The position numbers and the translations under genes were made by a program. A model generated the notes under the pieces. That model did not search any database. It was given only the letters and a program-made list of their open reading frames with translations, and was not told where the DNA came from. From a virus, in IMG/VR virus record IMGVR_UViG_3300037485_001071, positions 1 to 31,132 of that record: 31,132 bases of DNA. One strand, written 5' to 3'. Position 1 is the stretch's first letter; each line of letters begins with the position of its first letter. This document shows, in pieces, positions 1 to 31,132 of this stretch.

Positions 1-199
1 TAGGAAATAAGGCTGCTGGCCAATCCCAATTTTTAACTTTCCAGTTACCATCTATAGTTTCATCACTGTCTGTGGAAACTAAATGTAATCCAGGCATTAT
101 TAATAATTCATAATAATAATATTCTCTTTCATTATCACTTTCTTTAGTAGTAACTACTATTTTATCAAAGTTTAATTCTTTTAAGTCATTTTCTGTCAT
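1..199 (-). CDS. Hypothetical protein, C-terminus cut by window edge
   Basis: The reading frame opens with ATG at 199 and stays open to base 1, giving 66 residues of an acidic, Tyr-rich protein (MTENDLKELNFDKI..., later NWKVKNWDWPAALFP). The start overlaps the TAA of the upstream gene in a TAATG arrangement, which points to translational coupling. I see no recognisable domain. The repeated Trp and Asp near the visible end suggest a small globular protein, but its function is unknown. The rest lies outside the window. Confidence 0.75.
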   Translation of the reverse strand, partial: MTENDLKELNFDKIVVTTKESDNEREYYYYELLIMPGLHLVSTDSDETIDGNWKVKNWDWPAALFP

Positions 200-408
200 T
201 AGTTTTTTATTTTAACATTATATAATTCTTCATGATATTCTTTCCACATTGCTATAGGTACTCTATAGTATTCAGGATCATTTGAAATTGACACTTCACC
301 TGAATCATAATAATTAAATGCAGCATTATAATCAGGGTTTTGTTCAAACCATATAGCAGAGGCTTCTTTAATTTTAGAATACCATTCTTCTTTTCTTTCT
401 TCTGTCAT
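199..408 (-). CDS. Small hypothetical protein (69 aa)
   Basis: A 69-residue acidic protein rich in aromatic residues (MTEERKEEWYSKIKEASAIW, then NPDYNAAFNYYDSGEVSI). It is probably helical at both ends, with no membrane segment and no Cys pair. It starts one base before the stop of the 47-aa zinc-ribbon gene upstream and its stop overlaps the next start, so it sits in a compact operon. I do not recognise the family. Confidence 0.7.
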   Translation of the reverse strand: MTEERKEEWYSKIKEASAIWFEQNPDYNAAFNYYDSGEVSISNDPEYYRVPIAMWKEYHEELYNVKIKN

Positions 409-409
409 A

Positions 410-553
410 TTATTTACTATTTAATTTTTTAGACTTTACTTTAACTGGCTTATCATACTTATCTAAACAAGCATTACATACCCATACTCCAATTTCCTTC
501 ATGTCACTAATATTTTTAATAGTGTGACAATTATAACAAGGTTTTTCTTTCAT
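410..553 (-). CDS. Small zinc-ribbon protein (47 aa)
   Basis: This 47-residue frame reads MKEKPCYNCHTIKNISDMKE and then a second Cys pair in WVCNACLDKY. Two CxxC knuckles (C6/C9 and C26/C29) about 17 residues apart are typical of a small zinc ribbon, and the tail is Lys-rich (KPVKVKSKK), suggesting nucleic-acid binding. The ATG at 553 lies 1 nt downstream of the preceding gene's stop and the TAA at 410-412 precedes the next ATG, so the gene fills its slot exactly. The zinc and nucleic-acid roles are inferred from the motif only. Confidence 0.75.
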   Translation of the reverse strand: MKEKPCYNCHTIKNISDMKEIGVWVCNACLDKYDKPVKVKSKKLNSK

Positions 554-554
554 T

Positions 555-1001
555 TTAATTTTTTAATGCATTTTGAAACAAAGTTGTATTTAGTACCTTT
601 GAAGCATACTCTGGAATAATGTTCATATAAGCTTTATTTCCTTCACTAAATACTCCATGTTCTTTAATTCTTTTATTTCTTAAAGATTCTAAAGATAGGT
701 ATCCAAGATAAAAATTATCTTTATCTTCTGACTTAGTCATTTCATTAATGTTTTGAATATTTTCATTTTCCATATAACCCATTTCTTTAAGTAAATGCAT
801 TTCTGCCATAAATATAAATGGTCTATATGTTCCAGCTTTTACACCTTTATAATACATATACCATAAATAATTTAATGTGTGCCCGGAACCTGTAATATCT
901 GAAGTCATATTGTAATGTTCTTCTATAATACTATGTAAAAATTTTTTAAATTTCTTAGTAAGTAAAATATCATTTTCTTTTAAATCTTTTATTTTTCCCA
1001 T
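555..1001 (-). CDS. Hypothetical protein (148 aa)
   Basis: A 148-residue soluble protein starting MGKIKDLKENDILLTKKFKK. The middle contains an aromatic patch (NYLWYMYYKGVKAGTYRPF) followed by a mostly helical C-terminal half. There is no signal peptide, Cys motif or nucleotide-binding loop. The stop is next to the start of the zinc-ribbon gene, and the start directly follows the stop of the 79-aa gene. Both this protein and its upstream neighbour begin MGKI, which may be coincidence. Function unknown. Confidence 0.75.
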   Translation of the reverse strand: MGKIKDLKENDILLTKKFKKFLHSIIEEHYNMTSDITGSGHTLNYLWYMYYKGVKAGTYRPFIFMAEMHLLKEMGYMENENIQNINEMTKSEDKDNFYLGYLSLESLRNKRIKEHGVFSEGNKAYMNIIPEYASKVLNTTLFQNALKN

Positions 1002-1241
1002 TTAATCTTCTAAGTTTAAGTTGTGTTCATTTAATATTTCTCTGATAGCATCTCTTATCTTATCAGCCATGTCTTGTTCAGCTGCTGTAGCTTCTCTATT
1101 CTCAAAAGAACCATACTTTGTTGTAGTTCTGAGTAATTGGTCTAATTCCCACATAGCTATTTTCCATTTATATCCATCTAATGCTGATCTTAAATCACTT
1201 TGTTCTTCTACAGAGTCAAACTCCAATATTATTTTTCCCAT
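1002..1241 (-). CDS. Conserved phage-type small protein (79 aa)
   Basis: A 79-aa protein with an acidic N-terminal strand (MGKIILEFDSVEEQSDLRSA), a central KWKIAMWELDQLLRTTTKYG and a C-terminal helix ending in EILNEHNL. The pattern 'residues ...YKWKIAMWELDQLLR...' is like a small helical protein often seen in tailed phages of unrelated hosts, but I cannot name a function. It overlaps the C-terminal coding end of the upstream zinc-binding gene by 26 nt, consistent with coupled translation. Confidence 0.75.
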   Translation of the reverse strand: MGKIILEFDSVEEQSDLRSALDGYKWKIAMWELDQLLRTTTKYGSFENREATAAEQDMADKIRDAIREILNEHNLNLED

Positions 1242-1608
1242 CTTTTCTATATTTAATTTCTTTATCCATTAATTCAAGGTGCCAATCATCACCACCATAG
1301 TCAAGCACTGCTTTTAGATAGTCATCATCCATGTCAGCAATTGCTATCCAAGTTAGTGGTGTTTCACCATACTTACCTCTACTACCTCTTACTGCATATT
1401 TTCTAACAATTTCAAAGTCATCATCTGCATAGACATAATGAGTTTCAATCTTATCCATGTCCATTGCACCATATCTTTCATACTCATTACCACCATCTAC
1501 CATAGCATCATTGGGGCAACCACAGGTTACATAGTCATGCACTGTTCTACTTACTAATACCTTATTACACTCAAGGCATTTTACTGAGTTATATACAATT
1601 TGTCTCAT
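1216..1608 (-). CDS. Zinc-knuckle protein (130 aa)
   Basis: The N-terminal third carries CLECNK (CxxC at about residues 12-15), then HDYVTCGCPNDAMVDGG, giving a second Cys pair about 16 residues later. This is a short zinc ribbon of the form CxxC...HDYVxCxC...DGG that recurs in phage orphans. The remaining 80 residues are acidic (DMDDDYLKAVLDYGGDDWH) and end with a charged tail. Zinc binding is inferred from the Cys spacing; no enzymatic residues are evident. The 3' end overlaps the next gene by 26 nt. Confidence 0.75.
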   Translation of the reverse strand: MRQIVYNSVKCLECNKVLVSRTVHDYVTCGCPNDAMVDGGNEYERYGAMDMDKIETHYVYADDDFEIVRKYAVRGSRGKYGETPLTWIAIADMDDDYLKAVLDYGGDDWHLELMDKEIKYRKDGKNNIGV

Positions 1609-1619
1609 TGTTTTTTAAT

Positions 1620-1949
1620 TTAATTTTGAAAAACAGGATCAGAATGCATTATAATTAATAGTTCATTTGTGCCAACATGATAATTAACCCATAATACATA
1701 AATATCATCAGCAAATGTTAATTTATTTATATCTCTTTCAAGATATTCTTTTTTTTTATCTGACCAATATGTAATATAGTCATTTTTATGTTCTGATATT
1801 TTAGCTTTTGCTTCAAGAAGAAGTTCTTGATCTTCTGTTAATCTTAATATACTACCTTGTTGAGGTACAAATGGTAAATCTATAGTTATACCATCTTCTT
1901 GAAAATATCCATTAGGAGTAAGTACACAAATTGTTGTTTTAAAAGTCAT
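1620..1949 (-). CDS. Hypothetical protein (109 aa)
   Basis: A 109-residue protein beginning MTFKTTICVLTPNGYFQEDG with a predicted beta-rich N-terminus, a helical acidic/basic middle (LLEAKAKISEHKNDYITYWSDKK) and a beta C-terminus (YVLWVNYHVGTNELLIIMHS). No known motif is visible. It is preceded by a leader holding a 13-bp direct repeat (1952-1984) and a hairpin (1983-2008), so it may be expressed separately from the genes further right. Confidence 0.7.
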   Translation of the reverse strand: MTFKTTICVLTPNGYFQEDGITIDLPFVPQQGSILRLTEDQELLLEAKAKISEHKNDYITYWSDKKKEYLERDINKLTFADDIYVLWVNYHVGTNELLIIMHSDPVFQN

Positions 1950-1951
1950 TT

Positions 1952-1984
1952 TTATAAGTTTTACTTGTTAATTATAAGTTTTAC
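1952..1984. repeat. 13-bp direct repeat, 20-bp period
   Basis: The sequence TTATAAGTTTTAC occurs at 1952-1964 and again at 1972-1984, in the leader just upstream of the leftward gene starting at 1949. Two exact copies spaced two helical turns apart could be a protein-binding site or a promoter duplication; this is inference. Confidence 0.5.
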
Positions 1985-2008
1985 AGAGTATCATCAGTGA
2001 CACTCTGT
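1983..2008 (-). terminator. Hairpin, possible weak terminator or processing site
   Basis: ACAGAGTRTCA pairs with TGAYACTCTGT across a CAGT loop, giving about 11 bp with one wobble. On the minus strand it follows the stop of the 27-aa membrane peptide by a few bases. There is no clear T-run after it (TAAAACTTATAA follows), so it may be an RNA processing or stability element rather than an intrinsic terminator. Confidence 0.45.
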
Positions 2009-2010
2009 TG

Positions 2011-2094
2011 TTATTTTTTATCACTTATTTTAAGTAATGTCCATGCAATCCAATACAATGGCATTGCTATTATTGCTGCTGCTAGTCCTATCAT
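2011..2094 (-). CDS. Tiny membrane peptide (27 aa)
   Basis: A 27-codon frame encodes MIGLAAAIIAMPLYWIAWTL followed by LKISDKK: a single hydrophobic helix with a short basic tail. Its ATG overlaps the TAA of the upstream 67-aa gene (TAATG), the coupling used throughout this operon, and a hairpin follows its stop. Tiny transmembrane peptides of this kind are common in phages, where they can affect the host envelope. Function unknown; expression is inferred from the coupling. Confidence 0.5.
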   Translation of the reverse strand: MIGLAAAIIAMPLYWIAWTLLKISDKK

Positions 2095-2297
2095 TATTCT
2101 GATTTATAGATTTTGTTATAGTATTCATCTGCTTCCATTCCTAAGTCATATTGTCCGTAATTAAAAGCATTTTCTATCTGCTCTTTCTCCATTTCTAATG
2201 CTTTATCCCAACATTCTTTATTGTAATTAAATTCTTCTTCACTATATGGTTCTGAGTTTAAGTTTTCTAATAACCATTCTACTGCTGTCTTTTTCAT
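2094..2297 (-). CDS. Small acidic hypothetical protein (67 aa)
   Basis: A 67-residue, strongly acidic protein (MKKTAVEWLLENLNSEPYSE, then EEFNYNKECWDKALEMEKEQ and ...YGQYDLGMEADEYYNKIYKSE). The N-terminus resembles the short 'VEWLxExL' orphan proteins frequent in phages of Bacteroidetes. There is no catalytic motif. It starts 1 nt after the stop of the 313-aa gene and couples into the 27-aa membrane peptide. Function unknown. Confidence 0.75.
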   Translation of the reverse strand: MKKTAVEWLLENLNSEPYSEEEFNYNKECWDKALEMEKEQIENAFNYGQYDLGMEADEYYNKIYKSE

Positions 2298-2298
2298 C

Positions 2299-3240
2299 TT
2301 ATTCTAATGTATTAATAAAAGTTTTTCTTGTTTTTACTCTATTTAAATCATATTTAGGAGGAATTATTTCAGCTTTAAATCCTTTATAATTAAATTTATT
2401 TTCTCCTCTTAAATATCTTTGTATAAAAACAGAATAATCTTGATTTACATCTGCTTTTTTTCTACGGTAATGATTTTTAACAAAATGAATCATTCTCTTT
2501 TTATTTTCAAATTCTAGCAAAGAAGTTTTATAAATTTCTGATAATATTTCAGGATTTATAGGTATTACTAAACCAATATTATCATATTCTTTGATGTATA
2601 TAGACCATTCATAATACAATGAAAATGCTACTTGATAAGACATACTGATTCCATTTATAATATCTGCTGCAGAATCAACACCCAATTCTAAAATATTTTT
2701 ATTGGTACTGTAATTTGGATGTAAAGATATCGGTTTAGGTAAATCATTTGGATTACTAATACCATTAAAAAAAGTAGGATTTACTTCATAACCTTCTTTT
2801 GATGTATAAAAAGACTCTGTATCTTTATTATAAAAAGCAATTGATTTCTCATAAGCATACTTATTTTTTATAGACAAATTTCTTTTTTCTATTATTGTTA
2901 ACTCCTTATGTTTTTGAAGACTAATGGTATCTGATACAATCATAAACTTTATGTTTAGATTTGGAAACATTTCTGGTGTAGCTTGTAACTCACCAAAAGG
3001 TTTAAGATATTTTAAGTCATCATTTAGTGATGCAGACATTAAATAAGCTTTATCAAAAGTATTTGCTGTTATATTAGCATCATTACTTAATCTTGTTTGT
3101 TTAAATTTACTCTGTATCATTAGCATAGACCATTCTAATTGTTCTTCAAAGTCATTACCTATAAAATCATTAGTTATAGATTTTTCAAATTGTTCATTAG
3201 AACCTATTAAGTCTGCATTTAAGTAGGATTTATTTTCCAT
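2299..3240 (-). CDS. Hypothetical protein (313 aa)
   Basis: The largest orphan of the left end. It begins MENKSYLNADLIGSNEQFEK and carries a mixed helix/strand body with no Walker loop, Cys cluster or transmembrane helix. A basic cluster near residues 247-262 (ENKKRMIHFVKNHYRRKK) and a basic C-terminal tail (KYDLNRVKTRKTF) suggest nucleic-acid contact, but this is only charge pattern. A 77-bp AT-rich gap separates it from the next upstream gene, so a promoter may lie at about 3241-3317. I do not recognise the family. Confidence 0.7.
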   Translation of the reverse strand: MENKSYLNADLIGSNEQFEKSITNDFIGNDFEEQLEWSMLMIQSKFKQTRLSNDANITANTFDKAYLMSASLNDDLKYLKPFGELQATPEMFPNLNIKFMIVSDTISLQKHKELTIIEKRNLSIKNKYAYEKSIAFYNKDTESFYTSKEGYEVNPTFFNGISNPNDLPKPISLHPNYSTNKNILELGVDSAADIINGISMSYQVAFSLYYEWSIYIKEYDNIGLVIPINPEILSEIYKTSLLEFENKKRMIHFVKNHYRRKKADVNQDYSVFIQRYLRGENKFNYKGFKAEIIPPKYDLNRVKTRKTFINTLE

Positions 3241-3317
3241 ATTATTTTTATTTAATTAAACTGTCCCATATATTAGCTAGAATTGGGACAAATAGGTATT
3301 AATAGCTAACATATTAT

Positions 3318-3695
3318 CTACATTCCATTTTTTATCATGTTTAATACTTCTTGTCTTTCCTCATCTGTTAGTTTAACAGGTAGCTCATACTCATCCTTGT
3401 TCTCCAACCTGCACTGCTCAACCTCTTCCCATAATGACTTAATATCATAACAAATAGGTTCTCCGTCATTAGTAGTTGCTTGGTCAATTGTTCCAACAGG
3501 GTCTCTCTCCCATAGATACCAACTAATCCAATCTGCTCCCTCTTTACCATAGTAAATCTCTAATAAAATATTTATTACTGAGGTATAATCATCTGAGAAA
3601 TTGATAAGGTCTACATCTAATACATACAATGCATGCTCTTTGTCTGATTGTTTCCTAAGTTTGTTAAGGATTTCTGTAAATACTTCTAGTTTCAT
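3318..3695 (-). CDS. Conserved phage-type hypothetical protein (125 aa)
   Basis: I choose the ATG at 3695 (MKLEVFTEILNKLRKQSDKE) over the upstream ATG at 3755. The extra 20 residues of the longer form (MSLIFYINGIFSINYKNLNN) are encoded in what looks like an AT-rich leader. The core has the motif GADWISWYLWERDP followed by GEPICYDIKSLWEEVE, a pattern shared by a family of short acidic proteins in many tailed phages. I know of no assigned function. Confidence 0.7.
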   Translation of the reverse strand: MKLEVFTEILNKLRKQSDKEHALYVLDVDLINFSDDYTSVINILLEIYYGKEGADWISWYLWERDPVGTIDQATTNDGEPICYDIKSLWEEVEQCRLENKDEYELPVKLTDEERQEVLNMIKNGM

Positions 3696-3776
3696 GTTGT
3701 TTAAATTTTTGTAGTTAATCGAAAATATTCCGTTTATGTAAAATATAAGTGACAAAAATGATGGTTTTTGTAAACT

Positions 3777-3965
3777 TTATTTAGCGTTATCCCTATAGTC
3801 TATTATAAATCCAATAGCCACAATAATGTTCATGCCACAAGACATTAGTATCTCATGGATGTCAGCATATACATTTAAAGATAGGTGTACATGACCTACC
3901 ATCCAAAAAGGTATGGACAAGTTTTGGCTTATCCATACCAATAGATATTTTGTGAAATGTTTCAC
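3777..3965 (-). CDS. Small hydrophobic hypothetical protein (62 aa)
   Basis: A 62-residue frame with a hydrophobic stretch at each end (YLLVWISQNLSIPFWMVGHV and MSCGMNIIVAIGFIIDY). It may be a two-helix membrane protein. It sits 1 nt downstream of the 182-aa membrane protein gene, which supports it being real. Hydrophobicity in this AT-rich DNA can arise by chance, so the call is modest. Confidence 0.5.
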   Translation of the reverse strand: MKHFTKYLLVWISQNLSIPFWMVGHVHLSLNVYADIHEILMSCGMNIIVAIGFIIDYRDNAK

Positions 3966-3966
3966 T

Positions 3967-4515
3967 TTAACTATTCAAATATTGTTTATTTTTCATTCTT
4001 GCATAAATACCAAGAGGTAAAATAAGAAAACCTATTAAAAATGGTATTGTAACAACACCTAAAATTATACAAACTGTAGGAAAATTCTTTTTTGCAAACC
4101 AAGGTTTATCATCTTCTTCTTTAGCTTTACTAATATTTTCTATAATAGCACTATATTTTTTATTAAAATCAGTATCAGATAATATTATAACTTCAGATAA
4201 ATACTTTACTAAATCTGTAAAATGATAACTTGCTCTTTGTACTTCTACATCTGTATCAAAAGAACCTATTTTTCTTCTTATTTCTATTGTGATTTCTGTT
4301 GAAGTATCTGATTTCTTCACTAAGTTAAAATCAATAAATACACCAAGAGATAAGAACTCTAAACATTCTAATATTACTTGATTAAATATTGGATTAACTT
4401 CTGTTAATTTATATTTGTTATCTGAAGCAATTTGAACTCTTGGTATACTTGTCATTACTTGTTCAATTGAAAAATCAATTGTAATTGTTTTTTTTGGATT
4501 TGGTATTGTAAACAT
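3967..4515 (-). CDS. Tail-anchored membrane protein (182 aa)
   Basis: Residues 1-140 are soluble and beta-rich (MFTIPNPKKTITIDFSIEQV, then EITIEIRRKIGSFDTDVEVQ). Near residues 120-140 there is a charged linker (ENISKAKEEDDKPWFAKK), followed by a long hydrophobic segment at about 145-172 (VCIILGVVTIPFLIGFLILP) and a short basic tail. That architecture suggests a cytoplasmic domain anchored at the inner membrane. Its neighbour upstream is also a single-pass protein. No enzymatic motif is visible. Confidence 0.7.
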   Translation of the reverse strand: MFTIPNPKKTITIDFSIEQVMTSIPRVQIASDNKYKLTEVNPIFNQVILECLEFLSLGVFIDFNLVKKSDTSTEITIEIRRKIGSFDTDVEVQRASYHFTDLVKYLSEVIILSDTDFNKKYSAIIENISKAKEEDDKPWFAKKNFPTVCIILGVVTIPFLIGFLILPLGIYARMKNKQYLNS

Positions 4516-4541
4516 ATTTATTTTATTTATTTAATTATTAA

Positions 4542-4802
4542 TTATTTATTTATTTTTTTATAATAAAGCATTTCTTTAAGAAGTTTATTTTCTTCTAATA
4601 GTGAATTACATCTTTCAGCATCTCTGTACATAAAAATACTTGTAATTATACCCATAGTAAGTCCTATTATTACACCTATAAATGCATAAGTATATTCTGA
4701 ACTTTTCTTTACTGGTTTCTTTCTAGATGAAATAGGTTTCCAACCATATTCTTTTTCTTGTCTATGTTCATTAAGACTACTCCCCTTGGTTATTTCCTTC
4801 AT
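4542..4802 (-). CDS. Single-pass membrane protein with coiled coil (86 aa)
   Basis: A basic N-terminus (SSRKKPVKKSS), one transmembrane helix at residues 38-58 (YAFIGVIIGLTMGIITSIFM) and a heptad-like C-terminal helix (CNSLLEENKLLKEMLYYKK) that could dimerise. It overlaps the upstream 61-aa gene by 26 nt. The positive-inside rule puts the N-terminus in the cytoplasm and the coiled coil outside. Function unknown. Confidence 0.65.
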   Translation of the reverse strand: MKEITKGSSLNEHRQEKEYGWKPISSRKKPVKKSSEYTYAFIGVIIGLTMGIITSIFMYRDAERCNSLLEENKLLKEMLYYKKINK

Positions 4803-4962
4803 TTTTTAGTTTTTTTACATGATTTTGAGATCTTTCATATTCTCTCCATTCATAAATTTTTAAATCATTCATTCTTGCTAAGTCAGCTATAGTAGCTTCC
4901 TGTGGTATTTCTCCATTATTTGCTTGTAATAATTCATAATATAATTCTTTCATTTTTCCCAT
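4777..4962 (-). CDS. Small hypothetical protein (61 aa)
   Basis: A 61-residue, probably helical protein (MGKMKELYYELLQANNGEIP, then QEATIADLARMNDLKIYEWR). It overlaps both neighbours, by 13 nt with the DnaA-like gene upstream and 26 nt with the membrane protein downstream, consistent with a coupled operon. The segment ATIADLARMNDLKIYEW has the look of a small helix-turn-helix (IADLARMNDL), but it is too short to be sure. Confidence 0.65.
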   Translation of the reverse strand: MGKMKELYYELLQANNGEIPQEATIADLARMNDLKIYEWREYERSQNHVKKLKNEGNNQGE

Positions 4963-5402
4963 AACTGTAAACCATTAGTTATTAATCTTTTTATTGCATT
5001 TGCTGTAGTTTTTTCATTTACAATATCTCTATAAGCTCTTATTTTTTTTATAGTTTGAGTATCAAAAGATATTATAATTTGTATATCTTTTTTAAATTTA
5101 TTACTAAAACTTGGAAAAGTATAAGGATAGTTAATTAAATAATCACTAACATTTGCTTTAAAAATATTATCTCCATAATCTAATAAAGAATATGTATGTA
5201 ACTTAGATACTGAAACTGTTGTTCTATCCATATTAAATATAGTAGCAATTTGTTCTTCTGTATAACCAAACTTATAATACAACATAGCAATTAGATAATT
5301 TCTTTTATCTAACATTGGTCTTAATCTTTTTTTAGGAGAATTTTGAAATTCATATATTACAATATCACATTCTTTTAGAATGTCATCAATTGTATATTCC
5401 AT
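4950..5402 (-). CDS. DnaA domain IV-like DNA-binding protein (150 aa)
   Basis: The N-terminal half resembles the C-terminal double-stranded-DNA-binding domain of DnaA: a helix (RNYLIAMLYYKF), then GYTEEQIATIFNMDRTTVSV at residues 46-65, matching the DnaA signature of an 'IG/IA..F.RDHTTV' recognition helix. Residues 103-147 (IIISFDTQTIKKIRAYRDIV, then ANAIKRLITNGL) resemble a ribbon-helix-helix dimerisation module. There is no ATPase domain, so it is not an initiator by itself; it may be a repressor or an origin/promoter-binding factor. The family assignment rests on motif similarity seen by eye. Confidence 0.65.
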   Translation of the reverse strand: MEYTIDDILKECDIVIYEFQNSPKKRLRPMLDKRNYLIAMLYYKFGYTEEQIATIFNMDRTTVSVSKLHTYSLLDYGDNIFKANVSDYLINYPYTFPSFSNKFKKDIQIIISFDTQTIKKIRAYRDIVNEKTTANAIKRLITNGLQLWEK

Positions 5403-5407
5403 AAATT

Positions 5408-5584
5408 TTATATAAAAAAAGGAAAGAATAATCCTTTTATTTCTGCAATAATAACTCCAAATGTAATAGTACTAATAAAATTATGTTCATTAGACCATAA
5501 ATATAAGAAATAAAGTGCTGATATTTGACTAATTATAAAATAAATAACTAATATTAAACTTATGATGTTTATAAATTTAAACAT
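5408..5584 (-). CDS. Small two-helix membrane protein (58 aa)
   Basis: A 58-codon frame fills the otherwise empty gap before the DnaA-like gene. It reads MFKFINIISLILVIYFIISQ, a short hydrophilic turn (LWSNEHNF) and a second hydrophobic part (ISTITFGVIIAEIKGLFFPF). Two transmembrane helices are likely. It begins 13 nt after the stop of the 91-aa gene and ends 5 nt before the next ATG, so it fits the operon spacing. Function unknown. Confidence 0.6.
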   Translation of the reverse strand: MFKFINIISLILVIYFIISQISALYFLYLWSNEHNFISTITFGVIIAEIKGLFFPFFI

Positions 5585-5597
5585 AAACTTTATTTAT

Positions 5598-5873
5598 TTA
5601 GATTAATTCAAGATTTACGTCTTCAACATTTATTTTTTCTTCTTCTTTCATATCAGATAAAATACCAATTGGTAAAAATCTTGTTGCATCATATAGTTCA
5701 TATGGAAATGATCTACTTGATAGTTGTACTTCTTTAAGTAAAAAGCCATAAGTATCTTTCTGTAATCCCATTCTAACAATCCTGGTTACATTATACATCT
5801 CACCTTCTTTTACCCATTCTTCAATAGGTACATTTTTTGGTTTTTTATCAGCATCAATACAAATTACTTTCAT
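5598..5873 (-). CDS. Hypothetical protein (91 aa)
   Basis: Starts MKVICIDADKKPKNVPIEEW, continues VKEGEMYNVTRIVRMGLQKD and ends acidic (EEKINVEDVNLEL). The arrangement 'V.CID...KP..IP..EWV..G..Y.V' is a small beta-barrel-like pattern recurring in Bacteroidetes phage orphans. Function unknown. Its start overlaps the 3' end of clpS by 20 nt, so the two are probably translated together. Confidence 0.75.
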   Translation of the reverse strand: MKVICIDADKKPKNVPIEEWVKEGEMYNVTRIVRMGLQKDTYGFLLKEVQLSSRSFPYELYDATRFLPIGILSDMKEEEKINVEDVNLELI

Positions 5874-6108
5874 ATTCTTCTAATTCAACTTTAATATTTA
5901 AGTTATCAAAGGTAGTTTTTAATTCAAACATATCCATAAAATCTCCATGTTTTATTTCACACTTGCCTTTGTTATGTGCTATTAGAGCACACTGTTCTGC
6001 TTGTACTACTTCATGTTTACATAAACCTATTAAACAGGCCATAATATATTCATGTGAGTTTACATCATCATTATATAACATGATCTTATGTGTTTGTATA
6101 TCTTCCAT
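5854..6108 (-). CDS. clpS: ClpS-like ATP-dependent Clp protease adaptor
   Basis: The 84-aa protein aligns over its full length with the ClpS core: HKIMLYNDDVNSHEYIMACL, then QAEQCALIAHNKGKCEIKHG and a final beta strand (NIKVELEEYES). The N-degron pocket residues of the family are present, NDD at 13-15 and the pocket His at 45 (AHNKGK). The known role of ClpS is to deliver proteins with bulky N-terminal residues to ClpAP and to change ClpAP substrate choice. The N-terminal extension is short (about 6 residues), whereas in cellular ClpS this tail modulates ClpA activity. It sits 18 nt after the helicase gene and overlaps the 91-aa gene. Confidence 0.88.
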   Translation of the reverse strand: MEDIQTHKIMLYNDDVNSHEYIMACLIGLCKHEVVQAEQCALIAHNKGKCEIKHGDFMDMFELKTTFDNLNIKVELEEYESNLY

Positions 6109-6126
6109 ACTTTTAATATATATAAA

Positions 6127-7218
6127 TTATACGGGAATATTGTAATTTTTCCATATAATTTTAGTTTGGTCAAAATCTTCTAAGGCTTCTTTAACCCATC
6201 TTTCATCTACTGTATTCATATAACATAGTATATGTACAATAGCTTTATCATCAGGATTTAATCTTAAAAGTCTACCTATTCTTTGACTAGCCTTTCTTTC
6301 ATTACCATATGAATGCATAATAATACCTTGTTTAAGATTAGATATATTAACACCTTCATTCAACTGCATAACAGATGAAAGTTTTGTAATAGAACCATCT
6401 TTAAACATCTCAAGATTTTCTTCAGAATTAGGATTATTACTATGATAACTATGAGAACATAATCTATCAGCTTGATCTTGTGTATTAGCAAATACAATAC
6501 ACTTAGTATTAATGCTATCCATTAACTTTTTAGTATATTTTTCTTTACTTGCATATTCCATCATTGCTTTCATTCTCATTACTCTAAGAATATGAACAGG
6601 ACCGGATCCAGTTTCAAGTCTTTGACCCCAATAACTATAGTTTTGTACTTCAGAACTCATAAAACTTTTATTCTTCATTACTACAGAATAATTCTTTTCA
6701 TTACTGAGTTCTAATTCATGTACTATAATTTGGTAATCATTTAGTATTCCTTGTTCTATAGCAGAATCTGCTTTAAAAGTATATATTACAGGACAAAATT
6801 CCTGTATTAATCTTCCTTTTTCAGAATCTTTATATCTTGGAGGAGTTCCGGTAAGACCAATTATCTTTCCTTTATATAGTTGTAGAAATCCTCTATGACT
6901 ATCTAATAAACTATGAGCTTCATCTAAATACACTGCATCAAAGTCAGCAGGATTATGTTTATTTAAACTTAAATAAGTTGTAAATGTAATCCTACTTAAT
7001 TGTTCAAGCATATCAAACTTTGCTGCATCATCTTTCCAAGATTGGAAAATAGATTTTTTAGGTGCAACTACTAATGTTCTCATAAGAGGTGTAGTATAAA
7101 GTTGCATATGTTTTAGGCCAACAAGGGTCTTGCCGACCCCTGTGCCTAATACAATACTACATCTTTGCTTACCTTCAGTTGCTTTTAATGCTTCTGCTTG
7201 TATTTCTTCTCTGTTCAT
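6127..7218 (-). CDS. SF2 DNA/RNA helicase (DEAH-type)
   Basis: A 363-aa superfamily 2 helicase. Visible motifs: Walker A GTGVGKT (25-31), motif II DEAH (99-102), motif III TGTPP (123-127) and motif VI QRIGRLLRL (312-320). The two RecA-like lobes are joined by an atypical middle (about 150-230). It is short for the family, close to UvsW/SNF2-like phage helicases, and lacks an obvious accessory domain. The likely role is remodelling replication or recombination intermediates by ATP-driven translocation. It starts just after the ParB-like gene. Confidence 0.88.
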   Translation of the reverse strand: MNREEIQAEALKATEGKQRCSIVLGTGVGKTLVGLKHMQLYTTPLMRTLVVAPKKSIFQSWKDDAAKFDMLEQLSRITFTTYLSLNKHNPADFDAVYLDEAHSLLDSHRGFLQLYKGKIIGLTGTPPRYKDSEKGRLIQEFCPVIYTFKADSAIEQGILNDYQIIVHELELSNEKNYSVVMKNKSFMSSEVQNYSYWGQRLETGSGPVHILRVMRMKAMMEYASKEKYTKKLMDSINTKCIVFANTQDQADRLCSHSYHSNNPNSEENLEMFKDGSITKLSSVMQLNEGVNISNLKQGIIMHSYGNERKASQRIGRLLRLNPDDKAIVHILCYMNTVDERWVKEALEDFDQTKIIWKNYNIPV

Positions 7219-7219
7219 T

Positions 7220-7972
7220 TTAAATTAAATTAAAAACATTTTTTTGTATAAATTCATTAGCATAAGAAGGATCTGACATAACTTTAATTGTCTTAATGTG
7301 TTCTTCAATGTTAGCTAAAGTTCTTTTATGATCATATGTAGCATATGCTTGAATAAATACACTTAAGAATTGTTTCTTAACCCATCTATCAGCAACACCA
7401 ATTTTAATAAACAAATCACTAAATGCTTTACACATTTCTGCAGCTTTTGGATTAGTAATTTGAAATTCTCCATTTTTAATTTTAGTACTTGCTGCAAATA
7501 CACTATTATAAGAAGATCCATTATTACAAATTGCTGCAATCATTAAAGATTCTAAATTATATAAACCCATATAATTTGCAAGAGTAACATAATCTGGATT
7601 ACAAAATGAAAATGCATGTATGTAATCTTTTAATTGCCATGATTTAGATGAATTATTATAATAAGCCATTTTTTTAATAAGATCATCCTTATCAACTACT
7701 TCTATATATTCATATCTTACTGGAATTTGTTCTCTTCTACAACATTCTAATAAATGGTCACCATCTATTACATATGTTAATTTTGATCCAGTAAAGAAAT
7801 CTACTTTACAACAAATAACTTGTCTTGTTAATCCTGAATAACGTATACTTTCTACTAATTCTTGTGTATGCTTAGATAATGTTGGTCTTTGCATTGGTAA
7901 CCTATTAAACATATTATAATTTGTTGTAACAGCAATTTTAATAAAATCATTTTTTGTATCTTTCATAATCAT
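7220..7972 (-). CDS. ParB/Srx-like domain protein (250 aa)
   Basis: Residues about 25-110 show the ParB N-terminal fold pattern: a segment 'TLSKHTQELVESIRYSGLTR', then the signature VIDGDHLLECCRREQIPV (68-85), close to the ParB 'IDGHHR..A' box, then NNSSKSWQLKDYIHAF. There is no clear ParB HTH; the C-terminal half is helical and unassigned. In phages such proteins act as DNA-modifying, NTP-binding or nuclease-like factors. Here H73 replaces the usual H/R arrangement (GDHLLE). The neighbours (helicase, HNH) favour DNA metabolism. Confidence 0.7.
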   Translation of the reverse strand: MIMKDTKNDFIKIAVTTNYNMFNRLPMQRPTLSKHTQELVESIRYSGLTRQVICCKVDFFTGSKLTYVIDGDHLLECCRREQIPVRYEYIEVVDKDDLIKKMAYYNNSSKSWQLKDYIHAFSFCNPDYVTLANYMGLYNLESLMIAAICNNGSSYNSVFAASTKIKNGEFQITNPKAAEMCKAFSDLFIKIGVADRWVKKQFLSVFIQAYATYDHKRTLANIEEHIKTIKVMSDPSYANEFIQKNVFNLI

Positions 7973-7986
7973 AAGTTTAAATCATA

Positions 7987-8421
7987 TTATTTTAAAAATC
8001 CAAGTATTCTAGCCTCTTCAGGATGTTCATGAATCCAAGTGTGACAAGGTCTACAAGTTGATATCCATGTTAATTGTGTTAATGTTCTTTCACCTCTTCC
8101 TTCCATGTGATGTATATCAGTAGCATTAAAGAAACAATCTTTTGATACTTTAACATTACATAAAGGATTCTTATCCATATATTCTTTTCTCATTAATAAA
8201 TAAGCTTTATCTAGTGCTTTTTGTTTTTCAGATTTTAGCTTTATTCTTGGTCTTTTCTTTACATTAGGAAGAACCACAGGGATTAGGTTTTCAGTTGGTT
8301 TCTGAGCAACAAGATTGCTTTTGTGACAACTCCAGCAATTTTTGCAATATCTAAATCCCTCATGGTTTTTCCAAATTACAGATGGTTTTCTACATCCATA
8401 ACATTCTTTCAATTTTACCAT
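7987..8421 (-). CDS. HNH endonuclease (144 aa)
   Basis: I start at the ATG at 8421 (MVKLKECYGCRKPSVIWKNH), 4 nt after the upstream stop, rather than at 8457, which would overlap the previous gene. An N-terminal zinc-ribbon-like segment has C7/C10 and C26/C29. The C-terminal HNH/beta-beta-alpha-metal core has C88 and C96 (structural), TDIHHMEGRGERT with the catalytic His pair at 104-105, then CRPCHTWIHEHP with C123/C126/H127/H131. It probably cleaves DNA during replication, recombination or packaging. It could also be a free-standing homing-type nuclease, but there is no sign of a split host gene. Confidence 0.85.
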   Translation of the reverse strand: MVKLKECYGCRKPSVIWKNHEGFRYCKNCWSCHKSNLVAQKPTENLIPVVLPNVKKRPRIKLKSEKQKALDKAYLLMRKEYMDKNPLCNVKVSKDCFFNATDIHHMEGRGERTLTQLTWISTCRPCHTWIHEHPEEARILGFLK

Positions 8422-8425
8422 ATAA

Positions 8426-8641
8426 CTAATTTTTTGGTTTAGGTATACCTTTTGCAATATAATATCTTATAAGATCTAATTTTTCATATTTAGGTCTAGG
8501 TATTTGTGCATCTGTAAATATACAGGTAGTCCACCAATAGTTATCATCTCTCATGGTTCTTAAATCTTCTAAATCTAATCCAGAAAGTAAATCAAAAAAT
8601 TCTTGATCTAATGGTGTTAGTTTTGGTTCAAATTTACTCAT
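8426..8641 (-). CDS. Small hypothetical protein (71 aa)
   Basis: An acidic 71-aa protein (MSKFEPKLTPLDQEFFDLLS, then GLDLEDLRTMRDDNYWWTTC) with a C-terminal helix ending in PKPKN. It ends with TAG, one of the few TAG stops here. It overlaps the upstream gene by 4 nt (ATGA-type coupling). No motif is recognised; the WWTTC segment is the only distinctive feature. Confidence 0.7.
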   Translation of the reverse strand: MSKFEPKLTPLDQEFFDLLSGLDLEDLRTMRDDNYWWTTCIFTDAQIPRPKYEKLDLIRYYIAKGIPKPKN

Positions 8642-9108
8642 TTAGATTTTAATCTTGGTAATTGGTTTTGAGGTAATTCCAAACTTAAAAAGTTTTTTGG
8701 TAATATACCTTCTGACATAAAGATAGTAATAATTTTATCTTTATTTATATCAAGATCTCTAAAAGTTAAAGTATTTTTAAATGAAGTATCTGTTTCAGTG
8801 TCAGATAATAAATACTCAGTTATTGGACTATTTGGAAACAATGTCTTAAATATAAAATTACTATATGATATAGTAATATCTTGTTTAAGTTTGTTTAGAA
8901 CTATTTGTGCTTTTTTATATACATTTATAATTCTTTGTTTCTTTTTACTACACATTGTTTCAAGTTCTTGTTCAGTTAATGAACTTAGACCATATAATGC
9001 TCTTTTGTATAGGTAATTTTGGTATTGATTCAGACCATCAGTATCATACTTAACATATGTTTTACTATTTATCTGATAATTTTGTAAATCTTGTTTAAAC
9101 TTTTCCAT
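8638..9108 (-). CDS. Conserved Bacteroidetes-phage-type protein (156 aa)
   Basis: A 156-aa, helix-rich and basic protein. Characteristic segments are YLYKRALYGLSSLTEQELET, KKKQRIINVYKKAQIVLNKL and a C-terminal TFRDLDINKDKIITIFMSEG followed by ILPKNFLSL. The 'LYKRALYGL' and 'GILPKNF' blocks look like a family shared by Bacteroidetes phages, with no known function. It is the first gene after the terminator at 9135-9155, so it may open a transcription unit that runs down through HNH, ParB-like and helicase genes. Confidence 0.75.
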   Translation of the reverse strand: MEKFKQDLQNYQINSKTYVKYDTDGLNQYQNYLYKRALYGLSSLTEQELETMCSKKKQRIINVYKKAQIVLNKLKQDITISYSNFIFKTLFPNSPITEYLLSDTETDTSFKNTLTFRDLDINKDKIITIFMSEGILPKNFLSLELPQNQLPRLKSK

Positions 9109-9130
9109 TTTTTATACATTTTTAATTAAT

Positions 9131-9155
9131 AAAAAAGGGGACTGTTAATCCCCTT
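9131..9155 (-). terminator. Intrinsic terminator after the 157-aa gene
   Basis: On the minus strand AAGGGGA/TCCCCTT forms a 7-bp stem closed by a short loop and is followed by six T residues. It follows the stop of the gene at 9171-9644 by about 15 nt, separating it from the downstream 156-aa gene. Confidence 0.85.
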
Positions 9156-9170
9156 GTAACTACAATATTA

Positions 9171-9644
9171 TTAGATATTAAAATCTTCAGAAGGTTTCAT
9201 TTTAGAAACTACATTCTTAATTGGTGAATATGCTGCTCTTAATTCTTCAATATTATCATGTTTTATAAATGTATCAGGAATATTTGCATTATAAGAAAAT
9301 CTTGTTCTCCTATAAATTGGTTGTCCTTCTACTGTACATAATATACCAGTATCACCTGCTACTTTAATTTCACGTTCTGCATTTTTTTCATTAAATGGAG
9401 TTAAAGACTCTTCTATAACAATTTTACCATCTAGTTTTTGACCAGCATGAAAACCTGTTAATTTTAAATCTAAAAGACTACCAATAATTAATGCTGAAAT
9501 TGGTTTAGCAGATAAAAACCCATTATCATCAATAATAGTTTTTACTTGTTCTACTTTAATAAAACCATATAAAGAATTTTTTGTTGAAACATTTATTACT
9601 GAACCGGTTGTTTCATCCGCTTTTACTACAACTTTTGATTGCAT
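9171..9644 (-). CDS. Conserved phage protein, possible ssDNA-binding type (157 aa)
   Basis: A beta-rich 157-aa protein starting MQSKVVVKADETTGSVINVS. It contains YGFIKVEQVKTIIDDNGFLS, a hydrophobic SALIIGSLLDLKLTGFHAGQ, then IVIEESLTPFNEKNAEREIK, GDTGILCTVEGQPIYRRTRF and a helical, acidic tail. The block order matches a family common in Bacteroidetes phages. Its strand-rich core plus acidic C-terminus recalls single-stranded-DNA-binding proteins, but I see no diagnostic OB-fold motif. It has its own terminator and a palindromic leader (9682-9708), so it is probably strongly and independently expressed. Confidence 0.7.
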   Translation of the reverse strand: MQSKVVVKADETTGSVINVSTKNSLYGFIKVEQVKTIIDDNGFLSAKPISALIIGSLLDLKLTGFHAGQKLDGKIVIEESLTPFNEKNAEREIKVAGDTGILCTVEGQPIYRRTRFSYNANIPDTFIKHDNIEELRAAYSPIKNVVSKMKPSEDFNI

Positions 9645-9681
9645 AATTTTAAGTTTTAAATAAATAAATAAATTGAATTGT

Positions 9682-9708
9682 GAGTTGAATACTATATTAT
9701 AGTCACTC
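9682..9708. promoter_or_regulatory. Palindromic operator-like site
   Basis: ACTATATTATAGT (9691-9703) is a perfect 13-bp palindrome, flanked by GAGT (9682-9685) and ACTC (9705-9708), extending the dyad. It lies 38-62 bp upstream of the gene starting at 9644. Dyads of this kind are typical binding sites for dimeric repressors; the DnaA/RHH-like protein at 4950 is one possible partner. The ATAGT half-site recurs in the AGTATAG cluster at 16670-16790. Confidence 0.5.
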
Positions 9709-9736
9709 TACCTATAATAAGTTAATATAAAATATA

Positions 9737-10009
9737 TTAATTATCCAATGGACCGGATAGGTCAATTATATCATCAAATGGTTGATCATCTGATTTATAA
9801 TTTTGTATTTCATCATCATCTAATGAAACATAATCAAAGTCATAATACTTTTCTTTAGTATTAACATTTACTGCTGACTCTGAAAAAGGATTTATCATAT
9901 GGTCACCGGCATCTAATGCAATTAAATGCTGGATATCTAAGTCAGTTAAATCAAGATATTGTTCAACTGTTAGATGTATTACTTTGCCATTTGGTAACTG
10001 ATATAACAT
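9737..10009 (-). CDS. Acidic conserved hypothetical protein (90 aa)
   Basis: Reads MLYQLPNGKVIHLTVEQYLD, then LTDLDIQHLIALDAGDHMIN and a very acidic C-terminus (SLDDDEIQNYKSDDQPFDDI). The segment 'LPNGKVIHLTVEQYLDLTD' is a short conserved block that also echoes the gene at 11449 (HIINLTVDQAIKF). The acidity suggests it could bind a basic host or phage factor, but this is conjecture. The terminator at 10105-10125 lies upstream of it, so it starts a new unit. Confidence 0.7.
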   Translation of the reverse strand: MLYQLPNGKVIHLTVEQYLDLTDLDIQHLIALDAGDHMINPFSESAVNVNTKEKYYDFDYVSLDDDEIQNYKSDDQPFDDIIDLSGPLDN

Positions 10010-10100
10010 TTATTCATATAATCTGGTAGTAAATGTATGTTATTATTTTTATAATACTTACTGTAAGATTAATTAAATTTTTATTATATAGCTAAAACAA

Positions 10101-10125
10101 TAAAAAGGGGTCATTATAACCCCTT
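10101..10125 (-). terminator. Intrinsic terminator after the 68-aa gene
   Basis: AAGGGGT pairs with ACCCCTT (10105-10111 with 10119-10125) and is followed on the minus strand by a run of T (TTTTTATTG). It ends the leftward unit whose last gene is at 10161-10367. Confidence 0.85.
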
Positions 10126-10160
10126 ATTATTTGGAAAAGCATATCATAGATACACTATTT

Positions 10161-10367
10161 TTAATTATATTTTTGATAATCTCTTATTTTATCTAACAAA
10201 TCTTTATTAAAGTTTGTCCATTTAGAATAATTAGTATTATAAACATAATTAGGTTTTTCTTCAGGTATATAATTACAAGTAGTTCCGGAAGCTAAAACAT
10301 TTCCTTCATTATCTGTAATCTCTGCATCAAGATCAAATCCTAATACAGAAGTAATAGTATTACTCAT
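10161..10367 (-). CDS. Small hypothetical protein (68 aa)
   Basis: MSNTITSVLGFDLDAEITDN, then EGNVLASGTTCNYIPEEKPN and a basic C-terminus (KWTNFNKDLLDKIRDYQKY). A beta-rich N-terminus and helical tail, no motif recognised. Its ATG overlaps by one base with the stop of the membrane protein gene upstream (coupling), and a strong terminator follows. Confidence 0.7.
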   Translation of the reverse strand: MSNTITSVLGFDLDAEITDNEGNVLASGTTCNYIPEEKPNYVYNTNYSKWTNFNKDLLDKIRDYQKYN

Positions 10368-10597
10368 TATTTAAAAAACATATAAATTAACATTACTATA
10401 CTTACAATTACAAAACCATATAACATATATTTTAATGGTCTCATCATTTTAAGATTATATATTTCTTTTTCTAATAAATATAACTCATAGTCTATATCAT
10501 TTATAGTTTGTAATTTATAATCATAATCATAATCTGATCTTCTTGCTTCATCAAGTAAGATAAATAATTCTTTTCTTCTTTTAATTAATTTTTTCAT
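10367..10597 (-). CDS. Tail-anchored helical membrane protein (76 aa)
   Basis: A charged helix (MKKLIKRRKELFILLDEARR, then a stretch rich in Asp-Tyr repeats) followed by LLEKEIYNLKMMRPLK and a C-terminal transmembrane helix at about residues 56-75 (YMLYGFVIVSIVMLIYMFF). The soluble part is probably coiled and cytoplasmic. It resembles many small phage inner-membrane proteins. Function unknown. Confidence 0.7.
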   Translation of the reverse strand: MKKLIKRRKELFILLDEARRSDYDYDYKLQTINDIDYELYLLEKEIYNLKMMRPLKYMLYGFVIVSIVMLIYMFFK

Positions 10598-10601
10598 AAG
10601 A

Positions 10602-10670
10602 TTAAATTTTAGTAAGCATCCAACATATAAAACTTATATACATTAGAGCTAAGATTAATATTAATTTCAT
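10602..10670 (-). CDS. Tiny membrane peptide (22 aa)
   Basis: MKLILILALMYISFICWMLT plus KI: essentially one hydrophobic helix. The ATG overlaps the TGA of the upstream 89-aa gene (ATGA) and the stop lies 4 nt before the next ATG, so it occupies a coupled slot. Function unknown; expression is inferred from the overlap. Confidence 0.45.
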   Translation of the reverse strand: MKLILILALMYISFICWMLTKI

Positions 10671-10936
10671 AATTCTTGTATTTGTTTCATTAAAACATCT
10701 ATTTCTTCTTGGGATAAGTGACCGATACTATCATTTGATATAGGATTGTTATAAGATGCTACACTAAAATTCTTTTCAGGAATCCATTGAAGTATAGTAA
10801 GTTCATATTTACCTACAAGACCGCCCTTTGTGAACGGTCCCATAAGTATACTCACTCCCCAGTTATTATCAAATATAAGTTGACCCTTAACACAACCATT
10901 ATCTAATTCAAATGGTATATCTTTAAAGGTCTTCAT
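10667..10936 (-). CDS. Hypothetical protein (89 aa)
   Basis: A beta-rich 89-aa protein: MKTFKDIPFELDNGCVKGQL, then IFDNNWGVSILMGPFTKGGL and a C-terminal helix (SQEEIDVLMKQIQEL). The strand pattern with GVSILMGP in the middle suggests a small barrel or sandwich domain. It overlaps the paralogous 109-aa gene's stop by one base. Function unknown. Confidence 0.72.
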   Translation of the reverse strand: MKTFKDIPFELDNGCVKGQLIFDNNWGVSILMGPFTKGGLVGKYELTILQWIPEKNFSVASYNNPISNDSIGHLSQEEIDVLMKQIQEL

Positions 10937-11265
10937 TATATAATATCTAAATCAACAACATTTAATTTAAGATTTCCTTGTTTTAAAAGTGCTTGATTTT
11001 TATCAATTAACTTATTGATTTTAAAATCATTTAAGTTTAGAGCAAGACTTAATTTAAAGTCTTCAAACTTATCATAAACATATACATTGTTTTGTTTAGT
11101 ATTGAAAGCTCCTTCAATTCTATATCCATTTCTTGTTTGCCATATACAAATTTCAGGAAATTTCTTTTCAAGTTCTACTGCTTGTTGGTTATTCATCTTG
11201 CAATTAATTTTTACAAGGATATTTGTTCCCAATTGTGAATAGCCATATTTAAGTTGATGATTCAT
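10936..11265 (-). CDS. Hypothetical protein, paralogue of the 102-aa gene at 16305 (109 aa)
   Basis: MNHQLKYGYSQLGTNILVKI continues to a segment ending in GYRIEG at about residue 52. The first 52 residues match the gene at 16305-16613 (MNNTLRFGYQDFGNHKLVKI... NNYRLEG) position by position with few gaps, so the two are paralogues. Both then keep a helix with an FKI motif (DFKINKL here, DFKIMAL there). No known domain is visible; the repeated K/N-rich strands suggest a small nucleic-acid or protein-binding fold. Confidence 0.72.
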   Translation of the reverse strand: MNHQLKYGYSQLGTNILVKINCKMNNQQAVELEKKFPEICIWQTRNGYRIEGAFNTKQNNVYVYDKFEDFKLSLALNLNDFKINKLIDKNQALLKQGNLKLNVVDLDII

Positions 11266-11269
11266 AAGT

Positions 11270-11452
11270 TTATTTTTTAAGTGCTAATGTTATTACAAAT
11301 GTAAAATATATGACTTCCAAAATCCAGTTATAAAGTTTAAAACCGGAAAAATCCATCATATTATAAGTAAATATTCCTACAATAAAATACTGCAAGAATA
11401 TAGCTATCAGTAAATGAATACTGATAGCATTAATTATATTAATTGTCTTCAT
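11270..11452 (-). CDS. Two-helix membrane protein (60 aa)
   Basis: Hydrophobic segments at residues 10-32 (ISIHLLIAIFLQYFIVGIF) and 41-58 (YNWILEVIYFTFVITLAL), separated by a short polar turn (NMMDFSGFKL) and ending in two lysines. A two-pass inner-membrane protein is likely. Its ATG overlaps the TGA of the upstream gene. Function unknown. Confidence 0.65.
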   Translation of the reverse strand: MKTINIINAISIHLLIAIFLQYFIVGIFTYNMMDFSGFKLYNWILEVIYFTFVITLALKK

Positions 11453-11787
11453 AGTAATTGGTTTAATAATTTAAGTGTGTGAGTAGACCAATTAATGGTT
11501 AAGTTTTGGTAAATCCATTTCATATAAGATGGATAAAATTTAATTGCTTGATCAACAGTTAAATTAATAATGTGTGGTTTATTACTAAACCAACAGTTGT
11601 CCCATGGTCTAGTTCTTTGTCTTGCTTTAACTATTTCACGTTCATTTGGTAGACCATAAAAGTTTTTATTCTCCGGTCTATGTTTTTCTTTAAGATTAAT
11701 AATATTAATAATCTGTAATTCTTGGGGATAAGTAAATGTCATAATCATATTTGTTAAGTATTCAATAAGTATAAGCAGTTTCACCAT
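11449..11787 (-). CDS. Conserved hypothetical protein (up to 112 aa)
   Basis: The conserved-looking part is TYPQELQIINIINLKEKHRP, then FYGLPNEREIVKARQRTRPW, CWFSNKPHIINLTVDQAIKF and a final INWSTHTLKLL. The hydrophobic first 15 residues (MVKLLILIEYLTNMI) look like leader rather than protein, so translation may start at the internal ATG at 11742 (MTFTYPQELQ), giving 97 aa. A Trp/Cys/Arg-rich core suggests a compact fold. No function assigned. Confidence 0.7.
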   Translation of the reverse strand: MVKLLILIEYLTNMIMTFTYPQELQIINIINLKEKHRPENKNFYGLPNEREIVKARQRTRPWDNCWFSNKPHIINLTVDQAIKFYPSYMKWIYQNLTINWSTHTLKLLNQLL

Positions 11788-11811
11788 CCTACTGCTAAGG
11801 TCAATTAATAA

Positions 11812-11973
11812 TTAGTAAGGTGACTGATTTTCTAAAGCATTTAAGTCTGCTTCATTATTTCTGTCTTCCCAACATTGTTGGCACTCATGTAATTCATCAC
11901 AAGTACAAGTTAATTCCGGAGATATACTGTATAACATATACATATCTCTTGCATCATCAAAAAATTCACCCAT
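11812..11973 (-). CDS. Small Cys-rich protein (53 aa)
   Basis: A 53-codon frame: MGEFFDDARDMYMLYSISPE, then LTCTCDELHECQQCWEDRNN and an acidic end. Four Cys in the pattern CxC-x7-CxxC (C23, C25, C31, C34) with a nearby His (H29) could bind one zinc. It fills the gap between the genes at 11787 and 12005. Metal binding is inferred from spacing only. Confidence 0.6.
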   Translation of the reverse strand: MGEFFDDARDMYMLYSISPELTCTCDELHECQQCWEDRNNEADLNALENQSPY

Positions 11974-12004
11974 TTTAAATAAGTTTAAGTAGTTAAATTA
12001 ATAA

Positions 12005-12172
12005 TTATGCAGAAACTAATTTCTCTGCACTGTAAGATTCCCGTAACTCTACTATAACATTAATAGGTAAGTCATAAAGAGCATCAATATACTCTTGGGA
12101 AAATGTAATGTTGTTTTTCTGTGCAGAAGCTACCAACTTGGTAACTTCAGTAATCATAAACAAAGTAATCAT
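12005..12172 (-). CDS. Small hypothetical protein (55 aa)
   Basis: I start at the ATG at 12172 (MITLFMITEVTKLVASAQKN) because the longer form to 12211 runs into the terminator-like helix of the RNA region. The rest is NITFSQEYIDALYDLPINVI and a helical acidic end. It is probably a small helical protein. A yet shorter start (12157, MITEVTK) is possible. Function unknown. Confidence 0.6.
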   Translation of the reverse strand: MITLFMITEVTKLVASAQKNNITFSQEYIDALYDLPINVIVELRESYSAEKLVSA

Positions 12173-12197
12173 ATATATAAATTTTAATTGGTTACAA

Positions 12198-12285
12198 GTT
12201 AAAAATAGCAATGGTAGAACCTTTCATTATACTACATTTTGATGTTTTTACATCCAGTCCCTTGTGCACAGAGACATTGCTATTT
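12198..12285 (-). terminator. Closing helix and T-run of the RNA unit
   Basis: AAATAGCAATG and its complement 61 nt away form an 11-bp perfect helix whose 3' strand on the minus strand runs directly into TATTTTTAA. The enclosed 61 nt hold two smaller hairpins (GATGT/ACATC and GTAG/CTAC). It can serve both as the closing helix of the RNA and as its terminator. Confidence 0.5.
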
Positions 12286-13040
12286 AATAAGAGGCTTGGT
12301 TATCCTCTTCCACCGTTTAGCAGGTTAAAGCTATAAGTTCTGTACACCATCATACCTAAGAACTTATAAGTGGTATGATTGTATAATCCCTCTGTACTCA
12401 ATTGTAATACTATATGTACTTCACTTATTCCATACAATAGAATATATTACAGTCTGCACATGTTAATTCATGGTTCTTTGAACTGTATATTTTTATTACA
12501 ACTGCCTGACCTTGGGAATCAGGAATGGTACATTAATACCTAATAGTATATTATTAGGATTAGTTATTTATCCTACATGGGAATGGTACTTCTACCTTTC
12601 ATTCATAAGCCAATATACTGTTATAGTTGTTACCTATACTTATTTTCACCTGCAATTGCCACTATAGCAAAGCTCCTATTGATCAGATAGGATTTTTATT
12701 TTAAATTTTAAATATTCCGGAAATACTAATAATACTTCTCTTATAGAGAGAGATACTAATAGTAATAGTTCATACATAGAGTATAGAATTCTTGTTTATT
12801 TAGCTATATAACATATATTATATGACTTCATTCCAAATCTGTTAGTACTCTTACAAGTATAGATATGGTTAGAGTTTGTCACTCAAACATCCTGTAACCC
12901 TTATGCACACTCAATCACAGAACTTTTATCAAAATATTTTATGATACTTTTATGATGACCGTAACCTATTGTTACAGCCATAGAATATGTTTGGGAGACC
13001 CTTTGGGTGACCGCAAATACCCAAAAGTATTATCTTTTTA
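12198..13040 (-). ncRNA. Candidate large structured non-coding RNA (about 840 nt)
   Basis: No credible reading frame exists on either strand across this stretch, yet it is crowded with stems. Perfect pairings (plus-strand coordinates): 12203-12213 with 12275-12285 (11 bp); 12241-12245 with 12250-12254; 12289-12294 with 12304-12309; 12332-12341 with 12359-12368 (10 bp); 12349-12356 with 12372-12379 (8 bp, interlocked with the former); 12403-12409 with 12445-12451; 12505-12509 with 12519-12523; 12539-12545 with 12552-12558; 12674-12679 with 12687-12692; 12874-12878 with 12884-12888; 12892-12898 with 12971-12977; 13002-13008 with 13019-13025. A copy of the array promoter box lies just upstream (13046-13057) and the 11-bp helix is followed by TTTTT, so leftward transcription is likely. 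Size and ornateness recall phage GOLLD/ROOL RNAs; membership is not shown. Confidence 0.6.
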
Positions 13041-13045
13041 TTGTG

Positions 13046-13057
13046 CTTTTAAATACA
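13046..13057 (-). promoter_or_regulatory. Array promoter-like box, RNA unit
   Basis: Minus strand TGTATTTAAAAG, one base different from the array consensus TGTATTTATAAG. It lies directly before the structured RNA region and behind the hairpin at 13062-13081, the same order as at 13654. Confidence 0.55.
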
Positions 13058-13061
13058 TTTT

Positions 13062-13084
13062 TAAGCCTTCCCGAAGGGAATAAG
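13062..13084 (-). other. Covarying hairpin before the RNA-unit box
   Basis: On the minus strand CTTATTCCCTTCGGGAAGGCTT folds as TTCCC-TTC-GGGAA. The copy at 13670-13692 reads TTGCC-TTC-GGCAA, so one C-G pair has become G-C while pairing is kept. The flanks (CTTAT, AGGCTT) are conserved. It occupies the place of the terminator in other units of the array. Confidence 0.6.
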
Positions 13085-13090
13085 AGTAAT

Positions 13091-13126
13091 AACTGTTACT
13101 TTTAGGTATAAAAACTGTTACTTTTA
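13091..13126. repeat. 14-bp direct repeat, 22-bp period
   Basis: AACTGTTACTTTTA occurs at 13091-13104 and 13113-13126, exactly two helical turns apart, upstream of the RNA-unit promoter box. This arrangement is typical of a regulator binding twice on one face of the helix; it is not associated with a gene. Confidence 0.5.
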
Positions 13127-13140
13127 CAAATTCTACATTT

Positions 13141-13181
13141 TGTAACTACTTGGTTTTCAATACCAAAGTCACATAGTTACA
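13141..13181. repeat. Long inverted repeat
   Basis: TGTAACTA (13141-13148) pairs with TAGTTACA (13174-13181), and inside it TTGGT (13150-13154) pairs with ACCAA (13062+100 to 13166), forming a two-part stem of 8 and 5 bp. It lies between the terminator of the 125-aa gene and the direct repeats. It could be an operator or an RNA hairpin. Confidence 0.45.
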
Positions 13182-13193
13182 CACGGTGGATAC

Positions 13194-13226
13194 AAAAAAA
13201 AAATAGTGCATATTTCTATGCACTAT
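13194..13226 (-). terminator. Strong intrinsic terminator after the 125-aa gene
   Basis: ATAGTGCATA and TATGCACTAT form a perfect 10-bp stem with a 4-nt loop, followed on the minus strand by ten consecutive T residues. It lies 7 nt past the stop of the gene at 13234. Confidence 0.92.
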
Positions 13227-13233
13227 AATTACT

Positions 13234-13611
13234 TTAATCAGCAAATTCAAAATCATCAAAAGAAATTTCTTGTCCTTTAACAAATGAACTTAACATAATC
13301 CACGGTTGTCTACGTGAGCCGTCTTCATTAGGTTCTTTATTAAGAGTAATTTTCCCTAAATAATTTTTACCTAATTCCATACCTTTATCATATGAAGTTT
13401 CATAGATAACACAACGGTCTGTGGTAGTTTCATCACCATTGAGGTCTTTGAAAGACATAGTGGCTAATTTATAGAATACTGTATCCTTTGTAACAGGAGA
13501 TACATATTCAAAAACTTTGTCACTAATGGATAATAATTTACCACTAATGTTAGCATTGCTAACAACATTTCCAAGAGAGGTTGTCTCTTCAACAAATTTT
13601 AATTTAATCAT
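13234..13611 (-). CDS. Conserved hypothetical protein (125 aa)
   Basis: A beta-rich protein with an acidic C-terminus (EISFDDFEFAD). Notable segments are SGKLLSISDKVFEYVSPVTK, VFYKLATMSFKDLNGDETTT, YETSYDKGMELGKNYLGKIT and WIMLSSFVKGQEI. The strand-rich body plus an acidic hydrophobic tail is the layout of single-stranded-DNA-binding proteins, which makes that one possibility, but no diagnostic motif is visible. It has its own promoter box (13654-13665) and a strong terminator, implying high, separately tuned expression. Confidence 0.72.
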   Translation of the reverse strand: MIKLKFVEETTSLGNVVSNANISGKLLSISDKVFEYVSPVTKDTVFYKLATMSFKDLNGDETTTDRCVIYETSYDKGMELGKNYLGKITLNKEPNEDGSRRQPWIMLSSFVKGQEISFDDFEFAD

Positions 13612-13630
13612 ACCTTTTGGTTTTTAAATA

Positions 13631-13645
13631 AACAACGTTGTTTAT
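13631..13645. repeat. Palindrome in the 125-aa gene leader
   Basis: AAACAACGTTGTTT is a perfect 14-bp palindrome centred on AACGTT in the leader between promoter box and start codon. It can act as an operator or as an RNA hairpin over the leader. Confidence 0.5.
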
Positions 13646-13653
13646 TTTATGTA

Positions 13654-13665
13654 CTTATAAATACA
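13654..13665 (-). promoter_or_regulatory. Array promoter-like box, 125-aa gene
   Basis: Minus strand TGTATTTATAAG, a consensus copy. It lies 43 nt before the ATG at 13611, a longer leader than in other units, the extra length holding the AACGTT palindrome. Confidence 0.65.
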
Positions 13666-13669
13666 GTTT

Positions 13670-13692
13670 AAAGCCTTGCCGAAGGCAATAAG
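13670..13692 (-). other. Covarying hairpin before the 125-aa gene box
   Basis: Minus strand TTGCC-TTC-GGCAA hairpin with CTTAT and AGGCTTT flanks, the partner of the hairpin at 13062-13084. The two differ by a compensatory C-G to G-C change. Confidence 0.6.
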
Positions 13693-13718
13693 AGTGAACA
13701 TTTTTACTTGTGTATTTT

Positions 13719-13744
13719 TAAAAAAAAAGGGAATTACTCCCCTT
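13719..13744 (-). terminator. Intrinsic terminator of the 115-aa gene
   Basis: AAGGG/CCCTT stem with the stop codon TAA inside the loop (GGGGAGTAATTCCC on the minus strand), followed by a T-run. The terminator therefore overlaps the last two codons of the gene. Confidence 0.85.
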
Positions 13745-14081
13745 CTTTATTTAAAAAATAGTTTAATATAGTATTAACTATTTCATTTCCTTGTTCATCT
13801 GTTATTACTTTTCCATTTTCATTTTTAAAAGGAATTAGTATAGTGCAGATAAACAATACATCATCACCAGCTTTTTTAAGATTAGTTATGAGCATAACAT
13901 CTATATCAAAAATTTCTAATATGTTATTTCTTAACCAATCAAATTCTGTTGTATACTCACTATGAGTTTCAATAAGGTGAACAATGTTTAACATATCAAA
14001 TGCAGTTTTTACTGTTGTTGATAATTCTCTGCAAAACATATACTGTTCATTTGCAGGTAAGTGTTTAATTTCAAAATTCAT
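13734..14081 (-). CDS. Hypothetical protein (115 aa)
   Basis: MNFEIKHLPANEQYMFCREL, then STTVKTAFDMLNIVHLIETH and a C-terminal half DVMLITNLKKAGDDVLFICT ending LNYFLNKEGE. A mixed alpha/beta fold with no recognisable motif. The C-terminal Glu-Gly-Glu is encoded within the terminator hairpin, so this end is probably shaped by the terminator rather than by protein function. It is an individually transcribed unit of the array (box at 14106). Confidence 0.72.
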   Translation of the reverse strand: MNFEIKHLPANEQYMFCRELSTTVKTAFDMLNIVHLIETHSEYTTEFDWLRNNILEIFDIDVMLITNLKKAGDDVLFICTILIPFKNENGKVITDEQGNEIVNTILNYFLNKEGE

Positions 14082-14105
14082 AATTTATAGTTTTAAGTTT
14101 AAATG

Positions 14106-14117
14106 ATTATAAATACA
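14106..14117 (-). promoter_or_regulatory. Array promoter-like box, 115-aa gene
   Basis: Minus strand TGTATTTATAAT, 25 nt before the ATG at 14081, followed by the common leader element TTTAAACTTAAAAC. Confidence 0.7.
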
Positions 14118-14125
14118 TTTTTTTT

Positions 14126-14146
14126 AAAAAAGGGGATTACTCCCCT
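14126..14146 (-). terminator. Intrinsic terminator of the 139-aa gene
   Basis: AGGGGA-GTAA-TCCCCT stem (14131-14146) followed by a T-run on the minus strand; the loop contains the TAA stop of the gene. Confidence 0.9.
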
Positions 14147-14556
14147 CTTACTCCACATCTGTCATCTTTTAATTCTCTTAAATAAAGTTTAGTAACTTTT
14201 ATTATAAGTGGTCTTTGGTCATCAAACTTAACATTTCTTAAACCTTCTATTATTTTTTCAATAAAATACTCAGGCAAATATTCATTATTTCTTTCTTTAG
14301 CTATCCATTGCATTGTAGTCCAAATAATAGATGTATTAAAGTCTTCAGTTTCTGTGTCAATACCACATATTTTAAAAGAGCTAATTAAGTAAGGATAATA
14401 ATGTTCATTATTAAAGTTTCTAATAATACCTTGGCAAGCTCTAAGTGTTCTTTCTACATTAAAGTTATAATCACTAACTTTAATAGTAGATTTAGCTAAG
14501 GCTAATTCTTGTTCTAATTCATAGATGTGTTCCATAATGGATTGTTCATTTGTCAT
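14137..14556 (-). CDS. Hypothetical protein (139 aa)
   Basis: A helix-rich protein: MTNEQSIMEHIYELEQELAL looks like a short coiled coil, followed by VERTLRACQGIIRNFNNEHY, IIWTTMQWIAKERNNEYLPE and VTKLYLRELKDDRCGVRGE. The last residues come from the terminator stem. No domain recognised. It is one of the single-gene units with its own box at 14582. Confidence 0.72.
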   Translation of the reverse strand: MTNEQSIMEHIYELEQELALAKSTIKVSDYNFNVERTLRACQGIIRNFNNEHYYPYLISSFKICGIDTETEDFNTSIIWTTMQWIAKERNNEYLPEYFIEKIIEGLRNVKFDDQRPLIIKVTKLYLRELKDDRCGVRGE

Positions 14557-14581
14557 AATATATAGTTTTAAAGTTTTAATA

Positions 14582-14593
14582 ATTATAAATAAA
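14582..14593 (-). promoter_or_regulatory. Array promoter-like box, 139-aa gene
   Basis: Minus strand TTTATTTATAAT, 26 nt before the ATG at 14556; leader carries TTAAAACTTTAAAAC as in its neighbours. Confidence 0.68.
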
Positions 14594-14601
14594 TTTTTGT
14601 T

Positions 14602-14622
14602 AAAAAAGGGGAATTACCCCCT
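14602..14622 (-). terminator. Intrinsic terminator of the 117-aa gene
   Basis: GGGG-TAATT-CCCC on the minus strand with six following T residues; the TAA stop lies in the loop. Confidence 0.88.
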
Positions 14623-14967
14623 TATAAATTTAATGTGCTTTTCTATTTCAGTTTCAACAACTATTCTTTCAGAATAAGAATATAGTAATGTTACAGGATG
14701 CTTAAACATTTGTATAGCATTATTTAACATATGCTGAAACTTTGGGCAACCACCTACCTCCACAAAACAATCAATGTGTTCATCAATAGAAAGTATTAAC
14801 ATTTTAATTACTAATGACATTATTTTTAAATCATCATCAGGATTTTCTTCAATTTGTTTTAACAAAGTTGGATTAAGATTCTGTAAGAAAATTAATCTTC
14901 CCGGTAATAATTCTAATTCTTGTTCATTTGTAGGTGTATGAACAGAACACCATAATAAATTTTTCAT
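14614..14967 (-). CDS. Hypothetical protein (117 aa)
   Basis: MKNLLWCSVHTPTNEQELEL, then LPGRLIFLQNLNPTLLKQIE, VIKMLILSIDEHIDCFVEVG and a C-terminal EKHIKFIRG. The 'HTPTNEQELEL... LPGRLIFLQ' portion resembles a small alpha/beta protein; 'SIDEHIDCFVEVGGCPKFQ' has two Cys. No family recognised. A single-gene array unit. Confidence 0.72.
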   Translation of the reverse strand: MKNLLWCSVHTPTNEQELELLPGRLIFLQNLNPTLLKQIEENPDDDLKIMSLVIKMLILSIDEHIDCFVEVGGCPKFQHMLNNAIQMFKHPVTLLYSYSERIVVETEIEKHIKFIRG

Positions 14968-14991
14968 AATATACAGTTTAAAGTTTTAGTG

Positions 14992-15003
14992 CTTATAAAT
15001 ACA
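14992..15003 (-). promoter_or_regulatory. Array promoter-like box, 117-aa gene
   Basis: Minus strand TGTATTTATAAG, 25 nt before the ATG at 14967, followed by CTAAAACTTTAAAC. Confidence 0.72.
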
Positions 15004-15018
15004 TTTTTATTTCTTTTA

Positions 15019-15042
15019 ATAAAAAAGGGGATTACTCCCCTT
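15019..15042 (-). terminator. Intrinsic terminator of the 124-aa gene
   Basis: AAGGGGA-GTAA-TCCCCTT type stem (15025-15042) followed by T6 on the minus strand, directly after the gene's own TAA. Confidence 0.9.
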
Positions 15043-15415
15043 ATAAGTTCTTGAACATGTTAACTAAGTCTGCATGGTCATCATTACCATTTGTATTTTC
15101 TAACTTAGGTAACTCAGGCATATTAACATCTTTACCTGAATACACATGATAATCTATTGAACCATATCCTGTACGTTTTTCATGATAGGTTTCCATGACA
15201 TATGCTTCAAGCATTTTCCATATAATATCACAATACATGCCTGTAATTTTATGATATTCATCAACAGTAAGTCCATCAAATTTTGGTACATAACCCATAG
15301 TATCCCATGAGTAACCATCTTCAAACATTCTGATTTTCTTAGCAACAAATGTAATAATAGGAAAAGCTATAGTAGCTTCTACTTCAATCTTTTTTTTGTA
15401 AGTCATAGTTTTCAT
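15041..15415 (-). CDS. Hypothetical protein (124 aa)
   Basis: A basic start (MKTMTYKKKIEVEATIAFPI), a central YSWDTMGYVPKFDGLTVDEY, a helical MYCDIIWKMLEAYVMETYHE and an acidic, probably disordered end (NTNGNDDHADLVNMFKNL). No known motif. Unlike several neighbours, its stop is separate from the terminator stem. A single-gene unit with its own box at 15440. Confidence 0.72.
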   Translation of the reverse strand: MKTMTYKKKIEVEATIAFPIITFVAKKIRMFEDGYSWDTMGYVPKFDGLTVDEYHKITGMYCDIIWKMLEAYVMETYHEKRTGYGSIDYHVYSGKDVNMPELPKLENTNGNDDHADLVNMFKNL

Positions 15416-15439
15416 AGTATATAATTTAAAGTTTTAGTA

Positions 15440-15451
15440 ATTATAAATACA
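15440..15451 (-). promoter_or_regulatory. Array promoter-like box, 124-aa gene
   Basis: Minus strand TGTATTTATAAT, 25 nt before the ATG at 15415, with the CTAAAACTTTAAAT leader. Confidence 0.7.
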
Positions 15452-15460
15452 TTTTTATTT

Positions 15461-15481
15461 AAAAAAAGGGATTGCTCCCTT
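15461..15481 (-). terminator. Intrinsic terminator of the 73-aa gene
   Basis: AAGGGA-GCAA-TCCCTT stem (15466-15481) with seven following T residues on the minus strand. Confidence 0.88.
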
Positions 15482-15701
15482 ATTTTAAATCTTCATTATA
15501 CTCAAATGTTTTAGACTTAATATACTCTAGAATTTCTTCTTTGTATGCATAGTCCACAACATTGCCACAAAAGGTTTTATTACCTTCTGTAATTTGTGTA
15601 GTTTCAGGGAAATTAACCCTGTAACAATTTCTTCCCTCAACTTGCTTTTGAGGAACAATAGTACCATTGATTAGGTACCAGATAAATAGAATAGTTTTCA
15701 T
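15480..15701 (-). CDS. Small hypothetical protein (73 aa)
   Basis: MKTILFIWYLINGTIVPQKQ begins with a short hydrophobic stretch that could be a signal or a buried strand, followed by VEGRNCYRVNFPETTQITEG, CGNVVDYAYKEEILEYIKSK and an acidic end. Two Cys residues about 19 apart. Whether it is exported cannot be told. A single-gene unit. Confidence 0.7.
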   Translation of the reverse strand: MKTILFIWYLINGTIVPQKQVEGRNCYRVNFPETTQITEGNKTFCGNVVDYAYKEEILEYIKSKTFEYNEDLK

Positions 15702-15725
15702 AGTCTTTAGTTTAAATTTTTAATA

Positions 15726-15737
15726 CTTATAAATAAA
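15726..15737 (-). promoter_or_regulatory. Array promoter-like box, 73-aa gene
   Basis: Minus strand TTTATTTATAAG, 25 nt before the ATG at 15701; leader TTAAAAATTTAAAC. Confidence 0.68.
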
Positions 15738-15746
15738 TTTTTTTTA

Positions 15747-15778
15747 ATAAAAAGAGGAGCAATCTTATTACTCCTCTT
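15747..15778 (-). terminator. Intrinsic terminator of the small RNA unit
   Basis: AAGAGGAG and CTCCTCTT form an 8-bp stem, extended by AAT/ATT inside, with T5 following on the minus strand. It is the longest terminator stem of the array. Confidence 0.9.
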
Positions 15779-16015
15779 AAGTTTAATGCTAATAACTTTC
15801 TGCCCATGAACCTCTAAGCATCACCTGTTCATATGCACCAATAAGGACTACAATTATTATTTCTTACAATACGTAAGGTCTCCTTTCTTGTATCTATGTT
15901 ATTGGATTTAAAAAAATGCAGGCTTGTTGACACCCTGCTAATGGTATATTGCCAATCAACTTACTTGGCTCAAATAATCTGTGTTATTGGAGTTAACTCA
16001 TACACTATTTATTAA
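15779..16015 (-). ncRNA. Candidate small non-coding RNA (about 240 nt)
   Basis: This stretch sits between a consensus array box (16025-16036) and a strong terminator (15747-15778), exactly like the protein units, but no frame longer than about 25 codons is open on the minus strand. Stems visible: GCAGG/CCTGC around 15919-15938, GCCAA/TTGGC around 15951-15969, and ATGAAC (15806-15811) with GTTCAT (15827-15832). The 15-mer ATCTRTGTTATTGGA occurs twice (15892-15906 and 15977-15991); its CCAATAA part could pair with the single TTATTGG (complement of 15838-15844), giving two competing pairings. Function unknown. Confidence 0.55.
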
Positions 16016-16024
16016 TTTTATTTG

Positions 16025-16036
16025 CTTATAAATACA
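16025..16036 (-). promoter_or_regulatory. Array promoter-like box, small RNA unit
   Basis: Minus strand TGTATTTATAAG followed by CAAATAAAATTAATAAATAG. The TAAACTTTAAA leader element found before protein genes is missing here, as expected if that element serves translation. Confidence 0.68.
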
Positions 16037-16045
16037 TTTTTATTT

Positions 16046-16071
16046 AAAATAAAAGCAGGATTACTCCTGCT
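16046..16071 (-). terminator. Intrinsic terminator of the 56-aa gene
   Basis: AGCAGGA-GTAA-TCCTGCT: a perfect 7-bp stem with the TAA stop in the loop, followed by TTTATTTT on the minus strand. The stem sequence differs from the GGGG type while the GTAA loop is kept. Confidence 0.9.
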
Positions 16072-16231
16072 CTTTTTTTCTACAAACATTGAATATAATA
16101 TACTCACCTGCAGTGTGTATTTCATACTTAACTAAACTCTTGGTTGTAATCCATTGGTTTAACTTTGTTTGCATTTTCATTAGTTCCGTAGCATCTGATG
16201 TTAAGAAACTAAAAATATCTACTCTTTTCAT
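16061..16231 (-). CDS. Small hypothetical protein (56 aa)
   Basis: A 56-codon frame between a consensus box and a terminator: MKRVDIFSFLTSDATELMKM, then QTKLNQWITTKSLVKYEIHT and NVCRKKEQE. It is basic and probably helix then strands. Its last codons (KEQE) lie in the terminator stem and its stop lies in the loop, as for the genes at 13734 and 14137. Function unknown. Confidence 0.72.
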   Translation of the reverse strand: MKRVDIFSFLTSDATELMKMQTKLNQWITTKSLVKYEIHTAGEYIIFNVCRKKEQE

Positions 16232-16257
16232 ATGTATTTATTTTTAAAGTTTAGTTG

Positions 16258-16269
16258 CTTATAAATACA
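16258..16269 (-). promoter_or_regulatory. Array promoter-like box, 56-aa gene
   Basis: Minus strand TGTATTTATAAG, 27 nt before the ATG at 16231, with the CTAAACTTTAAAAA leader. Confidence 0.7.
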
Positions 16270-16277
16270 TTTTTTTA

Positions 16278-16301
16278 ATAAAAAGGGGATTTCTCCCCCT
16301 T
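16278..16301 (-). terminator. Intrinsic terminator of the 102-aa gene
   Basis: GGGGA/TCCCC stem with a GAAA-like loop (GGGGGAGAAATCCCC) followed by T5 on the minus strand, 3 nt past the stop. Confidence 0.88.
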
Positions 16302-16304
16302 ATT

Positions 16305-16613
16305 TTAGTTAATATCAACTGTAAATGTATCTACAGTATAAATTGCATTAGTTTCAATTTCAAATGCTTTTTGTTGTAATGCCATAATCTTAAAGTCAAT
16401 ACAAGCAAGTTTAAGTGCAGTATCAAAATCAAGTACTTGATTAAAGTATATGCATCCCTCAAGTCTATAATTATTATTTCCTTTGTGAATAATACAAAGG
16501 TCAGGAAAACTGTTAGAAATCTTCTCTGCAGAATCTTTAGTAATTTTAGCATTGATCTTAACTAATTTGTGGTTACCAAAGTCTTGGTATCCAAATCTTA
16601 AAGTGTTGTTCAT
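16305..16613 (-). CDS. Hypothetical protein, paralogue of the 109-aa gene at 10936 (102 aa)
   Basis: MNNTLRFGYQDFGNHKLVKI, then NAKITKDSAEKISNSFPDLC and NNYRLEG. The first half aligns with the protein at 10936-11265 (shared FGY/YGY, LVKIN, FPxxCI, YR[IL]EG), and both then carry DFKI. One copy is in the operon region and this one in the individually regulated array, so the pair has probably diverged in timing. No known fold or function. Confidence 0.75.
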   Translation of the reverse strand: MNNTLRFGYQDFGNHKLVKINAKITKDSAEKISNSFPDLCIIHKGNNNYRLEGCIYFNQVLDFDTALKLACIDFKIMALQQKAFEIETNAIYTVDTFTVDIN

Positions 16614-16639
16614 AATGTTTAGTTTTTAAAGTTTATTTA

Positions 16640-16651
16640 CTTATAAATACA
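16640..16651 (-). promoter_or_regulatory. Array promoter-like box, 102-aa gene
   Basis: Minus strand TGTATTTATAAG, the rightmost copy, 27 nt before the ATG at 16613, with the TAAACTTTAAAAAC leader. No terminator precedes it because transcription diverges here. Confidence 0.7.
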
Positions 16652-16669
16652 TTTTCTTTCCTTATATAC

Positions 16670-16790
16670 TACATACTATGTATAGTATCTTTAGTATAGT
16701 ATGTTAAGTCTCTCTCTTTCTTTGTTACTTAGTAGTGTATCATAGTATAGTATAGTATATAGTATGTATACTTAGTATAGTACTCTTATC
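16670..16790. repeat. Cluster of AGTATAG repeats
   Basis: TAGTATAG-type words recur at least eight times within about 120 bp, including TAGTATAGTAT at about 16691 and a run at 16743-16766. Inverted forms (ATACTA) are also present, so local hairpins are possible. It resembles an iteron or operator cluster. Confidence 0.6.
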
Positions 16791-16867
16791 TTAGAGTACA
16801 TAAAACTTTCCTGTAGGATTTTATTTTGTGTTTTTTTTCTTAGACTTGGATTAGTCCTCTCAGTTTC

Positions 16868-16922
16868 ATGGGGGGTACCACCCAGTTGTGGAGAGCCGGG
16901 GAGTGCTGTAGGGAGGACCCAC
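16868..16922. other. GC-rich island
   Basis: A 55-bp segment with runs GGGGGG, GGGG and GGG stands out in DNA that is otherwise about 70% AT. It includes GGTACC and a short open frame of 19 codons on the plus strand that has no promoter and is probably fortuitous. Confidence 0.55.
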
Positions 16923-16985
16923 CATAATCTCATACATACCACAAATCCCAAATACCATAATCTCTTACATACTAAAAACCCAAAT
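16921..16985. repeat. 33-bp imperfect tandem repeat
   Basis: Two copies (16921-16953 and 16954-16985) share ACCATAATCTC, TACATAC and CCCAAAT, the second one base shorter. They lie between the two GC-rich patches. Confidence 0.65.
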
Positions 16986-17110
16986 ACCTTTGTCCAGTTT
17001 TTAGTGCAAGAAACTTGACATCCTAGGGGGGTGCAACTAAGACAGAATGTACCCGGGGGAATAATTACCTACTATAAATTTTATATATAGGTGATGTCAC
17101 AAATGTTCTC

Positions 17111-17147
17111 TATATTTGTGTAAGTAATAAATTATTTGTATATTATA
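17111..17147 (+). promoter_or_regulatory. Rightward promoter words before 17150
   Basis: TATATTTG (17111-17118) matches the Bacteroidetes -7 element TAnnTTTG, though no TTTG is present at the expected distance upstream. TTTGTATATTATA (17135-17147), also found at 19582 and 26084, ends 2 nt before the ATG, so here it would have to lie in the leader. Confidence 0.45.
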
Positions 17148-17149
17148 GT

Positions 17150-17716
17150 ATGAAAACAATTATAACAATCTGCTTGTTAATACTAACAAGTTTTATTTTT
17201 AGTCAGCAACATGCTCTTTATATTTATAAAGGTAAGTTTGCATTCTGTGGAGCATCTGCTGCAGTACCTACTGGTAATCTAATAAAGGTTCAAGGTAGAA
17301 CATTTGTAGAAGGTTGCTCAGTATGTCCTGTTATTGATGGTCCATCTATTGGTAATTCATTTTTAGTTCCGGAACCTTCTGTGTCTCCTGATGGAACTGA
17401 CAGTACAGTATGGTCTTTCTTTTGGTATTTTGATTCAGTACCTCAAGCACCAACATGGGAAACATTAACTACAGTAAATAGATCATTTGTTGTATCTGAT
17501 ACATTAGGTGGAGGAATGAGTAATATGTTCTGTATGCCGTGTAAATATTTTAAAGAAGTAAATGGTGTAACATTAGTTAAATGTTATGGTCCTCTTAATG
17601 AAGCTGCCTTACCTTTAAGAAAAGCATTAAGAGTTCATAAAGGACAAACATCAATTACTCAAGCACCTGTTGGAACACCATATCCAGTAGGAACTATTAT
17701 TCCTGTAAAAGATTAA
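17150..17716 (+). CDS. Secreted Cys-rich protein (188 aa)
   Basis: The N-terminus MKTIITICLLILTSFIFSQQ is a typical Sec signal peptide with likely cleavage near residue 19. The mature part has two CxxC pairs (C56/C59 in EGCSVCP, C128/C131 in MFCMPCKY) and a further Cys at about 145, with strands rich in Ser/Val between. Export means the cysteines are more likely disulphides than zinc ligands, but the CxxC spacing allows either. It is the first gene of the rightward module; it could be a virion-associated or periplasmic protein. Function unknown. Confidence 0.75.
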   Translation: MKTIITICLLILTSFIFSQQHALYIYKGKFAFCGASAAVPTGNLIKVQGRTFVEGCSVCPVIDGPSIGNSFLVPEPSVSPDGTDSTVWSFFWYFDSVPQAPTWETLTTVNRSFVVSDTLGGGMSNMFCMPCKYFKEVNGVTLVKCYGPLNEAALPLRKALRVHKGQTSITQAPVGTPYPVGTIIPVKD

Positions 17717-17718
17717 TC

Positions 17719-17856
17719 ATGGCAAAAATTAAAGATACATTTACTAAGTTAGATAAACCAAAAGTTTCTAGAACTGGTGTTCATGCAAAAACTAAAAGAT
17801 CTAAACTTAAATCTTCTAAGAATTATAAAAAATTATACCGAGGTCAAGGTAAGTAA
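17719..17856 (+). CDS. Small basic conserved protein (45 aa)
   Basis: MAKIKDTFTKLDKPKVSRTG, then VHAKTKRSKLKSSKNYKKLY and RGQGK. It is very basic (about one third Lys/Arg). The block GVHAKTK...SKNYKK.YRGQG recurs in Bacteroidetes phages next to structural genes. It may bind DNA or RNA in or near the virion; this is inferred from charge. It lies 2 nt after the secreted protein gene and 3 nt before the next. Confidence 0.75.
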   Translation: MAKIKDTFTKLDKPKVSRTGVHAKTKRSKLKSSKNYKKLYRGQGK

Positions 17857-17859
17857 ATT

Positions 17860-18324
17860 ATGAAAAAAATAGATATGGGCAAATACTTACTATTAATTGG
17901 TAAGGATGCTACTGAAATTTTTGATTATTATAAGGTAGAAGAAATGCATGGTCTTAACCGTGCAGATGCTCAAGCAGAAGAAGTAGATATGAGTACTCCT
18001 AAAAATGGAGATCAAGGTAATGGTGTTTACATATATGGATTAACTAATTATGATCCGGCAGATAAAAAACTTACTGCTAAAGATCCATACAAACCATTCT
18101 TATTTATAAACTTAGGCACTTTTAAAAAGTATTCTGTTACAGAAAAAGCTACAGGTGTAATGCATGAAACAATGCACATGGGTATTATATTAAATAATTG
18201 GGATATAAAAGATAAAGAAGAAGAGGTAATAACATTTGCTGAAGAAGAAGCAAATAAAATAATTGAAAAATTAAAAGAGGTTAAGGTAGAACAACCAAAG
18301 AAAACATTTTTTTCTAGAAAATAA
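17860..18324 (+). CDS. Putative HExxH metallopeptidase-like protein (154 aa)
   Basis: Residues 99-108 read GVMHETMHMG, an HExxH zinc-binding motif (H102, E103, H106) in a hydrophobic helix, with acidic residues E120-E122 and E128 about 15-25 positions downstream that could supply the third ligand. The upstream segment PFLFINLGTFKKYSVTEKAT fits the edge strand before the active-site helix of gluzincin-like peptidases. The C-terminus is a basic tail. No signal peptide, so it would act inside the cell or in the virion. Catalysis is inferred from the motif only. Confidence 0.65.
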   Translation: MKKIDMGKYLLLIGKDATEIFDYYKVEEMHGLNRADAQAEEVDMSTPKNGDQGNGVYIYGLTNYDPADKKLTAKDPYKPFLFINLGTFKKYSVTEKATGVMHETMHMGIILNNWDIKDKEEEVITFAEEEANKIIEKLKEVKVEQPKKTFFSRK

Positions 18325-18334
18325 TTTTAATATA

Positions 18335-18365
18335 TTTGTTTTAATATAAAATATTTTTATATTTG
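18335..18365 (+). promoter_or_regulatory. Bacteroidetes-type promoter for the 18388 operon
   Basis: TTTG (18335-18338), 19 bp, then TATATTTG (18358-18365) match the Bacteroidetes housekeeping promoter (TTTG, N19-21, TAnnTTTG) exactly. The ATG is 23 bp downstream. It implies recognition by host RNA polymerase. Confidence 0.82.
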
Positions 18366-18387
18366 TAAAAAACTAAACAAATATATT

Positions 18388-18714
18388 ATGTCAGATGAAA
18401 TTAAATGTGGGTGTGGAAAATCTCAAGATCCTAATGGATTTTGTGATGGATCTCATAAAAATAATGAAGAACAAGTAACATTTAAAGAAACTAAAATTTA
18501 TTCTTTTGGAGATATCTTAGTAGGATTAAATACAGAAGAATTACCAGAAGGTGTTGAATTAGAAGTAAAACAAAAATTTTCTGAGATTACAGAAATTTTA
18601 AAAAGTACTTATACAATGTCAACACAATCCCCAGTTAAAAGTTTATTGTTTGATCATGCAGTAGGAGAAATACTAAATGCTCAAATGTCAGTTGTTAAAT
18701 TATTAAAACTATAA
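18388..18714 (+). CDS. CDGSH-like iron-sulphur motif protein (108 aa)
   Basis: The N-terminus CGCGKSQDPNGFCDGSH (residues 7-23) contains C7, C9, C19 and H23, the 3-Cys-1-His set of CDGSH [2Fe-2S] proteins. The segment between Ser12 and Cys19 is one residue longer than the usual x3-P-x spacing and its Pro is displaced, so cluster binding should be tested. Residues 30-108 are a helical domain (LEVKQKFSEITEILKSTYTM, then FDHAVGEILNAQMSVVKLLK) with no match I recognise. It begins the operon with the GroES-like and DUF3310 genes. Confidence 0.7.
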   Translation: MSDEIKCGCGKSQDPNGFCDGSHKNNEEQVTFKETKIYSFGDILVGLNTEELPEGVELEVKQKFSEITEILKSTYTMSTQSPVKSLLFDHAVGEILNAQMSVVKLLKL

Positions 18715-18716
18715 AT

Positions 18717-19004
18717 ATGAATCCGTTTAAAACATTAAGAGGAAGAAGAATACTTATTGAAGTACCTGTAAAAAAAGAATCAGTAATTACATTATCTGAA
18801 AAAGATCAAGATGCTTTAATGTATGAAGCAATGAAACAATGGAATAAACTTACTGTATATGCTATAGGTGATAAAGTAGAAGAGATTGCTGTTGGAGATT
18901 CAGTATATATCCCTGTTCCACAATTAGAACAAGCAGAAAAAGTTGACATTGATGGTAGTGTAAAACTAATGTTTAATGAAATGGACATAGCAATAATATG
19001 GTAA
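18717..19004 (+). CDS. GroES-like co-chaperonin (95 aa)
   Basis: The 95 residues follow the Cpn10 layout: RRILIEVPVKKESVITLSEK for the first strand and mobile-loop position, TVYAIGDKVEEIAVGDSVYI for the central VLAVG...VKVGDxVxF pair, and VKLMFNEMDIAIIW for the final strand (GroES ends with EVLIMSESDILAIVE). The mobile loop (residues about 20-42) is divergent and helical in look (KDQDALMYEAMKQW). The likely role is to pair with host GroEL, as T4 gp31 does, in folding virion proteins. It is placed just before the structural genes. Assignment by eye, moderately strong. Confidence 0.68.
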   Translation: MNPFKTLRGRRILIEVPVKKESVITLSEKDQDALMYEAMKQWNKLTVYAIGDKVEEIAVGDSVYIPVPQLEQAEKVDIDGSVKLMFNEMDIAIIW

Positions 19005-19369
19005 ATATAACAGATGACCTTCCATACTTTTCTGGAAGAACAAGTACTGATAAAATTAATTCTAAAGAACTATCTAAAGAAGCTATAGATAAAAGAACTA
19101 AAAATACTTTAGATTCTGAACATAATAAAAATTATGTTCATGATTTTAGAAAAGATATTCCACCTTTTGAAGCACGTCCTAAATACTATGGTGGAAAAGA
19201 TTCAACATATGAAGTTTTTAATGTGTTAGAAGCCTGGAAGTTAGATAAAGATTTTTACTTGGGAAATGTAATAAAATATTTAGCTAGAGCTGGTAAAAAA
19301 ACTTTTAATAATAAAGAAGATTTAGAAAAAGCATTAGTATATTTACAACGTAGAATTGACACACTATGA
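18998..19369 (+). CDS. DUF3310 family protein (123 aa)
   Basis: The C-terminal half (residues 61-121) has the DUF3310 signature: PKYYGGKDSTYEVFNVLEAW, YLGNVIKYLARAGKK, then KEDLEKALVYLQRRI. The GN..KYL.R.G.K.....EDL.KA..YL pattern is diagnostic for this phage family, sometimes annotated as SaV-like or nucleotide-kinase-associated, without a proven activity. The N-terminal 55 residues are a charged, probably disordered region. It overlaps the GroES-like gene by 7 nt and the next by 4 nt. Confidence 0.85.
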   Translation: MVNITDDLPYFSGRTSTDKINSKELSKEAIDKRTKNTLDSEHNKNYVHDFRKDIPPFEARPKYYGGKDSTYEVFNVLEAWKLDKDFYLGNVIKYLARAGKKTFNNKEDLEKALVYLQRRIDTL

Positions 19370-19557
19370 ATTATTTAATAATGTTATTACTTTTAAGTAT
19401 AGCATGTTTATTATGGATTATAGGAAACTCTTTTAAAGGACCTATATACAATAGAGTTAAAGACTCATATGAACTAGATCATCAAGGTGAAATTATTGGT
19501 TCATATTTTATTGTTGCATCACTTCTTTTAATGTTCTTTGCCGGATCTTTTCTATAA
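19366..19557 (+). CDS. Two-helix membrane protein (63 aa)
   Basis: MNYLIMLLLLSIACLLWIIG and YFIVASLLLMFFAGSFL are two transmembrane helices separated by a polar, charged loop (YNRVKDSYELDHQGE). The ATG overlaps the previous TGA (ATGA). It closes the operon started at 18388. It has the size of a holin-like protein but lies far from the lysis cassette; function unknown. Confidence 0.7.
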   Translation: MNYLIMLLLLSIACLLWIIGNSFKGPIYNRVKDSYELDHQGEIIGSYFIVASLLLMFFAGSFL

Positions 19558-19581
19558 TTTTTTTGTTTTTATTAATAAATT

Positions 19582-19594
19582 TTTGTATATTATA
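19582..19594 (+). promoter_or_regulatory. 13-mer promoter-like element TTTGTATATTATA
   Basis: Exact copy of the element also at 17135 and 26084. Here it is 31 bp before the ATG at 19625, a suitable distance for a -10 region, and opens the virion-protein run. Confidence 0.55.
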
Positions 19595-19624
19595 TATATA
19601 TTATTTATTTAAAACTAAAAAATC

Positions 19625-20158
19625 ATGGCAAAGAAAGAATTACCTAAAGCACAATTAGCAGGTATAGTTAAAGGTATAGTTAAAGGTTATCAAGGTGCAA
19701 AAGCTGGTGTTAAACTTGCAAGTAAAATAAAAACAAGAGCTAAAAATATAAAAGCAATAGGAGTAACAAAAAAAGCAGAAGCAGTAGTAGAAGCAGAAAA
19801 AAAAGCAGCAAGACTTCAAAAAGCAGCAGATACAAGAGCAGCAAATAAAACAGCAAATGCAAAACCAGCAACAGATACAAAAAAAGTAGTTCCTAAACCT
19901 AAAACAGAAACACCATCAACACCACCAACTCCTAAAGGAAAAGAACCTTTTGTAAAATCTAAAAATAGACAAAGACTAGAAAATGCATCTGGTAAGGCAG
20001 TAGGTGCATTAACTTATGGTACTGCAAATATTACTAAAAAAGTTTTAAAAAACCGTAATGTTCAAGGAGCTCTCGTTGGTACTGGTATTGGTCTTGGTGT
20101 ATATAGATTACTTGAAGGTAAAAGACCTGTAAAAATTAAAAAAATTAAAAAAAAATAA
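19625..20158 (+). CDS. Lys/Ala-rich basic protein, possible virion or DNA-binding protein (177 aa)
   Basis: MAKKELPKAQLAGIVKGIVK opens a protein with histone-H1-like composition: Ala/Lys repeats (residues 40-90, KKAEAVVEAEKKAARLQKAA), a Pro/Lys/Thr linker (PKPKTETPSTPPTPKGKEPF), and a C-terminal Gly-rich helix (VQGALVGTGIGLGVYRLL, about 147-164) before KRPVKIKKIKKK. The basic part could bind DNA, the glycine-zipper helix could insert in a membrane; together this suits an internal virion or ejected protein. Not assigned by homology. Confidence 0.6.
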   Translation: MAKKELPKAQLAGIVKGIVKGYQGAKAGVKLASKIKTRAKNIKAIGVTKKAEAVVEAEKKAARLQKAADTRAANKTANAKPATDTKKVVPKPKTETPSTPPTPKGKEPFVKSKNRQRLENASGKAVGALTYGTANITKKVLKNRNVQGALVGTGIGLGVYRLLEGKRPVKIKKIKKK

Positions 20159-20190
20159 TTATATAAATAAACAATTTAAAAACAAACAAA

Positions 20191-20658
20191 ATGGATATCT
20201 TAAATTTTATTAGCTGGATTAAATCTAGTAATTACAGAGCAACATTACCAACAGACGTACAAAGTTTATTAGTTATTGGAGCTAAAGATCCAAGTAGAGA
20301 TGATAGTTATTTATCACTAGCTATTAATACAGCACCTTTACAAGCAGTATATGATTCAGCTAATGTAACTCAGTTAACAGCAATAACTACTGCTGTTACA
20401 GTTAATGCACATAATGGAATTATTACTACAGTATCAAGTACTTTAGCAGGAGGTTCTAATGCAGCATTTACAGTAAATAATAGTAAAGTAACTACAGCAT
20501 CTAAAATTTTACTTACAGTAAATCATCCAGGAGCTGGAATTCCTGTATTAATTACAGAAACTCTTGCTAATGGAAGTTTTGATATCCGTATTTATAATGT
20601 TTCAGCAGCAACACCATTTAATAATACATTAAAGATTTCTTATCTTATACTAGATTAA
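20191..20658 (+). CDS. Tail-associated protein with MDILN N-terminal module (155 aa)
   Basis: The first about 45 residues (MDILNFISWIKSSNYRATLP, then VQSLLVIGAKDPSRDDSYLS) match the start of the next gene (MDILNWIYLKSKNLI... STDLLVLGAN... DSYQS). The remainder is Ser/Thr/Ala-rich beta structure (AVTVNAHNGIITTVSSTLAG, TASKILLTVNHPGAGIPVLI), typical of a fibre or adhesin domain. The shared start is probably a virion-docking module. Function in host contact is inferred. Confidence 0.7.
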   Translation: MDILNFISWIKSSNYRATLPTDVQSLLVIGAKDPSRDDSYLSLAINTAPLQAVYDSANVTQLTAITTAVTVNAHNGIITTVSSTLAGGSNAAFTVNNSKVTTASKILLTVNHPGAGIPVLITETLANGSFDIRIYNVSAATPFNNTLKISYLILD

Positions 20659-20671
20659 AAAATAATATATC

Positions 20672-21826
20672 ATGGATATTCTAAACTGGATTTACTTAAA
20701 AAGTAAAAACTTAATTAAACCTACATTTAATAATTCTAGTACAGATTTACTTGTATTAGGTGCTAATGTTGGTTTAAATGTAAAAGGAGATTCATACCAA
20801 AGTTATGGTATGACTGTTAATGATTTTGCAAATAATATCTTATATACTCCAACAAATCAATTTTTTGTAGATCCTAATAGAACAGATACCTATATAGCAA
20901 ATGGTAGTATTATTACTCCATTTAAAACTATTCTTGCAGCACAAACTGCAATTAATAATTTAATTGCTGCTGGTACTATTATAGCTGCTGAACTTAATCC
21001 TGTTTATATTAGACTTCAAGGATCTATTACTGAAAATGTAACTTTAACAAAAGGTCATATATTTTTAGTAGGAGAAAATGGAAGTATACATGCTCCTATA
21101 TATTTAAAAGGTAGAGTCACTGTAAATGGATCAGATACTAGTACAAGTGCTTTAGATAAAAATCATTTTACTATTCAAGGACTTACAATAGCACCTGGAG
21201 GAAGTAATAATGGTATTGTATTTACCGGATCAAATGCTCAAAGACTTTCTTTAGAGAATATGTGGGTTCAAGTTGGTGGTACAGGTACAGGAATACTTTG
21301 TAATAATACAGGAGTAAGAGTATCTGATGGTGCTAAATCTAGATGTCATGGTACACAAATTAAAGTAAGTCATTCAGGATCTGGAGATGTTTATTGTTTT
21401 AATATTGTAGAAGGAACAGCAGACTTTTCATTAGTAGAAACATCTGGTGCTACTCAAGTAGCAGCTGTACAAACAGGAGCTACATTAGCATTTGCTCAAT
21501 CTGAGTTAGATGCAAATGGAGAAACATGTTTAGAAGTTTATGGTACAGGTATTTTATCTGTAGCTCAATCTACTATTTCTAATTCATTTGGTGCAACAGC
21601 TTGTTATGGTATTTGGTTGCATGATATTGGAAGTGTTGCTAATGTAGGACAATGTTTATTTCAAGTTAGTTCAACTAATGTAAATTCAAGAGCAGTACAT
21701 GGTATTTTGGGAACAGCTTTTTACTATGCATATAATGCATACTTTCCAGGAGCATACACAGATAAAGTTGATGCTGTTATTGGTGCAGGACTTATTGCTG
21801 TAGATACAACATTTACAACAGTTTAA
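20672..21826 (+). CDS. Tail fibre/spike-like beta-helix protein (384 aa)
   Basis: After the MDILN docking module (about 1-50), residues 62-384 have the repeated short-strand pattern of a right-handed beta-helix: an ITPFKTILAAQTAINNLIAA start, as in pectate-lyase-like phage spikes, then RLQGSITENVTLTKGHIFLV, TVNGSDTSTSALDKNHFTIQ and many Asn/Gly turns. No catalytic triad is evident. The likely role is a receptor-binding or capsule-contact fibre. It is 13 nt after the previous gene. Confidence 0.78.
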   Translation: MDILNWIYLKSKNLIKPTFNNSSTDLLVLGANVGLNVKGDSYQSYGMTVNDFANNILYTPTNQFFVDPNRTDTYIANGSIITPFKTILAAQTAINNLIAAGTIIAAELNPVYIRLQGSITENVTLTKGHIFLVGENGSIHAPIYLKGRVTVNGSDTSTSALDKNHFTIQGLTIAPGGSNNGIVFTGSNAQRLSLENMWVQVGGTGTGILCNNTGVRVSDGAKSRCHGTQIKVSHSGSGDVYCFNIVEGTADFSLVETSGATQVAAVQTGATLAFAQSELDANGETCLEVYGTGILSVAQSTISNSFGATACYGIWLHDIGSVANVGQCLFQVSSTNVNSRAVHGILGTAFYYAYNAYFPGAYTDKVDAVIGAGLIAVDTTFTTV

Positions 21827-21880
21827 TAACTAGTTATAAATATTTTAAACTAGAAATACTTAAAAAATATTAATATCTAA

Positions 21881-23830
21881 ATGGACAAAAGTCAACCCAA
21901 TCAAAATTTTTTTTGTAATGATGGGTTAACTACGCCTATTTCATGTGAACTTCAATATACATGTCCTGATCCTGAACAATGTTCAGAAATATATGATGCA
22001 GATTGTGTTATATATTTTGGAGAAAATATTAATTGCCAAGAAACTACAATAATAGCTCAATATACTTCAGTAGCACAAGGTTTAACTGAAATAGTTGATT
22101 GGGTTTGTACATTAGGACCTGTAGGTACACAAGGAGTTCAAGGAGTTCAGGGTATTAGTGGTGCATTTGCAGCACAAGGAATACAAGGTACTACTGGAAT
22201 ACAAGGTTTTAATGGAATACAAGGTGTTCAAGGTGTACAAGGTGATTTAGGAGTACAAGGTTTTAATGGTCCACAAGGAGTTCAAGGATTTGTAGGTATA
22301 GGAACTCAAGGATATCAAGGTCCTCAAGGTATCCAAGGAATACAAGGAATTCAAGGATTCATTGGAATTGGAACCCAAGGTTATCAAGGACTTCAAGGAA
22401 TAATAGGAATACAAGGATTTACTGGTGGTGTTGGTATTCAAGGTATACAAGGAGAAATTGGTATAAATGGTGCACAAGGCAGTATAGGTTCTCAAGGAAA
22501 TACAGGTAATGCAGGTTCTCAAGGTACTACAGGAACAACAGGTGGAACTGGAGCGCAAGGTTTTACAGGAACTACTGGAACTCAAGGAATACAAGGAATT
22601 ACTGGAATAGGAATTCAAGGCACACAAGGTATTCAAGGTATACAAGGACCACAAGGTATTATTGGAAATCAAGGATTAATTGGTATACAAGGTATACAAG
22701 GTAATATTGGAAATACAGGTAGTCAAGGAACACAAGGTTCACAAGGTTCTCAAGGAACTCAAGGTAATCAAGGTACAACTGGTAGTGGTACTCAAGGTTC
22801 ACAAGGAACACAAGGAACGCAAGGAATACAAGGTATTCAAGGCATAACTGGTAGTGGTACACAAGGCACAACTGGTAGTCAAGGAACACAAGGTATAAAT
22901 GGTAATAATGGTTCTCAAGGAATACAGGGAATACAAGGTATAACTGGAATAGGCACACAAGGTATACAAGGATTAACTGGTTTACAGGGTATCCAAGGCA
23001 TACAAGGAATACAGGGTCCTCAAGGTGCAAATGGTAATAATGGATCTCAAGGCATACAAGGTTTTACTGGTAGTCAAGGCATACAAGGCATACAAGGCAT
23101 ACAAGGCATACAAGGCATACAAGGAATTCAAGGAATTCAAGGCAGACAAGGAACAATTGGAACTGGCATACAGGGAACACAAGGTATTCAAGGAACACAA
23201 GGAATACAGGGAATAAGTATACAAGGTGTGCAAGGAATTCAAGGTGCAGATGGTGGTGGTGGTGGAAAAAATAAATCATTACTTATTGCTAATAGTTCTA
23301 ATTATTTTTTTCAAACACAAATCTCTAGTACAAATCCTTATTTATATTATGTTGGAAATGGTGCATGTGGTTGGAATGGTTGTGACTGGAACATAACAAT
23401 ATTAACTGATAGTGGTATTAGTATAAGTGAAATTTGTCCAGTTTATACTCATCTTGGAATTTCAAATCCTTATGATTTAATAATTGGAGATACTTTAATT
23501 TTATGTGGTTCTTCAACTAGAGACGATTCAGCACCTGTTCCTTTACTTTGGTTTGTTGGTTACTATGATTGCAGTGATCCTTTAAATGCTAATAATGCTT
23601 ATGATATTACTATTTTATTTAGTGGTAATCAATTGTATTCAGGAGAAACTAGTTGTAATACTGGTACTAGTGGTGGTTCAGGTGTTTATCTTTGTTTTAG
23701 TGATAGTTATATTTTAGCAAATCCTTTAAATAGTTGTGATATTAAATTTGTTATAGGTTGGACTCTTCCTAATGTAACTAAAAATAATGATGTAAAAATA
23801 AGTTGGACTCTTAAAGTTAATCCAATATAA
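21881..23830 (+). CDS. Collagen-like tail fibre protein (649 aa)
   Basis: Three parts. Residues 1-81: a Cys-rich head (about 9 Cys, e.g. CELQYTCPDPEQCSEIYDAD). Residues about 82-460: a collagen-like run of some 125 Gly-x-y triplets, mostly GIQ, GVQ, GTQ, GSQ and almost Pro-free. It is broken at intervals by GxGTQG/GxGIQG steps. Residues 461-649: a globular beta-rich tip with Cys residues (CGWNGCDWNITILTDSG). The triple-helical rod probably spans tail base to tip. The DNA holds 9-bp tandem repeats that can slip. Confidence 0.88.
   Translation: MDKSQPNQNFFCNDGLTTPISCELQYTCPDPEQCSEIYDADCVIYFGENINCQETTIIAQYTSVAQGLTEIVDWVCTLGPVGTQGVQGVQGISGAFAAQGIQGTTGIQGFNGIQGVQGVQGDLGVQGFNGPQGVQGFVGIGTQGYQGPQGIQGIQGIQGFIGIGTQGYQGLQGIIGIQGFTGGVGIQGIQGEIGINGAQGSIGSQGNTGNAGSQGTTGTTGGTGAQGFTGTTGTQGIQGITGIGIQGTQGIQGIQGPQGIIGNQGLIGIQGIQGNIGNTGSQGTQGSQGSQGTQGNQGTTGSGTQGSQGTQGTQGIQGIQGITGSGTQGTTGSQGTQGINGNNGSQGIQGIQGITGIGTQGIQGLTGLQGIQGIQGIQGPQGANGNNGSQGIQGFTGSQGIQGIQGIQGIQGIQGIQGIQGRQGTIGTGIQGTQGIQGTQGIQGISIQGVQGIQGADGGGGGKNKSLLIANSSNYFFQTQISSTNPYLYYVGNGACGWNGCDWNITILTDSGISISEICPVYTHLGISNPYDLIIGDTLILCGSSTRDDSAPVPLLWFVGYYDCSDPLNANNAYDITILFSGNQLYSGETSCNTGTSGGSGVYLCFSDSYILANPLNSCDIKFVIGWTLPNVTKNNDVKISWTLKVNPI
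23075..23137 (+). repeat. 9-bp tandem repeats in the collagen gene
   Basis: CAAGGCATA occurs five times in a row (23075-23119), followed by two CAAGGAATT units (23120-23137). Each unit codes one Gly-Ile-Gln triplet, so copy changes of this unit keep the frame and alter rod length. Confidence 0.9.
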
Positions 23831-23836
23831 ATTTAA

Positions 23837-23844
23837 TATATTTG
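23837..23844 (+). promoter_or_regulatory. Possible -7 promoter element before 23862
   Basis: TATATTTG matches TAnnTTTG, 17 bp before the ATG at 23862. No TTTG is found at the expected upstream distance, so the match is half a promoter only. Confidence 0.4.
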
Positions 23845-23861
23845 TTTAAAATTTAAAACAA

Positions 23862-26078
23862 ATGAATAATTTATGCCAACTTGCTCTTAAAAATGGAGGA
23901 TCTGTAAACTATTTAATACTACCATCAAATATTACTGAAGGACTAGGACTCACAAATCCATCTATACTTATTATAGATGGACAGTATATTCTTAATCTTA
24001 GACATGTTCAATATGCACTATATCATAGTGAAGGAACTCAAAAATTTCAATCTATATGGGGTCCCTTAGCATATCTTAATCCAGAAGATGATCTTACATT
24101 AACCACTACTAATTATTTATGTGAATTAGATATAAACACATTAAGTATAGATAATTTTAAAAAAGTTAATACTGCAAATTTAGATAAAAAACCAGTATGG
24201 GAATTTATTGGATTAGAAGATGCAAGAATAGTTTATTGGGATAATGATTTATGTCTTACAGGTGTGAGAAGAGATACCAAATCTGATGGAGAAGGTAGGA
24301 TGGAAATATCTAAAATTGTATCTAAAGAAATTGAAAAAGAAAGATTTAGAATTGAACCACCAACAAAATCATATTGTGAAAAAAATTGGATGCCAATTAT
24401 TGACATACCTTATCATTATGTTAAATGGACTAATCCTACAGAAGTTGTAAAAGTTGATCCTAAAAAAGGAACATCAAAAACTGTATATTTAGTAAAACAA
24501 GATATTAAATTTCCTAGAGATATTAGAGGAGGATCACAAGTTATTCCATACCGTAATATGTATATTGCACTTACACATGAAGTAGATTTATGGAAAAATG
24601 AACAAGAAAAAAAAGATGCTCAATACTATCATAGATTTATTGTATGGGATAAAAATTGGAAAATAATACATTATTCTAATGAATTTAAATTTATGACTGG
24701 TGCTATTGAATTTACATGTGGTTTAGCATTTGATGGTTTAAATTTTATAATTCCATTTGGTTTTCAAGATTCTACAGCTTATGTTTTAAAAATTCCTGCA
24801 AATGTAATTGAAGATATTTGTAATTTTTCAGAAAAAATACCTTTAACAATTTCTAAAGGAATAACACCACATAAATTAGAATCATTTATTAATGATCCAT
24901 ATAATGCTGATAAAACATTTGAACTTGCAGAATTTTATTTTACACAAGGTCATTATGCTTCAGCAATGTCATTTTATCTTAGAACTGCTGAGTATTCTGA
25001 AATATCTGATAAAACATATGAAGCTTTATTAATGGTAGCTAAAAGTTTATCTACACTTACAAGAAGACCTATTACAGAACTTGGATTATGGTTAAATGCA
25101 CTTAATTTTAATCCAGAAAGACCTGAAGCATATTTATATATAAGTGAGTATTATGAAAAACAAAAAAGTTATCATCAAATGTATAGTTATGCTATTATGG
25201 GATTAAGAGTACAGGCAAATGCAAAAACAATAACTTCTAATCTTAATTATGAAGATGGTTATCAACTTAAATTTCAAAAAGCAGTTGCTGCTTGGTGGAT
25301 TGGTAAAGGAAGTGAAGCTAGAGAAATATTTTTTGATTTAGTAATTGATTCTAATATACTATCTGATAAATATAAAAAACTAGTTCAATCTAACATAACT
25401 TCATTAGGTTCTGGACCAGATCCATTCTTAAGATATCATAAAGGTTTACATAATCAGTTAATATATAAGTTTCCGGAATCAGAAACTATTATAAAAAACT
25501 TTTCTCAAACATATCAAGATATATTTACTCTTACTATGCTTAATGGTAAAAAAAATGGAACATATTTTGAAATTGGTGCAGCAGATCCATTTCATGGTAG
25601 TAATACAGCACTATTAGAACAATTTGGATGGACTGGTACTTCATTAGAAATATTAGAACATGAAGTAACTAAGTTTAAACAACAAAGAAAAAATGATGTT
25701 ATATTATGTGATGCTACAAAGTTTGATTATTCTATACTTAAAGGTCACATTGACTATTTGCAAGTTGATTGTGAACCACCAGAAACTACATATAATATAC
25801 TTACAATGTTACCTTGGGATCAGTGTACATTTGGAGTAATAACATATGAACATGATCATTACACAGATGTAACACAATTATTTAGAAAAAAGTCTAGAAA
25901 ATTTTTATTAAGTAAAGGATATTTATTGGTTGTAAGTAATATATCTCCAAATGATGATTGTCCTTATGAAGACTGGTGGGTACATCCAAAACATATAGAT
26001 AAAGATATAATTAAAAAAATGTTAGCAGATGATGATTCAATTAAAAATGCAGAGAAATATATGTTTGGAAAGTTGTAA
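23862..26078 (+). CDS. Three-domain protein: propeller-like, TPR-like, FkbM methyltransferase (738 aa)
   Basis: Residues 1-320 look like a five-bladed propeller of the GH43/GH130-related or mimivirus-type glyco-enzyme class (WEFIGLEDARIVYWDNDLCL at 113-132, EKNWMPI at 173-179, IRGGSQVIPYRNMYIALTHE at 221-240). Residues 345-500 contain TPR-like helical pairs (FELAEFYFTQGHYASAMSFY; PEAYLYISEYYEKQKSYHQM). Residues 545-700 are an FkbM-type SAM methyltransferase with TYFEIGAADPFHGSNTALLE (motif I, 567-586) and YLQVDCEPPE (632-641). It may modify a glycan on the virion or host. Located in the tail block, which is unusual. Confidence 0.72.
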   Translation: MNNLCQLALKNGGSVNYLILPSNITEGLGLTNPSILIIDGQYILNLRHVQYALYHSEGTQKFQSIWGPLAYLNPEDDLTLTTTNYLCELDINTLSIDNFKKVNTANLDKKPVWEFIGLEDARIVYWDNDLCLTGVRRDTKSDGEGRMEISKIVSKEIEKERFRIEPPTKSYCEKNWMPIIDIPYHYVKWTNPTEVVKVDPKKGTSKTVYLVKQDIKFPRDIRGGSQVIPYRNMYIALTHEVDLWKNEQEKKDAQYYHRFIVWDKNWKIIHYSNEFKFMTGAIEFTCGLAFDGLNFIIPFGFQDSTAYVLKIPANVIEDICNFSEKIPLTISKGITPHKLESFINDPYNADKTFELAEFYFTQGHYASAMSFYLRTAEYSEISDKTYEALLMVAKSLSTLTRRPITELGLWLNALNFNPERPEAYLYISEYYEKQKSYHQMYSYAIMGLRVQANAKTITSNLNYEDGYQLKFQKAVAAWWIGKGSEAREIFFDLVIDSNILSDKYKKLVQSNITSLGSGPDPFLRYHKGLHNQLIYKFPESETIIKNFSQTYQDIFTLTMLNGKKNGTYFEIGAADPFHGSNTALLEQFGWTGTSLEILEHEVTKFKQQRKNDVILCDATKFDYSILKGHIDYLQVDCEPPETTYNILTMLPWDQCTFGVITYEHDHYTDVTQLFRKKSRKFLLSKGYLLVVSNISPNDDCPYEDWWVHPKHIDKDIIKKMLADDDSIKNAEKYMFGKL

Positions 26079-26083
26079 ATTTT

Positions 26084-26096
26084 TTTGTATATTATA
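26084..26096 (+). promoter_or_regulatory. 13-mer promoter-like element TTTGTATATTATA
   Basis: Third exact copy of the element, 27 bp before the proposed GTG start at 26124 and just after the previous stop (26078). It supports a transcript start here and speaks against the upstream ATG at 26085, which would lie inside the element. Confidence 0.6.
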
Positions 26097-26123
26097 GATA
26101 TAATATCATTTAATATATTAATT

Positions 26124-27434
26124 GTGTCTGCAGGAAATTTAAAAACAGAAGGTCAAAAAGGAAATAATTTTCCATGGCAATATAAAATGTTATTGGGATT
26201 AGACTCAATCAATAGTAATATTATTGCAGGTAGTAATACCAATCCTAACTCAATGGCTACTGATGCCTTTGGTAGACAAAGAGTATCTAGTCCATTTACT
26301 TTATTTGATTCAAGTCATAGATATTCAGATAATGGACTTTGGACAACAAGTACTGCAGTCGGAGGAACTGTTCTATTTAAAAATGCTCAAGGATTAATTG
26401 ATTTAACTGTAACAGCTACAGCAGGTTCTGAAGTAATTAGAGAAACTACTAAAGTGTTCTCATATCAGCCAGGTAAAAGTTTACTGATAATGAGCACATT
26501 TGTAATGAGCCCCAGTAAAGTAGGACTTAGACAAAGAGTAGGTTATTATGGAAGTGAGAACGGCTACTATTTAGAACAAAATAATACTACAGTAAGTTTT
26601 GTTGAAAGAAGTTATATTACAGGAGCCGTAGTAAACACACCTGTTGTACAAAGTAGTTGGAATATTGATCCGTTAAATGGCTCAGGACCTAGTGGTATAA
26701 CTCTTGATTTAACAAAAGCTCAAATCTTATTTATGGATTTAGAGTGGTTAGGAGTAGGAACCGTTAGAATTGGCTTTGTTATAGATGGGATATTTGTTGT
26801 TTGTCATAAATTTCATCATGCAAACATAATTGCATCTACATATATTACCACAGCTTCATTACCATTAAGATATGAAATAACAAATACAGCTGCTACATCA
26901 GGAGCAAGTATATTAAAACAAATATGTTCAACTGTACTATCTGAAGGTGGGTATGAATTAAGAGGTTTACAACAAGCGGTAGGTACACCTATAGCAACTC
27001 CTAAAACATTAACCACAGCAAGTACTTCATATCCTATGGTTTCAATAAGACTGAAATCAACTAGATTAGATGCTGTAGTTGTAGCAACTGCTATTTCTAT
27101 TATTGGTAACACATCAGGTAACTTTAATTGGCAACTAATAGCAGCTGGGACAACAACCGGTGGTGCTTGGACAAGTGCAGGAACAAATAGTTCTGTAGAA
27201 TATAACTTAACTGGTACTGCTTTTACAGGAGGTAGAACTTTAGCTTCGGGTTATTTTACAGCTACAGCAAGTACTAGTGTATCTGTTGATATATTAAAAG
27301 CTGCTTTGTTTAATAACCAATTAGAAAGAGATGGTTTAACTGGAGTTCCTTATGAGTTTACAATAGTTTTAACAGCAGGAACAGCTAATGAAACTGCATT
27401 TGCATCATTAGATTGGGAAGAAGTAAGTAGATAA
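26124..27434 (+). CDS. Tail/adhesin protein with GNLKTEGQKGNNFPWQ module (436 aa), GTG start
   Basis: I place the start at GTG 26124, not at the ATG at 26085. From the GTG the protein reads (V/M)SAGNLKTEGQKGNNFPWQ, matching the next gene (MSVGNLKTEGQKGNNFPWQL) from its first residue, and the earlier ATG falls within a promoter-like element. After this docking module the protein is a large beta-rich domain (RQRVGYYGSENGYYLEQNNT; LEWLGVGTVRIGFVIDGIFV) resembling a lectin-like or jelly-roll fold seen in phage tail proteins. Receptor contact is inferred. Confidence 0.7.
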   Translation: MSAGNLKTEGQKGNNFPWQYKMLLGLDSINSNIIAGSNTNPNSMATDAFGRQRVSSPFTLFDSSHRYSDNGLWTTSTAVGGTVLFKNAQGLIDLTVTATAGSEVIRETTKVFSYQPGKSLLIMSTFVMSPSKVGLRQRVGYYGSENGYYLEQNNTTVSFVERSYITGAVVNTPVVQSSWNIDPLNGSGPSGITLDLTKAQILFMDLEWLGVGTVRIGFVIDGIFVVCHKFHHANIIASTYITTASLPLRYEITNTAATSGASILKQICSTVLSEGGYELRGLQQAVGTPIATPKTLTTASTSYPMVSIRLKSTRLDAVVVATAISIIGNTSGNFNWQLIAAGTTTGGAWTSAGTNSSVEYNLTGTAFTGGRTLASGYFTATASTSVSVDILKAALFNNQLERDGLTGVPYEFTIVLTAGTANETAFASLDWEEVSR

Positions 27435-27449
27435 ATAAAATAAAAAGAT

Positions 27450-27812
27450 ATGTCAGTAGGAAATTTAAAAACAGAAGGTCAAAAAGGAAATAATTTTCCT
27501 TGGCAATTAAAAATGTTAAAAGGATTACAAGGTATAATTAATGCTATTCTTGCAATTCCAGCACCAACACCACTACCAACACCACAAATAAGAACACCTC
27601 ATACATATACAACTACAGCATCAGGTGCAATACCTGCTAATCCTAATTATGGATTTTCTATTGCTAATGTAGGTGCAGCTAATGGTACTGTAGATGGAGC
27701 AACTTTAAAACCAGGTTATACTGTAAGTTTTAGTCCAACATATAATGATTATTTAAATTCTATGAATTTTAATGCAACAGGTACTGAATTTTTAATTACT
27801 TATATTGATTAA
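27450..27812 (+). CDS. Short tail protein with GNLKTEGQKGNNFPWQ module (120 aa)
   Basis: The first 29 residues repeat the module of the previous protein (MSVGNLKTEGQKGNNFPWQL, then KMLKGLQGI). A Pro-rich linker (IPAPTPLPTPQIRTP) leads to a small beta domain (ANPNYGFSIANVGAANGTVD; SFSPTYNDYLNSMNF). It is a minimal version of the docking-module plus tip design. It lies 15 nt after the previous gene and 2 nt before the next. Confidence 0.75.
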   Translation: MSVGNLKTEGQKGNNFPWQLKMLKGLQGIINAILAIPAPTPLPTPQIRTPHTYTTTASGAIPANPNYGFSIANVGAANGTVDGATLKPGYTVSFSPTYNDYLNSMNFNATGTEFLITYID

Positions 27813-27814
27813 GG

Positions 27815-28756
27815 ATGTCTACTGACATAAATTTAAATAAAATTTTAAGTGTTCCTGGAAGCACAAGCATAAGATATGTTGTACCAACATATAATAAAAA
27901 ATTATTTATTTCAGTTTGGGAAACACAAACTAATGGTGAATTTATCATGTTACCCTATGATGGAGGAGGTACTTACAACGGAACTATAGATTGGGGAGAT
28001 GGTAGTACAGATATCAATGATGGTAGTGTTATTGGACACACTTATTTAAGCAAAGGAGTTTATACAATAACAATAAATGGAATTGTTATAGGATGGAATT
28101 TTAGTAATCTAGGTGGTTCACCTTATATTATTTCAGTTGTACAATGGGGACCATTACAATTAGGATCTGATTTAGGTTTTTATTTTCAAAATTGCCCTAA
28201 TTTAGATTTATCTACAGTATCGGATAAACTTAACTTAGCAGGAATAACAAATATGGTTGGTATGTTTGAAGATTGTTCTTCTATTACAATTATTAATAAC
28301 ATAAATTTGTGGATCACTTCAGCAATTACTACTATGAATGGCATGTTTTATAATTGTTCATCATTTAATCAAACATTAATATTTGATACATCACTAGTAA
28401 ATGATATGAGTCTTATGTTTTATAATTGTACAATATTTGATAAACCATTACTATTTAATACATTATCAGTAAATCTTATGAATGACATGTTTTATGGTGC
28501 TACTGCTTTTGACCAAGATATAGGTTTTTGGGATGTAACATTTCTTGGACAAGCAAATGGTTTTATGGGAACTAAAACTCCTGCAACTTTCTCTACTACC
28601 AATTTAGATGCTATCTACAATGGATGGAGTGCAACAGCAGCACAAACTGGAGTTTTTATAGACTTTAATGGTGCAAAATATTCACCTGCAAGTATAGCAG
28701 GTAGATCAGTTTTAACAGTAACTAAATTATGGAATATATCAGATGGTGGACTTTAA
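27815..28756 (+). CDS. PKD-like plus BspA/DUF285-repeat adhesin (313 aa)
   Basis: Residues 40-90 contain GTIDWGDGSTDINDGSVIGH, then TYLSKGVYTITING, the WGDGS...HTY...G.YT signature of PKD domains. Residues 145-235 hold leucine-rich-like DUF285 units built on GMFxDCSSx, GMFYNCSSFNQTLI, MSLMFYNCTIFDKPLL and DMFYGATAFDQDIG. These BspA-type repeats are typical of surface adhesins. The likely role is binding a host surface structure, perhaps as the fibre tip. It is 2 nt after the preceding gene. Confidence 0.82.
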   Translation: MSTDINLNKILSVPGSTSIRYVVPTYNKKLFISVWETQTNGEFIMLPYDGGGTYNGTIDWGDGSTDINDGSVIGHTYLSKGVYTITINGIVIGWNFSNLGGSPYIISVVQWGPLQLGSDLGFYFQNCPNLDLSTVSDKLNLAGITNMVGMFEDCSSITIINNINLWITSAITTMNGMFYNCSSFNQTLIFDTSLVNDMSLMFYNCTIFDKPLLFNTLSVNLMNDMFYGATAFDQDIGFWDVTFLGQANGFMGTKTPATFSTTNLDAIYNGWSATAAQTGVFIDFNGAKYSPASIAGRSVLTVTKLWNISDGGL

Positions 28757-28757
28757 A

Positions 28758-29240
28758 ATGAAATACTTAATTATATTATTTGTATTATTATCATCTTGTT
28801 CTCTTGAAAAAAGATTAACAAAGTATTGTCCACTATGTGTACAAAAAGATAGTACTGTAACAGTAATACAACTTAAGGATACTACAATAACAATCCCAGG
28901 TGAAACTATAACTCTACTAGACACACTTTATTGTGATTCATTGGGTAATGTTATATCTAAACTAAATGGAGACCTTAGAGACAAGGATGGCAAGTTAATT
29001 AGTCTACAAACAAAACTACAAAACAACATATATACATCTAAAGCTAGAGTTCAAACAATATATAGAACTATTAAAGGTAATGATGTATACCACACTAAGA
29101 TTGTAACTAAAACACTAAAACCAGAAAAAATTAAATACATTCCATGGTGGGTAAATTTCTTTGCTGTACTAGGAGTAATATTATTTCTTATACTACTTAT
29201 ATACTTTAGTTACAAGCTGATTAAACTTTATTTATTATGA
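28758..29240 (+). CDS. Unimolecular spanin (u-spanin) candidate (160 aa)
   Basis: I start at ATG 28758 (1 nt after the upstream stop), giving MKYLIILFVLLSSCSLEKRL: a lipoprotein signal with lipobox LSSC at 11-14. The middle is a periplasmic, heptad-like region (LDTLYCDSLGNVISKLNGDL; LISLQTKLQNN), and residues about 125-155 are a transmembrane helix (NFFAVLGVILFLILLIYFSY). An outer-membrane lipid anchor at one end and an inner-membrane helix at the other is the defining layout of u-spanins such as T1 gp11, which fuse the two membranes. Holin and endolysin genes follow at once. Confidence 0.75.
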   Translation: MKYLIILFVLLSSCSLEKRLTKYCPLCVQKDSTVTVIQLKDTTITIPGETITLLDTLYCDSLGNVISKLNGDLRDKDGKLISLQTKLQNNIYTSKARVQTIYRTIKGNDVYHTKIVTKTLKPEKIKYIPWWVNFFAVLGVILFLILLIYFSYKLIKLYLL

Positions 29241-29701
29241 AAACACAATTATCATTATTACTAATATCAATACAACAAGAACTTTTGACTTTAATATCTA
29301 TTTGCTTTGCATTCTTTTTACCAATATCTGGTATACTCCTCATGATTGGAGTATTAATAGCTATTGATACTTTTACAGGGATTTGGAAAGCTAATAAGTT
29401 AAATGAGAAAATAACTAGCAGAAAGCTCTCAAGTATAATCAGCAAACTAGCACTGTATGAAGTTACTGTGATAATGTTCTTTCTTATTGACAAATTTATT
29501 CTTAATGATATCATACTAACTTTTTTTAGTGTACCATTTATGCTAACTAAAGTAGTGGCATTAATTCTAGCTAGTATAGAAGTAATGAGTATTAATGAGA
29601 ACTATAAAGTAGTCAAAGGGATAGATTTATGGCAATCAATGAAGCTATTATTTGCTAGAGCTAAGGATATTAATGATGACATTAAAAAGATAAAGAAATG
29701 A
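29237..29701 (+). CDS. Holin (phage holin family 4-like, 154 aa)
   Basis: Several hydrophobic helices (LISICFAFFLPISGILLMIG; TVIMFFLIDKFILNDIILTF; VPFMLTKVVALILASIEVMS) and the loop IDTFTGIWKANKLNEKITSR, which is the hallmark of the Bacteriophage_holin_4 (toxin-secretion/phage lysis) family. The C-terminus is charged (ARAKDINDDIKKIKK). It permeabilises the inner membrane at the end of infection. It overlaps the spanin gene by 4 nt and the endolysin gene by 4 nt, forming a compact lysis cassette. Confidence 0.88.
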   Translation: MKTQLSLLLISIQQELLTLISICFAFFLPISGILLMIGVLIAIDTFTGIWKANKLNEKITSRKLSSIISKLALYEVTVIMFFLIDKFILNDIILTFFSVPFMLTKVVALILASIEVMSINENYKVVKGIDLWQSMKLLFARAKDINDDIKKIKK

Positions 29702-30291
29702 CATACACTAGAGAGCAAATAGCAGCAGCTGTAAAAGCTAAAGGATACACTTATTTTACAGGTCCTGGAAACTATGATGTTAATGTAGTAGGAGTAAGAA
29801 ACTCTGATACTGGTCAAACAGTAACTAATTTATTTGATGATAAAATGACTTTATCTTATAAATTAGATGGAGTATGGAAGTATCATGAATGGAATAATAC
29901 TACTGAACCAGGTAAAAAAGGAGTTACACAATATCACAATTCAAATGGTGTAGCTAGATTAGTACCAGGACAGTATAGAGGAGTTTATGCTATAGCTAAA
30001 CACCAAGGAAAATATGATGCTCTATGCCAAAGACTAGGTAATGTTACTGTATGGAGAGATAAAAATAAAAACATGACCTTTGATGAGGTTGAAACAGATA
30101 CTGGTATGTTTGGTATAAATATACATAAAGCAGGTACTGTATCAAACTTTGTAGAGAATTGGTCAGAAGGATGTCAGGTATTTAAAAGATCAAAAGATTT
30201 TGATGAGTTCATGAAAATAATAAATAAAGCTAAAGACTTTCATGGCAATCATTTTACATATACTTTACTAGAAAGTAAAGATATTAATTAA
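29698..30291 (+). CDS. Endolysin candidate, L,D-transpeptidase-like active-site motif (197 aa)
   Basis: The C-terminal half has GMFGINIHKAG (H143), then about 13 residues later NWSEGCQVF with S156, G158 and C159. This H...(S/W)xGC arrangement resembles the catalytic His-Cys pair of YkuD-type L,D-transpeptidases and of a related group of Bacteroidetes phage lysis proteins. A calcium-loop-like DKNKNMTFDE (121-130) precedes it. Position directly behind the holin supports a cell-wall role. Whether it cleaves or transfers peptide bonds is not known. No signal peptide, consistent with holin-dependent release. Confidence 0.72.
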   Translation: MTYTREQIAAAVKAKGYTYFTGPGNYDVNVVGVRNSDTGQTVTNLFDDKMTLSYKLDGVWKYHEWNNTTEPGKKGVTQYHNSNGVARLVPGQYRGVYAIAKHQGKYDALCQRLGNVTVWRDKNKNMTFDEVETDTGMFGINIHKAGTVSNFVENWSEGCQVFKRSKDFDEFMKIINKAKDFHGNHFTYTLLESKDIN

Positions 30292-30305
30292 TTAAACAAA
30301 CAATT

Positions 30306-30464
30306 ATGAAATTTAGAAACAGCTGGAAATCAGCAACAAAACAATGGGATAAGATATCTATAAGACTTAGATTATCTTCAGTAGATGTATTTACTTTAGA
30401 ATTAGATGTATCTAGAGAATTTTACATGTTAACAATATTAAACTTAACTATTAAAAATAGATAA
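30306..30464 (+). CDS. Small hypothetical protein (52 aa)
   Basis: MKFRNSWKSATKQWDKISIR, then LRLSSVDVFTLELDVSREFY and MLTILNLTIKNR. Amphipathic, basic at both ends, with alternating strands. It follows the endolysin by 14 nt and precedes a strong terminator, so it is the last gene of the lysis transcript. Function unknown. Confidence 0.65.
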   Translation: MKFRNSWKSATKQWDKISIRLRLSSVDVFTLELDVSREFYMLTILNLTIKNR

Positions 30465-30491
30465 AAGTAAAGTTCTTATTTAAGTTATAAT

Positions 30492-30525
30492 AATCCAGGT
30501 AATTTAATTTATCTGGATTTTTTTT
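30492..30525 (+). terminator. Rightward intrinsic terminator after the lysis cassette
   Basis: AATCCAG (30492-30498) pairs with CTGGATT (30513-30519), extended by TAA/TTA inside, and is followed by an eight-T run. It separates the lysis cassette from the next module. Confidence 0.9.
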
Positions 30526-30556
30526 GTTTAAATATTTTTTATTTAAACTTTTATAG

Positions 30557-30564
30557 TATATTTG
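30557..30564 (+). promoter_or_regulatory. Possible -7 promoter element before 30588
   Basis: TATATTTG matches TAnnTTTG, 23 bp before the ATG at 30588, the same distance as in the complete promoter at 18335-18365. The upstream -33 element is imperfect (TTTAAAC). Confidence 0.55.
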
Positions 30565-30587
30565 TTTAAACTTTAAAAATATAAACA

Positions 30588-30857
30588 ATGGAAAATGTAG
30601 ATCAACAAGAACAAGAATTAGATTTAACTCCTGAACAGTTAACAGAACGTAAGGAACAAATGCTTTCTTTTTATACTGAATCTTTACCATATTTAGAAGC
30701 TCAATTAAAATATGAAAGTTTACTAACTAGTATAGATGAAATAAGATTTAAAAGAACAAATATTCAAATGCAGTATGCTATGTTAGCATCAGAAATGCAA
30801 GAAGGACCAGAAGAAGAAACTACTGAACCTACTAAAAGAACATTAAAGAAAAAGTAA
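30588..30857 (+). CDS. Acidic helical hypothetical protein (89 aa)
   Basis: MENVDQQEQELDLTPEQLTE, then RKEQMLSFYTESLPYLEAQL and a coiled-coil-like DEIRFKRTNIQMQYAMLASE followed by an acidic and then Lys-rich tail (EETTEPTKRTLKKK). The composition fits a scaffolding or adaptor protein. The gene opens a new unit after the terminator and lies 2 nt before the next start. Not recognised by family. Confidence 0.72.
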   Translation: MENVDQQEQELDLTPEQLTERKEQMLSFYTESLPYLEAQLKYESLLTSIDEIRFKRTNIQMQYAMLASEMQEGPEEETTEPTKRTLKKK

Positions 30858-30859
30858 TC

Positions 30860-31132
30860 ATGGCTTTAGTTAACCAGGTACAGAAACGTGTAAAAATGCC
30901 CAAGTGGGACATTGTTAAATTTCAGATTTTAACTCATTGTTATGTTAATCATATAACAATGAGTGACTCTGATCTTAACTGTCTTACTCTATTAAGTTTT
31001 AACCAACCAATAGAACTTACTCATTTTTGTTATGATGCTTCTGCAGAAGATGAAAAAATATTTAAATCTTCTCAAACAGTAAGAAATTCTTTAAACAAAT
31101 CAGAAAAAAATAATCTTATAATAAAAGATAAT
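30860..31132 (+). CDS. Conserved phage protein, C-terminus cut by window edge
   Basis: 91 codons are visible: MALVNQVQKRVKMPKWDIVK, then FQILTHCYVNHITMSDSDLN, CLTLLSFNQPIELTHFCYDA and VRNSLNKSEKNNLIIKDN. The opening 'MALVNxVxKRVxMP' block and the helical 'SDLxCLTLL...VRNxLxKxEKxxLI' region are like a family next to structural genes of crAss-like phages; the latter looks like a winged-helix-type DNA-binding arrangement. The rest lies outside the window. Function unknown. Confidence 0.7.
   Translation, partial: MALVNQVQKRVKMPKWDIVKFQILTHCYVNHITMSDSDLNCLTLLSFNQPIELTHFCYDASAEDEKIFKSSQTVRNSLNKSEKNNLIIKDN

What the first reader, a model, noticed from the sequence alone, without database searches (positions are those of the whole stretch)
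12198..13057. About 850-nt candidate ornate non-coding RNA with its own promoter box
No gene fits on either strand, yet at least twelve perfect stem pairings of 5-11 bp are visible, bounded by a promoter-like box on the right and an 11-bp closing helix plus T-run on the left. Phages are known to encode very large structured RNAs of this size (GOLLD, ROOL), so this could be a member or a new class. The stems are seen directly; the transcript and its class are inferred.
Basis: partly seen in the sequence, partly recalled or inferred. Interest (0 to 1): 0.88.

Follow-up and report, generated by a model that had tools for sequence, protein, structure and literature searches.

The report
Twister-like ribozyme in phage non-coding RNA
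The gene-free stretch in this uncultured phage carries a small, strongly conserved RNA fold, present in more than 120 phage sequences and absent from RNA catalogues and cultured phages, that looks like an unrecorded version of the self-cutting 'twister' ribozyme and probably trims phage messenger RNAs.

Summary
In detail: 12198-13057 has no gene, the minus strand folds better than all 20 shuffles, a repeated promoter box stands at 13059-13045 and a terminator-like hairpin at 12285-12203. It is not GOLLD, ROOL or any other Rfam family. Comparison shows a mosaic rather than one rigid 850-nt RNA. Its centre (minus strand, 12535-12388) is a compact RNA domain found in more than 120 IMG/VR phage contigs and in no searched bacterial genome or cultured phage. 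In 28 aligned copies 97.5% of pair cells are canonical and 17 of 23 pairs show double changes. Invariant U|AA, UUCCCAAGG and GAGGG blocks match the twister ribozyme core. Three tests back this. Loops found by their changed middle base were all CAC, and all 14 have the compensating GUG. P1 pairing is enriched only in the twister register. Conservation starts at the predicted cleavage site. Differences: five P2 pairs instead of four, a nine-nt L4, always a P5 hairpin, no clear T2, weak P1, no hit to the two Rfam twister models tested. Best reading: a divergent twister-like self-cleaving ribozyme that cuts phage transcripts between genes. Cleavage itself is inferred, not shown.

The parts
12388..12535 (-). 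Twister-like core, U1 = 12535 to G83 = 12388; predicted cleavage between U 12535 and A 12534
   Evidence: 28-copy alignment: 97.5% paired cells, 17/23 pairs with double changes; 122 copies; the window copy alone folds into the predicted structure; model R1 finds it in the window at E 3e-8
12528..12532 (-). P2 5' strand UGUAC, pairs with 12393-12397 GUACA
   Evidence: covarying types GUAC/GUAC, GCAC/GUGC, GUAU/AUAC, GCAU/AUGC
12505..12523 (-). P4 hairpin CCUGA / UCAGG with L4 loop UUCCCAAGG (12518-12510)
   Evidence: P4 pairs have the highest mutual information of all column pairs; loop invariant apart from T1 variants
12514..12516 (-). T1 pseudoknot 5' side CCC, pairs with GGG 12388-12390
   Evidence: loops changed in the middle base are all CAC with GUG opposite (14 of 14 distinct copies); CCU/AGG once
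12399..12504 (-). P5 hairpin: 11-bp stem (12504-12494 / 12409-12399) with a variable insert
   Evidence: stem pairs covary; motif length 66-297 nt across copies
12388..12392 (-). GAGGG: proposed catalytic G (12392), A, and T1 GGG
   Evidence: GAGGG in 120 of 122 copies; one AAGGG, one GAGUG with a compensating loop
12690..12912 (-). Conserved leader element 'b'
   Evidence: homologues in about 40 loci, often directly before a small ORF; no supported consensus structure
13114..13193 (-). Conserved element 'x', adjacent to b in other phages; separated from it here by an insert carrying the box
   Evidence: nhmmer and blastn matches in about 35 loci
13045..13059 (-). Promoter-like box AATGTATTTAAAAGC
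   Evidence: one of ten copies of the box on the minus strand
12536..12689 (-). Lineage-specific segment between leader and core
   Evidence: found only in L005 among held loci
12203..12285 (-). 3' hairpin with 11-bp closing stem, followed by U-run 12205-12201: terminator-like
   Evidence: found in L001, L034, L036 with two double-change pairs; replaced by a clear terminator hairpin plus TTTTT in L053 and L060
12005..12172 (-). Downstream small gene (55 aa) after the unit
   Evidence: ORF; homologous gene at the same place in L002, L034, L053, L060

Best explanation
The minus-strand RNA of 13045-12198 carries a divergent twister-like self-cleaving ribozyme (12535-12388). The transcript folds into P2, P4 and P5 around a three-way junction. 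The P4 loop CCC docks on GGG in the internal loop (T1) and so places A 12534 and G 12392 at the phosphate between U 12535 and A 12534. The RNA is then cut there, leaving a cyclic phosphate on the upstream leader part and a 5'-OH on a downstream RNA that begins with a stable fold. In other phages the same domain lies between small genes, so its likely role is to cut polycistronic phage mRNA and protect the new 5' end. In this window the small gene that follows the leader in many relatives is absent, so leader, ribozyme and 3' hairpin form one long untranslated unit. Shown: the fold, T1, the position and spread. Inferred: cleavage, transcript, mRNA processing.
For: Covariation. T1 test: a search for L4 loops with the middle base changed, blind to the partner, returned only CAC loops, all 14 distinct copies with GUG opposite; one CCU/AGG turned up separately. 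P1 excess only in the register expected for twister: position -1 with 84, -2 with 85, U1 skipped; z 5.0 and 8.4, all registers off that diagonal at most about 2. The twister papers give the same spacing: U5-A6 cleavage, G48, U4-G53, U3-A54, U33-A50, A34-A49 (PMC6154101, PMC5408937). Sharp conservation edges at U1 and G83; U1 replaced by C in 3 of 122 copies while A2 A3 never vary, as described for twister (less conserved U, highly conserved A). Stem P1 is dispensable for twister cleavage (PMC5408937), which fits a weak P1. Nearest genes on both sides on the same strand for 85 of 122 copies; 35 copies have an ORF start within 100 nt downstream.
Against: Rfam twister-P1 and twister-P5 models find nothing in 15 records each, even at E 10. 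P2 has five pairs, while four is stated for twister and a change is suggested to disturb the active site. L4 has one extra U; T2 (GC in L2) is not recognisable. 40 of 119 copies have no P1 pair next to the core; the window copy has only two. No cleavage or transcript data. Searches used the 5' core pattern, so the invariance of positions 3-26 is partly by construction.
Confidence: 0.75

Rival explanations
1. The same fold is a non-catalytic element: a stable 5' cap-like or nuclease-resistant structure, or a protein or ligand binding site in phage leaders, which has kept or converged on a twister-like core without cleaving.
For: P1 is weak or absent in many copies, P2 is longer than in twister, T2 is unclear; many copies lie shortly before start codons.
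Against: The residues that serve catalysis in twister (U|AA, G79) are kept with no tolerance for A2 or A3 and one G79 exception in 122 copies; P1 appears exactly in the twister register.
Confidence: 0.2
2. One giant ornate RNA of GOLLD or ROOL type spanning the whole 850 nt, acting as an RNA-only assembly.
For: Long, gene-free, phage-borne, own box and terminator-like end; minus strand folds better than shuffles.
Against: No Rfam match; no tRNA in the window; flanking segments are swapped, deleted or replaced by genes in relatives; two close relatives lack the core.
Confidence: 0.04
3. A ligand-controlled ribozyme or attenuator: the variable P5 hairpin senses a ligand, or the GGGG of L1 switches between T1 and a terminator hairpin.
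For: P5 varies from a few to more than 200 nt; in L003, L053 and L122 GAGGGG is the 5' arm of a terminator hairpin followed by TTTTTT.
Against: The P5 insert is not conserved, unlike a sensor; terminator overlap in only 3 of 119 copies.
Confidence: 0.06
4. Decayed coding sequence with chance stems.
For: AT-rich sequence yields many chance stems; in relatives a gene follows the leader.
Against: Covariation and conservation of the core across more than 100 contigs.
Confidence: 0.01

Closest known systems
Twister ribozyme, type P1 (Rfam RF03160; also RF02684 and RF03154)
   Same: Order P1-L1-P2-L2-P4-L4; U|AA opposite GAGGG; CCCAAG in L4; T1 between L4 and L1 with the same spacing; P1 starting one nt before the cleavage U and right after GAGGG
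   Different: P2 of 5 bp, not 4; L4 of 9 nt with an extra U; P5 always present, P3 never; L2 CA in place of the conserved GC so T2 is unclear; P1 weak; not detected by the two Rfam models tested
GOLLD and ROOL RNAs
   Same: Long phage-encoded non-coding region
   Different: No sequence or structure match in Rfam; no tRNA nearby in the window; a mosaic, not one conserved fold
Twister-sister ribozyme
   Same: Has a P4 terminal loop said to resemble that of twister (PMC6154101)
   Different: Twister-sister is described as unable to form the twister pseudoknot and cleaves C-A (PMC6154101, PMC5660989); here T1 covaries and the site is U-A

Membership tests
Twister ribozyme | Scissile step: less conserved U followed by highly conserved A in L1 | tested here: met
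   U in 119 and C in 3 of 122 copies; A2 A3 in 122 of 122. Cleavage itself not tested
Twister ribozyme | Conserved guanine in L1 (G48 in env22) followed by A and the T1 partners | tested here: met
   GAGGG 120, GAGUG 1, AAGGG 1 of 122
Twister ribozyme | Pseudoknot T1 between L4 and L1, three Watson-Crick pairs | tested here: met
   CCC/GGG in nearly all; CAC/GUG in 14 of 14 distinct changed loops; CCU/AGG in one
Twister ribozyme | Pseudoknot T2: conserved GC in L2 with the two bulged L4 nucleotides | tested here: inconclusive
   L2 has invariant C9 A10 and L4 invariant G25 G26; no covariation, and Y8 pairs with R74 instead
Twister ribozyme | Stem P2 of four Watson-Crick pairs | tested here: not met
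   stem present, but five pairs, 4-78 to 8-74
Twister ribozyme | Stem P4 with terminal loop L4 | tested here: met
   five-pair stem, strongest covariation; loop one nt longer than the twister loop as recalled from the literature
Twister ribozyme | Stem P1 next to the cleavage site | tested here: inconclusive
   significant excess only in the twister register (z 5.0 and 8.4), yet 40 of 119 copies have no adjacent pair
Twister ribozyme | Match to Rfam twister models | tested here: not met
   RF03160 and RF02684: none at E <= 10 in 15 records each; all-family cmscan of the smallest copy lists no twister; RF03154 not searched on its own
Twister ribozyme | Self-cleavage in vitro | not testable with these tools
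   needs bench work
GOLLD / ROOL / OLE / group I intron | Match to the Rfam covariance models | tested here: not met
   whole window, no match at gathering scores; region, none of these families up to E 10
GOLLD / ROOL | Often near tRNA islands | tested here: not met
   no tRNA in the window

The most novel reading that the evidence does not exclude
Probability: 0.3. Interest if true: 0.88.

Novelty: new variant of a known kind. Interest (0 to 1): 0.74.

Why it matters
If it cleaves, self-cutting RNA is a standing part of gene expression in a common group of uncultured, probably Bacteroidota-infecting phages. It would give a biological setting, intercistronic mRNA processing, for ribozymes whose association with phage genes is described as unexplained (PMC10085705). 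It would also show how far the twister scaffold can drift while its catalytic core stays fixed. The question is directly testable: the smallest natural form has 66 nt.

Tried and rejected
Known RNA families: cmscan of the window, the region and relatives gave nothing meaningful. blastn of the whole region, of an L017 homologue and of two 42-nt core variants in the 'phages' collection gave no credible hit. Bacterial and archaeal genomes: none. Three gut Crassvirales records: no match with R1, without a positive control. Consensus folding of the leader: 0 pairs on 20 divergent sequences; on nine closer ones 24 pairs with a positive (unfavourable) covariation term. Attempt to fetch true bacterial twisters as a positive control by pattern: nine hits, of which six were checked and none scores as twister. 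Gp23 search to place the phages in the T4 group: none, and no control rang. Link to one fixed neighbour gene: none; neighbours fall into many small clusters. A first context count used a faulty pattern and was replaced.

Full report
The observation. Between the minus-strand gene 13611-13234 and the small ORF 12172-12005 no protein gene fits. The minus strand of 12190-13057 folds at -203.7 kcal/mol against -180.7 +/- 8.1 for 20 shuffles; the plus strand is not remarkable. The box at 13059-13045 belongs to a set of ten boxes, AATGTATTTATAAGC and variants, that stand before nearly every minus-strand unit from 13.0 to 16.7 kb. The 11-bp helix closes an 83-nt hairpin followed by a U-run, a terminator-like end.

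Relatives. The neighbouring gene led to five IMG/VR contigs with the same gene order. In them the first part of the region is conserved while the middle is exchanged or missing. A 16-nt piece of the middle then hit contigs with no other similarity, and a consensus pattern gave 54 contigs. None is in 84,980 bacterial and archaeal genomes and no credible match is in 50,697 phage records.

The core. Twenty-eight divergent copies, with the P5 loop shortened, give 97.5% canonical cells and 17 of 23 pairs with changes on both sides. The covariation score is 0.486, against at most 0.13 for slid versions and 0.18 for shuffles. In 119 copies the top mutual-information pairs are those of P2, P4 and P5. 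The window copy folds into exactly this structure on its own: P2 12532-12528/12397-12393, P4 12523-12519/12509-12505, P5 12504-12494/12409-12399. Conservation begins at U1 (12535) and ends at G83 (12388), with little on either side. Because the searches used the 5' core pattern, the invariance of positions 3-26 is partly by construction; that of U1, A2 and GAGGG is not imposed by the scans, although the later collection script asked for a GAGGG-like 3' block.

Why twister-like. The invariant blocks are U-AA, UUCCCAAGG and GAGGG. The twister papers (PMC5408937, PMC6154101) describe U5-A6 cleavage, G48 and A6 as catalytic, T1 formed by L4 and L1 (U33-A50, and A34 with A49), P1 pairs U4-G53, U3-A54 and U2-A55, and dispensability of P1. 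Mapped on the core this predicts pairing of 20-22 with 81-83 and of position -1 with 84, -2 with 85 and so on. Both were tested. A search for loops with position 21 changed returned 21 contigs; in all 14 distinct copies the loop is CAC and the partner GUG. A search for a changed position 22 gave one CCU/AGG pair and two copies whose 3' part is broken or not found. A search for a changed position 20 gave two UCC/GGG copies, a tolerated U-G. For P1, excess pairing exists only on the predicted diagonal (z 5.0 for counts, 8.4 for runs). It is short, and absent in a third of copies.

Where it departs from twister. P2 has five pairs (8-74 clearly covaries), L4 has nine nucleotides, and the L2 GC that forms T2 is replaced by invariant CA. 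P5 is always present, P3 never. RF03160 and RF02684 do not match, nor does any twister model appear in an all-family scan of the smallest copy. By the rule that a failed defining feature bars filing, I do not enter it in the twister family; I call it twister-like and judge that it most likely works as twister does. Cleavage is not shown.

Surroundings. Upstream of the core, 0 to 2 kb away, about 45 loci carry a conserved leader (elements x and b; window 13193-13114 and 12912-12690), often directly followed by a small ORF. In the window's own group x and b are separated by an insert with the promoter box, and no ORF follows b. Consensus folding does not support a common structure for x-b. Downstream, the window has a 3' hairpin shared with L001, L034 and L036, with two double-change pairs; L053 and L060 have another module ending in a strong terminator. 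For 85 of 122 copies the nearest ORFs on both sides are on the same strand, and 35 copies have an ORF start within 100 nt downstream. Flanking genes are diverse. This is the pattern of an intercistronic RNA element.

Which phages. Many hits lie on contigs of 90-125 kb. One (G002) encodes a portal and a terminase large subunit whose relatives are Crassvirales and Flavobacterium or Cellulophaga phages; the listed best matches are at about 24% identity. The hosts are therefore probably Bacteroidota (inference). The window contig itself shows no terminase hit among the proteins scanned, so its placement rests on shared elements.

Mechanism proposed. Transcription from 13045 leftward; folding of P2, P4 and P5; docking of L4 on L1; attack of the 2'-OH of U 12535 on the phosphate of A 12534, assisted by G 12392; release of the leader part with a cyclic phosphate and of a 5'-OH RNA starting with the folded core. 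In multigene transcripts this would separate upstream and downstream messages. The fold and T1 are shown by covariation; transcription, cleavage and role are inferred.

Noticed in passing
window 16038-15760 (minus): A second unit without an ORF, with a perfect promoter box and a terminator; its last 109 nt are 94-95% identical to the end of the core-containing unit of L053 and L060.
   Followed up: partly
window 13193-13114 and 12912-12690; about 45 loci: Conserved leader x-b, about 300 nt, 0-2 kb upstream of the core on the same strand, often directly before a small ORF; function unknown.
   Followed up: partly
L003, L053, L122: GAGGGG of the core is at the same time the 5' arm of a terminator hairpin followed by TTTTTT: possible competition between T1 and termination.
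   Followed up: no
L073, L082, L118, L163, L025, L040: Two copies of the core about 150-400 nt apart in one region.
   Followed up: no
L126 2156; L189; L191: Core copies with the proposed catalytic G changed (AAGGG) or a broken 3' part: perhaps inactive copies.
   Followed up: no
window 13.0-16.7 kb (minus): Nearly every small gene has its own box about 23-41 nt before the ATG, and many are followed by a short terminator-like hairpin: single-gene transcription units.
   Followed up: partly
L061: Array of 16 tRNA genes on the contig that carries a core copy.
   Followed up: no
window 21881-23830, 23862-26078, 27815-28756: Collagen-like tail fibre, glycosyltransferase-like protein related to Synechococcus phage S-SCSM2R, and a DUF285 protein.
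   Followed up: no
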